The notes beneath the pieces are model-generated. The model was not told where the DNA came from. It did not search any database and saw only the letters and a list, made by a program, of their open reading frames with translations. Both the position numbers and the translations under genes were made by a program. From positions 62,001-126,000 of the forward strand of contig NZ_CAMVDO010000003.1 of the NCBI RefSeq assembly GCF_947166265.1: a stretch of 64,000 nt of DNA. The letters are read 5' to 3'. Every line of letters starts with the position of its first letter. The first letter of the stretch is position 1. Below, piece after piece: positions 1 to 64,000 of this stretch. The DNA comes from an uncultured Fibrobacter sp. (GTDB lineage Bacteria > Fibrobacterota > Fibrobacteria > Fibrobacterales > Fibrobacteraceae).

Positions 1-1163
1 ATTCCATTAGCAATTGCAGCTTGTGATGTTTGCTGAGCCCATAGTGCTTTCAAACTGTCACTAGGAGATTTTTCGTCACATGGGGAAAAAGCGGAGCCCC
101 CAGAAACACCAAATTCACCAACATTTAAAGGAACATGATCCACACCATTTATGTCGGGATAAAGTCGTTGGGCTAAATCTACATATGTTCCAAAATCAAC
201 ATCAGCGGTATTGGCATACAAAGTGTCACCTTTGCAATTATAATAGTGTCCTTGATGGGTATAATCATAAGGCTCGTAATAATGAGCACTGTAAATGATG
301 TTTCCGTCTTGAGGGAGCGTCAATTTCTTCAGGGATAAAAAATCTGCGGCATGATAAGATTCAAACATAATGGTCTTGCCAGGGGCTGAAGTTCGAATGG
401 TTTGGTAGGCATCATTCATCAGTTGATTGAAGAGCTCTGCATCAGGAATAGTCGGTTCATTCAAAATTTCCAAAACAACCATATCGTCAGGGAATTCGCT
501 CAATGCTGTAGCGACCTGACTCCATAAGCCGATAAAGTGTTCCTTTTCAGCTAAATAATCTGCTTCATTATAGGTGCAATTTCCATTTGAACCTTGGCTA
601 CCACCCGCACAATTCAATTCAACATAATGGTGAAAGTTTATCACCACGGCAAGATCATTTGCTATGGCAAGCCGTACATCTTCTAGAACTCCATTTAATC
701 GGTTCGGGTCAACGGTGTGTGTGGAATAGTCAGAGTTATTTTGCCAGCGGACAGGAATACGAACGGAATTGAATCCAGCCTCCTTGATAATTGCAAAATA
801 TTCATCACGTATGGGGTTACTCCAGCCACTATCATCATCACCATCAGAATCCCAGGAATTCCCCAAGTTTATTCCCCTGCCCAATTTCTTGTTCATCGTC
901 CTACCAAGGGTATAGTCCACTGCTACAGGAATATAGGAAGTATCAATTGATGATGACGAACTAGATGTGAATCCAACACTTGACAGTGATTCCTCACTTG
1001 ATGACGACGAAGATTCTGTTTCCGAAGAAACGGCTGATTCCGAACCCGTTCCAGAATTGCTACTGGAATCACCGCCACAAGCGGCAAAAAACACGCATAT
1101 AGCGATTGCCACACTTGCTTTCAGCAAATTAGCGACGTGTTTTTCTACAGAATTTTTTTTCAT
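1..1163 (-). CDS. GH5-family endoglucanase lipoprotein, truncated by the window edge
   Basis: Reading the minus strand from the ATG at 1163 gives an open frame that runs off the left edge (about 387 residues visible). The N-terminus is a lipoprotein signal ending FFAACGG, then a Ser/Glu-rich linker (residues about 28-60), then a catalytic domain. GH5 landmarks are visible: RGINLGNSWD near the start of the domain, SVRIPVRW, VVLEILNEPT (the Glu of NEP is the expected acid/base) and NVGEFGVSGG (Glu is the expected nucleophile). The predicted job is hydrolysis of beta-1,4-glucan at the cell surface. There is no Shine-Dalgarno sequence in the right orientation before the ATG, and a hairpin repeat lies in the leader at 1194-1218. 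The family call is strong; exact substrate preference cannot be read from the sequence. Confidence 0.88.
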   Translation of the reverse strand, partial: MKKNSVEKHVANLLKASVAIAICVFFAACGGDSSSNSGTGSESAVSSETESSSSSSEESLSSVGFTSSSSSSIDTSYIPVAVDYTLGRTMNKKLGRGINLGNSWDSDGDDDSGWSNPIRDEYFAIIKEAGFNSVRIPVRWQNNSDYSTHTVDPNRLNGVLEDVRLAIANDLAVVINFHHYVELNCAGGSQGSNGNCTYNEADYLAEKEHFIGLWSQVATALSEFPDDMVVLEILNEPTIPDAELFNQLMNDAYQTIRTSAPGKTIMFESYHAADFLSLKKLTLPQDGNIIYSAHYYEPYDYTHQGHYYNCKGDTLYANTADVDFGTYVDLAQRLYPDINGVDHVPLNVGEFGVSGGSAFSPCDEKSPSDSLKALWAQQTSQAAIANG

Positions 1164-1193
1164 AAGGAGGTTCTCGGATTCTAAATGCAGAAA

Positions 1194-1218
1194 AGATCCT
1201 CGCCTTCGCGAGGATGAC
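1194..1218. repeat. Dispersed hairpin repeat, 'GCCTTCGC' family
   Basis: Stem GATCCTCG / CGAGGATG around a CCTT loop, in the leader of the GH5 gene. Other copies are at 15385, 19952, 26040 and 53200 with different but complementary stems. Confidence 0.8.
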
Positions 1219-1330
1219 GTAGGAAGGTCTTTCGCGAGAAAGACAATTCCGTATACTACAATTTAAATTTTTATTTGCAAAATTTCAAGCATCAAATCAT
1301 TTGGCAGATGACTTGTAAGTAATCTGCCGA

Positions 1331-1364
1331 GAGACCTTATTGAAAACTTCGCTCAGGATGACAC
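1331..1364. repeat. Dispersed 'CTCAGGATGACAC' repeat, partial copy
   Basis: Contains CTTCGCTCAGGATGACAC, the same end sequence as copies at 5510-5554 and 18198-18238. It lies between the GH5 gene and lpxD. Confidence 0.7.
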
Positions 1365-1385
1365 ATTCGTGTCATTTCCTTCAGT

Positions 1386-2489
1386 CTACTTCAATTTTTT
1401 CTTCGCCATGACGCGGAGTTCAACCATTTGACGACGCCAGATGTCAATGTCAATCGCGGGGAATCCTGCAACGGTCTTGCCTGCGGGTACACTCTTGGTC
1501 ACGCCTGCTTTAGCGGTTACAATCGCATTTTTGCCGACGGTTAGGTGCCCAGCAGCCTTTGCGCCGCCAGCGAATTGTACGCCGTCTTCGAGAATCGTTG
1601 TGCCGCCGAGAGCCGTTTGCGAGGCCATGAAAATGTTGTTTCCGAGAACGCAGTTGTGCGCAATTTGCACCATGGAATCCAGGTGACAATTATCGCCGAT
1701 GGTTGTCGGAGAAATGAAGCCTGCCGCGACGACCGTATTTGCGCCAAAACTGCAGCGGTTTCCGATGCGGACTCCCGCAAAATGCGGCACCATTCGGCGT
1801 TCGCATTCATGTTCGTAAAATCCAAATCCGCGACTACCGACGACAACGCCCGCCTGAAAAATGCAGCCCTCGCCCACGATTACATTCGGGTAAATCGTCA
1901 CGTTCGATTCCAGTCGGCAGCCTCGCGCGACGCTTGCGCCACGCATCACGACGCAACCGGGGCCAATAAAGCAATCTTCGTCGACAAAGCCCTCGACGAC
2001 TGCCGTGGGGTGAATCCAGGGACCATTTTCGCCGAAACCAATGCCGGCATCAAAATGCACTCCGGTTTCCATATTTTCGCGGAAACCGTCACCTTCAAAA
2101 TGTTCCAGGAACTTCACCATCGCGTGATAGGGTTCAGCCACGGCAACAATATTTTTGACTTGCGGAAACTGATTCAATAACGCGACGTCTATTGTCGCAT
2201 CAATCGCTTTCGATTTATCGTCATTTTCCGACACATTCGACTGTACCGTTTCCGGAACAAACAGAAGGCCCGCAGCCACACGGCTCAACTCATTATTCGA
2301 AGGTCCGTTCGCATGGGTTACACTTTCGACTCGACCGACCCAGAAACTGACATCACTTTCACGGGCCTGCGTGAGAGCCGCAAAACCTGTCAACGGGGCA
2401 TCATCCGGCGACTTTCGCAGAGTTCGACATTCTATGTGACATTCATTTTGCAGGTAATCGATTATTTCCGAAGCGCTGACCGAGAACAT
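1386..2489 (-). CDS. lpxD: UDP-3-O-acylglucosamine N-acyltransferase LpxD
   Basis: Lipid A pathway acyltransferase that N-acylates UDP-3-O-acyl-glucosamine; cytoplasmic trimer. The 367-residue protein has an N-terminal uridine-binding-type domain (about 1-120) and then a long left-handed beta-helix of hexapeptide repeats (about 150-320), with the catalytic His in VQIAHNCVLG. The start at 2489 is chosen because its ATG overlaps the stop of the preceding kinase gene as TGATG, preceded by GGGGGAT; an ATG 33 bases upstream is also in frame but would add 11 residues inside the kinase gene. It is the third gene of an operon with a gamma-carbonic-anhydrase-fold protein and a lipid kinase. Its length fits the family (about 340-370). 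Confidence 0.92.
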   Translation of the reverse strand: MFSVSASEIIDYLQNECHIECRTLRKSPDDAPLTGFAALTQARESDVSFWVGRVESVTHANGPSNNELSRVAAGLLFVPETVQSNVSENDDKSKAIDATIDVALLNQFPQVKNIVAVAEPYHAMVKFLEHFEGDGFRENMETGVHFDAGIGFGENGPWIHPTAVVEGFVDEDCFIGPGCVVMRGASVARGCRLESNVTIYPNVIVGEGCIFQAGVVVGSRGFGFYEHECERRMVPHFAGVRIGNRCSFGANTVVAAGFISPTTIGDNCHLDSMVQIAHNCVLGNNIFMASQTALGGTTILEDGVQFAGGAKAAGHLTVGKNAIVTAKAGVTKSVPAGKTVAGFPAIDIDIWRRQMVELRVMAKKKLK

Positions 2490-3457
2490 CAATCCCCCAG
2501 CGCCATAATCTGCACCTGACAAGCGAAATCAATCTTCACATGTCCGCCCAACTTTCCGCTTAAGTCTTCGCCATCGAGTTGCAAGAATTCATCTTCGGCG
2601 AATTCAAGTTCAATCGAACGCGCCTTATGCGTTTTGAGGAAATGCTTCTTGACGAAATTGCCCACAACAGGCACCGTTCCCACGGCAATTGCCAAAAGGA
2701 ACATGAACATGTTCGGCACACAAACAATTTCGAGCAAGCGGTCTGCCATGTCGGATTTATAGAAGGGGTTTGCGCCGCTCGCGAAGCTCGGAATATTTCC
2801 GACAATCACCGTGCGGTGCCCATCCAAGAGCTTTTGCCAACTTTTGCCCTCGGCATCAACAAAGGAAAGTTTTCCTTTTTTCAGGTGATACGAACGATCA
2901 GCAAAGAAACTCTTGACGTAATGCAGCTTGTTCACGACAACGGAATTCGAATTGAATTCACCCGAAGCACGAGCGTGATTAAAGTCGTGAGCGATACGGG
3001 CATCGATTCCACCCGAAAAATAGTTCGCAAAGGCAATCTTGTCATTCACCTTCCAAATATCGAAAGGACGCGCCTTTGCCTGCAAGAGCCTACGCACCAG
3101 GAACAAAAGGCCCTTGTCTACGTAAGGCTTGTAAAGGTTCAGCACACGGGCAAGGTCGTTACCTGTACCCAGCGGAATCAGTCCGATTTTGACGGACTTT
3201 GCATATTCCGAAGACACCATCACCGAAAGGACAGAAGACACCGTACCGTCGCCACCGACTGCCACCAGTTTTTCGGTGTTGGCAAGAGCATCGCTAATCT
3301 GTTTTTCTAGACCATCGATATTCGTGAATTCAGCCTTCCACTGGTCATCCGTGTAATTCAAGGATGCCATAATTTCAGGCAAGAACTGGTGAATCACCTT
3401 GCCCTGGCCACCGCCACTAATCGGGTTAATGAGAAAAACAAACTTATACACAAACAC
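2489..3457 (-). CDS. Diacylglycerol kinase / lipid kinase family protein (DagK/YegS type)
   Basis: 322 residues beginning with a GTG start one base after the stop of the upstream gene. The catalytic-domain signatures are FLINPISGGGQG near residue 12 and VGGDGTVSSVL (the GGDGT nucleotide-binding loop), followed by IPLGTGNDLARVL. The family phosphorylates lipid hydroxyls such as diacylglycerol or sphingoid bases using ATP; the actual lipid here is not determinable. Its position between an acyltransferase-fold protein and LpxD, with overlapping or abutting ends, suggests translational coupling and a role in envelope lipid turnover. Confidence 0.85.
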   Translation of the reverse strand: MFVYKFVFLINPISGGGQGKVIHQFLPEIMASLNYTDDQWKAEFTNIDGLEKQISDALANTEKLVAVGGDGTVSSVLSVMVSSEYAKSVKIGLIPLGTGNDLARVLNLYKPYVDKGLLFLVRRLLQAKARPFDIWKVNDKIAFANYFSGGIDARIAHDFNHARASGEFNSNSVVVNKLHYVKSFFADRSYHLKKGKLSFVDAEGKSWQKLLDGHRTVIVGNIPSFASGANPFYKSDMADRLLEIVCVPNMFMFLLAIAVGTVPVVGNFVKKHFLKTHKARSIELEFAEDEFLQLDGEDLSGKLGGHVKIDFACQVQIMALGD

Positions 3458-3458
3458 C

Positions 3459-3974
3459 TCAGACGTTTTTCATCAGTTCATCTTTTACAATCAAATAGTG
3501 TTCCGCGTTTTCGTGGAACTTGCGGATTTCGTCTTCGGTAAGTTCTCGCACCACATGGGCTGGAGTGCCCACAATCAGACTTCCTTCGGGAAATTCCTTG
3601 TCTTGCGTCACTACGGCACCGGCAGCCACCACGCTGTTAGACTTGATATGCACACCATCCATAAGAATAGCGCCCATGCCCACCAGCACATTGTCATCGA
3701 CATCGCAGGCATGTAAAATCGCATTGTGACCGACCGTCACGTTGTCACCCACATGTACGCCCACCCCCGTAGAGAGGTGGATCGTCACATTGTCCTGAAT
3801 ATTGGTGCGCTTGCCGATTCGAATTTCGGCTAGGTCTGCTCGTATAACCGCATTGTAGAACACCGAGGAATCGTCGCCGATTTCTACATCACCAATGACC
3901 TTCGCGCCATCTGCAATAAAAACGCGTTCCCCCAGGACCGGGCGTTTGCCCTTGTATTCGATTAAAGAAGCCAT
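3459..3974 (-). CDS. Gamma-carbonic-anhydrase-like hexapeptide protein (YrdA/PaaY family)
   Basis: 171-residue left-handed beta-helix protein. The three metal-ligand His positions of the gamma-class fold appear in TIHLSTG and VGHNAILHAC, and it has the usual C-terminal helix. Members either hydrate CO2 or are of unknown function; the catalytic activity of this subgroup is uncertain. It is the first gene of the operon leading to lpxD. A weak promoter-like TATAGATTG lies about 5 bases before the ATG and there is no clear Shine-Dalgarno sequence. Confidence 0.82.
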   Translation of the reverse strand: MASLIEYKGKRPVLGERVFIADGAKVIGDVEIGDDSSVFYNAVIRADLAEIRIGKRTNIQDNVTIHLSTGVGVHVGDNVTVGHNAILHACDVDDNVLVGMGAILMDGVHIKSNSVVAAGAVVTQDKEFPEGSLIVGTPAHVVRELTEDEIRKFHENAEHYLIVKDELMKNV

Positions 3975-4061
3975 ATCTACAATCTATAAAAAAAGACAGA
4001 CAAAGTCATAGGTCTGCCCCCAGTCGTTCAAATAAAGTTGAGTTTGTTACAACAAAAAACT

Positions 4062-4069
4062 TATATTTT
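4062..4069 (+). promoter_or_regulatory. Promoter -7 box TATATTTT, 4 nt before the start codon
   Basis: TATATTTT then CGTT then ATG of the aldehyde dehydrogenase gene. It matches the Bacteroidetes-type TAnnTTTG box and would start transcription at about the ATG, implying a leaderless mRNA. Confidence 0.6.
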
Positions 4070-4073
4070 CGTT

Positions 4074-5510
4074 ATGGACGATTATTTGAAAAATCTTTTT
4101 GATTTGCAAGGTGAAAACCGTTGGGTTGTGGCAAAAACATCTGCCGAGGAACGCATCGCGAAGCTCCAGAAACTCCGCAAGGCTATCGTTAAACGTCAGC
4201 AAGAATTTTACGACGCCATCTGGGCCGACTTTCATAAGCCCAAGACCGAAGCTTGGCTCAGCGAAATCTACCCCTCCCTTCAAGAAATCGACTATGCCGT
4301 AAAGCACCTGCCCGACTGGATGGAAGACAAGGACGGCAGCTGGAGTTTCCTGTTTCCGTTAAACCATAGTCGAAGCCATTTCGAGCCCAAGGGGCGCGTC
4401 CTGATCATGGCCCCGTGGAACTATCCCTTCTTATTGTTCATCTCGCCGGTTGTTGCTGCTATCGCTGCCGGAAACGTGGTGATAGCAAAGCCGAGCCACA
4501 AGACTCCGAATGTCGCCCAATTTCTCGAATCGCTCATCGCAGAGGTTTTTCCGCAGAACGAAGTTGCCGTAGTATTAGGTGCAGGAGCGGAACTCGGAGA
4601 CCAATTGCTTTCGCTCCCCTTCGACCATGTGTTTTTTACGGGCAGTCCGAAGGTTGGCGCTCATGTGGCTGAGCTAGCCGCCAAGGTTCACGCAAGTGTT
4701 ACGCTCGAACTCGGCGGTAAATCGCCGGTAATCGTTCTAGACGATGTAAAAATCAACGATGCAGCCAAAAAAATCGCCTGGGGCAAGTGCCTGAACGCAG
4801 GCCAGACCTGCATCGCTCCCGATTATTTACTTTGTCCAGCAAAATTAGTACAGCCGCTCGCGGAAGCCATCTCCCAAGAAATCCGCAAAATGTACGGAGC
4901 CACGGAAGACATCCGCCGTAGTTGCGAAAACTTTGTACACATTGTCGATCATCATGCCGTTGAACGCCACCAGGCTCTTATCAACGAAGCACTCACCAAA
5001 GGCGCAACAGCGGTTATCGGCGGAACCTTCGCCGAAATAGACGTTCAGAACCGCTACACGCCAGCAACCGTGCTCACTGGCGTCACAGCCGACATGAAGA
5101 TTATGGAATCGGAAATTTTCGGACCGATTCTCCCGATAATCGCCTATGACTCACTCGACGAAGCTATTCAGTTCGTGCAAGCTCGCCCCAAACCGCTCGC
5201 CCTCTATGTTTTCGGAAATTCGGAATCAAAAATCAACGAAGTCATTAAGCGAACCACATCGGGTTCGACCTGCGTCAACCACTGCATTCTGCAAATTGAA
5301 AATCTGTCGGTCCCGTTCGGCGGAGTCGGCATGAGCGGCACCGGAAACTACCACGGATTCTACGGTTTCAAGAGCTTCAGCCACGAAAGGAACATCATGG
5401 AACAGGGCGCATTCGACGCCATGAATTTTCTTTATCCACCCTACCACCAGGACAACGAAAAAAGTCTCCGTGCCAGAATACAAAGGATTGCAAAGAAATT
5501 TCTCAGCTAG
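4074..5510 (+). CDS. NAD(P)-dependent aldehyde dehydrogenase (ALDH class 3-like)
   Basis: 478 residues. Oxidises aldehydes to acids with NAD(P)+. Signatures: APWNYPFLL (cofactor site), FTGSPKVGAHV (Rossmann loop), LELGGKSPVIV with the general-base Glu near residue 211, and NAGQTCIAPDY with the catalytic Cys near residue 245. This spacing fits the short class 3/fatty aldehyde dehydrogenases. The ATG at 4074 is preferred over a TTG at 4038: the family aligns from MDDYLKNLF, and a promoter-like box sits 4 bases upstream. There is no operon partner on this strand. The physiological aldehyde is not indicated. Confidence 0.9.
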   Translation: MDDYLKNLFDLQGENRWVVAKTSAEERIAKLQKLRKAIVKRQQEFYDAIWADFHKPKTEAWLSEIYPSLQEIDYAVKHLPDWMEDKDGSWSFLFPLNHSRSHFEPKGRVLIMAPWNYPFLLFISPVVAAIAAGNVVIAKPSHKTPNVAQFLESLIAEVFPQNEVAVVLGAGAELGDQLLSLPFDHVFFTGSPKVGAHVAELAAKVHASVTLELGGKSPVIVLDDVKINDAAKKIAWGKCLNAGQTCIAPDYLLCPAKLVQPLAEAISQEIRKMYGATEDIRRSCENFVHIVDHHAVERHQALINEALTKGATAVIGGTFAEIDVQNRYTPATVLTGVTADMKIMESEIFGPILPIIAYDSLDEAIQFVQARPKPLALYVFGNSESKINEVIKRTTSGSTCVNHCILQIENLSVPFGGVGMSGTGNYHGFYGFKSFSHERNIMEQGAFDAMNFLYPPYHQDNEKSLRARIQRIAKKFLS

Positions 5511-5660
5511 AGATCCTTCGACTTCGCAACTTCGTTGCTTCGCTCAGGATGACACCTGTAACCTGACACCTCATACCTCACGGCCCTTCGGCAGGCTCAG
5601 GGACCTTATTTCGGTTAGCGAGCTTGCGAACGTTCTCTCGTCTTTAGTCTCTCGTCTGTA
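5510..5660. repeat. Repeat-dense intergenic spacer (three dispersed families)
   Basis: 5510-5554 carries the GATCCTTCGAC...CTCAGGATGACAC family. 5581-5608 carries the hairpin with core CTTCGGCAGGCTCA and arms GGCC/GGACC. 5633-5658 carries TCTCGTCTTTAGTCTCTCG, the same unit as 13514-13544. No gene was seen between 5511 and 5678. Confidence 0.75.
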
Positions 5661-5678
5661 GGTGCGAAGCTCCGTTCT

Positions 5679-6110
5679 TTAGAGCCCGACGTAAAGGCGC
5701 TTCATTTCGTCAGAAATGGCCATGGGGCGTCCGCGTTTCATATCAACAAGAACCCACTGCGTTTCAGATTCAAAAATCACCTTGCCATCGGAGACGCGTT
5801 CAAAGCGGCACTTGCGCAAGCTGACGACCTTGCCATACGCGGCCACCCACGTGGTTCCGCGAATTTCGTCGCCAAGGAACGCCTGGTTCTTGTATTCCAC
5901 GTGCTGAACGTGAATCATCCAGCCCGCATCGAGGCTGCGCATCAGCTCGGTACCGCCCACAGAATCGGAATGGGCAATCGCAATATCCTGAATCCACTGC
6001 ACCGACCACACGTTGTTGAAATGATGATTGTCGTCAATCATTTCGGGCGTCACCTTGAACACCTGCGTAAACTGCATCGGGTCAACCGTTTCTACCATCG
6101 CAATCGCCAT
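5679..6110 (-). CDS. Acyl-CoA thioesterase, hotdog fold (YbgC/4HBT type)
   Basis: 143 residues of single hotdog-fold type. The active-site region IDDNHHFNNVWSVQWIQD corresponds to the D-x-x-x-H-x-x-N pattern of 4-hydroxybenzoyl-CoA/YbgC thioesterases, followed by the central helix and LGDEIRGTTWV. It probably hydrolyses an acyl-CoA or acyl-ACP; the acyl chain is not known. It starts 6 bases after the stop of the pyridoxal kinase gene on the same strand, so the two are probably cotranscribed. A second in-frame ATG at residue 5 is an alternative start. Confidence 0.78.
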   Translation of the reverse strand: MAIAMVETVDPMQFTQVFKVTPEMIDDNHHFNNVWSVQWIQDIAIAHSDSVGGTELMRSLDAGWMIHVQHVEYKNQAFLGDEIRGTTWVAAYGKVVSLRKCRFERVSDGKVIFESETQWVLVDMKRGRPMAISDEMKRLYVGL

Positions 6111-6116
6111 AAGAAC

Positions 6117-6950
6117 CTACTCGTCTGTTAAATTTTTGATCAAGTTCGGGAGCGCAAGTTCAAACTTGACGCCATACCAGTGAGACTTGTCTTCGTACGT
6201 CTTTTCGATACATTCCAGCACAAAGTCTGCTGCAATCCGGGCAGCGTCGACCATGGAACGTCCACGCAACATGGCACCGACAAATGCCGAGGCGTAGCAG
6301 TCTCCCGTGCCGTTAAAGCCCTTGGTAATCTTCTTGTGCTCGTAGTAGCAGAAATCCTTACCGTCGTAAAGCATCACGCCCGTGTAACCCGCGCGGAAAC
6401 CGACACCGGTCAGCACGACCGACTTGGTCCCCAGTTCGCAGAGCTTTTTGCAGAGCGTTTCAACTGTTTCGCGGTCAATGTTTTCGCTGTATTCTGTATC
6501 GGTAAGCATGCAGGCTTCGGTCATGTTCGGAAGCAAGACATCGGCCTGAGCGCACAGATCTTTCATGGCAGCGACAAATTCCATATTAAAGCCGGGGTAA
6601 AGCGCCCCATTGTCGGCCATGGCAGGGTCCACCACCCGAATCGCACCATCGACACCATTCGTGTCCATAATGTGCTGAACCATGTTAATCTGTTCGATAG
6701 AACCCAAATAACCGGTATAGAAAGCATCGAAGCGGATGTCGGCCACGCGCCAGTGTTCACTGATCGGCAACATTTCTTTGGTCAGGTCCTGGAAAGTCCA
6801 GCCCGTAAAGCCGCCCGTATGGGTCGAAAGAATCGCCGACGGAAGCACCGCAGTCTCTACACCGCACGCAGAAATAATCGGAAGTGCCACCGTAAGGGAA
6901 CACTGTCCAAAGCACGAAATATCTTGAATCGTAAGGACTCGCCTGTACAT
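6117..6950 (-). CDS. pdxY: Pyridoxal/pyridoxamine kinase
   Basis: 277-residue ribokinase-superfamily kinase that phosphorylates vitamin B6 vitamers for PLP salvage. Signatures: TIQDISCFGQCSL at the N-terminus, the HTGGFTGWTF substrate lid region, LLPNMTEACML, and GFNGTGDCYASAFVGAML, where GTGD holds the catalytic Asp and anion hole. The promoter box TATATTTG lies exactly 4 bases before the ATG with no Shine-Dalgarno sequence. It is divergent from glgB and upstream of the thioesterase gene. The choice between PdxY and a PdxK/ThiD-like enzyme rests on overall similarity. Confidence 0.87.
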   Translation of the reverse strand: MYRRVLTIQDISCFGQCSLTVALPIISACGVETAVLPSAILSTHTGGFTGWTFQDLTKEMLPISEHWRVADIRFDAFYTGYLGSIEQINMVQHIMDTNGVDGAIRVVDPAMADNGALYPGFNMEFVAAMKDLCAQADVLLPNMTEACMLTDTEYSENIDRETVETLCKKLCELGTKSVVLTGVGFRAGYTGVMLYDGKDFCYYEHKKITKGFNGTGDCYASAFVGAMLRGRSMVDAARIAADFVLECIEKTYEDKSHWYGVKFELALPNLIKNLTDE

Positions 6951-6954
6951 AGCC

Positions 6955-6962
6955 CAAATATA
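6955..6962 (-). promoter_or_regulatory. Promoter -7 box TATATTTG, 4 nt before pdxY
   Basis: Minus strand reads TATATTTG, GGCT, ATG. This is a perfect TAnnTTTG match with no room for a Shine-Dalgarno sequence. Confidence 0.65.
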
Positions 6963-6994
6963 GAATTGATGTTTCCCTTTTTTTCTTATTAAGT

Positions 6995-7002
6995 TATATT
7001 TA
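6995..7002 (+). promoter_or_regulatory. Promoter -7 box TATATTTA before glgB
   Basis: Lies 2 bases before an ATG at 7005 and 35 bases before the ATG at 7038 that has an AGGAG Shine-Dalgarno. A transcript starting about 6 bases downstream would exclude the 7005 ATG, supporting the 7038 start. Confidence 0.55.
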
Positions 7003-7037
7003 CGATGTTACAACAAGGTGTTTTACAGGAGTTGTGT

Positions 7038-9254
7038 ATGGAATGGAATGATTTTACGAGCCTTACCTCGGAAGACATGCGTGCTATTTGGGATTTTAAT
7101 ACAAAGGATCCGTTCTCGATATTGGGCCTGCATCCGCTGAATACGGACCGCGGCCTGAAGACGGTGATTCGAGCCTACCAACCACAGGCAAGCTTTATTC
7201 GCGGTGAATCCTGCGACGGCGAGTTCGAGTTCGACTTCATGAAACTCGGCGATACCGGATTTTTCGAAGCCATTCTCGACAAGGAATACGAACCGTTCTT
7301 CTACAACCTGGTTATCCGTCAGGACGATGGCAACGAATACACGCTGACAGACCCGTATGCATTTCTCCCCGTGCTTAGCGACTTTGACCGCCACCTGATT
7401 TCGAGCGGAACGCACTATGAACTGTACCGCAAGCTGGGTGCAAACCTCGTAGAACACCAAGGCTTTAAGGGCGTACACTTTGCCGTATGGGCTCCGAACG
7501 CCCGTGCAGTTTCCGTGGTCGGCAGCTTTAACAGCTGGGACGGCCGCCGCCACCAGATGCGCATGCTCGGTAGCACCGGCATCTGGGAAATTTTTATTCC
7601 GAACCTTGGCGAAGGCGAACTCTACCGCTTTGAAATTCACGGTGCAGACGGCAACCTGCACGTGAAGGTGGACCCGCTCGCAAAGCTTTCCGAAGTCCGT
7701 CCGGCAACCGCCTCCATTACCACACACCTCGACGGCTACGAATGGGGCGACGACCTTTACATGGCCACCCACTGGGCAACCAAGGTCTTCGGTTCGCCGA
7801 TGAACATTTACGAAGTCCACGCTGGCTCCTGGCGTCGCGATCCCGCTAATCCGGACCGTTTCCTCAACTGGGACGAACTTGCCGAAACGTTGATTCCGTA
7901 CCTCAAAGAAATGGGCTACACGCACGTGGAATTCTTGCCGCTTGCCGAACACCCGCTCGATGAATCCTGGGGCTACCAGGTGACCGGTTACTACTCCCCC
8001 ACGAGCCGCTACGGCACACCCGACCAGTTCCGCCACTTTGTGGACCTTTGCCACCAGAACGAAATCGGCGTGATTGTGGACTGGGTTCCGGCACACTTCC
8101 CGAAGGACGCCCACGCTCTCGGACGCTTCGACGGCACTGCCTGTTACGAGCATGCCGACCCGCGCCAGGGCGAACACCCGCACTGGGGAACCTACATCTT
8201 TAACCTGGGCCGTAACGAAGTCAAGAACTTCCTCATTGCAAACGCCATGTACTGGCTCAAGGAATTCCACTGCGACGGCCTCCGCGTAGACGCCGTGGCA
8301 TCGATGCTTTACCTCGACTACGGTAAGGGCCCCGGCCAGTGGGTGCCGAACAAGGACGGCGGCAATATCAACTACGATACGCTCGAATTCCTGAAGCACC
8401 TGAACAGCATCATGGGCCGCCTCACACCGCATGCAATCTTGATTGCCGAAGAATCCACCAGCTTCCCGAGCATTACCCGTCCGCCTGAACAGGGCGGCCT
8501 AGGCTTCCACTACAAGTGGAACATGGGCTGGATGAACGACTTCCTGAGCTACATTCAGCATGAACCAATTCACCGTAAGTACCACCACAACCAGCTGACC
8601 TTCAGCATGGTGTACGCCTACAGCGAAAACTTCATCCAGGTGTTCAGCCACGACGAAGTGGTTCACGGCAAGGGTTCTATGCTTGGCAAGATGCCGGGCG
8701 ACAACTGGCAGAAGTTTGCAAACCTCCGCCTCACCTACGCCTTCCAGTACGCGCATCCGGGCAAGAAGCTCAACTTTATGGGCAACGATTTCGGCCAGTT
8801 CCGCGAATGGAACGAAAAGCGCTCGCTCGACTGGCACCTGGTCAGCTGGGATAGCCATGGCAAGCTCTTGCAGATGATGAAGGTGCTGAACCACCTGTAC
8901 AAGGAAAATGCCCCGTTCTGGGAAATCGACCATTACTACACCGGCTTCGAATGGATCTGGTGCGATGACGCCGACAATTCCATCGTAAGCTTCGTGCGTA
9001 AGGACGACCACGGAAACCAGATTCTCTGCGTGTTCAACTTTACGCCGGTGGTTCGCTACGACTACCGCCTCGGAGCCCCCACACGCGGCAAGTGGAAAGA
9101 AATCTTCAACACCGACGCCGAAATGTTCGGCGGTTCCAACGTGGGTAACTTCGGCGAAGTCTGGACGCAGGACATTCCCTGGCAGAACCGCGAATGCAGC
9201 CTGAACATCAAGCTTCCGCCGCTGGCCGCAGTTTACTTCCGCCTAGAACGATAA
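7038..9254 (+). CDS. glgB: 1,4-alpha-glucan branching enzyme
   Basis: 738 residues, glycogen synthesis; makes alpha-1,6 branches. Domain order: a short N-terminal segment, a CBM48-like beta-sandwich (about 110-215, FAVWAPNARAVSVVGSFNSW), then the GH13 catalytic barrel. Conserved GH13 regions are visible: DWVPAHF, DGLRVDAVASML (Asp nucleophile), LIAEEST (Glu acid/base) and FSHDEVVHGKGSM (transition-state Asp), followed by a C-terminal all-beta domain. The start at 7038 has an AGGAG with 6-base spacing; the in-frame ATG at 7005 lies almost on the promoter box. A strong terminator follows. Glycogen storage is typical of Fibrobacter. Confidence 0.95.
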   Translation: MEWNDFTSLTSEDMRAIWDFNTKDPFSILGLHPLNTDRGLKTVIRAYQPQASFIRGESCDGEFEFDFMKLGDTGFFEAILDKEYEPFFYNLVIRQDDGNEYTLTDPYAFLPVLSDFDRHLISSGTHYELYRKLGANLVEHQGFKGVHFAVWAPNARAVSVVGSFNSWDGRRHQMRMLGSTGIWEIFIPNLGEGELYRFEIHGADGNLHVKVDPLAKLSEVRPATASITTHLDGYEWGDDLYMATHWATKVFGSPMNIYEVHAGSWRRDPANPDRFLNWDELAETLIPYLKEMGYTHVEFLPLAEHPLDESWGYQVTGYYSPTSRYGTPDQFRHFVDLCHQNEIGVIVDWVPAHFPKDAHALGRFDGTACYEHADPRQGEHPHWGTYIFNLGRNEVKNFLIANAMYWLKEFHCDGLRVDAVASMLYLDYGKGPGQWVPNKDGGNINYDTLEFLKHLNSIMGRLTPHAILIAEESTSFPSITRPPEQGGLGFHYKWNMGWMNDFLSYIQHEPIHRKYHHNQLTFSMVYAYSENFIQVFSHDEVVHGKGSMLGKMPGDNWQKFANLRLTYAFQYAHPGKKLNFMGNDFGQFREWNEKRSLDWHLVSWDSHGKLLQMMKVLNHLYKENAPFWEIDHYYTGFEWIWCDDADNSIVSFVRKDDHGNQILCVFNFTPVVRYDYRLGAPTRGKWKEIFNTDAEMFGGSNVGNFGEVWTQDIPWQNRECSLNIKLPPLAAVYFRLER

Positions 9255-9271
9255 AGCTACAAAAAATATGG

Positions 9272-9303
9272 AAAAAGCCGCGGGCAAGTGCCTGCGGCTT
9301 TTC
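9272..9303 (+). terminator. Rho-independent terminator of glgB
   Basis: Stem AAGCCGCGGGC / GCCTGCGGCTT with an AAGT loop, flanked by A- and T-runs, 18 bases after the glgB stop. Confidence 0.9.
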
Positions 9304-9334
9304 GTTTATACAGCCGGCTTATTAGCCGGACATA

Positions 9335-9366
9335 AAAGAACGCCCCGGCAGAGCCGGGACGTTTCT
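9335..9366 (-). terminator. Terminator of the celF-type gene
   Basis: On the minus strand CGTCCCGGC-TCT-GCCGGGGCG is followed by TTCTTTTA. Further GCCGGC-type inverted repeats flank it at 9312-9330 and 9377-9397. Confidence 0.85.
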
Positions 9367-9406
9367 TCAAAGGAGGATTCCGGCGGTTAAGCCGGAATGA
9401 TATTCC

Positions 9407-12400
9407 TTATTCCACGGTGATGAGGGTGACGGTGCGCTTGCCAACCTTAATCGGCTTGCTTACGTCAACACCCTTCTTAGCCTTCTTGGACGGATCGTTT
9501 GCCCAGCCTTCCTTCAGCTTTTCGGTGCTCTTGTCAAGCGTCTGGACAGTGGCCTTGCCCTTGAAGCCCGGAATGTTCAACTTGAGTTCGTAGTCGCTGT
9601 ACGGGCTCTTGTTGATCACGAGCAGGCTCTTCTTCTTGCCGTTTTCGGTGTAGTAGGTCGTGATGAGCGATTCCTTGTCACCGGAGATTTCGGTCTTGAG
9701 GAGCTTGCCGCGGAGAGCGTCAGAAGCCATCTGGAATGCCCAGTAGCTCGGACGCGGGCAGTTCATGCATTCTTCTGCAGAACGGGTCAGGTAACCGTAG
9801 TCACCGCCTTCCGGAGTGATGTCGTTGTGGATATCCCAGTACTGTGCGTTGTCCACGTTTTCGGTGGCAAGCATAGCGAGGTAGTCAGCAACGAACAGAC
9901 CGTTTTCGAGAGAAATGGTCTGCGGACCCGGGTTGAAGTCAACGGAGTTCCATTCCGTGAGCCAGAGTTCGATCTTCTTGTCCTTCTTGAAGTGGCTGGT
10001 CCACTTGTCAACCACCTTGTGGAGGCGGCTGTAGATAGGAACGAGGTCCTGCGGAGCAGAAAGCATGGCGAAGTCGTTTTCTTCACCGAAGTGCTGCGGA
10101 TAGTGGTGAACAATGAGACCGTCGGCAATATCGCCGGTTTCCTTGAGCACGTTGTCATTCCACTGGCCATCGAGCACGCCGAGCACGGCGACCTTAATGG
10201 TCGGGTCAACCTTCTTCATGGCTTCGATGAATTTGCGGGCGCGCTTACCATAAATGGTACCGCCGTCCTTACCGTACTTTTCGTAGTACGGATGCCAGTT
10301 ACCATAGACTTCGTTACCGATTTCCCAGTAAACGATGCCGGCCTTCTTGTCGATGTTCGTGTGCTTCACCCAGTCAGCGGCTTCCTTTTCAGTGCCGGAA
10401 CCGAAGTTCACAGTGAACATGGCGTTAGAACCGGTCTTCTTCAACCAGGCGAGGAATTCGTCGGTATCGACCATCCAGTCGTGGTTGTCGAGGATTTCCT
10501 TCCAGTGGTCGTCATCGGCACGGAGACCACCCGGGTAACGGATGATGCCGTGGTTGATGCGCTTGGCGTATTCAGCAGTCTGAACCTTGAACTTCGGATT
10601 GTCGAGCATGTCGCCATCCCAAAGAGCAGCGTTGATACCGAAGAGGCCGCCAGAGATGTTCGGGTTGATAACATCGCCGGTACCCTTGACTTCAACCTTC
10701 ACGAGAGCCGGACGTTCAGCAGCCTTGACTTCCTTCTGGTTAGTAAGCTTGATGTTATCGATTTCGAAGCTACCGTTAGAGCCTTCTCCACCCGGTTTGA
10801 AGTCAAGAGAAACAACACCCTTGAGGTCGAACTGGCCGTTTTCCTTGGCGGTAGGCGGCTGATAGTACGGGAACTTGGAGAATGCACGGAACGGCACGAT
10901 CACCGTGGTGCGGCCGCGAGGTACACCGGTGTTTGCAACGAAGAGTTCGTTACCGGCATCACCCACCTGAACCGTGATGGACTGCCATGCACGTTCGGAG
11001 TACACGTCGAACATGATACCCCAGTGCTTGGTCCAGTCACGAGCCTTGGCATCGTGGTTTGCAGTATTCTTGGTGAAGTCAAGCACAACGTCCACCCAGT
11101 CGGACATTTCGAAGTGCTTCACGTTGAGGGAGTTGCCGTCGAGCTTGGAGGTCTTGTACGGCATTTCCACTTCGACCTTGGACTTCGGACCCTTAGACGG
11201 TTCCCAGTTGTCCTTAGCAAACTTGCCTTCGAAGTCGGAAATGATCACGTCCTTTTCCTTGGACTTCCAGTTATCCCACTTGATATCCGGGTCAACCCAG
11301 TCGATCGTTTCAGTGAAGGTAATCTGGTCAACGTAGATGGTGACAGGAGCCGGCTTGCCCGGTTCGCCCTGGTTTTCACCCTTGCCCACGGAGAAGCGGA
11401 TTTCCTGAATCTTGTTCCACTGCACGTCCTTAGCAACTTCGGCCTGCTTGTTAGCGTCCCAAGCCTTACCCTTGTCGCCGAACTTCTTCAGAGGAATCTT
11501 CACGAGCTTCCAGTCGGTGCCGACCTTGGAACCTTCGATCCAGTCGTTCAGGCTGATCTTGGTCTGGCTCTTGATGTCGTTGCCCTGGTTGTCGAGGATA
11601 CCGACGTACACCTTTTCGCCGCCGAGCTTACCCTTGATCCAGAAGTAGAGACCGCCCTTGTTACGCACCTTGGAAAGGTCAATGTACTTGCCTTCGCCAA
11701 GAGAGTAGGTCACGCCGGACCAGTCGTTGTTATCGATGTAGAGGGCGAGAACGTTCGGGTTACCGGCCGTCTTGGAGTCAGCTTCGCGCTGAGCGGAAAG
11801 ACCACCGTAGCTGTAGCTGAAGCCCTTGACCTGGTTATCGTAGAAGATACCGTTAGCAACAGGCTTAACCTTGCCATCGAGCTTTTCAGGATTCTTCGGT
11901 CCGTTGATGACTTCGGTATTTTCATCCCAGTAGACAATCTTAGCCTTGGGCTTAGCCTTCTTGTTACCCTTCACGATTTCGATGTTGTCCACCCAGATTT
12001 CGAAATCGGATGCACCGCTCTTGTCGATAGAGAAACGGATTTCAGCAATCTTGTCCCAGTCGATACGGGCCGGGAATTCGGACTTACGGGTGTTGTCCCA
12101 GTAGAGACCACGATCCGGGAAGTCCACGAGAGGAATGGAAACCTTCTTCCATTCAGTCGTAATGGCACCGCCTTCGATGTACTTGTTCATCGGGAGAACG
12201 ACCTGAGTCTTCTTGCCGTCAGAAACTTCTTCATCCAAAAGACCGACCTTAACGGCTTCACCACCCTTCTTGCCCTTGATCATGAATTCGAGCTTGGAGT
12301 CGAGCATGAACTTGTTCAGGTCGAAGGTTTCGTTGTAAAGACAGACGGATGCGCCCGAATATTCACTCGGGTCGAGCTTAATGTTCAGGGCAGCCTTGGA

Positions 12401-12595
12401 CTTGTAGCCGCCATCCTTAGTAATGGTGATTCCCTTGCTCTTGCCGCCGTAGGCGTAGTCGAAGCCCCCCGGACGATACTGTTCGTCGAAGAACTTGTAA
12501 GGAACTACGCGCGGTGCTTTCGGCTGAGCCATTGTAGCCGTGACACCGAAGCCGAGGAGGGCGACGGTAGCGGCAGTCAATGTACGCTTCATCAT
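9407..12595 (-). CDS. celF: GH51 endoglucanase with three N-terminal carbohydrate-binding-like modules (celF/Cel51A type)
   Basis: 1062 residues, close in size and architecture to the Fibrobacter succinogenes cellulose-binding endoglucanase F (Cel51A). After a signal peptide ending ATMAQ come three related beta-sandwich modules of about 190 residues, each ending in a similar signature: AEIRFSIDKSG...WVDNIEIVK, QEIRFSVGKG...YVDQITFTE and VSLDFKPGGEG...IDNIKLTN. These resemble the CBM11 group. The GH51 domain fills the C-terminal half, with acid/base Glu in YWEIGNEVYG (near 760) and nucleophile Glu in WLTEWNSVDF (near 880). A short C-terminal beta domain ends the protein. An AAAGGA precedes the start; MM gives two possible ATGs. 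It would act on cellulose or mixed glucans outside the cell. The symbol rests on recalled architecture, not an alignment. Confidence 0.87.
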   Translation of the reverse strand: MMKRTLTAATVALLGFGVTATMAQPKAPRVVPYKFFDEQYRPGGFDYAYGGKSKGITITKDGGYKSKAALNIKLDPSEYSGASVCLYNETFDLNKFMLDSKLEFMIKGKKGGEAVKVGLLDEEVSDGKKTQVVLPMNKYIEGGAITTEWKKVSIPLVDFPDRGLYWDNTRKSEFPARIDWDKIAEIRFSIDKSGASDFEIWVDNIEIVKGNKKAKPKAKIVYWDENTEVINGPKNPEKLDGKVKPVANGIFYDNQVKGFSYSYGGLSAQREADSKTAGNPNVLALYIDNNDWSGVTYSLGEGKYIDLSKVRNKGGLYFWIKGKLGGEKVYVGILDNQGNDIKSQTKISLNDWIEGSKVGTDWKLVKIPLKKFGDKGKAWDANKQAEVAKDVQWNKIQEIRFSVGKGENQGEPGKPAPVTIYVDQITFTETIDWVDPDIKWDNWKSKEKDVIISDFEGKFAKDNWEPSKGPKSKVEVEMPYKTSKLDGNSLNVKHFEMSDWVDVVLDFTKNTANHDAKARDWTKHWGIMFDVYSERAWQSITVQVGDAGNELFVANTGVPRGRTTVIVPFRAFSKFPYYQPPTAKENGQFDLKGVVSLDFKPGGEGSNGSFEIDNIKLTNQKEVKAAERPALVKVEVKGTGDVINPNISGGLFGINAALWDGDMLDNPKFKVQTAEYAKRINHGIIRYPGGLRADDDHWKEILDNHDWMVDTDEFLAWLKKTGSNAMFTVNFGSGTEKEAADWVKHTNIDKKAGIVYWEIGNEVYGNWHPYYEKYGKDGGTIYGKRARKFIEAMKKVDPTIKVAVLGVLDGQWNDNVLKETGDIADGLIVHHYPQHFGEENDFAMLSAPQDLVPIYSRLHKVVDKWTSHFKKDKKIELWLTEWNSVDFNPGPQTISLENGLFVADYLAMLATENVDNAQYWDIHNDITPEGGDYGYLTRSAEECMNCPRPSYWAFQMASDALRGKLLKTEISGDKESLITTYYTENGKKKSLLVINKSPYSDYELKLNIPGFKGKATVQTLDKSTEKLKEGWANDPSKKAKKGVDVSKPIKVGKRTVTLITVE

Positions 12596-12708
12596 ATTAT
12601 CGTATCCTTTTGGTTGTGTTTAGTTTGATTTTGAAATTAAAATTTTTTCAGGTCAAAGAGCAAACCGCGGCCCGAAGTCGCGTTTACAGATTGAACCATC
12701 GGCAAAAC

Positions 12709-13443
12709 TTACTTGGCTTCCTTCAGGAGCTTTTCAACGAGATCCGGGCTGAAACGGTCCTGGCGCTTGCCGTTGATGTAGAAGTTCGGAGTGCCCTGCA
12801 CACCGACCTGGGCACCGAGCTGGAAGTCCTTGTCGATACGGGCGCTCATGGCGGAGTCAAGCACCATGTCCTTCTTGAACTGGTCGATGTTGAGGCCAAC
12901 CTGCTTTGCAACTTCGACGTAAATAGAGTCGCTGAGTTCGCGGCTATGCGGAGCGAGCGCGTAGCGGTATTCCCAGAACTTGCCCTGCTTCTGAGCGGCA
13001 ATGGCAGATGCTGCAGCAGCCTTGGCGTTGGAGTGGAAGCTGAGCGGGAAGTGCTTGTACACGAACTTGATCTTGTCGCCGTACTTGTCGTTGAGTTCCT
13101 TCATGACAGGAGCGATGCGGGAGCAGTACGGGCACTGGAATTCGGTAAATTCGACAATCGTGAGCTTCGGATCCTTGGTGTTGCCAAATACCGGGCTATC
13201 TTCGTCGGGAATGTCCCAAACCTTGTTGTCCGCTTCCATTTCGGCACGGGCCTGTTCCAGGGAAATGCCGCGCTTGTCGAGGGCGTACTTGATGATTTCA
13301 AATTCTTCCTTGACCTGCTTGAATTCCTTTTCCAGGTTGTCGAGCCTGGCCTGCTGGTTGAACGAACCGCCGGCGGAAGCCTGATTACAGGCGACGAGAC
13401 CAGCGAAGCATACTGCGATAGCAACAATGGGGAGACGTTTCAT
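12709..13443 (-). CDS. DsbA-like thioredoxin-fold lipoprotein
   Basis: 244 residues. The lipoprotein signal ends CFAGLVACN, so the protein is probably anchored in a membrane facing the periplasm. A short coiled-coil-like segment (about 30-65, RLDNLEKEFKQVKEEFEI) precedes a thioredoxin/DsbA domain whose active site is EFQCPYCSRIAPVM; the cis-Pro loop is GVQGTPNFYI. It probably forms or isomerises disulfides in exported proteins. The start at 13443 gives a proper signal peptide; the longer in-frame reading upstream is repeat DNA. It lies just upstream of the Cys-containing celF-type gene on the same strand. Confidence 0.85.
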   Translation of the reverse strand: MKRLPIVAIAVCFAGLVACNQASAGGSFNQQARLDNLEKEFKQVKEEFEIIKYALDKRGISLEQARAEMEADNKVWDIPDEDSPVFGNTKDPKLTIVEFTEFQCPYCSRIAPVMKELNDKYGDKIKFVYKHFPLSFHSNAKAAAASAIAAQKQGKFWEYRYALAPHSRELSDSIYVEVAKQVGLNIDQFKKDMVLDSAMSARIDKDFQLGAQVGVQGTPNFYINGKRQDRFSPDLVEKLLKEAK

Positions 13444-13499
13444 GTTTTTCCTTTTTGATGTTAAAAACCGTGGCAGACAGCCTGCCGCAACTTGTAAGG

Positions 13500-13507
13500 G
13501 AAATATA
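13500..13507 (-). promoter_or_regulatory. Promoter -7 box TATATTTC of the DsbA-like gene
   Basis: TATATTTC on the minus strand 56 bases before the ATG at 13443. Confidence 0.45.
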
Positions 13508-13513
13508 CTAATT

Positions 13514-13707
13514 AGACGAGAGACAAAAGACGAGAGACGAGAGAAAATAGTAGTTAGGGCCAAGTCCCTGCCTGCACTGAGCATGACCGTCTAGCTGAAG
13601 TAGACTGTGGTTAGGAATAAGGTCCCTGAGCCTGCCGAAGGGCCGAAGTGACACGAACGCGTCATCCTGAGCGAAGAGCCGCAAGGCTCGCAGTCGAAGG
13701 ATCTCTA
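13514..13707. repeat. Repeat cluster in a gene-free spacer
   Basis: The 467-base gap 13444-13910 holds no gene that can be supported. It contains ACGAGAGACAAAAGACGAGAG (13514-13544, also at 5633), the hairpin GGTCCCTGAGCCTGCCGAAG at 13621-13644, and the TCATCCTGAGCG...GTCGAAGGATCTC family at 13661-13707. Confidence 0.75.
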
Positions 13708-13731
13708 GCTGAATTCATGAACGACCATAAA

Positions 13732-13803
13732 GGGGGAAGTCTCCCCCTGTATCGCACTACGTTGCTTCCCACCCCCTCGCCTAGGGGACACCCCTAAAAC
13801 CCC
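13732..13803. repeat. G/C-run intergenic element, copy 1
   Basis: Begins GGGGGAAGTCTCCCCCT and ends GGGGACACCCCTAAAACCCC, with ACTACGTTGC near the centre. The same layout occurs at 40773-40850 and, interrupted by a terminator, at 52272-52371. Confidence 0.7.
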
Positions 13804-13910
13804 GATGAAATTTTTCGGTAATACCAAACGCCTTTGAAAATTTTTAATTACAAAGATGTATGGCTGTAGCCTACGGCCTGGGCCCGCTCCTATGGCTTCG
13901 CCATTGTCGC

Positions 13911-15500
13911 CTAGTCCTGGAGACAACGAACCGAGAAGGCGTGCCCCTTACTGTAGTAGTAAACCTTAACATCATTAAGGATACAGTAAAGGTCCATATT
14001 GTACGCACCGTTGCTAAAGCCCTCAGAGGCACTCCAGAAGGAAGTGCAATTGCCTCTGTTACTAAATACGCCGTAATCAAACCTATAGCCAGCAGGGAGC
14101 GCGGAGAACCCAAAGGAATCCGCACCATTGCCATTATTCCATCCGAATGTAGACTTAAGCTCATTACCTACTGTAGATAATCCGCCAACAGCCGTAATTA
14201 AATTTTCATATTCTGTTTTACTTGGTAAATGCCATCCATTAGGGCATACACCTTGGATATTTTCCGACGGCAACGAACATAAATGATCGTAACCACATTC
14301 GCTTTCTGACCTACCTACTGCTGCAGCCCACGTATAAAGACGACCGAACTTGTTACAATTGTTTTCATCGTTGTTGTAGCAGAAGCTAGAGTCCGTTTCG
14401 AAGTTCAAGTTTTCCGCCATCCAAACTTGTTCTCCTATTTTCACAGTCTTATAAGTCTGACCGTCACGGGAATCCGTCATAGAACCTAAGGTCACTTCGA
14501 CAAGCTCAGTGACCTTTGAGGAACTGCTGCTGGACGAAACAATCTTCTTGCTTGCAAAGGAAGGGCTAATTCCTGAGATATACTGTTCGTTACGGGTTAC
14601 AACCACATAGGGATTGACGGGAATTACATTGTCCACAAAATCCCCAAAATCAATATCCTCCAAAGGCATTCCCGCATAGTCTGCCCCGTCTTCTGCAGCA
14701 ACATGCGGAGACCAAGACCAATCACCCGATGTCGCAGACATCCGCTTTTTAGCTGTAGTTCTCAACGATTCGCAGGTTTTGTATCCGTCATTAGTAATTC
14801 CCGAAGTAAATGCGATGTCTAACCGAACTCGGGAATGTGATTCAAGAACAAGGGGGCCAAGAGGCAAAGGAATATAGTAGGTATAGCGGGATTCCCCCGA
14901 TTTCTTTAGATAATCCAGGCGCATCGGTAAAGACTTACGCATTAAGTTTCGTATATCTAAATCACTTTCGCACGGTATGTTAAATCCCGCTGAATCGTAT
15001 TTCTGGCAGATATCCACATCCACAAGAGTCGCGCACTTTTCCATTTCTTCGGGTAAAGCGTCTAGGTACAGGCGAAGGGTCAAACTGTCAATCTTTTCAT
15101 CTTCATTGTTTTCGACATACAAGTGCAAGAAGTCCAGACCAGAAAAATCATACTGGTAGGCGTATACACGTACATCCAATTCATCCAAAGAAGAGAACAA
15201 TTCTTTGATTCCCCTTCTAGAGGCAAGCGCAGAATCCGAAGAAGCACTTGCCGCTACAAGCGCAGCCGATGATTCCAATGCACGCTCCGCCTCCCAATCG
15301 TCAAAGTCATCTTTCATCTGCTCGACATAGTCTGTACAAGCAGACAAACAGACAAGAGAAAGGAAAAGTAAAACCGTCCATAGACCCTCGCCTACGCGAG
15401 GGTGACGAATTTTTACGCAAGCGTGACGAGTATTAACACGAGCGTGACAATTCGAAAAAGATGTTCCTAACCACCAACCACTATTTACTAACCACTTCAT
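13911..15500 (-). CDS. FISUMP-domain lipoprotein with repeat-derived N-terminus
   Basis: 529 residues. The C-terminal domain (about 340-529) is the Fibrobacter major paralogous domain: GSMTDSRDGQTYKTVKIGEQ, WMAENLNFET, GRLYTWAAAVG, CPNGWHLPSKTEY, FSALPAGYR, FWSASEG and terminal VRCLQD. The lipid-attachment Cys is residue 55 (LVCLSAC), giving an abnormally long n-region encoded by dispersed repeats (15385-15497). The start is well supported by GGGAGGGG just before the ATG. The middle (60-330) is an unrecognised region ending in a Ser-run linker that itself contains a hairpin repeat (14488-14517). It probably sits on the outer membrane; the molecular role of FISUMP is unknown. It starts 10 bases after the stop of the upstream gene, so it is likely cotranscribed. 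Confidence 0.85.
   Translation of the reverse strand: MKWLVNSGWWLGTSFSNCHARVNTRHACVKIRHPRVGEGLWTVLLFLSLVCLSACTDYVEQMKDDFDDWEAERALESSAALVAASASSDSALASRRGIKELFSSLDELDVRVYAYQYDFSGLDFLHLYVENNEDEKIDSLTLRLYLDALPEEMEKCATLVDVDICQKYDSAGFNIPCESDLDIRNLMRKSLPMRLDYLKKSGESRYTYYIPLPLGPLVLESHSRVRLDIAFTSGITNDGYKTCESLRTTAKKRMSATSGDWSWSPHVAAEDGADYAGMPLEDIDFGDFVDNVIPVNPYVVVTRNEQYISGISPSFASKKIVSSSSSSSKVTELVEVTLGSMTDSRDGQTYKTVKIGEQVWMAENLNFETDSSFCYNNDENNCNKFGRLYTWAAAVGRSESECGYDHLCSLPSENIQGVCPNGWHLPSKTEYENLITAVGGLSTVGNELKSTFGWNNGNGADSFGFSALPAGYRFDYGVFSNRGNCTSFWSASEGFSNGAYNMDLYCILNDVKVYYYSKGHAFSVRCLQD
14488..14517. repeat. Hairpin repeat inside the FISUMP linker
   Basis: Plus strand AAGGTCAC-TTCGACAAGCTCA-GTGACCTT. 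Six-base arms pair perfectly, and the core equals that of the copies at 13621 and 39245. It is read in frame as KVTELVEVTLG between the Ser run and the FISUMP domain. Confidence 0.8.
15385..15497. repeat. Stacked dispersed repeats in the 5' end of the FISUMP gene
   Basis: 15469-15497 is the TTAGTGGTTGGTGGTTAG family (also at 32665 and 40716). 15385-15450 has three tandem near-copies of CGTCACGCTTGCGT plus the hairpin CCCTCGCCTACGCGAGGG. Together they encode residues 2-39 of the protein. Confidence 0.8.
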
Positions 15501-15510
15501 CTTCCCCTCC

Positions 15511-16482
15511 CTAGAATGCGAAACTCAAGCCGATTCCAACAGCGCCCGCAATAGCAATTCCAATGCCTACGGTACGCAAGGTCTGCCCCGACTTGGCATC
15601 ATCAAGGTAACCTTCATACTCCGATGCGGTCGAGTAATCTTTCTCGGAAGCATCCTTAGCAAGGTTATTCCCCACTACGGCAAGTACCGTTCCCGCCACA
15701 AGCGCTACGGCACTGATACTTAGCGGCACCCAATGGACGCCACTCTTGTGAGAATCATCTTCCACATTTGCAGGGATGCTCTCCCCCATTTGCGAGCCCG
15801 ATTTTTCATCGAGTTCATTGTATGCTTTCGCAGCATTCACGCGGATCGAATCATCCGCCGTGGCAGCATTTGCAACCACCGTATCCTGCGACGCTTCGGG
15901 TTCCTCAGGTTCAGCAGTTTCAGCGGTATCTTCTACAACCGGCTCCGGCGCAGGGGCAACCGGTTCAGGAACAGGTTCTACCGCTACGGGTACAGGCGTT
16001 TCCATTCTCTTAATGACCTTGAAAAAATCGGGAGACTTCTGCTCTATAAGCGCCAACAGTTCCTTCAAATTCGTTCCATGCCCGTTGAAACTTGCGATAA
16101 GCTTGTTGCCCGCCGTCTCATAGAGTTCTGCCGAAAGCGTAAGGTCTCCATCAAAACTGCCCACACGCGCCTGGCAAATATAATCGGCAGAGATATTCTT
16201 GCCGGTTTCCACAAGGCAACTGCCCTCACATTCTTCAATAGCCTTACCCGGCGGAAGCATCTGCTGAATGTTCTCGCGGGTCATAATCGTGTAGTTTTCA
16301 GTCGCAGGGAGTTGCTTTACGGCTTCTTCGCGCAACACGTTCGTCAAATACTGACGATCCGACAAAGGCACCTTATCCTTAGCGGCACCATCGGCCCCCG
16401 TTTCCAGCACAGCCACATGCGTCGCAAAAGCCGAGGTTGCACAAAACACCATACACACAAAAATCATCAAAAAACGATTCAT
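15511..16482 (-). CDS. Exported protein of unknown function with Pro/Glu-rich hinge and C-terminal membrane segments
   Basis: 323 residues. It has a signal peptide (MNRFLMIFVCMVFCATSAFA), then a globular part (25-165) with two Cys (ECEGSCLVETGK) whose layout, starting HVAVLETGAD and containing NYTIMTRENI, recalls periplasmic FlgO/CsgG-like sensor domains. A Pro/Val/Glu-rich hinge follows (about 168-205), and two hydrophobic stretches near the C-terminus (SISAVALVAGTVLAVVG and VGIGIAIAGAVGIGLSF). I do not recognise a specific family. A TATATTCA box lies 5 bases before the ATG. It precedes a FISUMP gene by 10 bases, so it may help present or sense that surface lipoprotein, but this is inference from context. 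Confidence 0.7.
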   Translation of the reverse strand: MNRFLMIFVCMVFCATSAFATHVAVLETGADGAAKDKVPLSDRQYLTNVLREEAVKQLPATENYTIMTRENIQQMLPPGKAIEECEGSCLVETGKNISADYICQARVGSFDGDLTLSAELYETAGNKLIASFNGHGTNLKELLALIEQKSPDFFKVIKRMETPVPVAVEPVPEPVAPAPEPVVEDTAETAEPEEPEASQDTVVANAATADDSIRVNAAKAYNELDEKSGSQMGESIPANVEDDSHKSGVHWVPLSISAVALVAGTVLAVVGNNLAKDASEKDYSTASEYEGYLDDAKSGQTLRTVGIGIAIAGAVGIGLSFAF

Positions 16483-16487
16483 GTGCG

Positions 16488-16495
16488 TGAATATA
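16488..16495 (-). promoter_or_regulatory. Promoter -7-like box TATATTCA, 5 nt before the start
   Basis: One base off the TAnnTTTG pattern; reads TATATTCA, CGCAC, ATG on the minus strand. Confidence 0.4.
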
Positions 16496-16523
16496 GTTTT
16501 TTACAAAAGGAATGTGAATAGCT

Positions 16524-17027
16524 CTACTTAATAGCTAGGGCTGTTGCAAGGATTTCAGGAGAAACGCCTTTTGAACGAAGGTATTTCGCAATTTTCTTGT
16601 CGCGAGCGGCAAATTTTTTCGTTGTTTTTGCTACACCACGGGCTTCACCTTCTTCAAATCCCGTACGGCGGGCGTAACTCATTCCAGCATTGTATTCGTC
16701 TCTGTCAATCATATTTGCCGCAACCTCCGTAATAAATTCGTCCGTAGACTTATCAATCCGCATACATTCGTAGATTTCGGCAAAGATTTCATCCTTGCAT
16801 TTCGGCGTTCGCTTCGCATAGGGCATCGTCTTGAAAAGATTGAGCCACCTACTTTCAGCGGAGTCATCGTTATTCGGAACGTACTTGGTCAAGTCAACTA
16901 TAATATACCTTTTTTTAGGGTAGATAGGCAAGGCCCCCGGCTTTCCCACATCAGATGCCCGATAAAGGGCCAGTTCTTCGCGATAATGTCTGCAAAAAAC
17001 TAAATAAAATTTGTTTAAGAATCGTTA
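16524..17027 (-). pseudogene. C-terminal remnant of an Rpn/PD-(D/E)XK nuclease family transposase
   Basis: An open frame of about 167 codons with no credible start: an in-frame TAA lies just upstream of 17027 and the first GTG is at 16949. The remaining part looks like the C-terminal half of recombination-promoting nuclease (Rpn, transposase_31) proteins: RYIIVDLTKYVP, a middle helical part, then NAGMSYARRTGFEEGEARG and a charged helical tail. The nuclease catalytic region expected upstream is missing. An alternative is that translation from the GTG yields a 141-residue remnant protein. The nearby intact relative at 34136 is of a similar family but not the same sequence. Confidence 0.6.
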
Positions 17028-17055
17028 TTTTGTCAACAATTGTTGACATTTTTAG

Positions 17056-18075
17056 CTAGTCCTTTAGACAACGGACTGAAAGCCCGTGGTACTTGATGCC
17101 GTAGTTCAGGTACGCAGCCTTGTTGTCGTAGAGCAGGTACATGTAGTCGGTACCGCCGTCATTGCCCTCAGTGGCACTCCAGAAACCAGCGTCGTAGCCA
17201 TCGCCGCCGAAGTAGCCACCGCCACCCCTGCCGCCGACAGGCAGCGCGGAAAAGCCCACGCCGTCCGTACCGTTGCCATTTTCATCCCATCCAGTCTTCG
17301 ACTTGAAGATCATACCGGCAATTGAATAGCCGCTCACCTCGGTAAACAGGGTGTGCCATTCGGTGTCAGTCGGCAGGTGCCAACCCGGCGGACAAATTCC
17401 ATACACTGTATCGGGCAAACTACAAGTCTTGCCATCGCCGCAATCCTGCGGGTTGTCAGCATCGGTCGCTAGTTTTACCGAGTCAATCGCCGCTGCCCAG
17501 GTGTAAAGGCGTCCTGCCACATCGCAATTGGCGGCAACATCGTCGTAACACCAACTGCGTTCCAAGAGGCTCGGAGTATTTATGCTGTCAGCGTAATTCA
17601 AATTTTCAGCCATCCAGGTCTGGTCGCCAATCTTTATAATCTTGTAGGTTTGACCGTCACGAGAGTCAGTCATAGTGCCATAGGTAATATCTGGGTTGAG
17701 TCGACATTCTTTAGGAACATCCCAACTCCAGCCAGTCTTTCCCTCTAAAAGAGTAGAGCAGTTCTGTTCAACTGACGAGCTGTTACTCGACTCTTCGTCG
17801 CCACCCAAGATGACAGAAGAGGAACTGCTGCGATCCACGTCACTATCGCTCCGGATGACGGAGGATGAACTTTGGATGACGGAGGAAGAAGAGTCCTCTC
17901 CATCAAGAGTCTCGGCCACGATTGATGAGCTTGACGGATTATCGACAGGCTCCGTACCCATAGAAGAGCTACTATCGTCACCGCAAGCTGCGAGAAGGAG
18001 TAAACCAGAGATTGCCGCGGTCGCAAAGCTCCCTCGCAATGACGTTTTCAATTTCCATTTTTTCGACAAAGTCAT
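17056..18075 (-). CDS. FISUMP-domain lipoprotein
   Basis: 339 residues. Lipoprotein signal with Cys at 31 (LLLLAACGDD), a long Ser-rich linker (about 35-105, runs of SSSS alternating with acidic residues), then a FISUMP domain from about 130: GTMTDSRDGQTYKIIKIGDQ, WMAENLNYAD, GRLYTWAAAID, CPPGWHLPTDTEW, GFSALPVGGRGGGGYFGG and SVRCLKD at the end. Residues 11-22 (TSLRGSFATAAI) are encoded by a dispersed repeat (18010-18046). A GGGGGT stands 4 bases before the ATG. Surface location is predicted; function is unknown. Confidence 0.88.
   Translation of the reverse strand: MTLSKKWKLKTSLRGSFATAAISGLLLLAACGDDSSSSMGTEPVDNPSSSSIVAETLDGEDSSSSVIQSSSSVIRSDSDVDRSSSSSVILGGDEESSNSSSVEQNCSTLLEGKTGWSWDVPKECRLNPDITYGTMTDSRDGQTYKIIKIGDQTWMAENLNYADSINTPSLLERSWCYDDVAANCDVAGRLYTWAAAIDSVKLATDADNPQDCGDGKTCSLPDTVYGICPPGWHLPTDTEWHTLFTEVSGYSIAGMIFKSKTGWDENGNGTDGVGFSALPVGGRGGGGYFGGDGYDAGFWSATEGNDGGTDYMYLLYDNKAAYLNYGIKYHGLSVRCLKD
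18010..18046. repeat. 'CGTCATTGCGAGG' dispersed repeat inside the FISUMP signal peptide
   Basis: Minus strand CGTCATTGCGAGGGAGCTTT continuing GCGACCGCGGCAATC. The same element is at 57144-57179 and 46779-46813. Confidence 0.8.
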
Positions 18076-18155
18076 ACAACCCCCATTGTAAAGAACTTTT
18101 ACTTAATTTACAATTTATTTTATAAAATACAACCAAATGATAGATTTTTTATCAC

Positions 18156-18185
18156 AAAAAAGGGGAATGCATCACAGCATTCCCC
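18156..18185 (-). terminator. Terminator of prfC
   Basis: Minus strand GGGGAATGC-TGTGAT-GCATTCCCC followed by six T; perfect 9-bp stem. Confidence 0.92.
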
Positions 18186-18197
18186 TATCAAAAGCAA

Positions 18198-18238
18198 CTA
18201 GAGATCCTTCGACGCGCTTCGCTTGCTCAGGATGACAC
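18198..18238. repeat. 'GATCCTTCGAC...CTCAGGATGACAC' dispersed repeat
   Basis: Between the prfC stop and its terminator. Ends are identical to 5510-5554; the middle differs. Confidence 0.75.
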
Positions 18239-18255
18239 ATTCGAGTCACTGTCTA

Positions 18256-19821
18256 CTACCCTTGCGAGGTAGCGGCGAAGGTCAGGTTCTCGTAATTCTT
18301 GATGGCAAGGTTTAGACGGTATTCATTCGGGAACAGGCAAACGAGGTTGCGTTCCTTGTCCATCATGCAGTCCATCGCGTATTCTTCGGCGAACTTGGCG
18401 ACATCCTTTTCGGGGCCAGACACCCAGCGGATTCCGTGAGCGGGCACGCGGTCCAGCGACACGTCGGCACCGTATTCACTCTGCAGGCGGAACTTGAGCA
18501 CGTCAAACTGCAACTCGCCCACCACGCCAATCACAGGAATAGCGGACTTGAGCGGTTCGTACAGCTGGGTTGCGCCTTCTTCGCTCAGTTCGGCAAGGCC
18601 CTTCGCCATCTGCTTAGACTTAAGCGGGTTCAGGAGCGTTACGCGGGCGAAGTGTTCCGGAGCAAAATCCGGAATGCCGGTAAAGTTGATTTTTTCGCCG
18701 TCAGTCAACGTATCGCCAATGCGGAACAGTCCCGGGTCGTTAATACCCACGATATCGCCCGCCCAGGCGTGGTCGATGACTTCCTTGTCTTTCGCGAGGA
18801 ATGCCGTCGGAGCTGCCAGGCGAATTTCGCGGCCCGTGCGCACGTGGTAAACCTTTTCGCCACGTGTAAAGCTGCCCGAACAAATGCGCAGGAATGCAGT
18901 ACGGTCGCGGTGCTTGGGGTCCATGTTCGCCTGAATCTTGAACACGAAGGCGCTGAAGGCGTTTTCGTCGGGGCTCACCGGGCGCTTGTCAGTTTCACGC
19001 ACCATCGGAGGCGGCGCAAGCTTTGCAAAAGCGTTCAACAGCTGACGCACACCGAAGTTGTTCACCGCAGAACCAAAGAACACGGGGCACATTTCGCCCT
19101 TCAGGAACTTTTCGTGGTCGAACGGATCCATGGCACCGGTCACCATCTCGTATTCTTCCTTGAACTGAGCAACCCAGTTTTCGCCGCACATTTCCACAAG
19201 GCGCGGATCGTCCGGGCCTTCCATCTGGATGATTTCCTGATGGCCTTCTTCTTTATTGAAGGTGTGGAAGGTGTTTTCGGCAATGGAATACACGCCCTTG
19301 AACAGCTTACCCACGCCAATGGGGAGCGTAAAGGGGGCGACCTTGATTTTCAGGATGCTTTCAATTTCGTCGAGCAGGTCAAGCACGTGGCGGCCATCCA
19401 AGTCCATCTTGTTGATGAACGTGATGATGGGCGTATGGCGCATGCGGCACACATCCATGAGCTTGATAGTCTGCTTTTCTACACCGTTCACGCTATCGAT
19501 CAGCACAAGGGCGGCATCCACGGCGGTGAGGGCGCGGTAGGTATCTTCGCAGAAGTCCTGGTGCCCCGGGGTATCGACCAAGTTGAACATGCAACCTTCG
19601 AACGGGAAATTCAGCACGGAACTCGAAACCGAAATACCACGCTGCTGTTCAATCTTCATCCAGTCACTTACCGTGTAGCTGCGGTTTGCCTTGGCGCGCA
19701 CGTGGCCCGCTTCGCGAATCACGTTTCCGTACCACAGGAACTTTTCGGTGATGGTGGTCTTACCCGCGTCAGGGTGGCTGACAATAGCAAAAGTGCGGCG
19801 TTTTTCGATTTCGGAATTCAT
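18256..19821 (-). CDS. prfC: Peptide chain release factor 3 (RF3)
   Basis: 521-residue translational GTPase that recycles RF1/RF2. G1 HPDAGKTTITEKFL, the switch I region with EQQRGISVSSSV, G3 DTPGHQDF and G4 NKMD are visible, followed by the beta-barrel domains and the RF3 C-terminal domain (VVGELQFDVLKFRLQSEYG). The ATG at 19821 is chosen because the family starts MNSEIEKRRTFAIVSHPDAG; an in-frame extension to 19863 would be encoded by a hairpin repeat. The promoter box TATATTTG lies at 19898-19905, so two repeat copies occupy the leader between promoter and start. Confidence 0.95.
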   Translation of the reverse strand: MNSEIEKRRTFAIVSHPDAGKTTITEKFLWYGNVIREAGHVRAKANRSYTVSDWMKIEQQRGISVSSSVLNFPFEGCMFNLVDTPGHQDFCEDTYRALTAVDAALVLIDSVNGVEKQTIKLMDVCRMRHTPIITFINKMDLDGRHVLDLLDEIESILKIKVAPFTLPIGVGKLFKGVYSIAENTFHTFNKEEGHQEIIQMEGPDDPRLVEMCGENWVAQFKEEYEMVTGAMDPFDHEKFLKGEMCPVFFGSAVNNFGVRQLLNAFAKLAPPPMVRETDKRPVSPDENAFSAFVFKIQANMDPKHRDRTAFLRICSGSFTRGEKVYHVRTGREIRLAAPTAFLAKDKEVIDHAWAGDIVGINDPGLFRIGDTLTDGEKINFTGIPDFAPEHFARVTLLNPLKSKQMAKGLAELSEEGATQLYEPLKSAIPVIGVVGELQFDVLKFRLQSEYGADVSLDRVPAHGIRWVSGPEKDVAKFAEEYAMDCMMDKERNLVCLFPNEYRLNLAIKNYENLTFAATSQG

Positions 19822-19830
19822 GGATAACTT

Positions 19831-19885
19831 AAGGTTCGTTTCGGCAAGCTCAACGAACTTCAAGATCCCTGAGCCTGCCGAAGGG
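19831..19885. repeat. Two hairpin repeats in the prfC leader
   Basis: 19831-19860 is AAGGTTCGT-TTCGGCAAGCTCA-ACGAACTT with a 7-bp stem. 19864-19885 is GATCCCTGAGCCTGCCGAAG plus GG. Both share the TGAGCYTGYCGAA core. Confidence 0.8.
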
Positions 19886-19897
19886 TTTTTACGGCGG

Positions 19898-19905
19898 CAA
19901 ATATA
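19898..19905 (-). promoter_or_regulatory. Promoter -7 box TATATTTG of prfC
   Basis: Perfect TAnnTTTG match on the minus strand, 76 bases before the ATG; the leader in between is mostly repeat. Confidence 0.55.
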
Positions 19906-19951
19906 GAAATCTTAAAGCATCTAGTAAATGCTAATTATTCAAATAGACAGT

Positions 19952-19977
19952 AGATGCCCGCCTTCGCGGGCATGACA
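19952..19977. repeat. Hairpin repeat, 'GCCTTCGC' family
   Basis: Stem TGCCCG / CGGGCA around CCTT, followed by TGACA. It lies in the 268-base spacer 19822-20089, which otherwise holds the prfC promoter and, near 20029-20050, a TCATCCTGGAGCC repeat-like stretch. Confidence 0.78.
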
Positions 19978-20089
19978 GCACCATGCTAAATTAAAATTTT
20001 TATAAAAGAGATGCGCTGTCATCCTGGAGCCTCTGCGAGGCGATAGGACCTACGAGCATGGCATTCCCTCGTGTGCGTACAGGGAGACT

Positions 20090-22078
20090 CTATTGTACAG
20101 ACGCAAGTTCCGCCTTGGGGGCGTAATGCTTTTCGAGGTAAGCGCGCGCATCGGCAGGGGCAAGCGGCTTGCTGAAATAATATCCCTGAATCAAGCGGCA
20201 GCCTTCCTGTTTCAGGAATTCGAGCTGAGCTTCCGTTTCGACGCCTTCCGCAATCAAGTCCAGATTCAACGTACGGGCGATTCCCACCACCATACGGGCA
20301 AAAGAGGCATCTTCTTCGTCATCGGTCATATGGTCGATAAAGGACTTGTCCATCTTGAGCGTATGCACCGGGAAACGCTTCAAGTACGAAAGCGAGCTAT
20401 AACCCGTTCCAAAGTCGTCGATTGAAATCTGGATGCCCATTCCCGAAAGCGCCTTCATGATTTCGACTGTCTTTTCGGCCTCGCACATGGCGGTATATTC
20501 GGTGATTTCAAGCTTCAAATTCTTGGGATTGAGCTTTGTTTGCAAAAGCACCTGGCGAATGTCATCGATCAAGCCGTCCTTCGCAAACTGCTTCGCCGAA
20601 AAATTAACCGCCACCTGGATGTCCGTGAAGCCTTCGTCTACCCACTTTTTAGCCTGGGAGCATGCCATATAAAGAATCTGCGCTCCAAGGGGAATAATAA
20701 GGCCGGTTTCTTCGGCAATGGGAATAAATTCAGCCGGAGAAATAAAGCCATTTTCGGCCTGATTCCAACGCACTAGCGATTCAAAAGCCACAATCCGATT
20801 TCCGTTCGCAATGTCTACAATCGGCTGGTAGAACATCACAAACTGCTGAGCCTGAATAGCCTTACGGATTTCAAATTCCAGCTTGTAAAGCTTCATCGCC
20901 TTTTCGCGGATACCGCCACAAGAGAACTGGATGCCTCCGTGATTTACGCCCTTTTTCATTTCGCGGAGACTTGCCGTCACATTCGCGAGCATATCTTCGA
21001 CGCAATCGACTTCACGGTTCAGAGAAACAACCATCGACACGCCAATGTAAAGTTCGCCCGAATCCAGCTGAATCGGCTGCTTAACCGCATTGTGAATGCG
21101 GCGGACAATCGCCTTTACATCGCTATCGCCAGCAGAAGACTGGATGTCGTGCAAGATAATGGCAAAAACGTCGGGACCAATGCGCGCAATTGTATCGCCA
21201 GAACGGCTCTGCGACTTGATACGGTCCGCCACAATACGCAAGACACTGTCGCCCACGCTCACCGAGTAAGAAGTATTGATTGCGCCAAAGCGGTCGATAT
21301 CGAGGAGGGCAACGGCAAACAGATAGTCAGGGCGCTGCAGGGCCAAGTCGACATTGATTTTCAGTTTTTCAAGGAAGAATTTGCGGTTATAGACTCCGGT
21401 AAGCGCATCCTGGTAGGCGTAATAGTAGCTTTGCCTTTCGTTAGCCTGCTTATCGGAATACTCATTGAGTGCGCCAATGACACGAATCGGATGACCGTCG
21501 CTATTGAGCTGCACATGTCCCGAAATCACCAGATGATTTTCACGGGAACGGCTCCTGATTAGCGACACATCGCAGCTGAATTTTTCGCCCGTACCAAGCG
21601 CCTCGTTAAGGAGTTCCTTGAAATGGTTCCAGTCGCTTTCGACAATACTTTCTTGCAGAACCATAAAGGAATCGTCAGCCTGGTTCATATCCGCCATCAG
21701 CATCTTGAGTGCCTTGTTGGACCAGTAGACCTTCCCCGTCACCACGTCAAAGGTCCAGAAACCGTTCGACGAAATATCGACCATCATCTGGAAAATTTCA
21801 TCTTTTTCGACAAGGTCCTGCTTGAAATCGCGAATGGGAACCGCGGCGGTCGGCGGCGGGGCGATATTCACGTCATCACTCATGCGCTTTCGGTTCCCTA
21901 TAATCGGGAAACGGTACAAAACCGCCACCACCACCAGGAACATATCGGCAAGAATATAGGGGATCGCCCAAAGGATATACGCCCGATTCGATAAAATTTC
22001 TGGAATAAAAGCAGCAAAGAAAATGCTAGCAATAATCAGCAGTAGTCGGAGAAATCTCTTTTCGTCAAATAATCGCAT
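20090..22078 (-). CDS. Membrane PAS-GGDEF-EAL protein (c-di-GMP phosphodiesterase)
   Basis: 662 residues. Two membrane helices (about 9-27 and 32-52), a PAS-like domain (about 90-200, FWTFDVVTGKVYWSNKAL), a GGDEF domain (about 215-385) and an EAL domain (about 400-650). The GGDEF signature is degenerate: IGPDVFAIIL replaces GG(D/E)EF, so cyclase activity is unlikely. The EAL domain keeps its key residues: FESLVRW (Glu retained, Ala to Ser), LEITEYTAM, DDFGTGYSSLSYL, LKMDKSFID and AEGVETEAQL. It should hydrolyse c-di-GMP, with the degenerate GGDEF possibly regulatory. The promoter box TATATTTG lies 19 bases before the ATG. Monocistronic. Confidence 0.9.
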   Translation of the reverse strand: MRLFDEKRFLRLLLIIASIFFAAFIPEILSNRAYILWAIPYILADMFLVVVAVLYRFPIIGNRKRMSDDVNIAPPPTAAVPIRDFKQDLVEKDEIFQMMVDISSNGFWTFDVVTGKVYWSNKALKMLMADMNQADDSFMVLQESIVESDWNHFKELLNEALGTGEKFSCDVSLIRSRSRENHLVISGHVQLNSDGHPIRVIGALNEYSDKQANERQSYYYAYQDALTGVYNRKFFLEKLKINVDLALQRPDYLFAVALLDIDRFGAINTSYSVSVGDSVLRIVADRIKSQSRSGDTIARIGPDVFAIILHDIQSSAGDSDVKAIVRRIHNAVKQPIQLDSGELYIGVSMVVSLNREVDCVEDMLANVTASLREMKKGVNHGGIQFSCGGIREKAMKLYKLEFEIRKAIQAQQFVMFYQPIVDIANGNRIVAFESLVRWNQAENGFISPAEFIPIAEETGLIIPLGAQILYMACSQAKKWVDEGFTDIQVAVNFSAKQFAKDGLIDDIRQVLLQTKLNPKNLKLEITEYTAMCEAEKTVEIMKALSGMGIQISIDDFGTGYSSLSYLKRFPVHTLKMDKSFIDHMTDDEEDASFARMVVGIARTLNLDLIAEGVETEAQLEFLKQEGCRLIQGYYFSKPLAPADARAYLEKHYAPKAELASVQ

Positions 22079-22097
22079 TTATACACCCAATTCATTT

Positions 22098-22105
22098 CAA
22101 ATATA
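22098..22105 (-). promoter_or_regulatory. Promoter -7 box TATATTTG of the GGDEF/EAL gene
   Basis: Perfect match 19 bases before the ATG at 22078 on the minus strand. Confidence 0.55.
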
Positions 22106-22172
22106 TAACTTTTTACTTTTTTTAGTAAAGATTTTTTCAATATTTTTTTATTGCTCTTGAGAAATCCACAAC

Positions 22173-22204
22173 AAAAAAAACGGACCCTAAAGAGGAATCC
22201 GTTT
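22173..22204 (-). terminator. Terminator after tRNA-Glu
   Basis: Minus strand AAACGGA ... TCCGTTTTTTTT, a 7-bp stem with U-run beginning about 4 bases after the tRNA 3' end. Confidence 0.85.
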
Positions 22205-22207
22205 CTA

Positions 22208-22280
22208 TAGTGCCAAAGGGACTCGAACCCTTGTTGCCGGCGTGAGAGGCCAGTGTCCTGGACCACTAGACGATGGCACC
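22208..22280 (-). tRNA. tRNA-Glu (anticodon CTC)
   Basis: The 73-base cloverleaf reads on the minus strand. The acceptor is GGTGCCA / TGGCACT, the D-arm is GTCTAGTGGTCCAGGAC, the anticodon arm CTGGC-CTCTCAC-GCCGG gives anticodon CTC, and the T-arm has GGGTTCGAGTCCC. The discriminator base is A and CCA is not encoded. D-arm and anticodon loop match bacterial tRNA-Glu. A TATATTTG promoter box lies 36 bases upstream and a terminator follows, so it is an independent unit. Confidence 0.96.
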
Positions 22281-22316
22281 GTTTTTGCTGTATTCAGCTA
22301 GCCAATCAGGCGTCGC

Positions 22317-22324
22317 CAAATATA
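22317..22324 (-). promoter_or_regulatory. Promoter -7 box TATATTTG of tRNA-Glu
   Basis: Perfect TAnnTTTG match upstream of a stable RNA gene, which argues that this box is the housekeeping promoter element here. Confidence 0.7.
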
Positions 22325-22354
22325 GCAAACAATCTTTATTTTGTCTACGCTCGA

Positions 22355-24304
22355 TTAGTCTCTGTAGTAGAGATCGAGGTTGCTTTCGACAGCCGTCGAA
22401 TTTTCGAGGTTGTTCACAAATTCGTTGAACAGGCTCATGGCAACATAGCTGGAGCTATTGGCCTTTTCGGTCTTGGCAGCGGCAGTCACGGCTTCTTCGT
22501 CAGGAACCTTCTTCGAAAGCACCTTCACCATCACGGCACCGTTATCGGTTGCGACCGGAGCAGTCCATTCACCTTCCTTGGCGTTTTCAAGAACCTTGGC
22601 AAGATGAGCGTTGCCGTAGCCAAAGCCAGGAACGTAACCGTCAACAGAGGCGGTCACCTTTTCGACGTTCACCTTTTCAATCTTGTTTGCGGCAACCGTA
22701 GCAGAATCGGCAGCGCTATCAGCCGGCAAGGCCTTCACCTTATCAGCAACGGAGCTCAGGTAGCTTTCGGCAGCGGCAGCAGACTTGTTGCGGAGAAGCG
22801 TGGACTTGATGCTATCGAAATACAGGTCAAGGCTACGTTCACCGGCCTTAAGATCCTTGGACTTGAGTGCAACGACAACCCACTTGTTGTTCTTCATGAT
22901 CGGAGAAACCTTGCTGGCTTCGTCCGGAAGGTTTTCGTTCGGCCAGGCGTATGCGGCAAGACCCTTGAGGTAGCCGACACCATCGATATTTTCGCCACGG
23001 GAAATCCAGTTCGAAGTATGGGTATCGAGGTTCTGTTCCTTGGCGGCATCGGCAAAGCTCTTGCCGGCATCGACAGAAGCCTTCACCTTGTTCAGGATGC
23101 CTTCGAGGCTGTCGATCGTTTCAGAAGAGGCGTTCACGATCAAGAGGATGTGGCCAACCTTCACGAGGTCTGCGCCCGTAGAATCCTTGGACTTGCCGTA
23201 GCTCTTAATAATGTGGTAGCCGAAACGGGTACGAACCGGTTCAGACACGGCACCGGAATCAAGCTTGAAGGCGACATCTTCGAATTCCTTCACATACACG
23301 CCACGACCCACGTAGTTTTCGCTCAAGATACCACCCTTTTCGGCCGTACCCTGGTCTTCAGAAGAAATGCGGGCCATGTCTTCGAACGTCGTGGTCGAAG
23401 AAGAGTCGGTCAGCTGGTAGTAAAGCGTCATGGCGTATTCGCGGATACGGGCATCGTCACCGGCGGTAGCTTCGACCGGAAGGTAAGCGAATTCAAACTG
23501 AGCCATATCCTTCTTCACAAAGAAGCTGTCACGGTGGGCATTGAAGTAGCCGGCCACCATCACGCTATCCACGGAATTGTCTTCGACCTTGAAGTCAGCG
23601 TTAGAGGCAACCGCCACCTGCAGTTCGTAGTCAGCCAAACGACGGTTGACCGTCCAGTTCGCTTCGAGAGTCGTCGGATGCACCGAAGCCCCGACCAGCA
23701 TCTGCAGTTGGCGCATCGGAATGGTGTTCACCTTCAGGTCTTCTTCGAACTGAAGCATCACGCCCCAGCGGAAAGCTTCGGGAGTCTTGAGCCAAGCGTC
23801 ATATTCGTCCTTGTTGAAGGTAGAATCGGTCAGGAACTTCGGAAGGCTTGCAATGTAGGCCTGAGAACGCTGCATCAGGTCTTCCTGGCTAGTAGCCTGC
23901 TGCTGAATCATGTACAGGCGACGCTGGGCTTCCTGCACCAGGCGGGCGCGAACAGCATCGGGATTGCGGCTGAATTCAGATTCAAGTTCGGCCACCGAGG
24001 CGCTCAGTTCGGCATTTTCGAACTGTTCATTCAAGAGAATCTGGCGAACAAAGCTACGGAACACTTCGGTACGCAGCTGATTGTACTGTTCGTCTTCGAG
24101 ATGCTGTCCCTGGTACTGGTTCTGCACGATATTCTTGATTCGGGAGTCGAATTCGGCATAAGTAATCTTCTTATCGTTCACAATACCGACCGGATAGCTG
24201 TGTCCCTGGTTGGGCACACGGTCCATGGCCAGAAGGCCCACCACGATACCCGCGGCAAAGATAACGATAATCCACTTGGCTTTTTCATTAATCCACGTTA
24301 ACAT
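22355..24304 (-). CDS. PpiD/SurA-type periplasmic peptidyl-prolyl isomerase chaperone
   Basis: 649 residues. A single N-terminal membrane anchor (about 11-28, IIVIFAAGIVVGLLAMD) is followed by a SurA_N-like helical chaperone region starting GIVNDKKITYAEFDSRI, and at least one parvulin/rotamase domain (about 265-375, with SSEDQGTAEKGGILSENY, FKLDSGAVSEPVRTRFGYHI). This matches PpiD, which assists folding of newly exported outer-membrane and periplasmic proteins at the Sec exit. The start at 24304 gives MLTWINEKAKW; the in-frame ATG further up is before the promoter-like TACATTTTG. It is divergent from nadB. Confidence 0.85.
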   Translation of the reverse strand: MLTWINEKAKWIIVIFAAGIVVGLLAMDRVPNQGHSYPVGIVNDKKITYAEFDSRIKNIVQNQYQGQHLEDEQYNQLRTEVFRSFVRQILLNEQFENAELSASVAELESEFSRNPDAVRARLVQEAQRRLYMIQQQATSQEDLMQRSQAYIASLPKFLTDSTFNKDEYDAWLKTPEAFRWGVMLQFEEDLKVNTIPMRQLQMLVGASVHPTTLEANWTVNRRLADYELQVAVASNADFKVEDNSVDSVMVAGYFNAHRDSFFVKKDMAQFEFAYLPVEATAGDDARIREYAMTLYYQLTDSSSTTTFEDMARISSEDQGTAEKGGILSENYVGRGVYVKEFEDVAFKLDSGAVSEPVRTRFGYHIIKSYGKSKDSTGADLVKVGHILLIVNASSETIDSLEGILNKVKASVDAGKSFADAAKEQNLDTHTSNWISRGENIDGVGYLKGLAAYAWPNENLPDEASKVSPIMKNNKWVVVALKSKDLKAGERSLDLYFDSIKSTLLRNKSAAAAESYLSSVADKVKALPADSAADSATVAANKIEKVNVEKVTASVDGYVPGFGYGNAHLAKVLENAKEGEWTAPVATDNGAVMVKVLSKKVPDEEAVTAAAKTEKANSSSYVAMSLFNEFVNNLENSTAVESNLDLYYRD

Positions 24305-24450
24305 AGAGTAGACTCCATAAAAATTTTGTCGGGCAAAATGTAGCAAAAAAATCCAAAATCTTTTATTTTGCATTCAAATAATGCCGAAATTGCGCTTTTT
24401 TTCTATCTATAGACTATAGAAAGACAAAGTTTACTCAACGGAGTTCAGTC

Positions 24451-26034
24451 ATGTACGACATTTTGGTTTTGGGCGCAGGCATTTCTGGCTTGAGTGCAGC
24501 CCTTCACGCGGCAGAAAAAGGCCTTTCGGTAGTCATCCTCACCAAGGGAGCAAAACCGGACGGTTCATCGAACTACGCGCAAGGGGGAATCGCCACCGTT
24601 ACCGAAAAGACAGACAAATTTGAATTCCACATTGCAGATACGCTCGAAGCGGGTGCAGGCCTTTGCAAAAAAGAACCCGTAAACATCCTTACCAAAAGCG
24701 GCCCGGCCACTATCCGCCAGCTCGTGAAATGGGGCGTACAGTTTACCCCCTCGCCCGCCGACCAGACGCAATTCGACCTTCACCTGGAAGGAGGCCACAG
24801 CCATCACCGCATTCTGCATGCGGCAGACCTCACCGGTAAAGAAATCATGCGCGCCCTCCTTGCAGAGCTCCACAAGCATGAAAACATCCACTATATCGAG
24901 AACTGCTATATCAAGGACCTGATTTGCAAGGGTGAAGGCAAGGAAAAACGTTGCATCGGTGCAAAGATAATTCACCAGAAGACGGGACTTGTCGAAAACC
25001 TCTACGCCAAGGCCTCTATTCTTTCTACTGGCGGTGCCGGTCGAATTTGGCAATACACTGTTTGCCCCCACGACAGCTGTGGCGATGGCATGGCGATTGC
25101 GGCACGTGCTGGAGCAGCTCTCCAGGACATCGAATTCATGCAGTTCCACCCCACGAGCCTCTATGCTCCTAGCCTCAAGAAACCGTTCCTGATTTCGGAA
25201 GCGGTTCGCGGCTTTGGCGGCATCCTTAAGAATTACAAGGGTGAAGAATTCATGAACCAGGTGCATCCGCTCCATTCGCTCGCCCCGCGCGACATTGTTG
25301 CTCGCGCCATTCACAGCGAAATGCAGCGCCTCGGCAAGCCGAACATGTTTATCGACCTTTCGGGCCGCACCCCGAAAGACATCAAGAGCCACTTTCCGCA
25401 CATTTACGCAAAGTGCCTCGATGCTGGCATCGACATCACGAAGGAATGGATTCCGGTGGTGCCGGCGGCGCACTACATGTGCGGAGGCGTTTTGGTAGAC
25501 ACATGGTCCCGCACCGAAATCAAGGGACTTTACGCCTGCGGTGAAGTTGCTGCCACAGGTGTCCACGGAGCAAACCGACTCGCCTCGAACTCGCTTCTCG
25601 AAAGCGTCGTTTACGCTATCCGTGCAGTCGACAACATTACCGGAAGCGGGCTCTTAAAAGAAAAGATTACCGAAACAAAGTCCAGCAAGAAAGAAAAGGT
25701 TTCGTTCACGAAGTCCGCCTACTGGCGCAAGCGCAAGAAGATTCTGCAGGACATGATGTGGACTCACTGCGGAATCGTGCGCACGGTAGCAGGCCTCAAC
25801 CAGGGACTCAAGGTTATCGAGGAACTTGAAAAGGATATCGACGAAGCTATCAAGAACAAGGAAACCGAGAACTTCTACTTCATCGAATTCCTGAACGCCC
25901 TCCAGGTTTCCAAGATGATTCTGACAGCAGCGCTCCACCGCAAGGAATCTCGCGGGCTGCACTACATTCTGGACTACCCGAATCTGGACCCCAAGACGAA
26001 GCACCATACAATCTATTTGGACGGGTTGAAATAA
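24451..26034 (+). CDS. nadB: L-aspartate oxidase
   Basis: 527-residue flavoprotein, first step of de novo NAD synthesis (aspartate to iminoaspartate). FAD-binding GAGISGLSAALHAAEKG at the N-terminus, the SSNYAQGGIA flavin contact, EGGHSHHRILHA, FMQFHPTSLY, the conserved HYMCGGV and the CGEVAATGVHGANRLASNSL motif are all visible, and a C-terminal helical domain carries MWTHCGIVRT. The length fits NadB (about 530). It begins a probable operon with the kinase and CvpA-like genes, though a hairpin repeat sits between nadB and the kinase. An ACGGAG sequence precedes the ATG. Confidence 0.93.
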   Translation: MYDILVLGAGISGLSAALHAAEKGLSVVILTKGAKPDGSSNYAQGGIATVTEKTDKFEFHIADTLEAGAGLCKKEPVNILTKSGPATIRQLVKWGVQFTPSPADQTQFDLHLEGGHSHHRILHAADLTGKEIMRALLAELHKHENIHYIENCYIKDLICKGEGKEKRCIGAKIIHQKTGLVENLYAKASILSTGGAGRIWQYTVCPHDSCGDGMAIAARAGAALQDIEFMQFHPTSLYAPSLKKPFLISEAVRGFGGILKNYKGEEFMNQVHPLHSLAPRDIVARAIHSEMQRLGKPNMFIDLSGRTPKDIKSHFPHIYAKCLDAGIDITKEWIPVVPAAHYMCGGVLVDTWSRTEIKGLYACGEVAATGVHGANRLASNSLLESVVYAIRAVDNITGSGLLKEKITETKSSKKEKVSFTKSAYWRKRKKILQDMMWTHCGIVRTVAGLNQGLKVIEELEKDIDEAIKNKETENFYFIEFLNALQVSKMILTAALHRKESRGLHYILDYPNLDPKTKHHTIYLDGLK

Positions 26035-26039
26035 GAAAA

Positions 26040-26066
26040 GGAGATCCCCGCCTTCGCGGGGATGAC
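26040..26066. repeat. Hairpin repeat, 'GCCTTCGC' family
   Basis: GGAGATCCCCGCCTTCGCGG continuing GGATGAC; stem TCCCCG / CGGGGA. It lies 6 bases after nadB and just before the kinase start. Confidence 0.82.
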
Positions 26067-26074
26067 AATAAAGA

Positions 26075-27139
26075 ATGCCCGAAGCGAAGAATACAAAGCC
26101 CGCTAAGATTGGCGGATACACGCCGACGCAGGAACTGGGTTCCGGCGCTATGGGGCATTTATGGCTCTGCCATGACAAATCGCTAGACCGTATGGTAGTC
26201 GTGAAGCAGATGCAGCAGGACATCGAAGATAACGATGTGAACATTCGCCGTTTTATGCAAGAAGGCAATATCCTTGCGCACCTGAACCACCCAGCCATCA
26301 CCAAGCCGTACGCCCTGTGGAAAGAAAAAGACGGCAAGCTTTCGCTCTCGATGGAATTTGTTCATGGGCTTACGCTTCGCCAGATTCTTGACAAAGTAAA
26401 GCAACCTCCGCTGTGGGTTGTTCTCGCCATTTTGCACGAAATTCTTTGTGCCCTGGGCGAAGCGCACCGCAAAGGGATTGTTCACCGCGACCTGAAGCCC
26501 GCAAATATCATGGTCGATAACGACGGACGGATTCATCTGCTCGATTTCGGCATCGCCCATACGGAAAACCCACTCAAGTTTAACAAGGGCGAAGACGCCG
26601 AACGTCTGACTCAAACGGGGGCGATTCTCGGAACCGTCACCTACATGAGTCCGGAACAAACCATTGGCGAAGAGGCCACACCGGCGTCAGACCTGTTTGC
26701 CGTTGGCATTATCGCCTGCGAACTGCTGATGGGCCAGAACCTTTTCCGAGGCGAGAATTTCAGCGACACCATTCAACGCATCCAGAAACTTCGCGTGACA
26801 GAAAAGGCGTTTGACAAGGAGCTTCCGCAACGGTTGAAGAAGCTGATTACAAAAATGCTGAACAAGGATCCGCGCAAAAGGCCCCTGACCGCCTTCGATG
26901 CGGCAGAAGAAATTTCCATTGTGATGCGAAATTATCCGCGCGACATGGTCCCTTACATGGCAACCTGGATTTATGCCATCAAGGATTCTATAAAGCAAAA
27001 GACTGACTCGATTGACGACACGCTTTATATGACACCGCCCACATACCCCACCCACATCAAACGCTACCTAATGCAGGGAGCAGCCGCAGGGATTGGACTT
27101 GGTGCCTTAATCTGTTTTTTATTGACTCATTTTTTATAA
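26075..27139 (+). CDS. Membrane-anchored Ser/Thr protein kinase (Hanks type)
   Basis: 354 residues: kinase domain about 14-290, a spacer, and one C-terminal membrane helix (about 332-350, AAAGIGLGALICFLLTHFL). Kinase motifs are intact: GSGAMGHLWL (Gly loop), VVVKQM (ATP Lys), HRDLKPANIM (catalytic loop), DFGIAH (DFG), and an APE region altered to MSPEQT. The helix at the very end leaves the kinase cytoplasmic with almost no external sensor domain. The start has no clear Shine-Dalgarno and follows a hairpin repeat. Its placement between nadB and a CvpA-like gene gives no clear substrate. Confidence 0.9.
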   Translation: MPEAKNTKPAKIGGYTPTQELGSGAMGHLWLCHDKSLDRMVVVKQMQQDIEDNDVNIRRFMQEGNILAHLNHPAITKPYALWKEKDGKLSLSMEFVHGLTLRQILDKVKQPPLWVVLAILHEILCALGEAHRKGIVHRDLKPANIMVDNDGRIHLLDFGIAHTENPLKFNKGEDAERLTQTGAILGTVTYMSPEQTIGEEATPASDLFAVGIIACELLMGQNLFRGENFSDTIQRIQKLRVTEKAFDKELPQRLKKLITKMLNKDPRKRPLTAFDAAEEISIVMRNYPRDMVPYMATWIYAIKDSIKQKTDSIDDTLYMTPPTYPTHIKRYLMQGAAAGIGLGALICFLLTHFL

Positions 27140-27148
27140 AATAAATCT

Positions 27149-27847
27149 ATGAACGCTATTGACATCGTAAGCCTCGTCCTCATCCTCTTTTTCATGCTCA
27201 TAGGAATATGGCACGGTTTTCTGCGTGGCATTTTCCGCCTGCTCGCCTGGGCGGCAGCCATTGGGGGCGCTTATTTTGTAAACAGCCATTTTTCGCAAAC
27301 GATTTCTGAAACACTCCAAACCAGCGCATTTTCGACAACGCTCGTCTGCATTTGCATCGGTTTTATCATTCCCTTCTTGACCTTACTTTTTATAAGTCAC
27401 ATGGTCAACAAGGCCATTACGGGAACCGCAGCAGGCAAGGTCGACCGCGTTCTCGGAGGCATTTTCGGCGTACTCAAGGCATTGCTTATTTGCTTTGTGC
27501 TGCTCACCATTTTGCACATGCTCCCCTTTGGTGGTGTTGTCGAAGAAACCCGCAACGATTCTATTGCCTACGCCGCCTATAAAGGAAGCCTAGAAGCAAT
27601 GGGTTATTCTTCGGAACCAGTCGACTTAGTGGGAGTCGCCGAACGAAAAGCAACGGAATTCACCAAGAACATGGCAGACAAGGCCACTGAAAAAGCGACA
27701 GAAGTCGCAAAGGAAGCCGCCGAGAAAGCAACCGAAAAGGCTGCAGAAGCGGCAAGCAACATTGTGAAAGAAGCTACAGACAAGGCGCTTGATGCGGCAC
27801 AGGATGCAGTCCAGGAATCTGTCGACAAAATGCAAGATAAAGAATAG
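27149..27847 (+). CDS. CvpA-family membrane protein with long Ala/Lys/Glu helical tail
   Basis: 232 residues. Four membrane segments in the first 130 residues, beginning MNAIDIVSLVLILFFMLIGI, with the CvpA-type GFLRGIFRLLAW motif and GKVDRVLGGIFGVLKALLI. From about 165 the protein becomes an amphipathic, near-repetitive helix (KATEKATEVAKEAAEKATEK and similar), like LEA or apolipoprotein-type 11-residue repeats. CvpA is linked to colicin V production and envelope homeostasis in other bacteria. It lies 9 bases after the kinase stop, so it is cotranscribed. Confidence 0.82.
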   Translation: MNAIDIVSLVLILFFMLIGIWHGFLRGIFRLLAWAAAIGGAYFVNSHFSQTISETLQTSAFSTTLVCICIGFIIPFLTLLFISHMVNKAITGTAAGKVDRVLGGIFGVLKALLICFVLLTILHMLPFGGVVEETRNDSIAYAAYKGSLEAMGYSSEPVDLVGVAERKATEFTKNMADKATEKATEVAKEAAEKATEKAAEAASNIVKEATDKALDAAQDAVQESVDKMQDKE

Positions 27848-27915
27848 GGCTTTATTTTACGCCCCTTTCACGCATCAATTGATTCCCTAGTAACTAGTAA
27901 CTACGAACTAATAAC

Positions 27916-27923
27916 TATATTTA
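27916..27923 (+). promoter_or_regulatory. Promoter -7 box TATATTTA before ffh
   Basis: 8 bases before the ATG of ffh, with no Shine-Dalgarno in between. Confidence 0.5.
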
Positions 27924-27931
27924 CGCCCACT

Positions 27932-29296
27932 ATGTTTTCACAGCTGACTGACTCTCTAGAATCTACTCTCAAGAACCTGCGCGGGCAGGGCAAGCTCACC
28001 GAAGAAAATGTCGCCGAATCGCTGCGCGAAGTGCGCCGTGCGTTTCTCGAAGCCGACGTGAACTTCAACGTGACCCGCGATTTCGTAAAGGCCGTCAAGG
28101 AAAAGGCCATGGGCTCCGAAGTGCTTACCTCGGTGACCCCCGGTCAGCAGATTGTGAAAATCATCCACGACGAACTCGTGGCCGTGATGGGTGGCGAAAC
28201 CAAGGAAATCAACCTTTCGGGCCCCGCTCCGGTGGGCATCATGATGGTCGGTCTGCAGGGTTCCGGTAAAACAACCTTCGCCGGCAAGATTGCCCTCTGG
28301 ATGCGCAGCAAGAAAAAACGCAAGCCGCTCCTGGTGGCCGCCGACGTGTACCGCCCCGCCGCTATCAAGCAGCTGCAGGTACTCGGCAAGTCAATCGGCA
28401 TTCCCGTTTACGACGAAGGCCAGGGAAATCCGGTCGAAATCATCAAGCACGGTTACCAGTACGCCAAGGATAACGGATTTGACCTGGTGATTTACGATAC
28501 CGCAGGCCGTCTGCAGATTGACGAAGAATTGATGCAGGAACTCGAAAAGGCCCGCGACGCCGTTCACCCGGACGAAATTTTGTTCGTGGCCGACGCCATG
28601 ATCGGTCAGGAAGCGGTGAACGTCGCCGAAACCTTCTGGCAACGCCTCTCGTTTACCGGCGTTTGCCTTTCGAAGATGGACGGTGACACCCGCGGCGGTG
28701 CGGCGCTTAGCATCAAGAAGATGACGGGCGTGCCTATTTGCTTTATCGGTGTCGGCGAAAAGCTCCCCGAAATTGAACTGTTCCACCCCGACCGCATGGC
28801 CAGCCGAATTCTCGGCATGGGCGACGTGGTTAGCCTCGTGGAAAAGGCGCAGCAGGTTATCGACGAAAAAGACGCGAAGGACCTGAAGAAGAAGATTCTC
28901 AACAACACCTTCGACCTGAACGACTTCTTGAACCAGCTGCGCACCATCAAGAAACTCGGCCGCATCAAGGACATCCTGAGCCTGATTCCGGGCCTGAACA
29001 AGCTCCCCATCGACCAGATTGACGAAAAGGAACTGGTTTACGTGGAAGCCGTACTCAGCTCCATGACCCCGAAAGAACGCAAGAAGCCGCAGATTCTGGA
29101 CGGTAGCCGTAAGGCACGCGTAGCCAAGGGTTCCGGTACCGAAATCGGTCGCGTGAACGCCGTAATCAAGCAGTACGAGACCATGAAGGAAATGTTCAAG
29201 AAGGTGGGCGACATGGCCCGCAAGCAGAACAACGGTGGCCAGGTGGGAAGCAACTACACCCCGCCTAAGGACAAGAAGAAAAAGAAGAAGAAATAG
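27932..29296 (+). CDS. ffh: Signal recognition particle protein Ffh (SRP54)
   Basis: 454 residues. N domain 1-85, G domain with GLQGSGKTTFAGKIA, DVYRPAAIKQL, YDTAGRLQIDEEL and SKMDGDTRGGAALS, then an M domain with SMTPKERKKPQILDGSRKAR and GSGTEIGRVNAVIKQYETMK that binds 4.5S RNA. It delivers nascent inner-membrane proteins to the Sec translocon. The M domain contains fewer Met residues than usual, and the C-terminus ends in a run of lysines. No 4.5S RNA gene was seen in the window. Confidence 0.96.
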   Translation: MFSQLTDSLESTLKNLRGQGKLTEENVAESLREVRRAFLEADVNFNVTRDFVKAVKEKAMGSEVLTSVTPGQQIVKIIHDELVAVMGGETKEINLSGPAPVGIMMVGLQGSGKTTFAGKIALWMRSKKKRKPLLVAADVYRPAAIKQLQVLGKSIGIPVYDEGQGNPVEIIKHGYQYAKDNGFDLVIYDTAGRLQIDEELMQELEKARDAVHPDEILFVADAMIGQEAVNVAETFWQRLSFTGVCLSKMDGDTRGGAALSIKKMTGVPICFIGVGEKLPEIELFHPDRMASRILGMGDVVSLVEKAQQVIDEKDAKDLKKKILNNTFDLNDFLNQLRTIKKLGRIKDILSLIPGLNKLPIDQIDEKELVYVEAVLSSMTPKERKKPQILDGSRKARVAKGSGTEIGRVNAVIKQYETMKEMFKKVGDMARKQNNGGQVGSNYTPPKDKKKKKKK

Positions 29297-29347
29297 GAGA
29301 TGCCCGCCGGAGTTTATCCCGGCCTGCGAGCCGGGACCAGCATAACA

Positions 29348-30196
29348 TCAATGATTCTCTAACTTGCTCAAGTCAGTAGAGAGCATTTTCCAGAGGCGGG
29401 ACGCGAAAGGTTCCGCCCATTCTTTTTCAGGAGCCACACGACTGGTGGTCGCTGCCGTAAATTCTGAATATACCAAGAACACAAGCTCGCCGTAGCGGGC
29501 ATCCCAGAGCGTCCAGAGCGTCTGCCAGGTGTAGCCACCACTCTTGCCCAAGTCTGTATCCATACGCACATTCAGCACGACAGGAATCGAAAGGTAACGC
29601 AGTTCGTAGCGGCTTGCCAAGGCATTCAGCAGATTCTTGAAATCCTTCGAAAGTTCACGGGAAATATCTTGCTCTACCCCGTCGCGTTCCAGCCACGGGC
29701 TCATGTCACTTAGCTTTTTGCCATCAGCAAAGACGGACGTGAGCAACATCTTTGACAAACTATCAAGATAAGAAGAATCCGCATCCGGAAGGCGCATACC
29801 CGGAAGCATCAGTTCGCGGCGCATCTTGGGGAAAGCCTTCACCATCAGGGAATCTTCGATACGGGCTAAGTCAAAATCAAGAGCATCGGCGCTGAAACTA
29901 TGGCAGAACTTACACTTTTGAGGGCGTTCCGCCTTGATCGAAAGCGCCGGGAACACCCCCCACACCGCCGAGGAATCCATGCGACTGTAGGCTTTCTTGT
30001 TCCACTCGCGATAGATTTTTTCATCGGATATTTTGAGTTCGATATCGCCGCGGGTTCCACATTCCTGACACGGAGCATCTTTCATGCTGGAATCGCCAGA
30101 GACATCTTCGGAACCGCCCTGGCTACCGGCACAGCTCAGAAGCACACTGCAGCAAAACGACAACGCAAGAACAAAAGAAGACTTTGAAAATTTCAT
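29348..30196 (-). CDS. Lipoprotein of unknown function with CxxC and CxxCH motifs
   Basis: 282 residues. Lipoprotein signal with Cys after CCSVLLS; start at 30196 (MKFSKSSFVLALS). After a short Ser/Gly-rich linker come CQECG (about residue 43) and CKFCH (about residue 95). The pair could bind a metal such as zinc, or the second could be a heme c site, but only one CxxCH is present and nothing else looks like a cytochrome. The C-terminal half contains SIPVVLNVRMDTDLG and ELVFLVYSEF beta-strand-like segments. I do not recognise the family. It is divergent from the C39-like peptidase gene. Confidence 0.72.
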   Translation of the reverse strand: MKFSKSSFVLALSFCCSVLLSCAGSQGGSEDVSGDSSMKDAPCQECGTRGDIELKISDEKIYREWNKKAYSRMDSSAVWGVFPALSIKAERPQKCKFCHSFSADALDFDLARIEDSLMVKAFPKMRRELMLPGMRLPDADSSYLDSLSKMLLTSVFADGKKLSDMSPWLERDGVEQDISRELSKDFKNLLNALASRYELRYLSIPVVLNVRMDTDLGKSGGYTWQTLWTLWDARYGELVFLVYSEFTAATTSRVAPEKEWAEPFASRLWKMLSTDLSKLENH

Positions 30197-30387
30197 ACTC
30201 GGAAAATAGTAAAAAGAATCAAGCACAGCCCCACCCCTTGCCCCATTTTACATATTTTGGTATCTTTACGGTACGCCATCGACGACCCGGAAAAACCTTC
30301 CGACAGCCGCCAGACGAGAACGGAGACGGACGCGCGGATTGTATCTGCGAACCGCCCCCGACCTACAAGGCAAAATTAGGCAGAACG

Positions 30388-31086
30388 ATGGACATCAAGA
30401 TTCTACAGCAGCCCGACGACGTTACCTGCGGGCCGACTAGCCTCCAGGCGGTCTACAACCACCTCGGCTACAAGATTTCTCTAAAGCAACTGATTTCTGA
30501 AATTGAATTTTTGGAAGACGGCGGAACGCTGGGCGTTTTCCTCGGAATCGACGCGCTCAAACGTGGATTCAAGGTGACTATTCATTCGTATAACCTGACG
30601 CTTTTGGACCCCACCTGGAGCGAGCTTTCCATGCCGGAACTGAAGGCTAAGCTTGAACTTTTGCACAAGGCGAAGCACGCCCCCAAGCTCCGCAAGGCTA
30701 TTGAGGCATACATCCGCTTTATCGACTTGGGCGGAACCGTGGCATTTTCTGACCTGCGTGTAGCCATGTTCGAAAAGTACTTCAAGAAAGGCGTGCCCGT
30801 TCTGTGCGGACTTTCGGCAACCTACCTGTACCGCAGCATGCGCGAATTCACCGGAGCCGATGACAAGTCCGTCTTCGACGACATTCACGGCGAACCCATG
30901 GGGCACTTCGTGGTCGTTTACGGCATTGACGACAAGAAACAGTTCTTGGTCGCCGACCCCGACGGCACCAACCCCCTCCACAAGACTCCTTACTACAAGG
31001 TGGACAAGTTCCGCCTGCTCCACAGCATCTTGCTTGGCGTCATGACCTACGACGGCAACGTGCTTGTTATAGAGAATAAGAAATAG
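30388..31086 (+). CDS. C39-like (papain-fold) cysteine peptidase
   Basis: 232 residues, cytoplasmic. Catalytic residues of the C39-like fold are visible: Cys in QQPDDVTCGPTSLQAVYNHLG (residue about 12), His in MGHFVVVYGID and Asp in VADPDGTN. It lacks the ABC transporter domains of bacteriocin exporters, so it is a stand-alone peptidase or transpeptidase. The start at 30388 is chosen because the catalytic Cys motif lies near the N-terminus in this family; the frame stays open upstream with only TTG candidates. It is followed after 4 bases by an ATP-grasp ligase and then a GCS2-type ligase, a combination suggesting processing of a peptide-like product. Confidence 0.82.
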   Translation: MDIKILQQPDDVTCGPTSLQAVYNHLGYKISLKQLISEIEFLEDGGTLGVFLGIDALKRGFKVTIHSYNLTLLDPTWSELSMPELKAKLELLHKAKHAPKLRKAIEAYIRFIDLGGTVAFSDLRVAMFEKYFKKGVPVLCGLSATYLYRSMREFTGADDKSVFDDIHGEPMGHFVVVYGIDDKKQFLVADPDGTNPLHKTPYYKVDKFRLLHSILLGVMTYDGNVLVIENKK

Positions 31087-31090
31087 GATC

Positions 31091-32596
31091 ATGAAAAAGT
31101 TAATCGTTGTAAACAATCCCAAGCACTGGAAGTTACACGTTCCGGGCATCGATATCATTTCGGCACAGGACTACCTGATTTCGAGCAAATACACTAACGA
31201 ACGCAACTTGCGCGTATTCAACCTTTGCCGCGATTACAACTACCAGAGCAAGGGCTACTATGTTTCGCTCCTGGCTGAAGCCCGCGGACACAAGGTGATT
31301 CCGGGCGTCAAGAATATGCGCGACTTCAAGGCTCCGGCGGTCATCAAGCATATCTCCGACGAAATCGACAATCTGATCCAAAAGAGTCTGCACAAGCTCA
31401 CTGGCACCGAATTCGTGCTTTCGATTTACTTCGGTCAGAACGTGAGCCCGCAGTACCTGGAGCTTTCACAAGAACTTTACCGTTTGTTCCAGGCTCCTCT
31501 GCTGCGCGCAAAATTCGTGTTCAAGCAGAAGTGGTTTATCCAGAGTATTCGTCCAATTTGCGTGGATGAAATTCCCGAATCGCACATGGAATTCGTCGAC
31601 AAGTTTGCGCAGGAATACTTCGAGAAAACGCGCTATGCTTCCAGTAAGGAAGAAGATTACCTGTACGACTTGGGCATTCTCACGAACCCCGACGAAGTCG
31701 AGCCGCCGAGCAATGCACAGGCCATCCAGAACTTTATCAAGGCCGCCGAAGAAACGGGATTCCGCGTGGAGATGATTACCAAGAAGGATTACCCTCGCGT
31801 TGGCGAATTCGACGCCATTTTTATCCGCGAAACCACAAACGTGAACCATTACACTTATAGCTTCGCTCGCCGTGCGCAGTCGCAGGGAATTGCAGTAATT
31901 GACGACCCCGACAGCATCCTGCGCTGCTCCAACAAGGTTTACCTGCAAGAACTCATGCAGGCCGCCAAGATTCATTCACCGAAGACGATTATTGCACACG
32001 CCGAAAACCGTCACACGCTCGCGAAGGAAATCGGATTCCCCATGGTGATTAAATCGCCGGATTCGAGTTTCTCCATGGGCGTAAAAAAGGCGACCAACAA
32101 GGAAGAACTCGAGCAGATCCTCGACGAAATGTTCCAACACAGCGACTTGCTGATTGCACAGGAATTTACGCCGACGGAATTCGACTGGCGCGTGGGCGTA
32201 CTCGACGGCAAGCCGCTCTACGCCTGCAAATACCACATGGCCAAGGGCCACTGGCAGATTTACAACTGGGAAAGCAACGACAAGCAAAGCGAAGAATTTT
32301 CGGGCAAATGCGAAAGCGTACCGATTGAAATGGTACCTCACGGAATCGTGAAAACCGCACTCAAGATTTGCAGCCTGATCGGCAACGGCCTCTATGGCGT
32401 CGATTTGAAGGAATGGCACGGTCACCCGATTGTGATTGAAGTGAATGACAATCCGAGTATTGACGCGGGCATTGAAGATGGCGTGGGCAAGAGCAAGGTT
32501 TACCTCGCCATCATGAGGTCGCTGCGCCATCGCATCGAAGACCGCATGAACGCCGCGCAACATAAATTGCAACAGCACGAAAGGGAATGGTTTTAG
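31091..32596 (+). CDS. RimK-family ATP-grasp ligase with RLAN-type N-terminal domain
   Basis: 501 residues. The N-terminal ~190 residues (starting MKKLIVVNNPKHWKLHVPG) resemble the RLAN domain found on RimK-like enzymes. The C-terminal half is an ATP-grasp: FIRETTNVNHYTYSFARRAQ, GFPMVIKSPDSSFSMGVKKA (ATP loop), QEFTPTEFDWRVGVLDGKPL, YGVDLKEW and VIEVNDNPSIDAGIEDG (metal-binding Glu/Asn). Such enzymes join a carboxylate to an amine through an acyl-phosphate. An AGGATC precedes the ATG, 4 bases after the peptidase stop. Together with the neighbouring GCS2 ligase it probably builds a short amide-linked compound; the substrate is unknown. Confidence 0.87.
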   Translation: MKKLIVVNNPKHWKLHVPGIDIISAQDYLISSKYTNERNLRVFNLCRDYNYQSKGYYVSLLAEARGHKVIPGVKNMRDFKAPAVIKHISDEIDNLIQKSLHKLTGTEFVLSIYFGQNVSPQYLELSQELYRLFQAPLLRAKFVFKQKWFIQSIRPICVDEIPESHMEFVDKFAQEYFEKTRYASSKEEDYLYDLGILTNPDEVEPPSNAQAIQNFIKAAEETGFRVEMITKKDYPRVGEFDAIFIRETTNVNHYTYSFARRAQSQGIAVIDDPDSILRCSNKVYLQELMQAAKIHSPKTIIAHAENRHTLAKEIGFPMVIKSPDSSFSMGVKKATNKEELEQILDEMFQHSDLLIAQEFTPTEFDWRVGVLDGKPLYACKYHMAKGHWQIYNWESNDKQSEEFSGKCESVPIEMVPHGIVKTALKICSLIGNGLYGVDLKEWHGHPIVIEVNDNPSIDAGIEDGVGKSKVYLAIMRSLRHRIEDRMNAAQHKLQQHEREWF

Positions 32597-32664
32597 AAGC
32601 AGTAAACAGTATGCAGTGGTTAGGGCGTAGCCCGTAAACAGGGCGGCTTCGCCGCAATTATAAA

Positions 32665-32697
32665 ACCTAATCACTAACCACCAACCACTAACCACTA
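32665..32697. repeat. 'AACCACCAACCACTAACCACTA' dispersed repeat between operon genes
   Basis: Plus strand CTAACCACCAACCACTAACC, ending 7 bases before the GCS2 ligase ATG. Other copies are at 15469 and 40716. Confidence 0.78.
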
Positions 32698-32703
32698 TTT
32701 TTT

Positions 32704-33936
32704 ATGACAAACTACAAACTTTGGCAACGTTACGGCATCGAGATGGAGTACATGATCGTGGATCGTGATACTCTTGATGTACTCCCCCGCGCTGATGTCC
32801 CGCTTGGAAAAGACAAGAACGGCGAACAGCTTTCGGACGTGGAGCACGGGCCCATTGGTCTTTCAAACGAGTTGGTGAGTCATGTGCTGGAATTCAAGTG
32901 CGCAGAACCTGTCGATAGCCTGAAGCATTTGGGCAAGACATTCCATCATGAAATCTTGAAGGCGAACGAATCGCTCAAGAGCATTAACGCGATGCTTTTG
33001 CCGACGGCAGCCCACCCCTTTATGGATCCCGCCGTGATGCAGCTTTGGCCCTACGATTGCTTGGACATTTACCAGGCTTACGACCGCATTTTTAATTGCA
33101 AAGGTCACGGTTGGGCGAACCTGCAATCGACACATATCAACCTTTCTTTTAACGGCGATGAAGAATTCGGGAAACTGCACGGAGCAATCCGAGCCCTGTT
33201 GCCGCTGATCCCCGCCATTGCGGCATCGAGTCCATTCCTCGACAGCAAATACTGCGGATTCCTGGATGGCAGAATCGAAACCTATCGTCACAATCAAGAG
33301 AAAATTCCGAGCATTACCGGCAAGGTAATTCCCGAAGCGGTCTTTACCTACAAGGATTACGAAGAGCAGATTTTCAATCGCGTGAAGGCCGATATTGCTC
33401 CTTACGATCCGGAACATTTGCTGAACCATTTCTTCTTGAATAGCCGCGGGGCTATCGCCCGCTTTGATCGCGGGGCCGTAGAAATTCGCCTCGTGGACAT
33501 TCAGGAATGCCCCGATGCAGACATTGCGATTGCCGAATGGGAAGTCGCTGTACTCAAGGGCCTTGCAGAAGGCGCTTTCGCAAACGAAAAGGAAATTCGC
33601 GCTCTCGACACCGACGCTCTTGCCAAGATTCTGCTCGCGACTACGAAATCCGCCGAAAAGACCGTGATTAGCGACCGCAATTACCTGAAAATTTGGGGAA
33701 ATTACGCGAGCGAAATTACCGCCGGCGAACTCATCCAGAAAATCACCGACCGTGTAAAAGCTAAAATCAGCAGCCACTCGCAGGAACTTCTGCAGAAGAT
33801 GTTCAAGCGCGGCACACTCGCCAGCACTCTCGTCAAGAATGTCGGCGCAAATCCCGACCACGATGACTTCGTGTACGAATACGGAAAACTCGCCCACTGC
33901 CTCGCGGAAAACAAGCTGTACGGAACGGAAGAATAA
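32704..33936 (+). CDS. GCS2-family carboxylate-amine ligase
   Basis: 410 residues with glutamate-cysteine ligase type 2 features: GIEMEYMIVDRDTLDVLPRA (metal-site Glu pair at the N-terminus), NELVSHVLEFK, a central ALLPLIPAIAASSPFLDSKY and FDRGAVEIRLVDIQECPDAD. The fold is related to glutamine synthetase. The family makes gamma-glutamyl or other amide bonds with ATP; the real substrates of this branch are not known. It is third in the set with a C39-like peptidase and an RLAN ATP-grasp ligase, separated from them by a 107-base spacer holding a dispersed repeat but no terminator, so readthrough is plausible. Confidence 0.85.
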   Translation: MTNYKLWQRYGIEMEYMIVDRDTLDVLPRADVPLGKDKNGEQLSDVEHGPIGLSNELVSHVLEFKCAEPVDSLKHLGKTFHHEILKANESLKSINAMLLPTAAHPFMDPAVMQLWPYDCLDIYQAYDRIFNCKGHGWANLQSTHINLSFNGDEEFGKLHGAIRALLPLIPAIAASSPFLDSKYCGFLDGRIETYRHNQEKIPSITGKVIPEAVFTYKDYEEQIFNRVKADIAPYDPEHLLNHFFLNSRGAIARFDRGAVEIRLVDIQECPDADIAIAEWEVAVLKGLAEGAFANEKEIRALDTDALAKILLATTKSAEKTVISDRNYLKIWGNYASEITAGELIQKITDRVKAKISSHSQELLQKMFKRGTLASTLVKNVGANPDHDDFVYEYGKLAHCLAENKLYGTEE

Positions 33937-33941
33937 GCGGA

Positions 33942-33985
33942 GTCATCCTGAGCGGAGAGGCGATGCCTCGTAGTCGAAGGATCTC
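33942..33985. repeat. 'GTCATCCTGAGCG...GTCGAAGGATCTC' dispersed repeat
   Basis: Inverted orientation relative to 5510. The middle carries its own GAGGCGATGCCTC hairpin. Confidence 0.75.
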
Positions 33986-34009
33986 AATAGCTCTAGGCTG
34001 TTTTCAATG

Positions 34010-34095
34010 TAAATTTTTCTTATGTTGGCAACCTGTTAGTTGCTGCAAACACTTGATTGCAAAATTCGCCCATTTTCAAAAATGGGCATTTTTTC
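34010..34095 (+). ncRNA. Candidate small RNA or attenuator upstream of the Rpn gene
   Basis: A TAAATTTT box (34010-34017) is followed by about 70 bases with small inverted repeats (GCAAC...GTTGC, GCAAACACTTGATTGC) and a strong terminator hairpin at 34068-34095. A second promoter box (34100-34107) then serves the downstream gene. This arrangement fits a short independent transcript, but no known RNA family is recognised. Confidence 0.35.
34068..34095 (+). terminator. Rho-independent terminator
   Basis: GCCCATTTTCAAAAATGGGC followed by ATTTTTTC. It ends either a small RNA or the GCS2 ligase transcript. Confidence 0.85.
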
Positions 34096-34099
34096 TTTG

Positions 34100-34107
34100 T
34101 AGATTTG
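34100..34107 (+). promoter_or_regulatory. Promoter -7 box TAGATTTG of the Rpn-type gene
   Basis: Perfect TAnnTTTG match, 28 bases before the ATG, with GGAG between. Confidence 0.55.
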
Positions 34108-34135
34108 CTCTCCTGAACTTGATGGAGTTGAATCT

Positions 34136-35047
34136 ATGACAAAAAGATTTTCGCACGATTCGTATGCTCGCTCGGTGCTGAAGGATCCTGTTCGCACAGC
34201 GGAACTTCTTCGCCTTGCATCTCGTAAAAACAGTAACCTTGCTCAGTTTCTTGCAACGGTGAATCTCGACACTTTACAAGAAATTTCCGAAGCATTCAGC
34301 GACACGGTTACCCACGGTGACGGCGATTTGGCATTCACCGTAAAGATTGCAAGTGACGAGCCGAAGCAAGCTGAACTTCTTGTCGGCTTTATCGAAGAAC
34401 ACAAGAGCTATCCCGATTCGGGAATCATTCCGCAGTTGGTAAAGTACTGGTTTCAGATTATGTTCCGCAACCAGAAGAACATCCCGACCGTCGCTGTCGT
34501 TCTCTACAACGGAAAGGACCCCTGGCACATCGAAAAGGAGGTAATGTACCCGAACTATCCCGAATACTATCACAAGATTGGATTGCCCTTCCTGTTGGAA
34601 GTCGTTGACGTAAGCGATATTTTCAAGGACGAGGAAATTCCGCAGATTTCGCCAAAGATCGCGCTTGCGCTGGTCGCTTTGAAGTATGTTTTTAATGGGG
34701 AAAAGCTCAAAAAACATCTGAAGGCCGCCATGGCCGGGCTTAAGTCACTCCCCCGCGACGAGGCAGAAGAATTTTTGTCCCAAACATTTGTATATTTAAA
34801 GCAGTGGTTCAACGGCGAGGCCAAGGAGCAGTTTAAAATGGATTTCAAGAAGTGCAGCGAAGTTTACGGCTACAAGTCCATCGCCGAAGTTGAAGAAGAA
34901 GAAAACGAGGCCAATCTTCAGAGTATCGCCATTGGTTTGCTAGAAGATGGCGTTCCCGATGACGTTATTATGCGCCGATTCAACTTCACGCACGAAACCA
35001 TTATTAAGCTCAAAGCCCAAATTGCCAAAGCCACCTGTTCTGCATAA
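34136..35047 (+). CDS. Rpn-family recombination-promoting nuclease / putative transposase (PD-(D/E)XK)
   Basis: 303 residues, apparently full length. N-terminal [21 protein letters not shown], then the nuclease core: [17 protein letters not shown] (acidic metal ligands) and [16 protein letters not shown], where E-x-K is the catalytic pair. [16 protein letters not shown] follows, typical of YhgA-like transposase_31 proteins. The C-terminal helix [20 protein letters not shown] is a usual tail. Members of this family cut DNA and raise recombination in E. coli. No terminal inverted repeats or target duplication were seen around the gene. It has its own promoter box and a GGAG Shine-Dalgarno. Confidence 0.82.
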
Positions 35048-35192
35048 GTTCTTCTAGGGCAACGATATTTCAATCGGGAGAAAACTCCCAAGAGTACGTG
35101 TTTGAGCTAATGTCATGACAAAAAGGAATTATTTTTCGTTTGAGTCTTTATTCATTTCAATCACAAATAAATCATATTTTATGATTTACAAA

Positions 35193-36098
35193 TCACTCTA
35201 CCTTTTTTATTGACATATAATCATCATCTAATTCTTGAGCACGTTTAATAAATTTTTGGACATTATCCTTATTCCACTGATTACAAACAACAACATCAGC
35301 GCCTTCAACCACGAGTACATCTTTTAAATTACAGAACCACCTTTTTTCATCATTCGCTTTTGCATCGGACAAATAATTAACAACGCCAAAGGAGCCCTGC
35401 AAGCCCCTGTTAAATTTAGCTTGCAAATCGTTAAATTTAATCTTTGGATTTTTTAACACAAAATCTCTAACAATTTCTAGAACAAGACGATTTTTAGCAT
35501 ATTTTTTTCCATTCCATATATATTTCGTGTAGTCCCTTGACAACTTCTGCGGTCTAAATATATCTGTAAAAACAAACGTATCTGTTCCGTTTTTAAAACG
35601 ACGTAATTCAATTCCAAAAACAGGAATTTCAACAGAATTTTTATCCAAAAGACTATTTGTCACTTTATAATCATCTATCAATTTTGTTTTCACATCAAGC
35701 GAAACATCTTCTGCCGCAAGGATACCTATAATTTTTTTATTTTCTAGTGGAAGATGAACTTTTTCATTTAATTTCTGCAAATTTTCAGAAGACAAAGACT
35801 CAAGATAATCTTTCAGTTGCGACTCTGCAACATCATTTATAGATTTAAGTTTCAATTCTATTACCGCCAAGGTCTCATTATTATAATTTGCAACAATGTC
35901 AAGACGACCATTACTTCGTTTTCGACCTTTAGATAAATGACATTCACATTCCATATATTCAGGCGCAGGAAAATTTTCATCTTGAAAGTCTAGGACTTCT
36001 TCGTTTTCAAGTAGAAAACTTTCCATTGCCAATTCTTTGGTGAAAGGAAAATTTTCTAAACGACAATTATTCAGAACAGCTTTTTTAACAAAATTCAT
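35193..36098 (-). CDS. PD-(D/E)XK nuclease-like protein of unknown role, AT-rich
   Basis: 301 residues. Residues 65-100 contain RSNGRLDIVANYNNETLAVI followed by ELKLK: an Asp and an E-L-K pair arranged like a PD-(D/E)XK nuclease core. The C-terminal part (about 185-300: YIWNGKKYAKNRLVLEIVRD, then RRFNC-free FNRGLQGSFGVVNYLSDAK and VVVCNQWNKDNVQKFIKRAQ) recalls a winged-helix-like domain appended to restriction-type proteins, from memory only. The gene and its flanks (35050-36130) are clearly richer in A/T than neighbours and use many AAA/TTT/ATA codons, suggesting recent transfer. Single gene; no methyltransferase or toxin partner is adjacent. Confidence 0.65.
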   Translation of the reverse strand: MNFVKKAVLNNCRLENFPFTKELAMESFLLENEEVLDFQDENFPAPEYMECECHLSKGRKRSNGRLDIVANYNNETLAVIELKLKSINDVAESQLKDYLESLSSENLQKLNEKVHLPLENKKIIGILAAEDVSLDVKTKLIDDYKVTNSLLDKNSVEIPVFGIELRRFKNGTDTFVFTDIFRPQKLSRDYTKYIWNGKKYAKNRLVLEIVRDFVLKNPKIKFNDLQAKFNRGLQGSFGVVNYLSDAKANDEKRWFCNLKDVLVVEGADVVVCNQWNKDNVQKFIKRAQELDDDYMSIKKVE

Positions 36099-36137
36099 TT
36101 TTACTCTCTTATCAAAAGTATCTTAGTTTGTTAAAAC

Positions 36138-38705
36138 TCAGTCCATTACACAACGAATTGAGGACCCGTAGATCTTGTGGAAGCCGCCGCTGAGACTCGC
36201 AAAGTCCGCAGCCAAGCACCAATTGTTGGCGTAATAGATATTGACTTCAGTTGCACTCCAGAAGTAGGCGCGCTTGCCGACTTCGGGGAAATAGCCATTT
36301 TCGTAGTAGCCAACAGGGAGCGCCGAGAACCCGTAGGCGTCGGTCGCATCGGGCCAGTTCGCCACGCCCTTTGCCTGCATCGCATAGGGGCTGCTACCCA
36401 TGGCGGAATAAAGCGTATTCCATTCGCTGCTGCTGGGTAGGTGCCAGCCTTCGGGGCAAATTCCACGGACTGTGCCAGTAAGTCCACAAGTCTTTTCTTT
36501 GCCACATTCTTCTTCGGTTTTGCCTACCGCCGCCGCCCACGTATAGAGTCGACCGTACTTGGCACAGCTATCTGGTTCATTTTTATAGCAGAAACTTTGG
36601 CCTTCGACTTCGTAGTTCAGGTTCTCTGCCATCCAGTTCTGGGTCTTGATGCCGATGGTCTTGTAGGTCTTGCCGCCATAAGTCAATGTGCCTACGTTCA
36701 GATTTTCAAAATCATACTCCCAGCCTTTTGCACTACATTTGTAATAGGAATACTGTTTGTGAGGGATATATAGTTCACCAGAATTATGGCTTGTGCACCC
36801 CTTGCCATAACTGATTTCCGTGCTATTAGCCATCCTAAACTTACCATTATCGCACACATATACAGTATCAGTAACATTGCCAGAGAACAGAGTTCCATCT
36901 TCAGAACAAGTCTTTTTGTAGGTGTCCTTTTCTAGTGTAGTTGCATACCGCCAAGCCTTCTTACTCATTGCGTAGATGTAATAGACGGATGAATTAATTT
37001 GTCCCTTACGAACTTCGCCATCAAAATCACCAGCACCCCACCCCAAGGTATCTTTTTCGATATCCGTAGCAGCACGCCATCTGTACAAACTAGCGTCATC
37101 GCAGATAAAGCGGATTTTGTTAGCCGCATCCGTATAAGAGGTCGCATAATATTTCTTAGAGTCTTTATTCGGAACGTGCTTAACCAAGCCCACGCGAACA
37201 CTATCGCTGCCGCACACGCCAAGGCCAAGCTGTTCGCTCCAGAACCTGCGGACAAACTTTTCGAAGTCGGGAACGTTTCCGCCACCGAGGCCCCAGCCCT
37301 TCACGTTGCTGCGGAAGGTCGCAAGCTTACTTTTCGAAGTTGAAACATTCGAATCAATCGTGGCTACCCAGTCGGCAATTTCAGCTTTCTTTGCCGCATT
37401 ATCCCAGGTGCCGTCTTCGGCCAAATCGTTTGCCATATTCGTCAACAGCACCGAAAGTTCGGTTTCGCTGGAATCCCGTTGCAAAAGAATCGAAATGGCA
37501 AGGAGGGCAGCATCGGCGTCCGTCTTCCCGAACACATCGAGGTCTTCGGATTCCGCCTTGATTTGGCTCGCATCGATATGGAACGCCGCGAGAATTTCAG
37601 CCTGCGCCTGTCGTTTGGCTGCCCGCACCGTCATCTTTTCTTTCGTCACCAAGTAATACACACGTTCTTTTTCGAGGTGCGTCAGCAGGTTCACGTTTGC
37701 GGATTTACGCATAAGCATATTGGTGTAAGCCTGCAGCTGGATTGACGTATTTGTCGGTTGCCCCGTGATCTCGTTACGGTACTTACCATCTACAACAAGC
37801 AAGGCGTATTGGCTCACCAAATTACGCGAGTTAAACTTGTAGCGGCCATCATCACTTGTGATTTCACTCGTAAAGTTACCGTTCGTCTGCTTCAGGGTGC
37901 GGCCATCCGTAAGTTCATACAGATAGACCCTCGAACCCGTCAGGAAAGGTCCCTTCTGCGAATAGCCCGCCAAGGAATCCAGCGAAATCGCAACCTTCTC
38001 GGAGTCCAGTTCCAAAGTATCGCTAGAAGTCGTGTCTACAACCGCACCACCGGTTCGCAAGTTCAAAGTCATCGACTTGTCGCCGCACTTGATAGTTGCC
38101 GAAGAATCCGTCTGAGCGGCAATAGAACAACCAACACCATTTTTGCCATCGGTTCCGTTTTTACCATCGGCCCCCGCATCACCCTTGTCGCCCTTCGCGC
38201 CATTTAGCACCACGCCAATGCTGTCGCCGTTGCAAACGATCTTGATCCCCGAGCCATCCTTAAGCTCCTTGGTCGTGCAACTGAAATCTCCGCCATTCAA
38301 GTAGACTGTATCGCCCGCCACAACTACCGTATCACCCGCCAAGAACACGGTATCCTTCGCGGACTCCTTAGTCGCAAACCACTTGCCGTCTACGCAGACG
38401 CGTACCGAAGATTCCCCTTTCACAAGCGCCTGTTCGCCCTGATTGTCCTTGGTGCATTTGGGAAGATCCTTGACCGACTCGACAATTTCCGTGCCGCCAC
38501 TCGCCACTTCTACGATTTTTTCGGTGGTAGTGTTTTCGCCACAAGCCGTGAGGAGGATTGCAATAAAGATTGCAGCAAGAGATCCTTCGACGCAACGGCC
38601 CTTCGACAAGCTCAGGGACCTTAATTGTGAAAATCCCATAGCAGAGTTCAAAGATGATATGGTAAGGGGTAACTTTGATACAATGGGGCGAACGATTTTC
38701 ATCAT
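36138..38705 (-). CDS. Large multidomain FISUMP lipoprotein with collagen-like segment
   Basis: 855 residues. Lipid Cys at 55 (AILLTACGEN), with residues about 28-42 encoded by a dispersed repeat. A beta-rich region follows, containing a short collagen-like Gly-X-Y run (about 168-190, GAKGDKGDAGADGKNGTDGK). Next is a carboxypeptidase-regulatory-like beta-sandwich (about 245-325, YSQKGPFLTGSRVYLYELTD), then a helical region with many Ala/Lys, then small repeated Cys-bearing motifs where RWRAATDIEKDTLGWG and WRYATTLEKDTYKKTCSEDG echo each other. The C-terminal FISUMP domain (about 680-855) has WMAENLNYEV, GRLYTWAAAVG, CPEGWHLPSSSEW, FSALPVGYYENGYF and RCVMD. It probably is a large cell-surface lipoprotein; function unknown. 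Confidence 0.85.
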   Translation of the reverse strand: MMKIVRPIVSKLPLTISSLNSAMGFSQLRSLSLSKGRCVEGSLAAIFIAILLTACGENTTTEKIVEVASGGTEIVESVKDLPKCTKDNQGEQALVKGESSVRVCVDGKWFATKESAKDTVFLAGDTVVVAGDTVYLNGGDFSCTTKELKDGSGIKIVCNGDSIGVVLNGAKGDKGDAGADGKNGTDGKNGVGCSIAAQTDSSATIKCGDKSMTLNLRTGGAVVDTTSSDTLELDSEKVAISLDSLAGYSQKGPFLTGSRVYLYELTDGRTLKQTNGNFTSEITSDDGRYKFNSRNLVSQYALLVVDGKYRNEITGQPTNTSIQLQAYTNMLMRKSANVNLLTHLEKERVYYLVTKEKMTVRAAKRQAQAEILAAFHIDASQIKAESEDLDVFGKTDADAALLAISILLQRDSSETELSVLLTNMANDLAEDGTWDNAAKKAEIADWVATIDSNVSTSKSKLATFRSNVKGWGLGGGNVPDFEKFVRRFWSEQLGLGVCGSDSVRVGLVKHVPNKDSKKYYATSYTDAANKIRFICDDASLYRWRAATDIEKDTLGWGAGDFDGEVRKGQINSSVYYIYAMSKKAWRYATTLEKDTYKKTCSEDGTLFSGNVTDTVYVCDNGKFRMANSTEISYGKGCTSHNSGELYIPHKQYSYYKCSAKGWEYDFENLNVGTLTYGGKTYKTIGIKTQNWMAENLNYEVEGQSFCYKNEPDSCAKYGRLYTWAAAVGKTEEECGKEKTCGLTGTVRGICPEGWHLPSSSEWNTLYSAMGSSPYAMQAKGVANWPDATDAYGFSALPVGYYENGYFPEVGKRAYFWSATEVNIYYANNWCLAADFASLSGGFHKIYGSSIRCVMD
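38579..38620. repeat. Composite dispersed repeat in the FISUMP signal peptide
   Basis: GAGATCCTTCGACGCAAC joined to the hairpin GGCCCTTCGACAAGCTCAGG GACC. On the minus strand it is read in frame as RSLSLSKGRCVEGSL. Confidence 0.82.
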
Positions 38706-38833
38706 CGGATAATCCTCAAGTTATTGCAGGGGAAAAAATTTATTTCGAATATAGCTTATTTTACACATCGTTCTTTAAGACTCATTTTTTATTTCTAATT
38801 TTCTAGGAGTAGACAACTATTAGAATTCCATGT

Positions 38834-39565
38834 ATGGTCAAAAAGAACGAACAGACTGAATCGATTTTGATGCTTACTTGCGAGCATGCGAGCAACAATT
38901 TGCCCGCAGTATTTAAAAATGCAGTTCCTGCAGAAATATTGAAGACTCACCGCGCCTACGACATCGGAGCCGTTCAAGTTTTCCGCAAGCTGGTGAAATT
39001 TGCGAAGCCCGAATTCTACAGCGAAGGGAAATATTCGCGGCTGTTCGTGGACTTGAACCGAACCCTTACCAACAAGAGTGCCTTCAGCGATTTCTATAAG
39101 CAACTTGAAGTCCGCGACAAAGCCGCAGCGGAAAAAGCGAAAGCACAAGCTACCGCCTATTGGACCGAATATCGCGCCGCGATTGAAAATTACGTGGAAG
39201 CTACACTTCGGCATGGTTCGCTTCGGTCCTTCAACAAGCTTTCCGGCCCTTCGACAAGCTCAGGGACCTCAAAGCCAAGCATAGTACACCTAGGCATTCA
39301 CAGTTTTACGCCGGAATTGAACGGCAAAGTCCGCAACACCGACATCGGAATTCTCTACGACCCGAGTCGCCCGCAAGAACGCGCCTATGCAAACGTCATC
39401 AAGGCAGAAATCAAGCGACTCTACCCCGCCATGAAAGTACGATTCAACTACCCGTACAAGGGCTCTTCCGACGGCCTCACCACAACGCTCCGCAAGAAAT
39501 TCGGCCCGCAATACGAGGGAATCGAGATTGAGATAAATCAGAAGTTATTGAGCTATGAGCGATGA
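38834..39565 (+). CDS. N-formylglutamate amidohydrolase-family protein with repeat-encoded insertion
   Basis: 243 residues. The family core is visible: MLTCEHASNNLPAVF, HRAYDIGAVQVFRKL, YSRLFVDLNRTLTNKSAF, HLGIHSFTPELNG, IGILYDPSRPQE and YKGSSDGLTTTLRKKFG. These enzymes are zinc amidohydrolases with the conserved His/Glu/Arg positions seen here. The physiological substrate in an organism without an obvious histidine-degradation cluster is unclear. Residues about 131-146 (RSFNKLSGPSTSSGTSKP) come from two tandem dispersed repeats and lie in a surface loop just before HLGIHSFTP. No partner gene in operon. Confidence 0.83.
   Translation: MVKKNEQTESILMLTCEHASNNLPAVFKNAVPAEILKTHRAYDIGAVQVFRKLVKFAKPEFYSEGKYSRLFVDLNRTLTNKSAFSDFYKQLEVRDKAAAEKAKAQATAYWTEYRAAIENYVEATLRHGSLRSFNKLSGPSTSSGTSKPSIVHLGIHSFTPELNGKVRNTDIGILYDPSRPQERAYANVIKAEIKRLYPAMKVRFNYPYKGSSDGLTTTLRKKFGPQYEGIEIEINQKLLSYER
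39225..39268. repeat. Two tandem hairpin repeats inside a coding sequence
   Basis: First degenerate copy GGTCCTTCAACAAGCTTTCC, then GGCCCTTCGACAAGCTCAGG GACC. Both are read in frame without breaking the protein. Confidence 0.78.
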
Positions 39566-39615
39566 GGTCGGCGCAAAGCGCCTTTGAGCTCGTTTCACTT
39601 TGAGTCTTCTAAACA

Positions 39616-39647
39616 AAAAAGTTCTAGGATTATTCCTAGAACTTTTT
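39616..39647. terminator. Bidirectional terminator between convergent genes
   Basis: AAAAAGTTCTAGGA-TTAT-TCCTAGAACTTTTT, a perfect 14-bp stem with A/T tails, between the amidohydrolase-family gene and ddh. Confidence 0.93.
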
Positions 39648-39686
39648 CACTCAAAGGCTCCCTTCGGGGAGCCGTGCTCATACCGA

Positions 39687-40670
39687 CTACAAGCAATGAG
39701 CTCTCAGGTCTTCGTCGCTCAAGGTGCTGAGGTATGCAGGCGGAACGTCGAGAACGGTCTTACAACCGGTCTGACCGTTAGCCTTCATACGCAGCGCTGC
39801 GCGGGCGTAAGCCACGAGAACGCTCGTCGTGAATTCCGGGTTGGAATCGAGCTTGAGGCTGTATTCGATCACATGCGTGTGTTCCTTGTTCATGCCGGTC
39901 TTGCCGGTACGGATCACGAAACCACCGTGAGCGAGGCCGCTGTGGTTCTTGTTGAATTCTTCTTCGCTGATGAAGTTGACCGTGGTGTCGTATTCATCAA
40001 AATAGTTCGGCATCGTCTTGATGGCGTTTTCGATGTAGGCCTTGTCGGCACCTTCTTCAGCAACCACATAAACGAGACGAGTGTGCTTCTGACGAGTGGT
40101 GAGTTCCGGCATGGAACCGCTACGCACAGCTTCGAGAGCGGATTGCACCGGGCAGGTGTACTGCTTCGCGTTCTTCACACCCTTGATACGGCGAACAGCG
40201 TCGCTGTGGCCCTGGCTAACGCCCTTGCCCCAGAACGTGTAGTCCTTGCCTTCCGGAAGGATGGACTGAGCATACACGCGGTTCAAGCTGAACATACCCG
40301 GGTCCCAACCGACAGAGATCATAGCAATCTTGTTTGCGCCCTTGGCAGCAGCGTCAACAGCAGCGAAGTGCTGCGGAATCTTGGCGTGCGTGTCGAAGGA
40401 GTCGATCACGTTGAACATAGAAGCGTACTTCGGGGTGAGCACCGGCAGATCCGTAGCAGAGCCACCGCAGATGATGAGCACGTCCACCTTGTCCTTCCAA
40501 GCTTCCATTTCAGAAACGTTCAACACCGGAACGCCAGCCGTCTGAATCTTGACCGTAGAGGGGTCACGACGAGTGAAAACAGCGACGAGTTCCATATCGG
40601 GAGCCTGCTTCACAGCGCATTCCACGCCGCGACCGAGGTTACCGTAACCGAGAATAGCAATCTTTGCCAT
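39687..40670 (-). CDS. ddh: meso-Diaminopimelate D-dehydrogenase
   Basis: 327 residues. NADP-dependent one-step conversion of tetrahydrodipicolinate to meso-diaminopimelate for lysine and peptidoglycan. N-terminal Rossmann motif AILGYGNLGRGVECA, FTRRDPS, ICGGSATDLP, SFDTHAKIPQHF, SVGWDPGMFSLNR and FWGKGVSQGHSDAVRRI, all typical of Ddh, with PNYFDEYDTTV and the C-terminal LDVPPAYLS. An AAGGAT lies before the ATG and a TATATTTT box 31 bases upstream. This pathway variant is restricted to some lineages, including Bacteroidetes relatives. Monocistronic. Confidence 0.95.
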   Translation of the reverse strand: MAKIAILGYGNLGRGVECAVKQAPDMELVAVFTRRDPSTVKIQTAGVPVLNVSEMEAWKDKVDVLIICGGSATDLPVLTPKYASMFNVIDSFDTHAKIPQHFAAVDAAAKGANKIAMISVGWDPGMFSLNRVYAQSILPEGKDYTFWGKGVSQGHSDAVRRIKGVKNAKQYTCPVQSALEAVRSGSMPELTTRQKHTRLVYVVAEEGADKAYIENAIKTMPNYFDEYDTTVNFISEEEFNKNHSGLAHGGFVIRTGKTGMNKEHTHVIEYSLKLDSNPEFTTSVLVAYARAALRMKANGQTGCKTVLDVPPAYLSTLSDEDLRAHCL

Positions 40671-40701
40671 AATAATATCCTTGTTAAAAATTTTTGCGTA
40701 G

Positions 40702-40709
40702 AAAATATA
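40702..40709 (-). promoter_or_regulatory. Promoter -7 box TATATTTT of ddh
   Basis: 31 bases before the ATG at 40670 on the minus strand, leaving room for a Shine-Dalgarno. Confidence 0.5.
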
Positions 40710-40715
40710 GGAAAA

Positions 40716-40745
40716 GTGGTTAGTGGTTGGTGGTTAGTGGTTAGG
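40716..40745. repeat. 'GGTTAGTGGTTGGTGGTTAG' dispersed repeat
   Basis: Directly upstream of the ddh promoter box; same family as 15469-15497 and 32665-32697. Confidence 0.78.
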
Positions 40746-40772
40746 GATGCGAGAGAAATTCATATCAAATTG

Positions 40773-40850
40773 GTAGGGGGAAGGCTCCCCCTCGGCGGCA
40801 CTGCGTTGCCACCTACCCCCTCGCCTAAGGGGACACCCCCTAAAACCCCC
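40773..40850. repeat. G/C-run intergenic element, copy 2
   Basis: GGGGGAAGGCTCCCCCTC ... CTGCGTTGCCACCTACCCCC ... GGGGACACCCCCTAAAACCC, aligning end to end with 13732-13803. Confidence 0.75.
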
Positions 40851-40854
40851 GGCC

Positions 40855-41529
40855 TCATAGCTCCCAATCTTCTTTTTTTATACAACGAAGAGAATAGTAA
40901 CCATTGGATGTGGATATAGTATTTTTTTCTTCTTTGTTGGTTAAATCAACATCAAACAACTTCATACTTCCATACAAATCGTATGTTGAAGTAATCCATT
41001 GTCTATATCTTCCCAAATCGTGAAAAATGTACCCTATGGGCTCGCCTGTACTTGGATTTTCTTTAACATAAGCCATTCCGCCAAATAAAGAAACGTCCAT
41101 ACATTCGCTATTTTTGAAATGTTTGAGACCATCCATTTGATCAACGATTTCATTCCATTCAGCCAAGGTGGGAACGCGCCATCCATGGGGACAAATGGAA
41201 TCAATGATATCTAGGTTAAAAGTTCCGAAGTTTTTTTGTTTATCGTTCATATACTGTACAGAATACAGCCTTCCATAGATGTCGCAATTGCTTTGCTGTT
41301 CATCATAGCAAGTGCTAGTTTCCGCTGGGTAATTCAGGTTTTGGTCCATCCACACTCTATCGCCAATGGTGATGTATTTATACACTTGACCATCTCGAAC
41401 ATCTTGGAATGTTCCACGCCCGCTTTCTGGACATACTTCAGATGCATCGAAACTGGAGGATGAGTCTGTGCAAGCGGTCATTAATTCCAAGCCCGCAAGC
41501 AACACAAGTAAGAAATTATTCTTTTTCAT
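40855..41529 (-). CDS. FISUMP-type lipoprotein, short form
   Basis: 224 residues. Lipoprotein signal MKKNNFLLVLLAGLELMTAC; the start at 41529 is chosen over an in-frame ATG at 41565 because it gives a normal n-region. A very short linker (DSSSSFD) leads to a divergent FISUMP domain: GTFQDVRDGQVYKYITIGDR, WMDQNLNYPA, CDIYGRLYSVQYMND, CPHGWRVPTLAEW and YYSLRCIKKED. The FSALP block is altered. It starts 36 bases after the dut stop on the same strand, so it may be cotranscribed with dut. Function unknown; surface-exposed by analogy. Confidence 0.8.
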   Translation of the reverse strand: MKKNNFLLVLLAGLELMTACTDSSSSFDASEVCPESGRGTFQDVRDGQVYKYITIGDRVWMDQNLNYPAETSTCYDEQQSNCDIYGRLYSVQYMNDKQKNFGTFNLDIIDSICPHGWRVPTLAEWNEIVDQMDGLKHFKNSECMDVSLFGGMAYVKENPSTGEPIGYIFHDLGRYRQWITSTYDLYGSMKLFDVDLTNKEEKNTISTSNGYYSLRCIKKEDWEL

Positions 41530-41565
41530 TTTTCTAAATAATCTTGAGGTTGCCGATTTAAGCAA

Positions 41566-42000
41566 CTAAATTCCTGTGCTGCCAAATCCGCCACGGTCGG
41601 CACCTTCAAGAACACCTTCTTCGAAGGTGAGCGTTGGTTGGATTTCCATGATGCGGAACTGAGCGATGCGGCTCCCCTTTTCGATTACCACGTCACGGGT
41701 GGCATAGACAGGCATTTTCCACCAGTCGTTTGCACCACAGTAGCTAGAATCGACCACGCCCACCGAATTCACCTGCAAAATGCCAAAATTCTTGAAAGTG
41801 GAGCTGCGCGGGGCAATGTGCGCCTCGTAGCCTTCAGGAAGCTTCATCGCCACCCCCAGATGAATCAAGCGGAACTCGCCCGCCTTGAGCGTCACGGTCT
41901 CTGCCGCGGCGAGGTCAATCCAGTCGGATTTGCCGCCAACGTAAGTGAGTTTCGGTATGGAATCGTCGAGATACTGAATTTTAATCGTCTGAAAAGGCAT
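41566..42000 (-). CDS. dut: dUTPase
   Basis: 144 residues of trimeric dUTPase type; hydrolyses dUTP to dUMP. Motifs: DWIDLAAAE (I), APRSSTFKNFGILQVNSVG (II), VVDSSYCGANDWWKMPV (III, longer than usual), KGSRIAQFRIM (IV) and RGGFGSTG (V). The start at 42000 is supported by a TATATTTG box exactly 4 bases upstream and by alignment from MPFQTIKIQYL; the in-frame extension upstream would lie across that promoter. No Shine-Dalgarno is possible, so the mRNA is probably leaderless. Confidence 0.9.
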   Translation of the reverse strand: MPFQTIKIQYLDDSIPKLTYVGGKSDWIDLAAAETVTLKAGEFRLIHLGVAMKLPEGYEAHIAPRSSTFKNFGILQVNSVGVVDSSYCGANDWWKMPVYATRDVVIEKGSRIAQFRIMEIQPTLTFEEGVLEGADRGGFGSTGI

Positions 42001-42004
42001 ATTG

Positions 42005-42012
42005 CAAATATA
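42005..42012 (-). promoter_or_regulatory. Promoter -7 box TATATTTG, 4 nt before dut
   Basis: Minus strand TATATTTG, CAAT, ATG; preceded by a T-run. Confidence 0.65.
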
Positions 42013-42162
42013 AAAAAAGGGATAATATTCCAAATTGGAATAATTGTTTCGAGAAAAAAATGAGTTAAAAGACAAAAAAATGTACCATTTCCAAAAAAAA
42101 GTGATAGATTTTGTTTATAAAAACAAACAAACGCTATTTTACCATATTTTGAAGGAGAAAAT

Positions 42163-42951
42163 ATGAAAAATCTGTTTTTGAAGGTACTCGGCACCTCCCT
42201 GCTGTATGCAGCAACGACATTTGCACAGTCGGCAAACGAAATCGCCAAGAAAGTCCACGACTTGCCCAGCGGAAAGACCTCTTCTGCCACCATTTCGGTC
42301 ACCCTGATCGACAAGAACGGCAAGACCCGTAACCGTGAAATCGCCTCTTACACCATGAAGGACGGTACGACCGACAAGACAGTTCTCGTGTTCAAGACGC
42401 CTCGCGACGTGGCAGGCATCAGCTACCTCACCTACGACTATCCCGACAAGGCCGACGGCTCCACGGTCGATAGCGACAGCTGGATTTACCTCCCTGCCAT
42501 GAAAAAGGTGCGCCGCGTTTCCGGCTCCAGCAAGGACGACGATTTCCAGGGTACGGACTTTACCTACGATGACTTGGGTAACCGCAGCCTTTCCAAGGAC
42601 AACTTTACGATTCTCGGCGAAGAAAAGGTGAACGGACTTGACTGCTGGATTCTGGAAGCCAAGGCAAAAGACACGAAAGCGAAAGTGAGCCGTCGCGTTT
42701 CATGGATTGACAAGAAAACCTACGTGATGCAGAAAGGCGAATTCTACGACAAGCAGAACCGCCTGCAAAAAACGCTCACCTGCGAAAACATCAAGCAGGT
42801 CAACGGGTACTGGACCACGCTAAAAATGACCATGACCAACGTGCAGACCAACCACAAGACCGTCTATGAAATCAACAACCTGAAATACGACGAAAAAGTG
42901 AACGAAAGTTACTTTACCGTGAGCGCATTGGAACGCGAACAGGTCAAGTAG
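42163..42951 (+). CDS. LolA-like outer-membrane lipoprotein-sorting protein
   Basis: 262 residues with signal peptide (ends TTFAQS). The mature part is the LolA-like beta fold associated with MMPL exporters: VFKTPRDVAGISYLTYDYPD, SDSWIYLPAMKKVRRVSGSS and the diagnostic FQGTDFTYDDLGNR segment, then NGLDCWILEAK and TYVMQKGEFYDKQ. It is periplasmic and probably carries a lipid between the inner-membrane permease and the outer membrane. A strong GAAGGAG Shine-Dalgarno is present. First gene of a four-gene envelope operon; spacing to the permease is 22 bases. Confidence 0.87.
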   Translation: MKNLFLKVLGTSLLYAATTFAQSANEIAKKVHDLPSGKTSSATISVTLIDKNGKTRNREIASYTMKDGTTDKTVLVFKTPRDVAGISYLTYDYPDKADGSTVDSDSWIYLPAMKKVRRVSGSSKDDDFQGTDFTYDDLGNRSLSKDNFTILGEEKVNGLDCWILEAKAKDTKAKVSRRVSWIDKKTYVMQKGEFYDKQNRLQKTLTCENIKQVNGYWTTLKMTMTNVQTNHKTVYEINNLKYDEKVNESYFTVSALEREQVK

Positions 42952-42973
42952 ATTTCATCAGGAGGGATGAATC

Positions 42974-45373
42974 ATGAATGTCGCGAGGCTTAATCAATTC
43001 TTCGGCAAAGTTGGTCGCTTTCAGTTGCGCCATCGCATCAAAATCCTTATCGCTCTTCTCGTCGTTACGGTCATTTGCAGTTCCGGCTTAAGTCAATTTG
43101 CGCTTGCCACCGGAGAAGCAGACTGGTTCAGCGAAACCGATGACATCACGCGAAACACAAAGAAATACGAAGATACCTTCGGAAACCTGAATGGAGTCGG
43201 AGTTCTTCTTGTAATGCAGGGCGAAGGCGATGTCTTTAGCGAAGAAATGCTGCACGTCATCGACAAAATCGGGACCCGAATGAAGGACGAGATCCCGTTT
43301 GCCGACCGACTCACCTCGATTATCGACGTCGACATTCCTGTCGGCAACGAAGAAGGTTTCGAAATCAAGAAACCTTACGAAAACGGCATTCCATCAGATT
43401 CTGCAGAGCTTGCCAAGGCGCGCGCACTCGTCATGCGCGGGAGCGAAAATACGAACGCCCTCATCAACGCGCTTGTAAGCGACGACGGACGCGAAACATG
43501 GATTTCCCTTTCGTTGCTCCCTTTCAACGAAAAGAACCTTGACAAAAGATTTAGCGACGAATCGGATGATTACGCCGTCAACGTCGGCTACAAGCTGATG
43601 GAGATTATCGAAAGCGAAGAATTCCAGAACAAGGGTTTCAAACTCTATGGCGGCGGAATGCCCTATGACAGCGCCAACGAAGACCGCTACGAAGTACCGG
43701 AGTATGGCGTCAGGGTTCTCTGCAGTATCGGTGTCATGATCCTCTTCTTGGCATTGTGCCTACGCAACATATTTGGCGTGGTCGTTCCGGCGGTAGCAAC
43801 CCTCAGTGCAATAGCATCTGTTTTTGGTGCAATGGCTTATTTTGGTGCAAAAGCAGATTCTGCCCTCGTGACATTGCCGGTGGTTCTCGGCATGGCCCTT
43901 GCCGTTGGCTATTCGGTACACTATATCAAGATGTTCAAGCTGTTCTTTAGGCGTACCGGGAAACGCAAGGAATCCGCCATCAAGTGCGTCGAGGAATGCG
44001 GATGGCCGGTGCTGTTCACGGTTCTTACGACAATGGCCTCCTTTGTCAGTTTCCTATTCGTCAACATGAAGCCCCTAGAATGGATGGGTTTAACGTCCGC
44101 CTTCGTGGTTCTCGCCATTTACCTCTACGTGACAATCCTGATTCCGACATTGCTTTCGTTCGGCAAGGACAGCGCCCCCAAAGCCTCTTGCGAAAACGGT
44201 GCAACCCTGCTCGACACGAAATTTTCGGCATGGTCAGAATTCGTGTACAAGAGAAGGAAAACTTTCATTATTGTCGCAGGCCTGATTATCGTCGCCTTCA
44301 TTCCTGGAATGTTCAAGATTACCGCACAACTCGACTATCTGACTATAACGGGCGACAAGATGCACTACATTCGAGAAGTCAGGGAATTGCTCACCCACAA
44401 GCTCGGCAACCAGTATAGCTACACGGTCATGATTTCTTACGACGAAGAAGGCGCTTTCAAGAAGCCCGAAAATATGCAGGCTCTGTTGAAGCTGGAAGAT
44501 TATCTGGGAACGCTTTCGCTTACCAAGTGGTCGGGCGGCAAGGCACGCGTAACATCAGCAACCAGCATCTTGAAAGAAATGAACCGAGCCTTGAACGAAG
44601 GCAAGGACTCTTTCTACACGGTTCCCGAAGACGAATACGTGCTTGCACAGCTGATGGAACTTTCTTCCATTGAAATGCGTCAGGATTTCAGTGAAACGAT
44701 GGATGAAGACTTCAAGACGACCGTAGTCAACGTGGATATGACCCAGTTCACCACAGAAGAGGCTCTTGCTAATATGGATTCTTTGAAAGTGAAACTCGCC
44801 GAACTGTTCCCCGGTGCAAAGTACACCCTGTTAGGCGACATGATCCGCTATTCCGAGATGAGCAACCGCATTATATTTGGCGGCATCAAGTCCTTCGGAT
44901 TTTCGCTCCTGATTATCGGCATAATGCTGATACTTGCTTTCTCAAGCATCAAACTCGGACTGATTGGCATGATTCCGAACGTGGCTCCGGTTATTTTGGT
45001 GGGTGGCGTAATGGGCTACTTTAACTTTGCCCTGGATTTCAGCACGGTCACCGTAATGCCCATGATTCTAGGTATTGCCGTAGACGACACCATTCACCTA
45101 ACGACTCACCTAAAGATGCGCTATGAACAGTGCGGTTCTTGCGCAAAGGCGATGAACATCACCTTCCGCGAGATTGGATCGACCATGTTTTTAACAACGG
45201 TCATTCTGTGTTCCATGTTCAGCGTCTACCTGTTTAGCCCGATGCGTTTCTTAATGGTCCTTGGAATACTCATTATCGTAGGCCTTTCCGGAGCTCTGTT
45301 TGCAGACTATACGATCACCCCTGCACTCTTGCATGTGACAAAGCCCTTTGGAAAGGAAAAGGAGGAAGCATAA
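42974..45373 (+). CDS. MMPL/RND-superfamily permease
   Basis: 799 residues with the duplicated RND layout: membrane helix 1 (about 23-42), a large periplasmic loop, five helices (about 245-400), then the same order again from about 425. Characteristic stretches: VVLGMALAVGYSVHYIKMFK in the first half and MPMILGIAVDDTIHLTTHLK in the second, the latter carrying the Asp-Asp of the proton relay region. The family exports lipids and hydrophobic compounds. GGAGGG precedes the ATG. It is flanked by a LolA-like protein and an outer-membrane barrel, so the three probably form an envelope-spanning lipid transport route. Stop and next start are separated by one base. Confidence 0.9.
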   Translation: MNVARLNQFFGKVGRFQLRHRIKILIALLVVTVICSSGLSQFALATGEADWFSETDDITRNTKKYEDTFGNLNGVGVLLVMQGEGDVFSEEMLHVIDKIGTRMKDEIPFADRLTSIIDVDIPVGNEEGFEIKKPYENGIPSDSAELAKARALVMRGSENTNALINALVSDDGRETWISLSLLPFNEKNLDKRFSDESDDYAVNVGYKLMEIIESEEFQNKGFKLYGGGMPYDSANEDRYEVPEYGVRVLCSIGVMILFLALCLRNIFGVVVPAVATLSAIASVFGAMAYFGAKADSALVTLPVVLGMALAVGYSVHYIKMFKLFFRRTGKRKESAIKCVEECGWPVLFTVLTTMASFVSFLFVNMKPLEWMGLTSAFVVLAIYLYVTILIPTLLSFGKDSAPKASCENGATLLDTKFSAWSEFVYKRRKTFIIVAGLIIVAFIPGMFKITAQLDYLTITGDKMHYIREVRELLTHKLGNQYSYTVMISYDEEGAFKKPENMQALLKLEDYLGTLSLTKWSGGKARVTSATSILKEMNRALNEGKDSFYTVPEDEYVLAQLMELSSIEMRQDFSETMDEDFKTTVVNVDMTQFTTEEALANMDSLKVKLAELFPGAKYTLLGDMIRYSEMSNRIIFGGIKSFGFSLLIIGIMLILAFSSIKLGLIGMIPNVAPVILVGGVMGYFNFALDFSTVTVMPMILGIAVDDTIHLTTHLKMRYEQCGSCAKAMNITFREIGSTMFLTTVILCSMFSVYLFSPMRFLMVLGILIIVGLSGALFADYTITPALLHVTKPFGKEKEEA

Positions 45374-45374
45374 C

Positions 45375-46766
45375 ATGTTTTTGGGGATAAAAAAATTCAT
45401 ACGAACGACGCCCGTTTTAGGGCTCGCCATGCTAGCCTCTACCCCATCGATTAACGCCCAGGAAACCGTTTTTCTTGGTAGCCTTACCTCACAGGTGGGA
45501 GTGGGACTCCCAAATGCGCACCACAACAAGGGCGATTATCTGCTTGGCCAGACCGTTTTTGACGGGACCATCAAATCGTACCTGGACGAAGCCATGGTCT
45601 ATGTGAACGGCCAGATTGTTCACGACGCCTTGGGCGGGCAGTCGACAAACGGACAATCCGCTTTCGTTGCCGACGACGGAACCTTCGCCCTGAAACTCAG
45701 GGAAGCCTATATCGACTGGAAAGGCGAAATGCTTGCGCTTCGAGTCGGTCGACAGATAGTCTCGTGGGGCAAGGCCGACGACATCCAGATTACGGACGTC
45801 TTGAATCCGAGAGATGAAGCGAATGCGATTGCGGCCGACTACAACGAATCTAAGCTCGGAATCGACGCCGTACGCCTTTCCTTGTTGACCGATAAAACGC
45901 AGGTGGATGTCTACTGGATTCCCTTCTTTACGCCAAGCATTCTGCCGCTTGCCAAAGGGAACCCGCTGCATTCGCATCTTTTCCCAGAGAAATACGAAGA
46001 TGTAAAAATCAATGCTCCCGAAAGATACGATGATTTCGAGCTCCCCGAGAAAAAACTTTCGAAGAGTGAATTCGCGCTCCGTGCGAGCGCCTACACCTCG
46101 GTGGCAGACCTGTCAGTGTACGGTTTCTACGGTTGGGATGACACTCCTTTCGTTCGATACTCGCCCAGCGCCGCTTATGACGATGACGAAAACGAATTCC
46201 CCGGATACTCGATTGACGTCTTTGGGGAATACAAGCGTATGTACATGATCGGAGCCGACGCAGCGATTCCTGCAGGCGACTTCGTATTCCGTCTCGAAGG
46301 TGCGTATTTCCCCAAGCGCCACTTTCAAACGGACGTCAACACACAATTCTATCAATACATTCATGACGAAAAGACCTCCGCAAGTAAACGGAAAAATCAA
46401 GTATTGGGCCTTGCCGGACTCGACTGGACACCGAGCGGAGGCTGGGTTATTACCGCCCAATATATTGCAGACGCTGTAATCGATTCCGACAGTGATCTTG
46501 AACGAAAAAAATTCGTGCATCAAGCCACCTTGAGCATCGAAAAGTCCATCTTGAACGAAACGCTCACCATTATGGGATCAGGAGCCTTGGACTTATGGGA
46601 TTTTTCTTCTGTAGGCGAACTGGAACTGGATTACAAGTTGACCGACGCCATTACGCTTAGCTTGATTGGCGATCTGTACCTTGAAGGGCCTGACGGCAAG
46701 GATGGCCTGTACGGTGAATACCGCGATTACAGCAGAATCACATTCAAAGGAAAGATGTCGTTCTAA
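45375..46766 (+). CDS. Outer-membrane beta-barrel protein, DUF1302-like
   Basis: 463 residues. Signal peptide ending STPSINAQ, then alternating amphipathic strands with REAYIDWKGEMLALRVGRQI and VSWGKADDIQITDVLNPRDE, the recognisable core of DUF1302-type barrels, ending in a Phe (GKMSF) as outer-membrane barrels do. The start at 45375 has an AAGGAGG Shine-Dalgarno within the end of the permease gene, showing translational coupling. It is likely the outer-membrane partner of the MMPL permease. The transported molecule is unknown. Confidence 0.82.
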   Translation: MFLGIKKFIRTTPVLGLAMLASTPSINAQETVFLGSLTSQVGVGLPNAHHNKGDYLLGQTVFDGTIKSYLDEAMVYVNGQIVHDALGGQSTNGQSAFVADDGTFALKLREAYIDWKGEMLALRVGRQIVSWGKADDIQITDVLNPRDEANAIAADYNESKLGIDAVRLSLLTDKTQVDVYWIPFFTPSILPLAKGNPLHSHLFPEKYEDVKINAPERYDDFELPEKKLSKSEFALRASAYTSVADLSVYGFYGWDDTPFVRYSPSAAYDDDENEFPGYSIDVFGEYKRMYMIGADAAIPAGDFVFRLEGAYFPKRHFQTDVNTQFYQYIHDEKTSASKRKNQVLGLAGLDWTPSGGWVITAQYIADAVIDSDSDLERKKFVHQATLSIEKSILNETLTIMGSGALDLWDFSSVGELELDYKLTDAITLSLIGDLYLEGPDGKDGLYGEYRDYSRITFKGKMSF

Positions 46767-46778
46767 AGCCCCTAAACA

Positions 46779-46813
46779 CGTCATTGCGAGCCCTGTAAAG
46801 GGCGAAGCAATCT
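46779..46813. repeat. 'CGTCATTGCGAG' dispersed repeat inside an operon
   Basis: CGTCATTGCGAG-CCCTGTAAAGGG-CGAAGCAATC between two barrel genes, ending right before the AAGGAG Shine-Dalgarno of the next gene; internal CCCT/AGGG hairpin. Confidence 0.8.
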
Positions 46814-46826
46814 ACAAGGAGAATAT

Positions 46827-47816
46827 ATGAATAACAGATTTTTATTTGCATCTGTCGCTCTTTGCTGCGGGTTCCTTTTTGCCGAAGAAGGTTCTCCGGC
46901 CAAGGATAGCGTTACACAAAAGTCTCCTGTGGAATATTCGTTGACAACCGCAGCGGCGTATTACCCTGAAGCAGATCACAAAACGGGTTCGAGTCATTTT
47001 TCGGGAGTGAGCGGACCTTATGACGGTGTTGAAGCGGTCACCGAGTTCGATGTCACCTACACGCTGCCGTTCTTGAATGGCGACGATGAACTCACCGCAG
47101 ACAACCATTTGGCATTCAAGCTCGGGTTGGAGCTCTCCCCCGTCACCGTGGCACCTGTAGCCTCTGTCACATTCTCCCCCATCGCCTTCCTTGAATTTGC
47201 CGTAGGCGGCACAGCGGGAACAGGCTGGAACGTCAGCGACTGGTTCCAGGGGATGGCAGAATACAACGAAACCAAGCCCGAATACAAGGACTTGACTCCC
47301 TTTGCGCACTGGTACCTGTACGGTTGGGCCAGCGGTTGCTTTATGTTCGACCTTGCCGCCCTTTGGGAAGGCGACTGGCACCATGTCGTAATGACCGCCA
47401 CCTACAAGGCAGGCTACCAAAAACTAACCGGCACCGACAGCGATGTCTGGCTATGGCAAGCTTCGGACGGCATGGCCACAGGCTGGGTCTACGAGCAGGA
47501 ATATTTGATTGGCTACCAGATGCCTCTGATGGTTTCGACAATTGGCGTTGGTACTACGCTTAGCGGCCATTATCAGTCCAGCGATTACGGAAAATTCTCT
47601 CGCAATTACGATGGCGATTTTATGACGATAGACATTTGGCCGATGGCCGAAATCACGCTCAGCAAAAACGACCTACTCTACGTGGTGATCGACTTTACCA
47701 CTCGCCGAAGCTTTAAAGAAAAATACGAGGATAGCGAACACGAGCCGTTAATGACTAAGACAGGTCGTGAATGGTTGCTGAATACCATCGCATTGCAGTG
47801 GAAGCACGTGTTCTAA
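46827..47816 (+). CDS. Exported beta-barrel-like protein of unknown family
   Basis: 329 residues, signal peptide (MNNRFLFASVALCCGFLFAE), Trp/Tyr-rich alternating strands throughout and a terminal Phe (LQWKHVF), so an outer-membrane barrel is likely. No family is recognised. It follows the DUF1302-like gene by 60 bases that contain only a dispersed repeat and the Shine-Dalgarno CAAGGAG, so it probably belongs to the same operon and may be an accessory barrel. Confidence 0.72.
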   Translation: MNNRFLFASVALCCGFLFAEEGSPAKDSVTQKSPVEYSLTTAAAYYPEADHKTGSSHFSGVSGPYDGVEAVTEFDVTYTLPFLNGDDELTADNHLAFKLGLELSPVTVAPVASVTFSPIAFLEFAVGGTAGTGWNVSDWFQGMAEYNETKPEYKDLTPFAHWYLYGWASGCFMFDLAALWEGDWHHVVMTATYKAGYQKLTGTDSDVWLWQASDGMATGWVYEQEYLIGYQMPLMVSTIGVGTTLSGHYQSSDYGKFSRNYDGDFMTIDIWPMAEITLSKNDLLYVVIDFTTRRSFKEKYEDSEHEPLMTKTGREWLLNTIALQWKHVF

Positions 47817-47841
47817 ATGATACGCACTAAGCGATTGCGTC

Positions 47842-48195
47842 CTAGATGATAGCGTCGATTTTTTCGTTCCAATGGTCCGTAGTTTCACGTAGGATTTCGC
47901 GACCGGAATCACAGACACACAAAAAACAAACTTCGTTCACGACTTCGTAATCGGAGCCGCCGTTGAACACATTCGCGTTGCCGTATTCTTCACGGTCTTT
48001 CCACAGATAGACTTTGCAGGCATTCTGCGCAGAAACCGCCTTGCAGTAAGCGGCGAGAACATCTTCGGTGAGGTCAGCGGCGCTCGTAGCCCCCGATGCA
48101 GTCGCTGCAGGCGACGCAAGGATTTCGGCAAGAGAAATGACTCGTTTGCCACTTGCCGAAAGGATTCTCCCTGCGATGTTGTATTCGACTTCCAT
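47842..48195 (-). CDS. Small conserved-looking protein, function unknown
   Basis: 117 residues, no signal peptide. Contains EVEYNIAGRILSASGKRV at the start, a Ser/Ala-rich centre (residues 28-42) and a Cys-bearing C-terminal part (EVVNEVCFLCVCDSGREI). The ATG lies 2 bases after the trmJ stop, so the two are coupled. No family is recognised; a role linked to tRNA modification is only a guess from position. Confidence 0.6.
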   Translation of the reverse strand: MEVEYNIAGRILSASGKRVISLAEILASPAATASGATSAADLTEDVLAAYCKAVSAQNACKVYLWKDREEYGNANVFNGGSDYEVVNEVCFLCVCDSGREILRETTDHWNEKIDAII

Positions 48196-48197
48196 AT

Positions 48198-48977
48198 TTA
48201 TTTGGATTCTGCCGTTTCGCTAGCCGCCACAGCTTTTGCGGCCTTATCGGCGGCCTGTTCAAGGCGGGCAGGCTTTTTCGCAAGATTTCGGATAAGACCG
48301 AACAATGCGGAAAGTTCGTTGCGGGTCGGATGCAGGCGCTGCAGAAGCGTGTTGAGGAAATTGTCACGCCACGACTGATCGTGATACTGGCCGGTCAGAT
48401 AGCGATCCAGGAACTTCTTGAAACTGTCGATCTGTTCGATAGTCGCCGGAGCTGTTTCGCAAGCCCCCTTGCTTCCGCGCTTTGCACGGCCTTCGCCGTT
48501 CGCAAGCGCACCGCTGCGACAAAGTTCGTAGAGGCCCACCGTAACGGCCTGAGCCAAGTTCAAGCTCATGAGTCCCGGCACCGGAATTTCGCACTGGTAG
48601 GTGCAAGCGTTCACTTCTTCGGTTTCGAGCCCACAGGATTCACGACCGAACACCAGCGCAATCGTTCCTTCTTCGGGCAAAAGTTCCGAAAGCCCAGGCA
48701 TCATCGTGTGCTTGATGGCAGAACCGTAAATGCGGCGGCTGAATGCGACGGCGCAGGCACAATCGCCAATGGCATCTTCGAACTTGTGCACGATAGTCGC
48801 CTTATCCAAAACCTCGTGGCTGTTCGGAGCCGTATGGTAAGAATTTTCGATGACCTTGTCACGCCTCGGGTAAACGATATACAGTTCATCGAGGGCGTAG
48901 CAATGCATGGCGCGGGCCACAAAGCCCACATTGTGCGGATGTTCCGGTTCTACAAGTACAACTCTGAATTTACGCAT
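48198..48977 (-). CDS. trmJ: SPOUT-class tRNA 2'-O-methyltransferase (TrmJ-like)
   Basis: 259 residues. N-terminal half is the trefoil-knot SPOUT domain: VVLVEPEHPHNVGFVARAMH, ALVFGRESCGLETEEV (SAM site) and MSLNLAQAVTVGLYEL, the order seen in TrmJ/TrmH family enzymes. The C-terminal part (about 180-259) is a helical extension as in TrmJ, which methylates position 32 of certain tRNAs. The exact target cannot be read from sequence. It heads a two-gene unit with the downstream small protein. Confidence 0.83.
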   Translation of the reverse strand: MRKFRVVLVEPEHPHNVGFVARAMHCYALDELYIVYPRRDKVIENSYHTAPNSHEVLDKATIVHKFEDAIGDCACAVAFSRRIYGSAIKHTMMPGLSELLPEEGTIALVFGRESCGLETEEVNACTYQCEIPVPGLMSLNLAQAVTVGLYELCRSGALANGEGRAKRGSKGACETAPATIEQIDSFKKFLDRYLTGQYHDQSWRDNFLNTLLQRLHPTRNELSALFGLIRNLAKKPARLEQAADKAAKAVAASETAESK

Positions 48978-49028
48978 AATAGTTATGAGGTTTGAGGTAT
49001 GAGGTCGCTCGCAAGCTCGCTTTGAGGT

Positions 49029-49919
49029 TTAATTAGGCGCCTTCGGCGCAAGTTTCCAAGCAAAACCCTTACCGCGGATTTCATTTTCAATTGTTTCTCC
49101 GGATTCCATTTCAGCACCGGCATAAATCACGGAATGCTTGAGTGTCACACCAGCAGGCACCTGAACGCCTTCTTCAACAACGGCTTCGTCTGGGCTGCGA
49201 CCAAGTTCCTTGAGGCGAGCTTCCACCGCCGCCATCAATCCCTCAGGCGAGCCCATGTCAATCCAAGTCGCATGCAGCTGCGTCATATCCACAAACGGGG
49301 CGCGACCAGCAGCAATCTCTTGCTTCCAGAATTCGCGGATATCGAATTCACCGTCGCAAATTCGCGAAAGCGCCTCGTCACTGTACCAGGAAACACCCGA
49401 GAACGTAGCAGGCAAACCGTCTTCACTACCGAAACGACCGACCACACCCGCCAAGCGACCATCAGGCCCCACGCGAAACGTATTCACCTTCGGAAAATCG
49501 ACTGCGAGCAAGGCCACCTGCGGGCCGTTCGGCTGGGCGGCCAATGCCTGCGCATTCCGAACAAAAGCGTTTAGGTCAAAATTACAATAGGCGTCCCCAT
49601 TCATAATCAGGAGACCACCACGGTAGCCCTCGTTATAAATGCGACGTAAAGGCCCTGCCGTTCCAAGAATTTCGGGCAGTTCCACCCAGACTTTTTCAAA
49701 GCCAAGTTTCTCCCCTGCCGCCACCACCTGGTCCGCCAGGTAATGCGCATTCGCGTGTAAACGAATGTTCCCAATCGTACGCGCCTTTCGGGCCTGCAAA
49801 TCCAGAATCGAGGCGTCCACCACGGGGACGAGCGGTTTTGGCGTATCATTTGTAAGCGGGCGCAAACGCGTCCCGAGGCCCGCCGCCAAGATCAACACAT
49901 TCAGGGAATCCATTTCCAT
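49029..49919 (-). CDS. Sugar-phosphate nucleotidyltransferase (MurU-like)
   Basis: 296 residues. The start signature VLILAAGLGTRLRPLTNDTP and KPLVPV are the nucleotide and substrate-phosphate loops; LLIMNGDAYCNFDL holds the metal Asp. The C-terminus adds a hexapeptide-like stretch (VTLKHSVIYAGAEMESGETI). It is closest in feel to MurNAc-1-P uridylyltransferases and mannose-1-P guanylyltransferases, so the sugar is uncertain. The ATG at 49919 is supported by a TAAATTTG box 5 bases upstream and no Shine-Dalgarno; an ATG at 49913 is the alternative. Confidence 0.8.
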   Translation of the reverse strand: MEMDSLNVLILAAGLGTRLRPLTNDTPKPLVPVVDASILDLQARKARTIGNIRLHANAHYLADQVVAAGEKLGFEKVWVELPEILGTAGPLRRIYNEGYRGGLLIMNGDAYCNFDLNAFVRNAQALAAQPNGPQVALLAVDFPKVNTFRVGPDGRLAGVVGRFGSEDGLPATFSGVSWYSDEALSRICDGEFDIREFWKQEIAAGRAPFVDMTQLHATWIDMGSPEGLMAAVEARLKELGRSPDEAVVEEGVQVPAGVTLKHSVIYAGAEMESGETIENEIRGKGFAWKLAPKAPN

Positions 49920-49924
49920 TGCCA

Positions 49925-49932
49925 CAAATTTA
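49925..49932 (-). promoter_or_regulatory. Promoter -7 box TAAATTTG, 5 nt before the start
   Basis: Minus strand TAAATTTG, TGGCA, ATG. Perfect TAnnTTTG match. Confidence 0.55.
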
Positions 49933-50017
49933 GAAAAATGACATTTGAGGCCTGTACAAAACGCATATTTCACCTTGAAAATAGCCCAAATGCATCTAGT
50001 TTACTAATTTATCTAAC

Positions 50018-52273
50018 ATGAAGAAACGCTACATCGCCCTTATCGTTCTCGCGGTATTGATCGTAATCGTCATCGCCGCCTTAAAACTCGGCCCTAGCCT
50101 CGCCAAAGACTATGTGGTCGCCCACTCCGAAGAACTCATCGGCCGCAAGATGAAAATCGAAAACGTGGAATTCAGCCCGTTCTCGTTCACCGTCACCGTC
50201 GACGATTTCGCTATCTACGAAAGCGACGGTACCACGCCCTTTGTAGCCTTCGAAAAATTCCGCATCAATGCAAACCCCACGCGCCTTCTCAAAAAAGAAA
50301 TCAGCGTGAGCGAAATCTACCTGAAGGGGCTTTACACGCGAGTCACCCAGAAAGGTAGCCAATTCAACTTTAGCGACATTTTAGACAAGTTTGCCGCCGA
50401 CAGCACCGCCGATTCCGCCGCAGTCAAAACCGAAACCGCGCAGACGCAAGTCGCCGACACGGCACAAGCCCTGAACCTCGACCCCACCGAATCCATCGGC
50501 TTCAGCATCGCCCTCGAAAATATCACGCTCGAAAAAGGCAACATCATCTACGAAGACCTCAAGGTCGGCTCCAAGATTCACCTGGAAGACTTCTCCGTCG
50601 CTATTCCCGCCGTGTACTTCAGCAACAAGAACACCGACATCGGCGTGAACCTCAAGTTCGCAAACGGCGGCGACCTGGGAGTCAAGGTACAATTCAACAT
50701 GAAGACACAGGACTTCGGCGTGAACGTGACGCTCAACAAGCTTGCGCTCGCCATCGCCAAGCCCTATCTCAAGGATTTCATCAACTATAAGGATTTCGAA
50801 GGCTCTCTCGGCGTGAACCTGAATGTTGCGGGAAACATCAACCACATTCTCGCCTCGAACCTGAGCGGCACCGTCGCCATTGACGGCCTCAAGCTCACCG
50901 AAACCAGTGGCGACGTCATCGGCATTTCGCATGTGGGCGTAGGTATTGCAAAGGCGAACATAGACGAAATGGATTTCCGCATCGACTCTGTTCTCGTAGA
51001 CGGAGCATCCGCGCACCTCAACCTGTTCAAGGACGGCAAGACCAACATCGACGTTCTGCTTGAACCCATTATGAAGCCCGCCAAGGACACTCCAGTTGAT
51101 TCGACCGCTGCAGAGGAGCCGAAATCGAATGAAAAGTCCAAGCCGCTCAAGGCGATTGTAAATAAACTCGCTGTTACAGGTACCACCGTTTCGGCCACGG
51201 ACCACACGCCCAAGCAACCGTTCAACTACAAAGTAAGCAACATCGCCGTCAACGGTTCGAACATCAACTTCAACACGCCCTGCGCCATCAACGTAACGGC
51301 CGCCTTCCCCGAAGGCGGTACACTCTCGCTCAAGTACAAGGGGGCTCTTTCGGACATCAGTACGATGGACGCCTACATAAGCGTCAAGAACCTCGCCCTC
51401 AAGCATTTCACGCCTTATAGCCACCATTACACCGGCTACCCCATTAGCTCGGGCACAATGGCCTTCGCGAGCGAAAACAAGATGAACGGCTGGAACATCG
51501 AAAGCAAGAACACCATCGACATCTACAATATCGACGTCGGCGACAAGGACGCCAATACAGACCCGGAATACACCGTCCCGATGAAAGTCGGCCTCTACAT
51601 TCTAAAGGACAAGGATGACAAAATCCAGTTCGATGTTCCCGTGAAAGGCAACGTGAAAGACCCCGAATTCTCTTACCTGAAAATCGTGTGGCAGACCGTG
51701 ATGAACCTACTCATCAAGGTGGCGCTTTCTCCATTTAAAGTGGTCGGAAACGTCGCTGCGACAGGCGCAGGGGCCATCGGTCTCGACCTCGGCAAGAACG
51801 ACGAAATCCGTATCGACCCGCTCGCCAGTTCGTTCAGCAGCGAACAGTACGCCAAGGCTCAAAAGATGGTCGAAGTCCTCGCCAAGGACAATAAACTCAA
51901 GCTAAACTTTGTTCAAAGTTTCAACCTGAAGCGCACCGTAGACGCCTACAAGACCCGCAAGCTGAAAACCGAATTCTACAAGGCAACGCAGAACAAGACG
52001 ACGCTTAACGAGCTCGACGAAAAAGCCATCCAGGCTATCGCCGACAAGGACAGCGCATACGCCGCCTACGCCAATGCGCACGCCAAGGAACTTGACCGCA
52101 AGGCCCTCGAAAAAGAAATCCTTGCGATGGCCGAAGCCCGCAACCAGGAACTCCTCAAAGTCCTGCAACAGCAGCCCGGAGTCACCAAGAAAAACGTGAC
52201 CGTGACGACAGCCCCGCGTAGCGCCCTCACGCCGAAAAAAGGCATGTACAAGGTGCAAATCGACGTGCAGTAG
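50018..52273 (+). CDS. AsmA-like DUF748 envelope protein
   Basis: 751 residues. One N-terminal membrane helix (IALIVLAVLIVIVIAALKLG) and a long beta-rich periplasmic part typical of AsmA/DUF748: KMKIENVEFSPFSFTVTVDD, FRINANPTRLLKKEISVSEI, then repeated strands and a C-terminal region (about 570 on) with FKVVGNVAATGAGAIGLDLG and a charged helical tail. AsmA-like proteins are thought to bridge the periplasm and move phospholipids. A Thr/Ala/Asp-rich linker lies at about 125-155. Monocistronic, with a bidirectional terminator after it. Confidence 0.85.
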   Translation: MKKRYIALIVLAVLIVIVIAALKLGPSLAKDYVVAHSEELIGRKMKIENVEFSPFSFTVTVDDFAIYESDGTTPFVAFEKFRINANPTRLLKKEISVSEIYLKGLYTRVTQKGSQFNFSDILDKFAADSTADSAAVKTETAQTQVADTAQALNLDPTESIGFSIALENITLEKGNIIYEDLKVGSKIHLEDFSVAIPAVYFSNKNTDIGVNLKFANGGDLGVKVQFNMKTQDFGVNVTLNKLALAIAKPYLKDFINYKDFEGSLGVNLNVAGNINHILASNLSGTVAIDGLKLTETSGDVIGISHVGVGIAKANIDEMDFRIDSVLVDGASAHLNLFKDGKTNIDVLLEPIMKPAKDTPVDSTAAEEPKSNEKSKPLKAIVNKLAVTGTTVSATDHTPKQPFNYKVSNIAVNGSNINFNTPCAINVTAAFPEGGTLSLKYKGALSDISTMDAYISVKNLALKHFTPYSHHYTGYPISSGTMAFASENKMNGWNIESKNTIDIYNIDVGDKDANTDPEYTVPMKVGLYILKDKDDKIQFDVPVKGNVKDPEFSYLKIVWQTVMNLLIKVALSPFKVVGNVAATGAGAIGLDLGKNDEIRIDPLASSFSSEQYAKAQKMVEVLAKDNKLKLNFVQSFNLKRTVDAYKTRKLKTEFYKATQNKTTLNELDEKAIQAIADKDSAYAAYANAHAKELDRKALEKEILAMAEARNQELLKVLQQQPGVTKKNVTVTTAPRSALTPKKGMYKVQIDVQ

Positions 52274-52371
52274 GCAGGGGGGGAAGACTCCCCCTCACTA
52301 CAAAAAAGGACGAGCGAAAAGCTCGTCTTTTTTTTCGTTACCCCTACTGCGGGGGCACCCCGCAACGCCCC
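52272..52371. repeat. G/C-run intergenic element, copy 3, split by a terminator
   Basis: Left half GGGGGGGAAGACTCCCCCTC (52276-52295) and right half CGGGGGCACCCCGCAACGCC (about 52349-52369) resemble the two ends of the elements at 13732 and 40773, with the terminator hairpin in place of the middle. Confidence 0.55.
52302..52335. terminator. Bidirectional terminator between the DUF748 gene and thiG
   Basis: AAAAAAGGACGAGC-GAAA-GCTCGTCTTTTTTTT between convergent genes. Confidence 0.92.
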
Positions 52372-52373
52372 GT

Positions 52374-53141
52374 TTAATCTCTCAAGAATCCCGTAAGCGG
52401 ATCAGAAGCAGAGGCTCCGCGGGTCAATACGCGGCCAAGGCCAGCGAGGTAAGCCTTTCGGCCCGCTTCAATCGCAAGCTTGAAACTCTGCGCCATCATA
52501 GGCAAGTCACCGGCAGTCGCAAGCGCGGTATTCGCCATAATCGCAGCGGCGCCCATCTCCATGGCAGCGCAAGCTTCAGACGGTTTGCCGATTCCCGCAT
52601 CCACAATAATCGGGAGGTCGATTTCGTCGATGAGAATTTGGATGAATTCGCGGGTAGAAAGGCCCTTGTTGCTTCCGATAGGAGCGGCTAGCGGCATCAC
52701 GGCTGCGGCACCCGCATTCGCGAGGTCGCGCGCCACGTTCAAATCCGGGTACATGTAAGGCATCACTACGAAACCTTCCTTGGCAAGCGTCTCGGTCGCC
52801 TTCACGGTTTCGTAGTTGTCGGGCAAAAGGTACTTGGTGTCGCGCATGATTTCGATTTTCACGAAATCACCGCAGCCGAGTTCGCGGGAAAGTCGCGCGA
52901 TGCGCACCGCCTCGGCGGCGTTGCGTGCGCCGGACGTGTTGGGTAACAGCGTCACGCCCTTCGGAATATAGTCCAGAATATTCTCGTGTTCCTTGGTATT
53001 CGCCCGGCGTACCGCGAGGGTCACAATCTGTGCCCCGGCATCGCGCACCGCTGCTTCAATCAACTTAAGGGAATACTTGCCGGAACCTAAAATGAAACGG
53101 GAACTGAATTCGTGACCGCCAATAACGAGTTTGTCGTCCAT
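52374..53141 (-). CDS. thiG: Thiazole synthase
   Basis: 255-residue TIM-barrel enzyme making the thiazole phosphate of thiamine from deoxyxylulose phosphate, ThiS-thiocarboxylate and dehydroglycine. Visible: [102 protein letters not shown] and the C-terminal [11 protein letters not shown]. The start at 53141 has GAAGGC upstream; the longer open frame is repeat DNA. A TATATTTG box 24 bases upstream suggests its own promoter in addition to readthrough from thiSF. Confidence 0.94.
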
Positions 53142-53165
53142 AAAGCCTTCTTTTTTATTCGAAAC

Positions 53166-53173
53166 CAAATATA
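53166..53173 (-). promoter_or_regulatory. Promoter -7 box TATATTTG of thiG
   Basis: Perfect match between thiF and thiG, 24 bases before the thiG ATG. Confidence 0.5.
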
Positions 53174-53199
53174 GAAAAGCTTTTTTGGTGAATAGAAAT

Positions 53200-53226
53200 G
53201 GAGATTCCCGCCTTCGCGGGAATGAC
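53200..53226. repeat. Hairpin repeat, 'GCCTTCGC' family, between thiF and thiG
   Basis: GGAGATTCCCGCCTTCGCGG continuing GAATGAC; stem TTCCCG / CGGGAA. Confidence 0.82.
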
Positions 53227-53230
53227 AACA

Positions 53231-53893
53231 TCAATCCAGTCCGAGAATCAGGCGAATCGCTGTCAAAGCCTGGTGAGCAGCACAGAGCATCACACGCGGA
53301 GCGATCAAGCCGATTCCGTCATTCACATCACTTTTGCCGTCACCACAGACATAAAAACGTTTTGTCACCTTGCGGGTCGTAATCGAATTCCCGCTAGCGT
53401 AGCCCGCCATTCCAGATGCCGCGACCAGAAACTTTTCGGGCATATTTTCAAGCACCGTATTCACGAGCATCGCCTTCGCCTCGGCATTGTCGAACGCCTC
53501 GCAAATCAAGTCCGCTTTCGCAAGCAGCGACACCGCATTATCAGCGGTCACTTTTTCGAAATGCATCTCGAATTCCGTATACGGGGCAACCTCTTTCAAG
53601 TTCGCAAGGAGCGCCTCGGGCTTCGGCATGCCCACCTGATTCGCCTTGTACTGCTGCCGATGCAAGTTCGTCACATCGACGCGGTCAAAGTCTATCAGGA
53701 TCAGTTTCCCGACACCGGCACGAGCAAGCGAAATGGCAATATTCGAACCGAGTCCACCAAGGCCACAAACGGCAACCGTCGTCGCCTGCAACTTGCGCAC
53801 GGCATCCTTTCCCTGCCGCTTTTCAAGTGCAGCAAGCATCTCTTCGCGAGAGGGAACGCAAGAATCGCGCGTCTGTGAACAAGCGTCAGCCAT
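53231..53893 (-). CDS. thiF: ThiS adenylyltransferase
   Basis: 220 residues, E1-like enzyme that adenylates the ThiS C-terminus before sulfur transfer. ATP-binding [40 protein letters not shown] and the Arg/Lys positions downstream are intact; the C-terminal part is short (ThiF length is usually 220-250), with only scattered Cys and no clear zinc CxxC pairs. The ATG at 53893 overlaps the thiS stop as TGATG; a GTG three bases upstream is also possible. The middle gene of thiS-thiF-thiG. Confidence 0.9.
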
Positions 53894-54087
53894 CACCCGC
53901 CGCCTACGAAATTCACGACCTCGACGACATCGCCGTCGGCAAGCACCGTCTCGGCATACTTTGCCTTCGGAACAATTTCCTCGTTCCGTTCCACAGCGAT
54001 GCGTACGGTATTGTACCCCGCTTCTGCAAGATATTCAGCAACGGTCTTCCCCGCCGCATCGACACTCTGTCCATTAATAGTAAGCAT
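53893..54087 (-). CDS. thiS: Sulfur carrier protein ThiS
   Basis: 64-residue ubiquitin-like carrier beginning MLTINGQSVDAAGKTVAEYL and ending VVEVVNFVGGG, where the terminal Gly-Gly is the site of adenylation and thiocarboxylate formation. The final residue is a third Gly, matching the usual GG ending closely. The start at 54087 lies 4 bases after a TATATTTG box with no Shine-Dalgarno. It overlaps thiF (TGATG), so the pair is coupled. No TPP riboswitch is visible in the 38 bases before it. Confidence 0.92.
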   Translation of the reverse strand: MLTINGQSVDAAGKTVAEYLAEAGYNTVRIAVERNEEIVPKAKYAETVLADGDVVEVVNFVGGG

Positions 54088-54091
54088 AGAA

Positions 54092-54099
54092 CAAATATA
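54092..54099 (-). promoter_or_regulatory. Promoter -7 box TATATTTG, 4 nt before thiS
   Basis: Minus strand TATATTTG, TTCT, ATG; same spacing as dut and pdxY. Confidence 0.62.
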
Positions 54100-54125
54100 G
54101 GAAAATGAACACTCCAATACTGTTC

Positions 54126-54419
54126 TCAGTTCAATCCGCCTACATAATCGCGGACAACTTCGTACACGACGTTATGGAAAGAAAAATACTTGATGCCGTT
54201 CTTTTCCACAGGGATATAGAACAAATGGCGGCTAAAGCACTTATGCGTCGATTGAGAACGAACATCGACATACTCCACAGACAAAGTATCACCATAACGC
54301 TCAATTGACAAATCGGCATCAACATAGTCATAATCTTGAACGAAAAGAAGTTCTACCTGGGTCCAATTTTTCCCTGCTTCTTGTAAATACGCCTTTTTGC
54401 TATCTTCTACAGAATACAT
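54126..54419 (-). CDS. Small protein of unknown function
   Basis: 97 residues without signal peptide, aromatic-rich (many Tyr/Val: VQDYDYVDADLSIERYGDTL, HLFYIPVEKNGIKYFSFHNV). No family is recognised. It begins 15 bases after the stop of the frameshifted Ser-rich lipoprotein gene, so the two are likely one transcription unit. No Shine-Dalgarno is obvious before the ATG. Confidence 0.55.
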   Translation of the reverse strand: MYSVEDSKKAYLQEAGKNWTQVELLFVQDYDYVDADLSIERYGDTLSVEYVDVRSQSTHKCFSRHLFYIPVEKNGIKYFSFHNVVYEVVRDYVGGLN

Positions 54420-54434
54420 CTTTAAAAACTGGTT

Positions 54435-54927
54435 CTAGTCCTGACAGAAACTAATCTCAAAATGCGGTGCGGCAGGTTCATTTTTTTCCGCATTCAGCGA
54501 GTCCTTATTGACAACAATTGGCGGTACACACGAAACAGTCATAACACTTGGCGGGGGGCACTCGGTACCGGGGTAATGGTATTTCGATTCGCCATTTTCG
54601 ATATAGAGCGTATCGGGGCAGCAACCCCTTGTATCATAATCCAACCAATTTTTGCTAGAACTACTTGATGCAGGGAACTCCGCTGAAGAAGAGGATTCTT
54701 CCTCGCTAGAAGATGATTCAAGTGCAACCTTGCAACAAGTTGTATCGGGAGGTAGTTCTTCTGCTTCGGACGATAAGCCCTTGTCAGTTGTCACATTTTC
54801 AGATGAAGAACTTAGCGATGCCGAGTTATCGTCAACGGTAGCAGAAGAATCGAGGCTAGATGACGAATCGCTACAGGCACAAAGAACATGCGACAAAAAA
54901 AACGCCGCAAATAAAGAACTTTTTCAT
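54435..54927 (-). pseudogene. Ser-rich lipoprotein gene interrupted by a frameshift in a T8 tract
   Basis: The ATG at 54925-54927 has a perfect AGGAGGAT before it and starts MKKFFICGVFF, but in that frame a TAG follows after 18 codons. With one T fewer in the run of eight (54895-54902) the frame becomes MKKFFICGVFLSHVLCACSD, a proper lipoprotein signal, and continues for about 150 residues: a Ser/Glu-rich stretch, CCPDTLYIENGESKYHYPG, and a C-terminal part with PSVMTVSCVPPIVV. As sequenced, the product would not be exported. The rest of the frame is open to 54435, so the change is recent or an error. Family unknown. Confidence 0.72.
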
Positions 54928-55043
54928 ATAATCCTCCTATGCCCCTAAATATAACATAGAAGGCAGCAAATTTGTTGCTGTATTCGCAAGAAAGCATCTA
55001 TATGCAGGACATTTTCACCTCGGTTTCGAGCCGAGAGAAATCT

Positions 55044-55460
55044 TTATTCATCAAAGTCATACGCGCCAGATTCCACAGCATCGCAAACCATCTCGGCGCG
55101 TTCTTTCAAAACAGAAAGAGTCGCTCCATTTGAAGGTGCTCTAGAAACCATGGCATAGTCTTTACAAGTCACCTCAGCATCCGCCACACGCTTCAAAGAT
55201 TTCTCAGAAGCCTTGCAAAGATCGTTCCATTCAGACTGCGAGAAGCCTATATATGTCGATGTCACAACAATATAGTCACCATCGATAACAGATTTTTCAC
55301 TAACAGTCTGTCCATCTTGCGTAAGAACCACGGTTACAGAATTCGCGTCCCAAGAGGCTTCGCAAGAAGGCTTATCGCTAGCACTGCTAGAATCATCACA
55401 AGCGACAAAACTAAACATTACAGCCAGGAAAAGCGCGGGGAATAGGATTTTTTTATTCAT
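55044..55460 (-). CDS. Small lipoprotein of unknown function
   Basis: 138 residues. Lipoprotein signal MNKKILFPALFLAVMFSFVA with Cys at 21, a short Ser linker (DDSSSASDKPS), then a compact domain with four Cys (SCEASWD, LCKASEK, VTCKDYAM, MVCDAVES) that probably form two disulfides. A strong AGGAGG Shine-Dalgarno. No family recognised; likely a surface or periplasmic lipoprotein. Neighbours are another Ser-rich lipoprotein and the GH43 genes. Confidence 0.72.
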   Translation of the reverse strand: MNKKILFPALFLAVMFSFVACDDSSSASDKPSCEASWDANSVTVVLTQDGQTVSEKSVIDGDYIVVTSTYIGFSQSEWNDLCKASEKSLKRVADAEVTCKDYAMVSRAPSNGATLSVLKERAEMVCDAVESGAYDFDE

Positions 55461-55594
55461 TACGACCTCCTGTTTGGGATAATGCCTTATAGGAGTTCTT
55501 TATGAACCCCACCTCATTCTGAATATATCATTTTACTTATGGAAAGTCAATACCCAATATCAACTTTTATCAATGTGGGCATAAAAAGCGATAG

Positions 55595-57160
55595 TTAAAA
55601 CATCACCCTGTAGCGGATTTGCTTATCGAAACGGCGGCCCTTGAGATCGCGGAATCCGGAGCGCTCAGGCAAACGCAGATTTGCGCGGTCACGGAGTTCA
55701 TCGGCACGAATCGATGTCGTTTCGCTGTTAGAACTTTCCGGCGCAACTTCGCTAGAGCTGGACATCACTGTCGCAGTATCCGGCAGTACCGCCTTTTCCA
55801 ATTTGAATTTCTGGTTGTCCGTTCCGGTGCGCACCCAAGTAATCACCGGCATGCCAGCATCCTTCGAAATATTCAGCACATCGCCCACGAAATCGCTGTC
55901 ATAATCACCGTAAATGTAGTAGCCCTTGTTCACAGAGGCATTCTCGATGCGGATTTCACAAGCGTTCGCCGAAGTCTTCACCGTATCCAAGAGTTCTGTG
56001 GGCGGGCAATAATAGCGACCCGTTCCAAAATTCTGCAAGGTGTAATGACGGCGCTTTTCGCTCTGCTTGAGCACCCACAACTGATTGTTGGCGCGGGCAT
56101 CCGCAGTATATTCTACCAGCGGGCGCTGCACCACGATTCCGTTTTCATCTTCCAGCGTGAGGTTGCTATGGGAAACCGTCATGCGGTAACCACCATTTTC
56201 GACCAACGCGTTATTGACTTTGTCTACACCCGTCGAGGTGCGCTTGATTTTCTGGACATTCGCATTTTCGTCATAATACAGGTAGTCGATATTCACGGAA
56301 CGACGGTAAGTCCAGCCGCCCGGAGAATTCGCGCCATGATACATAAAATACCAATGCCCGAGATACTTGAAAATCGCCTGGTGGTTCGTCTCGGAATTGT
56401 CGAGCTTATCGTTCAGCACGCCCATCTGCGTCCACGGTCCATTGATACTCGGAGCCATGGAATAATTCGTGGTCGAAGGGTACCCCGACGCATAGCTGAA
56501 GTAGTAATTGCCGCGGTACTTGTGCATCCAGGGCGCCTCGAAGAAATCCTTAATCTTGATGTCTTCAGGAGTGCCCGCGAGTTCAACCATATTCTCCTTG
56601 AGTTTTACGCGGCGGCCCGCACTCCACGAGCCCCAATACATCCAGATATCATCGCCATCGTAAAAGATTGCGGGGTCGATATTGAGTTTCACATCGTTCG
56701 GCGTATTGTCGGTAATGAGCGCCTGCCCGATGGCATCGACCCACGGGCCCGACGGATGATCCGCCACAGCCACGCCGATAGCGAAGCCTTCGCTCCCGTT
56801 TTCCTGGATGGTTCCATGATGCACAGCCACATACCAGTAGAATTTTCCGTTACGGTATTCGCAGTGGCCCGCAAAAGCGCTGGCGTTTGCCCACTTGAAT
56901 GTTTTCACACTGAGTACGGCACCGTAATCATGGTAATTTTCCATGTCATCGGTCACGAGCACGTGCCAGTCGTTCATGATGAACGCCTTGTTGTTATTGC
57001 CCTGGGGGCCCTGTTCGTCGTGGCCCGCAAAAATGAACAGGCTGTCGTTATGCACAAGGGCAGCCGCATCGGCTGAATAGAAAGCAGTAGTAAGGGGATT
57101 GGCAGCGAAAGCTGTAACCGCGCACAAGATTATACTTAAGAATGGATTGCTTCGTCGCAT
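55595..57160 (-). CDS. GH43-family glycoside hydrolase with RICIN-like module and basic C-terminal tail
   Basis: 521 residues from the ATG at 57160 (MRRSNPFLSIILCAVTAFA), which lies inside a dispersed repeat; longer in-frame starts at 57214 (ATG) and 57247 (TTG) are possible. The five-bladed propeller of GH43 is visible: PLTTAFYSADAAALVHNDSL, NIDPAIFYDGDDIWMYWGSW (Asp base region), FFEAPWMHKYRGNYYFSYAS (Glu acid) and FKYLGHWYFMYHG. A RICIN-like lectin part follows (about 345-455, QLWVLKQSEKRRHYTLQNFG), then a Ser-rich linker and a C-terminal tail GFRDLKGRRFDKQIRYRVMF, shared with the upstream GH43. Likely acts on arabinoxylan or arabinan side chains. Confidence 0.85.
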   Translation of the reverse strand: MRRSNPFLSIILCAVTAFAANPLTTAFYSADAAALVHNDSLFIFAGHDEQGPQGNNNKAFIMNDWHVLVTDDMENYHDYGAVLSVKTFKWANASAFAGHCEYRNGKFYWYVAVHHGTIQENGSEGFAIGVAVADHPSGPWVDAIGQALITDNTPNDVKLNIDPAIFYDGDDIWMYWGSWSAGRRVKLKENMVELAGTPEDIKIKDFFEAPWMHKYRGNYYFSYASGYPSTTNYSMAPSINGPWTQMGVLNDKLDNSETNHQAIFKYLGHWYFMYHGANSPGGWTYRRSVNIDYLYYDENANVQKIKRTSTGVDKVNNALVENGGYRMTVSHSNLTLEDENGIVVQRPLVEYTADARANNQLWVLKQSEKRRHYTLQNFGTGRYYCPPTELLDTVKTSANACEIRIENASVNKGYYIYGDYDSDFVGDVLNISKDAGMPVITWVRTGTDNQKFKLEKAVLPDTATVMSSSSEVAPESSNSETTSIRADELRDRANLRLPERSGFRDLKGRRFDKQIRYRVMF

Positions 57161-57179
57161 AGCTCCTCGCAATGACGTT
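57144..57179. repeat. 'CGTCATTGCGAGGAGC' dispersed repeat supplying a start codon
   Basis: Minus strand CGTCATTGCGAGGAGCTATG continuing CGACGAAGCAATCC. It contains a GAGGAG, an ATG and two Arg codons in the frame of the GH43 signal peptide. Confidence 0.8.
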
Positions 57180-57261
57180 GTTAGGTTATTCAGCGCGGAT
57201 GCTTGCATACGCATTGAAAAACCGCCACAGTCATGCACATTGTGCAATGACGTAAATGCCT

Positions 57262-59232
57262 TTAGAACATCACCCTGTACGGAATCTGTTTGTCAAAGCT
57301 ACGACCCTTAAGGTCACGGTAACCCTTGCGAGCGGGCAACTGCAAATCCTGGCGGATTACGCGCGGAGCAATCGAAACCGTGCCCGAGTTACTGGAGGTA
57401 ATGTCGGTGCCATTGGAACTGGAAGAACCTATAACACTACATGAACCGCTGCAAACATAAGAATCTTCAAACTGAATCTGATCAATAATCAATTCGTCCG
57501 AAAGTCCCGACGCAGTCAGGTACAAATCCTTCACTCCCCCTTTATTTTCAAAGCCCTCGCAGTCAACCAAAAAATTGTCATCACGCGATTCATAGGCCTT
57601 CGACAAATCGCAAGAAGCGATTACCGGTCCATCCTTGCTCCCGTCACGAATGTCTATGTTTCCGGTAACCTTATTCATCACCCAAAGGCGCGGGAAAGTA
57701 TCATCAAGTTTGTCCATCACCACATTCTCGTAAATCGCATAACCGCCATCCTTAATGCCCAACTTGTCTTTCTCGGTGAGGCGCACGCGAATGCCGTTGT
57801 CAAAGCCGTTCGCTGGAATCGTATCGGTTATCACACGCAGAAAATCAATGCGGTCGAGTTCTGCAAAATTGCCATTGGGCACCGGTTCGATGTCGATGAA
57901 ATTGCCACCGCGCTTGAGTGTCGCAGGTATCATCACGACGGACTTTTCAGGGAAAGTCCCCCAAGAACCCGTAGGCGGAAGTGTCACCGTCTGAGACTTT
58001 CCATTAACAGTCACCTTGTGCGTCGCGGCCGCATCGCCGCCATTTGCATAACGGTAGCGCAGCAGGTAATTCCCCGCTTGCATAATGTTCATGGGCAGGT
58101 GAATCTTGGAACCCGAAGTATTCACGTACGCAAGGTATTCCCCATTCGACGCGGTACTACTCGAAGAAATCACGAGGTCACCCGACACAGCTCGCGTGAG
58201 CGTACCATGTTCGACTTCGGCACTCAAATAACGCCCGAGGAAGGGCTGTCCCATCTCAGCCCAGTTATCCTCGGTAAAGACGACATCACGAATATGAATA
58301 TGGTTGAACTTGTCGCCTGCGTTATCGTAATAATGATGCACAAAGCGCACACGGTTCAAGTCCTGGAAGGCTTCGCCGCCGCCCGGCCCCACGTAACGCC
58401 CATAACGTTCCATCAAAAGGGTTCCACCACCATCCGCCATATCTTTGCCAGAACGATCCTTGTAAGGTCCCGTCACCCTGTCGGCGCGGCCGTAAGCGGT
58501 CTTGTAAGTCGTCTGTTCGATGTTTGCGCCCTGCTGGCAGCACTTATCCCAAGCCGTAAACAAGAAATACTGACCGTTATGTTCGATCAGGCTCGGGCCT
58601 TCTTCGGCCCCTTCGCTCGCCTTGCTCGTGCGGCGTGCGATATTGTAGACGGTCTTGTCGTCGCTCGCCTGGTAACCCGAAGTCCCATCCAGCTTAATCA
58701 GCTGAATGCCAAGCCCAAACGAACCGAACGCCATCCAGTAATTGCCTTCGGTGTCACGCACCACATCGGCGTCAATCGCGTTGTACTTGTCGCTGGTCGT
58801 CGTGTGGAAAACATGCCCATGGTCCTTCCAACCGTAGCCGCTCGTACCCGGCACAATCGAGGTCGTCGCCGTGTAGCCAATTGCAGACGAACGCTTGCCA
58901 AAAACAGACACGCAATAGTAGGCGCGGAATTCGCCATTCATATAATACAAATCAGGCGCCCAAATACCCTCGGTACCCGGCGCATACTGATAAGCCCATT
59001 GCGGAATCGCACTCACCGTGGACTTGTGGTCCTTCCAGGAATAAGCATCTTCGGATGTCCACAGTTGCAGATTGTTATTCGTGCTCATGAGGGCGTAGCC
59101 GTCCTCGAACCGCACCATGCTCGGGTCATGACCCGGCTGTAAATTGTCCTTCGCGTACCAGTCGGCCGCGAAGGTTGCGGTGGTCCCCAACGCCATCGCA
59201 AAACTGAATACACCACGTAATCCCATACACAT
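57262..59232 (-). CDS. GH43 arabinan/arabinoxylan hydrolase with CBM6/35-like modules and basic C-terminal tail
   Basis: 656 residues. Signal peptide ends TATFAAD. GH43 propeller (about 22-335): PGHDPSMVRFEDGYALMSTN (catalytic Asp), GIWAPDLYYMNGEFRAYYCV, AIDADVVRDTEGNYWMAFGS and EGPSLIEHNGQYFLFTAW (catalytic Glu), as in endo-1,5-alpha-arabinanases. A CBM6/35-like module follows (about 335-475, LRYRYANGGDAAATHKVTVN), a second beta domain (about 480-600), a Ser/Asn linker, and the tail GYRDLKGRSFDKQIPYRVMF. AGGGAG precedes the ATG. It is 101 bases upstream of the other GH43 gene on the same strand, so they probably form an operon for hemicellulose side-chain removal. Confidence 0.88.
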   Translation of the reverse strand: MCMGLRGVFSFAMALGTTATFAADWYAKDNLQPGHDPSMVRFEDGYALMSTNNNLQLWTSEDAYSWKDHKSTVSAIPQWAYQYAPGTEGIWAPDLYYMNGEFRAYYCVSVFGKRSSAIGYTATTSIVPGTSGYGWKDHGHVFHTTTSDKYNAIDADVVRDTEGNYWMAFGSFGLGIQLIKLDGTSGYQASDDKTVYNIARRTSKASEGAEEGPSLIEHNGQYFLFTAWDKCCQQGANIEQTTYKTAYGRADRVTGPYKDRSGKDMADGGGTLLMERYGRYVGPGGGEAFQDLNRVRFVHHYYDNAGDKFNHIHIRDVVFTEDNWAEMGQPFLGRYLSAEVEHGTLTRAVSGDLVISSSSTASNGEYLAYVNTSGSKIHLPMNIMQAGNYLLRYRYANGGDAAATHKVTVNGKSQTVTLPPTGSWGTFPEKSVVMIPATLKRGGNFIDIEPVPNGNFAELDRIDFLRVITDTIPANGFDNGIRVRLTEKDKLGIKDGGYAIYENVVMDKLDDTFPRLWVMNKVTGNIDIRDGSKDGPVIASCDLSKAYESRDDNFLVDCEGFENKGGVKDLYLTASGLSDELIIDQIQFEDSYVCSGSCSVIGSSSSNGTDITSSNSGTVSIAPRVIRQDLQLPARKGYRDLKGRSFDKQIPYRVMF

Positions 59233-59407
59233 ATAACACTCCCTGACGGATTACTTCTAATATACCTATTATTTCGTCAAAAGTCAACATAAATTTTCAT
59301 TAAAAGTCTACAATTTGAGAAAAATTAAGGCACATCTGCGCATTTTAACAAATGCAAGAAAATAAAAAGTCCACACCATTGTCCCCTTTACTGGTCCCGC
59401 ACCATAC

Positions 59408-59437
59408 AAAAAACGCCCCAGGCGTGCATGCCTGGAG
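59408..59437 (-). terminator. Terminator of the outer-membrane protein gene
   Basis: Minus strand GCTCCAGGC-ATGCAC-GCCTGGGGC then GTTTTTTG. Confidence 0.88.
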
Positions 59438-59463
59438 CAAAAGTAACTCGCTAAGCAACTAGA

Positions 59464-60089
59464 TTACTTCTTGTAACCGAACCAGTAGGCAATATCGATC
59501 TGGAAGCGGAGCGGAGACATGTCAATGTCACCCTTGGTGAACGAGTCAAGCACGCCATAGGAGAAACGGCCGCTGAATTCGAGACCAAACCACAGGGTAT
59601 AACCCGCACCAACGGTCGGACCCAGCTGGAATACGCGCCAGTTTTCAATCTTTTCCCAAGCATCAAAGCCCTCTTCGTCAGCTTCTTCGCTATAGTTCTG
59701 CGCCAGCAAATTAAACTGCATATCCAAGCCTGCTTCAGCAAAGAAGCCCGGTGTGAAGTTGATCCTAGCCAACACAGGGAGCTGGAGGTTCAGGAAAAGA
59801 TTCATATAATCATAATCTTTGCCGTAGTCATCATAAGTGTAGCTGTAAGCGTTAATCTGGAAATCAAGGCCAGAACGCAAAGAAATCATCTGGTTAAAAG
59901 GAACACGCACGTTCAAGCCGAGGGCGAAGGCAGAGGAAACCTGCTCATCGCTAAAAAACTTGACAGCATCCTTATCACCAACCATTCCTTCGGACTGGTA
60001 AGAAATGTTGACGCCGAAGTTCGCATTCTGTGCGAAAGCACTAGAAGCAAACAGCGCAAACATTGCTAATGCCAAGAAGATTTTTTCAT
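59464..60089 (-). pseudogene. Outer-membrane beta-barrel protein gene with frameshift in the signal peptide
   Basis: The expected start is the ATG at 60087-60089 with GGAG upstream, but as sequenced it reads ATG AAA AAA TCT TCT TGG CAT TAG. One more A in the A6 run (60081-60086) would give MKKIFLALAMFALFASSAFA, a perfect signal peptide in the frame of the rest. The remaining 200 residues form an OmpA-like/porin-type 8-strand barrel (VNISYQSEGMVGDKDAVKFF, LRSGLDFQINAYSYTYDDYG, GLEFSGRFSYGVLDSF, IDIAYWFGYKK). As read, translation could only begin at a TTG inside the hydrophobic core. Real frameshift, phase variation or sequencing error cannot be told apart. Confidence 0.75.
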
Positions 60090-60253
60090 ATCAACTCCTT
60101 TAATTTAAGATTATTTGAACATTAATCTAAGAAAATTTTTACTTTTAGTCAAGGCAAAACAGACGGCTTCTTACAATTTTATTTACAAAGTACCTCGTAC
60201 AAGGGTTCATAACAAAGAAAAACTTGCATTTTGAACAAAACCTTAGGATATTC

Positions 60254-60261
60254 TATATTTT
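60254..60261 (+). promoter_or_regulatory. Promoter -7 box TATATTTT, 5 nt before the start
   Basis: TATATTTT, AGTCC, ATG of the sulfatase-fold transferase gene. Confidence 0.58.
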
Positions 60262-60266
60262 AGTCC

Positions 60267-62231
60267 ATGAAAAAAGATGCAACAAATAACGATTTTTCCC
60301 ATACAAATTTCTTTTTCTGGTTTATTTTCGGCTTAATTCTTATCGCCGGACGATTCGCCCTCCTCTGCTCGCTTTACATGCTGGATACCCCCACCGGAAC
60401 ATCCCTTGTACCGGACTACAACCGTTTTCTTTGGCACACCCTTTACGAAGAAATCGGGTTCGGCATGGCCCTATCGCTGATTTTCTTCACCATTTCACGT
60501 TTTGTCCGCGAAAAAGGCCTAAAATTCGTCAAGATCGCCGCAGTCATTTGTGCAGCCATCTACCTGACCCTGAGCGGAACCGACGACGAAATACAGCGCT
60601 GGATGAGCCAAAAGCTCTCTATATCCTTTATCAAGACCTACTGCAACGCCTGGAACGATATGGGACTTGTCTCCAAGATCGCCCTCGGCGGAATTCAGCA
60701 CTTCCTGTTGACGGTTGGCCTAGTGATTCTAACCGTGACTGGACTTTCCATCTTTTCGTACAAGCATGACATTCGCGGCATTTGGCAGCGGCCCATTCAA
60801 AAAAAGACCTGGATTACGCTCGGCATGATGATTGTCTTTGCCGCCCTCGGATGCACGTCGCACCTGTGGTATAACTATTCCCAACACCGCTGGGACCGAA
60901 TTCGCCCCGTAGTCTACACACTTGTCGGAGACGTCATCGAAGAATTTGAATCAAAGGAGGAACCGCCTGACTACGCAGAAGGTATCAGGCTTATGGGCGG
61001 AAACCCCGACAAAGAATACCCCTTCTGGAAAGAAAACCCGAACGAAGCCACTTCTATCGAAACATTCAAGTCAAAGCCACTCGAAGAAAAGCCCGATATT
61101 CTTCTAATGACTATCGAATCCCTCCGTGGCTGGACATGCGACATGCGCGTCGAATCCAACTGCAAGCTTTTCCCCAACTTGTGCAGACTTTCCAAGCAAG
61201 GGCTTTATTTTCCCAATGCCTACAGCGTCGGTAACCCCTCTGTAGAAGGGCTGCTCGGAATCATGACCGGCGTCAACAGCCACTCCACCAAGACCCTTCT
61301 AAGAGACTACCCCAACACAAACCTTCGCGCCTTCTCCGAAGTCCTTTCCGAAGCAGGCTACTACAACGAAGTCATTCTAGGAGCGGATCCCCGTTTCGAC
61401 AACGAAGAAGCGTGGTACACCAAGTGGTTCGATTATCACGAATTCAAGCCCGAATACGAAGATGACGTTTCTTCGGCCTTGCGCTTTGTGGAACGCTACC
61501 GTATGCGCCCCAAGGACAAGCCCACCTTTTTCCATTGGATGAGCCTTAGCATGCACACGCCATTCGTGTTGCCCGCCGAACTGGGTGAAACTCCGGAAGA
61601 CCCCGGAGAGGCCTACTTAAGGGCAACGGCCTATATGGACAGCGCTGTAGGCATTATCCTCGACTCGCTTGCAACAGACCCACGATTCCAAAACACCCTC
61701 ATCATTTTGACCGGCGACCACTCCACGCCCAACGGCAAGCAACAACAAGAATCTGGACGCATCGGAATGGGCAACGAAGGCTATTCGTGGATTTCCATCA
61801 TGATGAGCGGCCCAAACATCTCCCCCGCCATAGACAAGCGAATCGTATCGCAGGCAAACATCGCGCCTTCCATCATGGCGTACCTGGGTCTCGAAGTTTC
61901 TAACCACTACATGGGAATCAACCTGTTCGACGACTCGCTCGCCACAAAGGAACTCCCCGCCGTGTATTCTTACAAATACGGAAGCATGGCGATGCGCAGC
62001 GATTCCATGTCGTACTACATTTTCCCCGTCGAAGGAACAGACCCGGCCGTCGCCCAGAAAGTTCTCCTGGACCCCACCTGGGATACGACAAATCCGGCAG
62101 ACGGCTTTGTCACGGGCACTCCCGTCGAATTGCCGAAAGACTCCCTAAACGAAATAGCACGCAAGATGCGTGCTATTGCAAGAGCTTGGAATTTTGTAGT
62201 CCACCAGAACAAGGTGATGCCGCCAAGATAA
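60267..62231 (+). CDS. Membrane phosphoglycerol-transferase-like enzyme (LtaS/sulfatase fold)
   Basis: 654 residues. Five membrane helices in the first ~200 residues, then an alkaline-phosphatase-superfamily domain: PDILLMTIESLRGWTCDMRV (metal-site Glu/Ser region), AYSVGNPSVEGLLGIMTGVN (position of the nucleophile; Ser in place of the usual Thr), FFHWMSLSMHTPFVLP and LIILTGDHSTPNG (metal-binding Asp-His). The layout is that of LtaS/OpgB/EptA-type enzymes that move phosphoglycerol or phosphoethanolamine from lipids to glycans. There is no Shine-Dalgarno; the promoter-like box is 5 bases before the ATG. Facing it on the other strand is the nucleotidyltransferase/aminotransferase pair. Confidence 0.83.
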   Translation: MKKDATNNDFSHTNFFFWFIFGLILIAGRFALLCSLYMLDTPTGTSLVPDYNRFLWHTLYEEIGFGMALSLIFFTISRFVREKGLKFVKIAAVICAAIYLTLSGTDDEIQRWMSQKLSISFIKTYCNAWNDMGLVSKIALGGIQHFLLTVGLVILTVTGLSIFSYKHDIRGIWQRPIQKKTWITLGMMIVFAALGCTSHLWYNYSQHRWDRIRPVVYTLVGDVIEEFESKEEPPDYAEGIRLMGGNPDKEYPFWKENPNEATSIETFKSKPLEEKPDILLMTIESLRGWTCDMRVESNCKLFPNLCRLSKQGLYFPNAYSVGNPSVEGLLGIMTGVNSHSTKTLLRDYPNTNLRAFSEVLSEAGYYNEVILGADPRFDNEEAWYTKWFDYHEFKPEYEDDVSSALRFVERYRMRPKDKPTFFHWMSLSMHTPFVLPAELGETPEDPGEAYLRATAYMDSAVGIILDSLATDPRFQNTLIILTGDHSTPNGKQQQESGRIGMGNEGYSWISIMMSGPNISPAIDKRIVSQANIAPSIMAYLGLEVSNHYMGINLFDDSLATKELPAVYSYKYGSMAMRSDSMSYYIFPVEGTDPAVAQKVLLDPTWDTTNPADGFVTGTPVELPKDSLNEIARKMRAIARAWNFVVHQNKVMPPR

Positions 62232-62250
62232 GCGGCATACGCCTTTATGG

Positions 62251-62979
62251 CTAGTCCAGCGGAATCGTGGACTTCGCGTTTTCGAAATCCTCGACCGTAT
62301 CGAGTTCGCAGGAGAAATAGTCCGACGCATCCAGAACGGAATACGTGTGCCCCTGCGGAATCAGGCGTTCAAAGGCGAGCTCGTAGAACGTATTTTCCAG
62401 GTGTTCCACGTTCATCATCTTTTCAAGCTCAGCGTAAAGGGCGCTAGAGTACGCCGCACCGATTTTCTCGATGCCGAGGCTTTCACCCGCAGCCGCCTTC
62501 GGCGAGCACGTCTTGCTGATTTCAGAAATATTTCCGTCGGCACCCAAGACAACCTTCATTTCCTCTTCGCCGAGTTCATGGCGAATCAGCGTAAGCACGT
62601 TGCCTGCCTTGGAAGCGAGCACGTTCTTCACGATCTGCGGATCGTAAAGCAAGTCGCTATCGAGCAGCAGGAATTCCTTCCCAGCAACGGCCTGTCCTGC
62701 AAGCCAGAGCGAGTAGATGTTGTTCGTGGAATCGTAGAGGGCGTTATGAATGAAGGTGGTGCGAATGGAATCGCCGTAATGTTCCTTCACGAAATTTTCG
62801 ATCATGTGGTTCAGGTAACCCGTCACAATCACGAACTCGGAAATACCCGCCCCCTTCAGGGCGTCCATGGAGCGTTCCAGAAGCGAGCGACCCTTCACGT
62901 CCAAAAGGCACTTGGGCGTATTGTCCGTAAGCGGGCGCAAGCGCTTCGCCATACCAGCTGCAAGAATGACGGCGATCAT
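62251..62979 (-). CDS. Nucleotidyltransferase (CTP:phosphocholine/phosphonate cytidylyltransferase-like)
   Basis: 242 residues. MIAVILAAGMAKRLRPLTDN with TPKCLLDVKGRSLLERSMDA is the nucleotide/activation loop of small LicC/PntC-type cytidylyltransferases. NIYSLWLAG and FLLLDSDLLYDPQIV carry the metal-binding Asp, and the C-terminal part has DYFSCELDTVEDFENA, also typical of LicC-like proteins. It would activate a small phospho- or phosphono-headgroup with CTP; a sugar-1-P is less likely given the short length. The ATG at 62979 overlaps the stop of the aminotransferase as ATGA, so both are translated together. Confidence 0.8.
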   Translation of the reverse strand: MIAVILAAGMAKRLRPLTDNTPKCLLDVKGRSLLERSMDALKGAGISEFVIVTGYLNHMIENFVKEHYGDSIRTTFIHNALYDSTNNIYSLWLAGQAVAGKEFLLLDSDLLYDPQIVKNVLASKAGNVLTLIRHELGEEEMKVVLGADGNISEISKTCSPKAAAGESLGIEKIGAAYSSALYAELEKMMNVEHLENTFYELAFERLIPQGHTYSVLDASDYFSCELDTVEDFENAKSTIPLD

Positions 62980-64000
62980 ACGGCGGCACAACGCTTGATG
63001 GTGTCGACCACCACCTGAATCTGTTCCTTACGGCCAAGCGTAATGCGCAGGCAATCTTCAAGGCCCTTATCGCTCATGAACTTGATCTTGTAATCCTGTT
63101 CGGCCATGGCTTTCTGCAGTGCTTCTTTGATGCGGGTCGGATACTTGATCAAAATGAAGTTCGCGACACTCTTGTAGACCTTGAAGCCCGGCAGGTTGCC
63201 GAGTTCCTTCTTGAACAGCTGACGGTCCCATTCCATTTCATCGGCGACCTTGCGGTAGTGATCTTCGCTTTCGATGGCGGCCATGGCCACAGCTTCGCTA
63301 AAGCGATTGTAGCCCAGATACTTGTTGGCGTAGCTCAGGAAAGATTCATGACCCTTGCCCATGAAGCCGAAGCCCATGCGAAGCCCCGGAAGGCCGAAGA
63401 ACTTGGACAGCGTGCGGGAAATAATCAGGTTCGAATACTTGCTCACAAGCGGTGCGATGTAGGCCGTATCCGTCGTAATGAACGAGGCGTAGGCTTCGTC
63501 AATCAGCACCATCGTATCACTCGGAATATTTTCCATGATGCGGCCGATTTCTTCGGGCGTAAGGCAGTTACCCGTCGGGTTGTTCGGGGAAGCCAAAAGC
63601 AACATGCGCGGGTGAATCTTGTTCGTGAGCGCGATAACTTCGTCCACGTCGTAGGCGAAAGTATCTTCCTTTTCGTGGAGCGGATACATTTCAAAGGATC
63701 CACCACATTCACCGGCGATGCGGTTGTAGTACCACCAGGAGAATTCCGGAATCATGATAGTCTTGTTATCGCCCACCATCAAGTAGTAATGGACAGCGTT
63801 CTTGAGAATGTCTTCGCCACCGTAACCCAGCAGCACCTGTTCTTCGGGCACGTTGTAGATTTCGGAAAGCTTTACCGAGAAAATGCTCTTTTTGCCTTCG
63901 TCGTAAATACGGGTGTAAAAGCAGAGCTGTTCGGGGTCAAAATTCTTGACGGCGTCAAGCACTTTCTGCGAAGGCTTGAAGTTAAATTCGTTTCTGTCCA
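62976..64000 (-). CDS. PLP-dependent class I/II aminotransferase (HisC-like), truncated by the window edge
   Basis: About 341 residues visible; the frame continues beyond 64000 (NEFNFKPSQKVLDAVKNFDP precedes an internal GTG at 63962). Fold-type I landmarks: LLGYGGEDILKNAVHYYL, MIPEFSWWYYNRIAGECGG, LLASPNNPTGNCLTPEEIG, LIDEAYASFI and the PLP Lys in SRTLSKFFGLPGLRMGFG; C-terminal CLRITLGRKEQIQVV. This is the histidinol-phosphate aminotransferase group. Coupled (ATGA) to a cytidylyltransferase-like gene, it may make an amino-headgroup such as an aminoalkyl phosphate rather than histidine; no other his genes are nearby. Confidence 0.82.
   Translation of the reverse strand, partial: DRNEFNFKPSQKVLDAVKNFDPEQLCFYTRIYDEGKKSIFSVKLSEIYNVPEEQVLLGYGGEDILKNAVHYYLMVGDNKTIMIPEFSWWYYNRIAGECGGSFEMYPLHEKEDTFAYDVDEVIALTNKIHPRMLLLASPNNPTGNCLTPEEIGRIMENIPSDTMVLIDEAYASFITTDTAYIAPLVSKYSNLIISRTLSKFFGLPGLRMGFGFMGKGHESFLSYANKYLGYNRFSEAVAMAAIESEDHYRKVADEMEWDRQLFKKELGNLPGFKVYKSVANFILIKYPTRIKEALQKAMAEQDYKIKFMSDKGLEDCLRITLGRKEQIQVVVDTIKRCAAV

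Follow-up and report, generated by a model that had tools for sequence, protein, structure and literature searches.

A REP-like DNA repeat read in frame in a variable loop of a Fibrobacter N-formylglutamate amidohydrolase

The window (the whole 64,000-nucleotide stretch of an uncultured Fibrobacter sp. genome that was analysed) contains a gene for N-formylglutamate amidohydrolase (FGase), the product of which matches PF05013 over residues 12-238 (72.4 bits, E 7.5e-20, above the Pfam gathering score of 28.9 bits). All five enzyme motifs (CEHA, SRLFVDLNR, HLGIHSFTP, NYPYKG and IEIEINQ) are found, in agreement with an earlier sequence-only reading that had called the motifs on both sides of an inserted repeat intact. 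As that reading had also proposed, the repeat lies in frame inside the enzyme, as SGPSTSSGTS directly ahead of HLGIHSFTP. The sequence at 39247-39268 is CCCTTCGACAAGCTCAGGGACC. The features of the locus and the other copies of the repeat in the window are collected in Table 1.

Table 1. The FGase gene, its insert and further copies of the repeat in the window.
Feature	Position	Strand	Remarks
FGase gene, bearing the insert; 243 aa	38834..39565	+	ORF; PF05013
Intact copy, GGCCC-TTCGACAAGCTCA-GGGACC, in frame	39244..39270	+	Encodes SGPSTSSGT; exact 22-nt core at 39247-39268
Decayed partial copy, CGGTCCTTCAACAAGCT, 3' arm lost	39224..39243	+	17 nt, 88% identical, 20-nt spacing
GGTTCGCTTCGG, possible remnant arm of a third copy	39215..39226	+	Arm also in the copies of G002, G003 and G018
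Exact copy antisense to lipoprotein gene 36138-38705	38596..38620	+	Encodes RSLSLSKGR; core at 38599-38620
Copy with another stem (GGTCAC/GTGACC), in gene 13911-15347 (-)	14490..14514	+	Encodes KVTELVEV
Copy with stem GTTCGT/ACGAAC, at the predicted start of gene 18256-19863 (-)	19831..19860	+	
Copy outside predicted genes	5584..5605	+	
Copy outside predicted genes	13621..13642	-	
Copy outside predicted genes	19864..19885	-	Inverted relative to the copy at 19840

The description of the insert as two tandem hairpin repeats was overstated, as there is one intact and one decayed copy. The left unit is not a full hairpin: it matches only the first 17 nt of the right unit and has lost the 3' arm. 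A tandem array was accordingly rejected: Tandem Repeats Finder reports no array at this site, and the repeats present are one intact and one partial unit. Judging from its letters, GGTTCGCTTCGG may be an arm of a third copy. As a DNA hairpin, the intact FGase copy is not unusually stable in its context (z -0.31), and the isolated consensus hairpin is likewise not unusually stable (z -0.70); the stem is supported by covariation among the copies, described below, and not by the stability of the FGase copy alone. An AlphaFold model of FGase built from one sequence was poor (pLDDT 45.7), with a helix at residues 96-126, a strand at 151-158 and an unstructured stretch between them; a surface position of the insert and a cytosolic location of the enzyme are accordingly putative. 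The nearest solved structure by sequence, 2odf, gives an alignment that covers both sides of the loop and not the loop itself. Just downstream of the gene, a perfect 14-bp inverted repeat with a 4-nt loop (39616-39647) is probably an intrinsic terminator.

The insert belongs to a high-copy family with the core CCTTCGACAAGCTCAGG. In the source genome, a draft of 89 contigs, the 17-nt core is found 199 times at up to 3 mismatches, against 9 for the reversed control, while CCCTTCGACAAGCTCAGGGACC is found 6 times in the window (up to 3 mismatches) against 0 expected from 100 shuffles. The consensus is 5'-TAAGGT-CCC-TGAGCYTGYCGAA-GGG-CC-3', of which FGase reads the complementary strand; outside genes it takes the form GGCCC-loop-GGGACCTTA, with GG(C)CC as the flank on one side, and the conserved part spans about 27 nt. 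The exact loop, TTCGRCARGCTCA, occurs in 82 copies within 841 kb of the genome. In these, each of the three base pairs flanking the loop is of the Watson-Crick type in most copies (76, 75 and 74 of the 82, compared with 53, 45 and 54 expected from column composition), and C-G, G-C and T-A versions of the stem all occur. The pairs are thus exchanged with pairing kept while the 13-nt loop stays fixed, which identifies a covarying 3-bp stem. Few copies are paired with one another: the 111 loop matches include 18 pairs of neighbours no more than 200 bp apart. At up to 2 mismatches, 36 other members of the genus have 0 to 71 copies (median 10), compared with 144 in the source genome. No Rfam family was found at either copy in 35000-43000 at E values up to 1.

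Several copies in the window lie in or against genes. The exact copy situated 650 bp from that in FGase falls in the N-terminal signal region, MGFSQLRSLSLSKGRCVEGSLAAIFIAILLTACG, of a predicted lipoprotein (38596-38705), in which the LLTAC following RSLSLSKGR is presumably the lipobox; from its position, the repeat would supply basic residues ahead of the hydrophobic stretch. The product of gene 13911-15347 carries a Fib_succ_major domain. Gene 18256-19863 may in truth begin downstream of the copy that sits at its predicted start.

Across the 841 kb, which comprise the window and stretches L190-L229, genes were called by our own hexamer-based finder rather than a standard program. The 82 exact-loop copies divide into 31 within predicted genes, 50 outside them and one at a gene edge, in a sample that is 87% coding. 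About half of the stretches making up this sample were picked partly for holding copies; in the consecutive stretches L190-L209, which were not so picked, 12 of 33 copies are inside genes. Of its six frames, the repeat has a stop in one and leaves the other five open. The in-gene copies use four of the five open frames: VPELVEG-like (14 copies), SLSLSKG-like (6), LRQAQGP-like (6) and PSTSSGT-like (5), with PFDKLRD-like at 0. Several of those near N termini may lie upstream of the true start. Hosts identified by Pfam include truB, hemC, a cobA-hemD fusion, metH, ftsK, uvrD, feoB, znuA and an ArsP permease, among others. In the ArsP-HMA permease (L192:12621-14177, minus strand), two copies sit in a Cys/His-rich linker, as DCCCDGPSAGSGTCDCC and HGKDGELAEPPCKCGH, and ZnuA (L221:6319-7434) has one copy in a His-rich loop.

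We next compared FGase orthologues. A search matched 27 of 60 genomes, from which 25 congeneric loops were used; G009 (a stop codon and a split match), G023 (a fragment) and the second G013 paralogue were left out. The in-frame TAG and split match of the G009 gene possibly mark a decaying gene. Between the end of the KFV helix (NYV here) and HLGIHSFTP, the loop is hypervariable and of differing lengths. The repeat-sized gap anticipated by the sequence-only reading is present, the distance from NYV/KFV to HSFTP being 42 aa here and 30 aa in repeat-free members of the genus such as G034, G029 and G012; it is 21 aa in G010 and G005. The repeat family is found at this loop in 5 of the 25 orthologues, in both orientations and several frames: in G000, read as PSTSSGT; twice in G018, one copy per orientation; in G032, read as SLRQAQRP; and in the other orientation in G003 and G002. 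By comparison, 59 of 10,700 random segments of genus DNA of the same lengths contain the family. The G013 loop holds a more decayed look-alike that falls below the family criterion. The carriers are dispersed over the gene tree and require at least three kinds of insertion, one of which could be common to G000 and G018.

These comparisons bear on whether the residues are a translated repeat at all. The loop might be a fast-evolving Ser/Thr/Gly linker that resembles the repeat by chance or through convergence at the protein level, and its hypervariability in all FGase orthologues is what such a linker would show. However, the match is at the DNA level and exact over 22 nt, with an exact copy at 38599-38620 and 199 copies in the genome, and other species carry the family at the same place in other frames and orientations, giving unrelated residues; we regard a mere linker as highly implausible. 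Misplacement of the repeat in the FGase gene during assembly deserves equally little credence: the genome is a draft in many contigs, but the repeat is much smaller than a sequencing read and leaves the frame intact, and congeners whose genomes were assembled independently have copies at the same place. The residues ahead of HLGIHSFTP are therefore almost certainly the translated copy of a small, REP-like and mobile-looking DNA repeat. Among the 25 orthologues, repeat-type residues occur only together with the nucleotide repeat. Distant genera with the same residues but without the repeat, which would have spoken against this origin, did not appear, although this test had little reach, with an FGase match in 0 of 23 genomes outside the genus.

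The insert also appears to be tolerated, as had been suggested, because selection on the rest of the gene is of the ordinary purifying kind. Outside the loop, comparison with 13 relatives gives a dN/dS of about 0.08 to 0.14 for 12 of them and of 0.04 for the thirteenth, for which dS is near saturation, and the values for FGase with the insert resemble those of pairs without it. Both filled and empty sites are found among close relatives in FGase and metH orthologues. For metH, 24 loops were extracted from 30 loci of 37 matching genomes, six loci being missed by the anchors; G000, G016 and G021 have a copy, and the other 21 loops lack one. The metH loop is longer by a net 18 nt, which falls short of the 27 nt of the element. 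Loops also differ in length for other reasons, and none of the loci compared offered a clean contrast between an empty and a filled site with identical flanks from which the exact ends of an insertion could be read.

Repeats of the CGTC type, such as GTCATTGCGAGCG...GCAATC, mostly take the place of this family in the truB and hemC loops of other Fibrobacter species. We extracted 29 TruB loops from 30 loci (36 matching genomes) and 29 HemC loops from 30 loci (34 matching genomes), and one or other family is present in 14 of 29 and 17 of 29, respectively. The CGTC-type pattern was also run on random segments and shuffles, and 64 of 10,700 random segments contain it, alongside the 59 for the repeat family; since the pattern was written after viewing those loops, its counts in TruB and HemC are descriptive. 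Different species have different REP-like families in these loops, and the resulting peptides include VILSEAERSRRIQ, CHCERSEAISN, VIASEAKQSI and CHCEGDSPKQSL. The source genome has a CGTC-like family of its own, with 66 pattern matches in 841 kb, and 15 of the 82 repeat copies lie within 100 bp of a CGTC-type repeat, compared with a mean of 4.6 and a maximum of 10 in 200 random placements. The truB and hemC loops have the look of serial landing sites.

The repeat extends well beyond the genus. Among the matches listed, the exact 17-mer is found in groups of Pseudomonadota, Actinomycetota, Chloroflexota, Bacteroidota, Patescibacteria, Armatimonadota, Eremiobacterota, Treponema, Calditrichaceae and others, with phylum names that we in part assume from the names of the organisms. 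In 25 carrier genomes, the 13-nt loop has 1 to 163 copies, with at least 10 in 23 of them, whereas reversed controls gave 0 or 1 per strand. In 53 copies from other organisms, which were not shaped by the search bait, the three stem positions pair in 50, 47 and 46 cases against 31, 35 and 20 expected. Stems and flanks vary between lineages. In Sphingomonas G072, most copies form inverted pairs in which the two loops start about 35 to 80 bp from each other; in the 20 places examined, nearly all pairs are bounded by CCGTTCG and CGAACGG. Plasmid matches, largely in sphingomonads and with a best listed E of 0.03, are suggestive only. Phage matches, among those listed, were of 18-22 nt with E values of at least 1, mostly in one group of Pseudomonas phages, and were read as chance.

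Copy orientation follows GC skew. The TGAGCYTGYCGAA strand coincides with the positive-skew strand for 62 of the 82 copies (p 3.7e-6); among copies outside genes the figure is 38 of 51. In a logistic fit to 81 copies, log-likelihoods were -45.3 with skew, -52.6 with gene direction, -44.9 with both and -56.1 for the null; skew thus accounts for orientation, with almost no further contribution from gene direction. In Pedobacter G075, 18 of the 26 single copies on one contig obey the rule, which is weak support. For matches of the CGTC type, the GTCAT strand is on the positive-skew strand in 46 of 66 cases, and these follow the gene strand too.

Instead of being a selfish mobile element, the repeat might be kept for a host function, as a chromosome polarity signal, an RNA-processing site or a protein-binding site, with the in-gene copies as tolerated sites; an orientation that follows GC skew, as in polarity signals, and the near constancy of the loop across phyla are in keeping with this. 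A copy number that runs from 0 to 144 within one genus, stems and flanks that differ between lineages and the 31 of 82 copies inside predicted genes speak against it, making a host function rather improbable. Enzymes of the IS200/IS605 type insert on single strands in a replication-linked manner, and in our analysis the strand bias fits insertion of that kind. The lagging strand is reportedly mentioned in PMC6006769.

The repeat could be a classical REP whose mobiliser, a RAYT (REP-associated tyrosine transposase, PF01797), has disappeared in the meantime or is encoded at another place in the genome. The REP-like size, loop and pairing, together with the REPIN-like inverted pairs in Sphingomonas, speak for this, and an 87-aa Y1_Tnp fragment does persist in the source genome. 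Yet no repeat copy lies beside this fragment, and the repeat has no GTAG tag. A PF01797 match is missing in 13 of the 25 carrier genomes, including the repeat-rich G060 (150 copies), G064 (159) and G072 (70), and 0 of the 30 RAYT loci, which come from the other 12 of the 25, have the repeat. We therefore consider mobilisation by a RAYT unlikely.

With considerable confidence, we favour as the best overall explanation a translated, mobile-looking repeat that has settled in a permissive loop. The element would spread as a folded single strand at replication through a factor not linked to the repeat, a route that we hold to be somewhat less likely than not. Copies that break genes would be purged by selection, and frame-keeping copies in variable loops would persist, helped by the five open frames. 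The FGase loop would then be a permissive landing site at which insertion, decay and renewed insertion follow one another. In a bolder version, towards which we are somewhat sceptical, the repeat would define an untagged REP superfamily with a constant 13-nt loop, a hypervariable covarying stem and flanks specific to each lineage, present in about a dozen phyla and moved by an unlinked, non-PF01797 mobiliser acting at the fork; in Fibrobacter it would, alongside repeats of the CGTC type, recolonise the same protein loops time after time. If this were true, such loops would be serial landing sites that continuously turn non-coding repeats into protein.

Palindromic repeats in frame within genes are known. 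Di Nocera et al. 2013 (PMC3733652) define two superfamilies of REPs, GTAG and CGTC, as high-copy, dispersed, short and mostly intergenic palindromes that are also found in frame inside genes, including those for tRNA pseudouridine synthase B and UvrD/REP helicase; CGTC REPs are given as lacking a dedicated transposase, and untagged families are said to need study. The present repeat is likewise a dispersed, high-copy palindrome that is partly in frame in genes. In contrast to the GTAG superfamily, it is without a terminal GTAG, having the flanks GG(C)CC and GGGACCTTA, and without association with a RAYT gene (REPtron). It also differs from the CGTC superfamily, which has terminal CGTC/TGTC/CCTC, a stem initiated by A-T and a CCA-like tail, in that its flank is TAAGGT and its stem G-C rich, and from both in its constant 13-nt loop and variable 3-bp stem. 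Different REPs at about the same recB site in two Xanthomonas species, described in PMC3733652, are a precedent for site reuse, which here concerns a large share of orthologues. Fibrobacter goes unmentioned in that text.

Rickettsia palindromic elements (RPE), as far as the available text of PMC2229807 and PMC3733652 describes them, lie in frame in genes for conserved proteins and their product is tolerated; a guanylate kinase with an RPE is active, and shorter classes are mentioned besides those of 105-146 bp (PMC2229807). The repeat shares the location in frame in such genes (FGase, truB, hemC, metH and others), although at about 27 nt it is shorter than these rickettsial elements of 105-146 bp. 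In TnpAREP/REP systems, according to the part of PMC8266576 consulted, a folded single-strand hairpin with conserved loop or stem irregularities beside a short tag is handled strand-specifically; the repeat resembles these in its hairpin, conserved loop and strand specificity but has neither a GTAG tag nor a linked tnpA-REP gene.

The inverted pairs in Sphingomonas G072 are REPIN-like, copies in G000 being mostly unpaired. REPINs were reportedly described by Bertels and Rainey in 2011 (PMC3116915). In a REPIN, two inverted REPs form the mobile unit and a RAYT mobilises it; G072 has no PF01797 match. Searches of open literature text gave no paper for 14-mers of the repeat, 18 papers for its 8- to 12-mers, which judging by title are unrelated, and two unrelated papers for its peptide forms, figures and supplements being beyond such searching. 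For REPs in Fibrobacter they returned only a Caldithrix genome paper, and for REPINs in Sphingomonas nothing relevant by title. The basic principle of in-frame palindromic repeats is in print (RPE, REP-decorated proteins), and the finding, in essence confirmed, is larger than first described. Across dozens of related species, the same loops can be seen filled, decayed, refilled or empty. This comparative series of non-coding repeats turning into protein allows tests of the frequency with which proteins take up short, arbitrary segments and of the places where they do so. The occurrence of the repeat across phyla without a known moving enzyme makes the search for its mobiliser a concrete problem. 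A second high-copy 14-mer family, ATCGCACCCCTCGC, with 19 copies in 841 kb, is unrelated to both families studied here.

Follow-up and report, generated by a model that had tools for sequence, protein, structure and literature searches.

A promoter-like box four to five bases before ATG and predicted leaderless genes in Fibrobacter

Genes and boxes in the window

The window, that is, the whole 64,000-nt stretch of DNA analysed, carries six genes whose ATG is closely preceded by a TATATTT-like box (Table 1). Throughout, d is the number of bases between the end of the box and the start codon, and SD stands for Shine-Dalgarno sequence. The initial annotation had placed boxes at d=4 before dut, pdxY, thiS and the aldehyde dehydrogenase gene, and at d=5 before the starts at 49919 and 60267, and had claimed that all of these genes lack an SD. 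All six boxes were found at these positions and spacings. The tetramers GGAG, GAGG, AAGG and AGGA are absent from -17 to -4 in all six genes. The names given to the six gene products agree, at the family level, with their Pfam families.

Table 1. Boxes and associated genes in the window
Feature	Position	Strand	Remarks
Aldehyde dehydrogenase box TATATTTT	4062-4069	+	d=4 to ATG 4074
Aldehyde dehydrogenase, predicted leaderless	4074-5510	+	Pfam Aldedh; ATG 4074 replaces TTG 4038
pdxY-like box TATATTTG	6955-6962	-	d=4 to ATG 6950; orthologues compared
pdxY-like kinase, predicted leaderless	6117-6950	-	Phos_pyr_kin PF08543; ATG 6950
dut box TATATTTG	42005-42012	-	d=4 to ATG 42000; conserved in 20 unrelated upstream contexts
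dut (dUTPase), predicted leaderless	41566-42000	-	PF00692 and homologues; ATG 42000
Nucleotidyl transferase box TAAATTTG	49925-49932	-	d=5 to ATG 49919; orthologues differ
Nucleotidyl transferase, probably leaderless or with 1-base leader	49029-49919	-	Pfam NTP_transferase; ATG 49919, not GTG 49973
thiS box TATATTTG	54092-54099	-	d=4 to ATG 54087; conserved in 11 unrelated contexts
thiS, predicted leaderless	53893-54087	-	ThiS PF02597; ATG 54087
Sulfatase-family box TATATTTT	60254-60261	+	d=5 to ATG 60267
Sulfatase-family protein, predicted leaderless or with 1-base leader	60267-62231	+	Pfam Sulfatase

The boxes had also been held to fix start sites, and two starts would be corrected. For the aldehyde dehydrogenase gene (TTG 4038 to ATG 4074) both the box and the ATG are repeated in the orthologue L155. 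For the nucleotidyl transferase gene (GTG 49973 to ATG 49919) orthologue support is weak because the start context varies among the relatives: in several the gene lies close behind another gene, and others have a candidate box at d=8. The ATG of pdxY is also used in two order-level relatives (L130, L131), but there with a GGAG-type SD.

Spacing of the box before start codons

A histogram of box-to-start distances was run on 864 kb of the same genome, window included, with the box taken as TAHHTTT and the starts as ATGs at the head of ORFs with 100 codons or more. It gave 25 boxes at d=4 and 27 at d=5 versus about 5 (mostly 2-9) at other distances. In the same histogram GTG, TTG, ATA and ACG had no peak at d=4-5 after TAHHTTT. 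The peak is limited to ATG, in keeping with the AUG preference of leaderless genes.

Pattern counts over the whole 3.77 Mb genome agree. The exact form TATATTTGNNNNATG (TATATTTG-N4-ATG) has 19 occurrences versus none for the reversed control, while TATATTTN{5,6}ATG (TATATTT-N5/6-ATG) occurs 104 times against 12 for the reversed pattern. When the box was set ten bases farther away (TATATTTN{15,16}ATG) the counts were 32 and 21. Genomes of Lachnospiraceae and Bacteroidaceae, used as controls for the patterns, gave about 1.4-3:1 over the reversed control. Among 288 ATG genes standing first in a transcription unit, 30 have TAHHTTT at d=4-6; the mean in 200 dinucleotide shuffles was 2.7 (sd 1.6, maximum 9). 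The arrangement of box before ATG is far above chance.

Two classes of first genes

For a gene-based view we used a simple gene caller that relies on coding potential and is blind to both box and SD; it called 573 genes whose upstream neighbour is known, and the starts of the first-in-unit and internal genes are its output. Among first genes lacking an SD (n=171) TAHHTTTN ends at d=4, 5 and 6 in 12, 14 and 5 cases, with 0-3 at each other position. First genes with an SD (n=117) lack the box at d=0-13; it is frequent at d=25-32 (mode 27), and these genes carry the motif 17-45 bases upstream. Genes that stand first in a transcription unit thus split into those with a box at d=4-6 and no SD, and those with an SD and a box at least 14 bases away. 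A box at d=4 and an SD exclude each other in part trivially, because both would fill the same bases; the mode at d=27 in SD-led genes is not forced by this overlap.

Within operons 58% of the genes have an SD and the box is rare. It stands at d=4-6 in 3 of 51 internal genes without an SD versus 30 of 171 first genes without one, a difference of borderline significance (p=0.04). A de novo motif search on first genes, blind to box and position, returned wTTTnC-TATATTT, whose end (in terms of the 8-base box) lies at d=4-6. Using the motif model and the counts after shuffle correction, we put the share of likely leaderless first genes at some 10-16%, roughly 120-200 per genome.

Sequence of the box and the initiator

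The Fibrobacter element reads cTATATTt. It had been equated with the TAnnTTTG -7 element of Bacteroidetes, and this match is only partial because the final G is infrequent and the companion -33 TTTG was not seen. The TAHHTTT core stands, since the de novo motif is TATATTT with G at 0.01-0.07 at both H positions. The final G (-5) is not near-invariant, since 34% of all boxes at d=4-6 carry it and 44% of those at d=4. Between -35 and -8 relative to the box there is no informative block that would correspond to the -33 TTTG, although such an element could escape notice if its distance varied.

The -7 box of Flavobacterium johnsoniae lies between -12 and -5 relative to the transcription start (PMC6847099); with d=4, +1 would then fall on the A of the start codon. 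The base just ahead of the start codon agrees with this. A pyrimidine stands there in 18/18 first genes with d=4, in 24/25 d=4 cases of the ORF-based count and in 31/31 distinct dut and thiS contexts, versus 48% of operon-internal genes; such a pyrimidine is expected of a Y(-1)A(+1) transcription start. The 4-base spacer is otherwise random. At d=6 the -1 base is a non-pyrimidine in most of the few cases.

Conservation at dut and thiS

Homologues of dut with 81-95% identity occur in dozens of Fibrobacter genomes. Among the 49 loci of at least 80% identity, 24 have the box at d=4-6, none of these with an SD. The 24 fall into 20 upstream contexts whose mutual similarity is no better than chance (0.26 over -60 to -21); identity rises to 0.76 over the box and is 0.33 over -4 to -2. 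For thiS the box is at d=4-6 in 12 of 16 loci, representing 11 contexts, again with no SD (0/12). Taking both genes, pairwise identity is 0.24-0.26 upstream (-60 to -21), 0.71-0.76 over the box and 0.25-0.33 at -4 to -2. Judged by these identities, the 31 unrelated Fibrobacteraceae contexts have nothing in common except the box, the spacing and Y(-1)A(+1).

Other homologues are arranged differently. At 60-80% identity (n=30, nearly all Lachnospiraceae) dut has an SD in 27 cases and a box at d=4-6 in none. Some Fibrobacter dut orthologues (L079-L082, L087) have the box about 20-30 bases upstream together with a purine-rich, mostly AAGG-type SD, and some orthologues of boxed genes have it at d=7-9. 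Instead of the box, thiS genes of a sister group carry a TPP riboswitch together with GGAGG, which is SD-like; the window itself contains no match to the TPP riboswitch.

Taxonomic range

Among 151 genomes of the phylum every Fibrobacter genome has a strong excess at d=4-5, and the excess extends through the family; in the remaining families of the class it is small in absolute number, and most other classes show it weakly or not at all. In gene-based histograms a second genus (G033) gave 17 boxes at d=4-6 versus 5.3 expected from farther positions, and a Bacteroidaceae genome 6 versus 4.8, its boxes being spread over 20-60 bases. In 198 kb of G057, a more GC-rich member of the same class, there was no clear spacing peak. 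Patterns for the 16S end recovered no anti-SD in five genomes, where the rRNA is possibly missing or masked and the second pattern was ill suited.

Primary sigma factor

The sole sigma factor in the genome with a region-3 match (G000:C1:271317, L121) is 284 aa long from the chosen ATG. It possesses regions 1.2, 2, 3 and 4 and lacks region 1.1. It aligns with the primary sigma factor of Bacteroidaceae, with which it shares KFISYAVWW; the long sigma factors of another class of the phylum (L259) and of another family of the same class (L265) read KFSTYATWW. This fits a Bacteroidetes-like holoenzyme, in which L121 would recognize the box.

Interpretation

The initial annotation predicted that these messages begin at or next to the start codon. 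The spacing peak, Y(-1)A(+1), the restriction to ATG, the two gene classes, the conservation of box and spacing across unrelated contexts and the architecture of the sigma factor were all observed directly, and the first five support this prediction. We consider it very probable that the box is the housekeeping -10 element and that at d=4-5 it yields a leaderless mRNA, SD leaders coexisting. The element (-7 in Bacteroidetes numbering) would be read by the short primary sigma without region 1.1. With the box ending 4-5 bases before the ATG, RNA polymerase would start on the A or one base off, picking the pyrimidine-adenine step and producing an mRNA without a leader, on which the ribosome would start at the 5'-terminal AUG without an SD. 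In the same cell SD leaders would serve first genes with longer leaders and operon-internal genes.

Rather improbable is that the boxes are true promoters with very short (1-8 base) leaders, or secondary promoters of genes read mainly from farther upstream. Any gene may have a second, upstream promoter, and the range of d (4 to 6, with 7-9 in some orthologues) and the mostly non-pyrimidine -1 base at d=6 would suit short leaders, but the peak lies at d=4-5 and goes with Y(-1)A(+1), which would place +1 at the ATG itself, and no SD is near enough to serve a leader of that length.

We think it very unlikely that the box acts in translation, as an A/U-rich signal of the S1 or Kozak-like type known from Bacteroidetes, within a 5' leader transcribed from farther upstream. 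Such upstream AT-rich signals aid initiation in Bacteroidetes (PMC6847099, PMC9581028) and the sequence is U-rich; in SD-led first genes, however, the motif lies out of reach of the start codon, operon-internal genes without an SD seldom have it, and its spacing is sharp to 1-2 bases across a spacer that is random save for the -1 pyrimidine. On these grounds the box was rejected as a translation enhancer. Chance, by which AT-rich intergenic DNA, often holding TATATTT-like words, lies beside start codons, would yield boxes at any distance and has a negligible claim, refuted as it is by the shuffles, the reversed-pattern and spacing controls and the conservation in unrelated contexts.

The leaderless start is a known class in bacteria, where such genes are widespread (PMC3160421) and 21.6% of species are predicted to use them (cited in PMC9581028). 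TA-led leaderless genes of Actinobacteria, Deinococcus-Thermus and others (Zheng et al. 2011, PMC3160421; GeneMarkS-2 class, PMC9581028) share with Fibrobacter a TA box of the -10 type, placed about 12 bases upstream of the start. In both there is no SD, and SD-led genes stand alongside (PMC3160421). The logos of PMC3160421 are of the TAnnnT type and come from other phyla, in contrast to cTATATTt, and Fibrobacter is not named in its main text. With the sigma-ABfr promoters of Bacteroidetes (-33 TTTG / -7 TAnnTTTG; PMC6847099, PMC7366714, PMC9723704) the box has in common TA, two non-G bases and TT(T), along with a short primary sigma without region 1.1 and an expected position of -12 to -5. 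Unlike these, in Fibrobacter the G is optional, no -33 element is seen and the SD is in use; the -33 element was likewise not seen in F. johnsoniae, according to PMC7366714. Bacteroidetes messages are mostly leadered (PMC6847099, PMC7366714, PMC9723704): among these reports, 3.7% of 5' UTRs in B. thetaiotaomicron are shorter than 10 nt and 5.5% are leaderless in F. psychrophilum, and in F. johnsoniae 13% have leaders of at most 10 nt (PMC6847099). For Fibrobacter we found no earlier description of leaderless genes in a literature search whose scope excluded most subscription journals.

We suggest tentatively, and with somewhat less than even confidence, that Fibrobacteraceae possess, as a standard alternative to the SD leader, a promoter-start module some 17 bases long. 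It may be taken on by genes that have moved, have become first in a unit or were acquired from SD-using donors, and may replace even the TPP riboswitch leader of thiS. As part of the same possible scheme the module would consist of a T-rich stretch, the TATATTTG box, a 4-base spacer ending in a pyrimidine, and the ATG.

Fibrobacter is one of the main cellulose degraders of the rumen, and to our knowledge little is known of how transcription and translation begin in this genus. A leaderless class would provide a practical rule, about 17 bases long, for promoter plus start and would allow annotated start codons to be corrected. Having no 5' UTR, such genes could not carry riboswitches there. Orthologues that are leaderless in some cases and SD-led in others would be a natural experiment on the interchange of both modes.

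Other observations

The pdxY and branching-enzyme (glgB) genes form a divergent pair across a 54-base gap (window 6951-7005) with one box per gene. The glgB box (6995-7002) ends just 2 bases ahead of ATG 7005, so that this ATG may be wrong or initiation may differ.

The nearest group to dut (window 41566-42000, L041-L120) outside Fibrobacter is the Lachnospiraceae dUTPases; the gene stands in many unrelated contexts and sometimes occurs twice in one assembly (L042/L048, L077/L089). This kinship and the scattered and duplicate contexts suggest horizontal transfer and repeated movement.

In Fibrobacter the thiS loci L314, L315, L317 and L318 have a TPP riboswitch and GGAGG, and L302-L313 are predicted to be leaderless with no riboswitch match; vitamin control appears to have been acquired or lost within a single gene. 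The class-level thiS loci L323, L327 and L329, which are GC-richer, have TATCTTT-type boxes about 7-9 bases before the start, perhaps a shifted form of the same arrangement.
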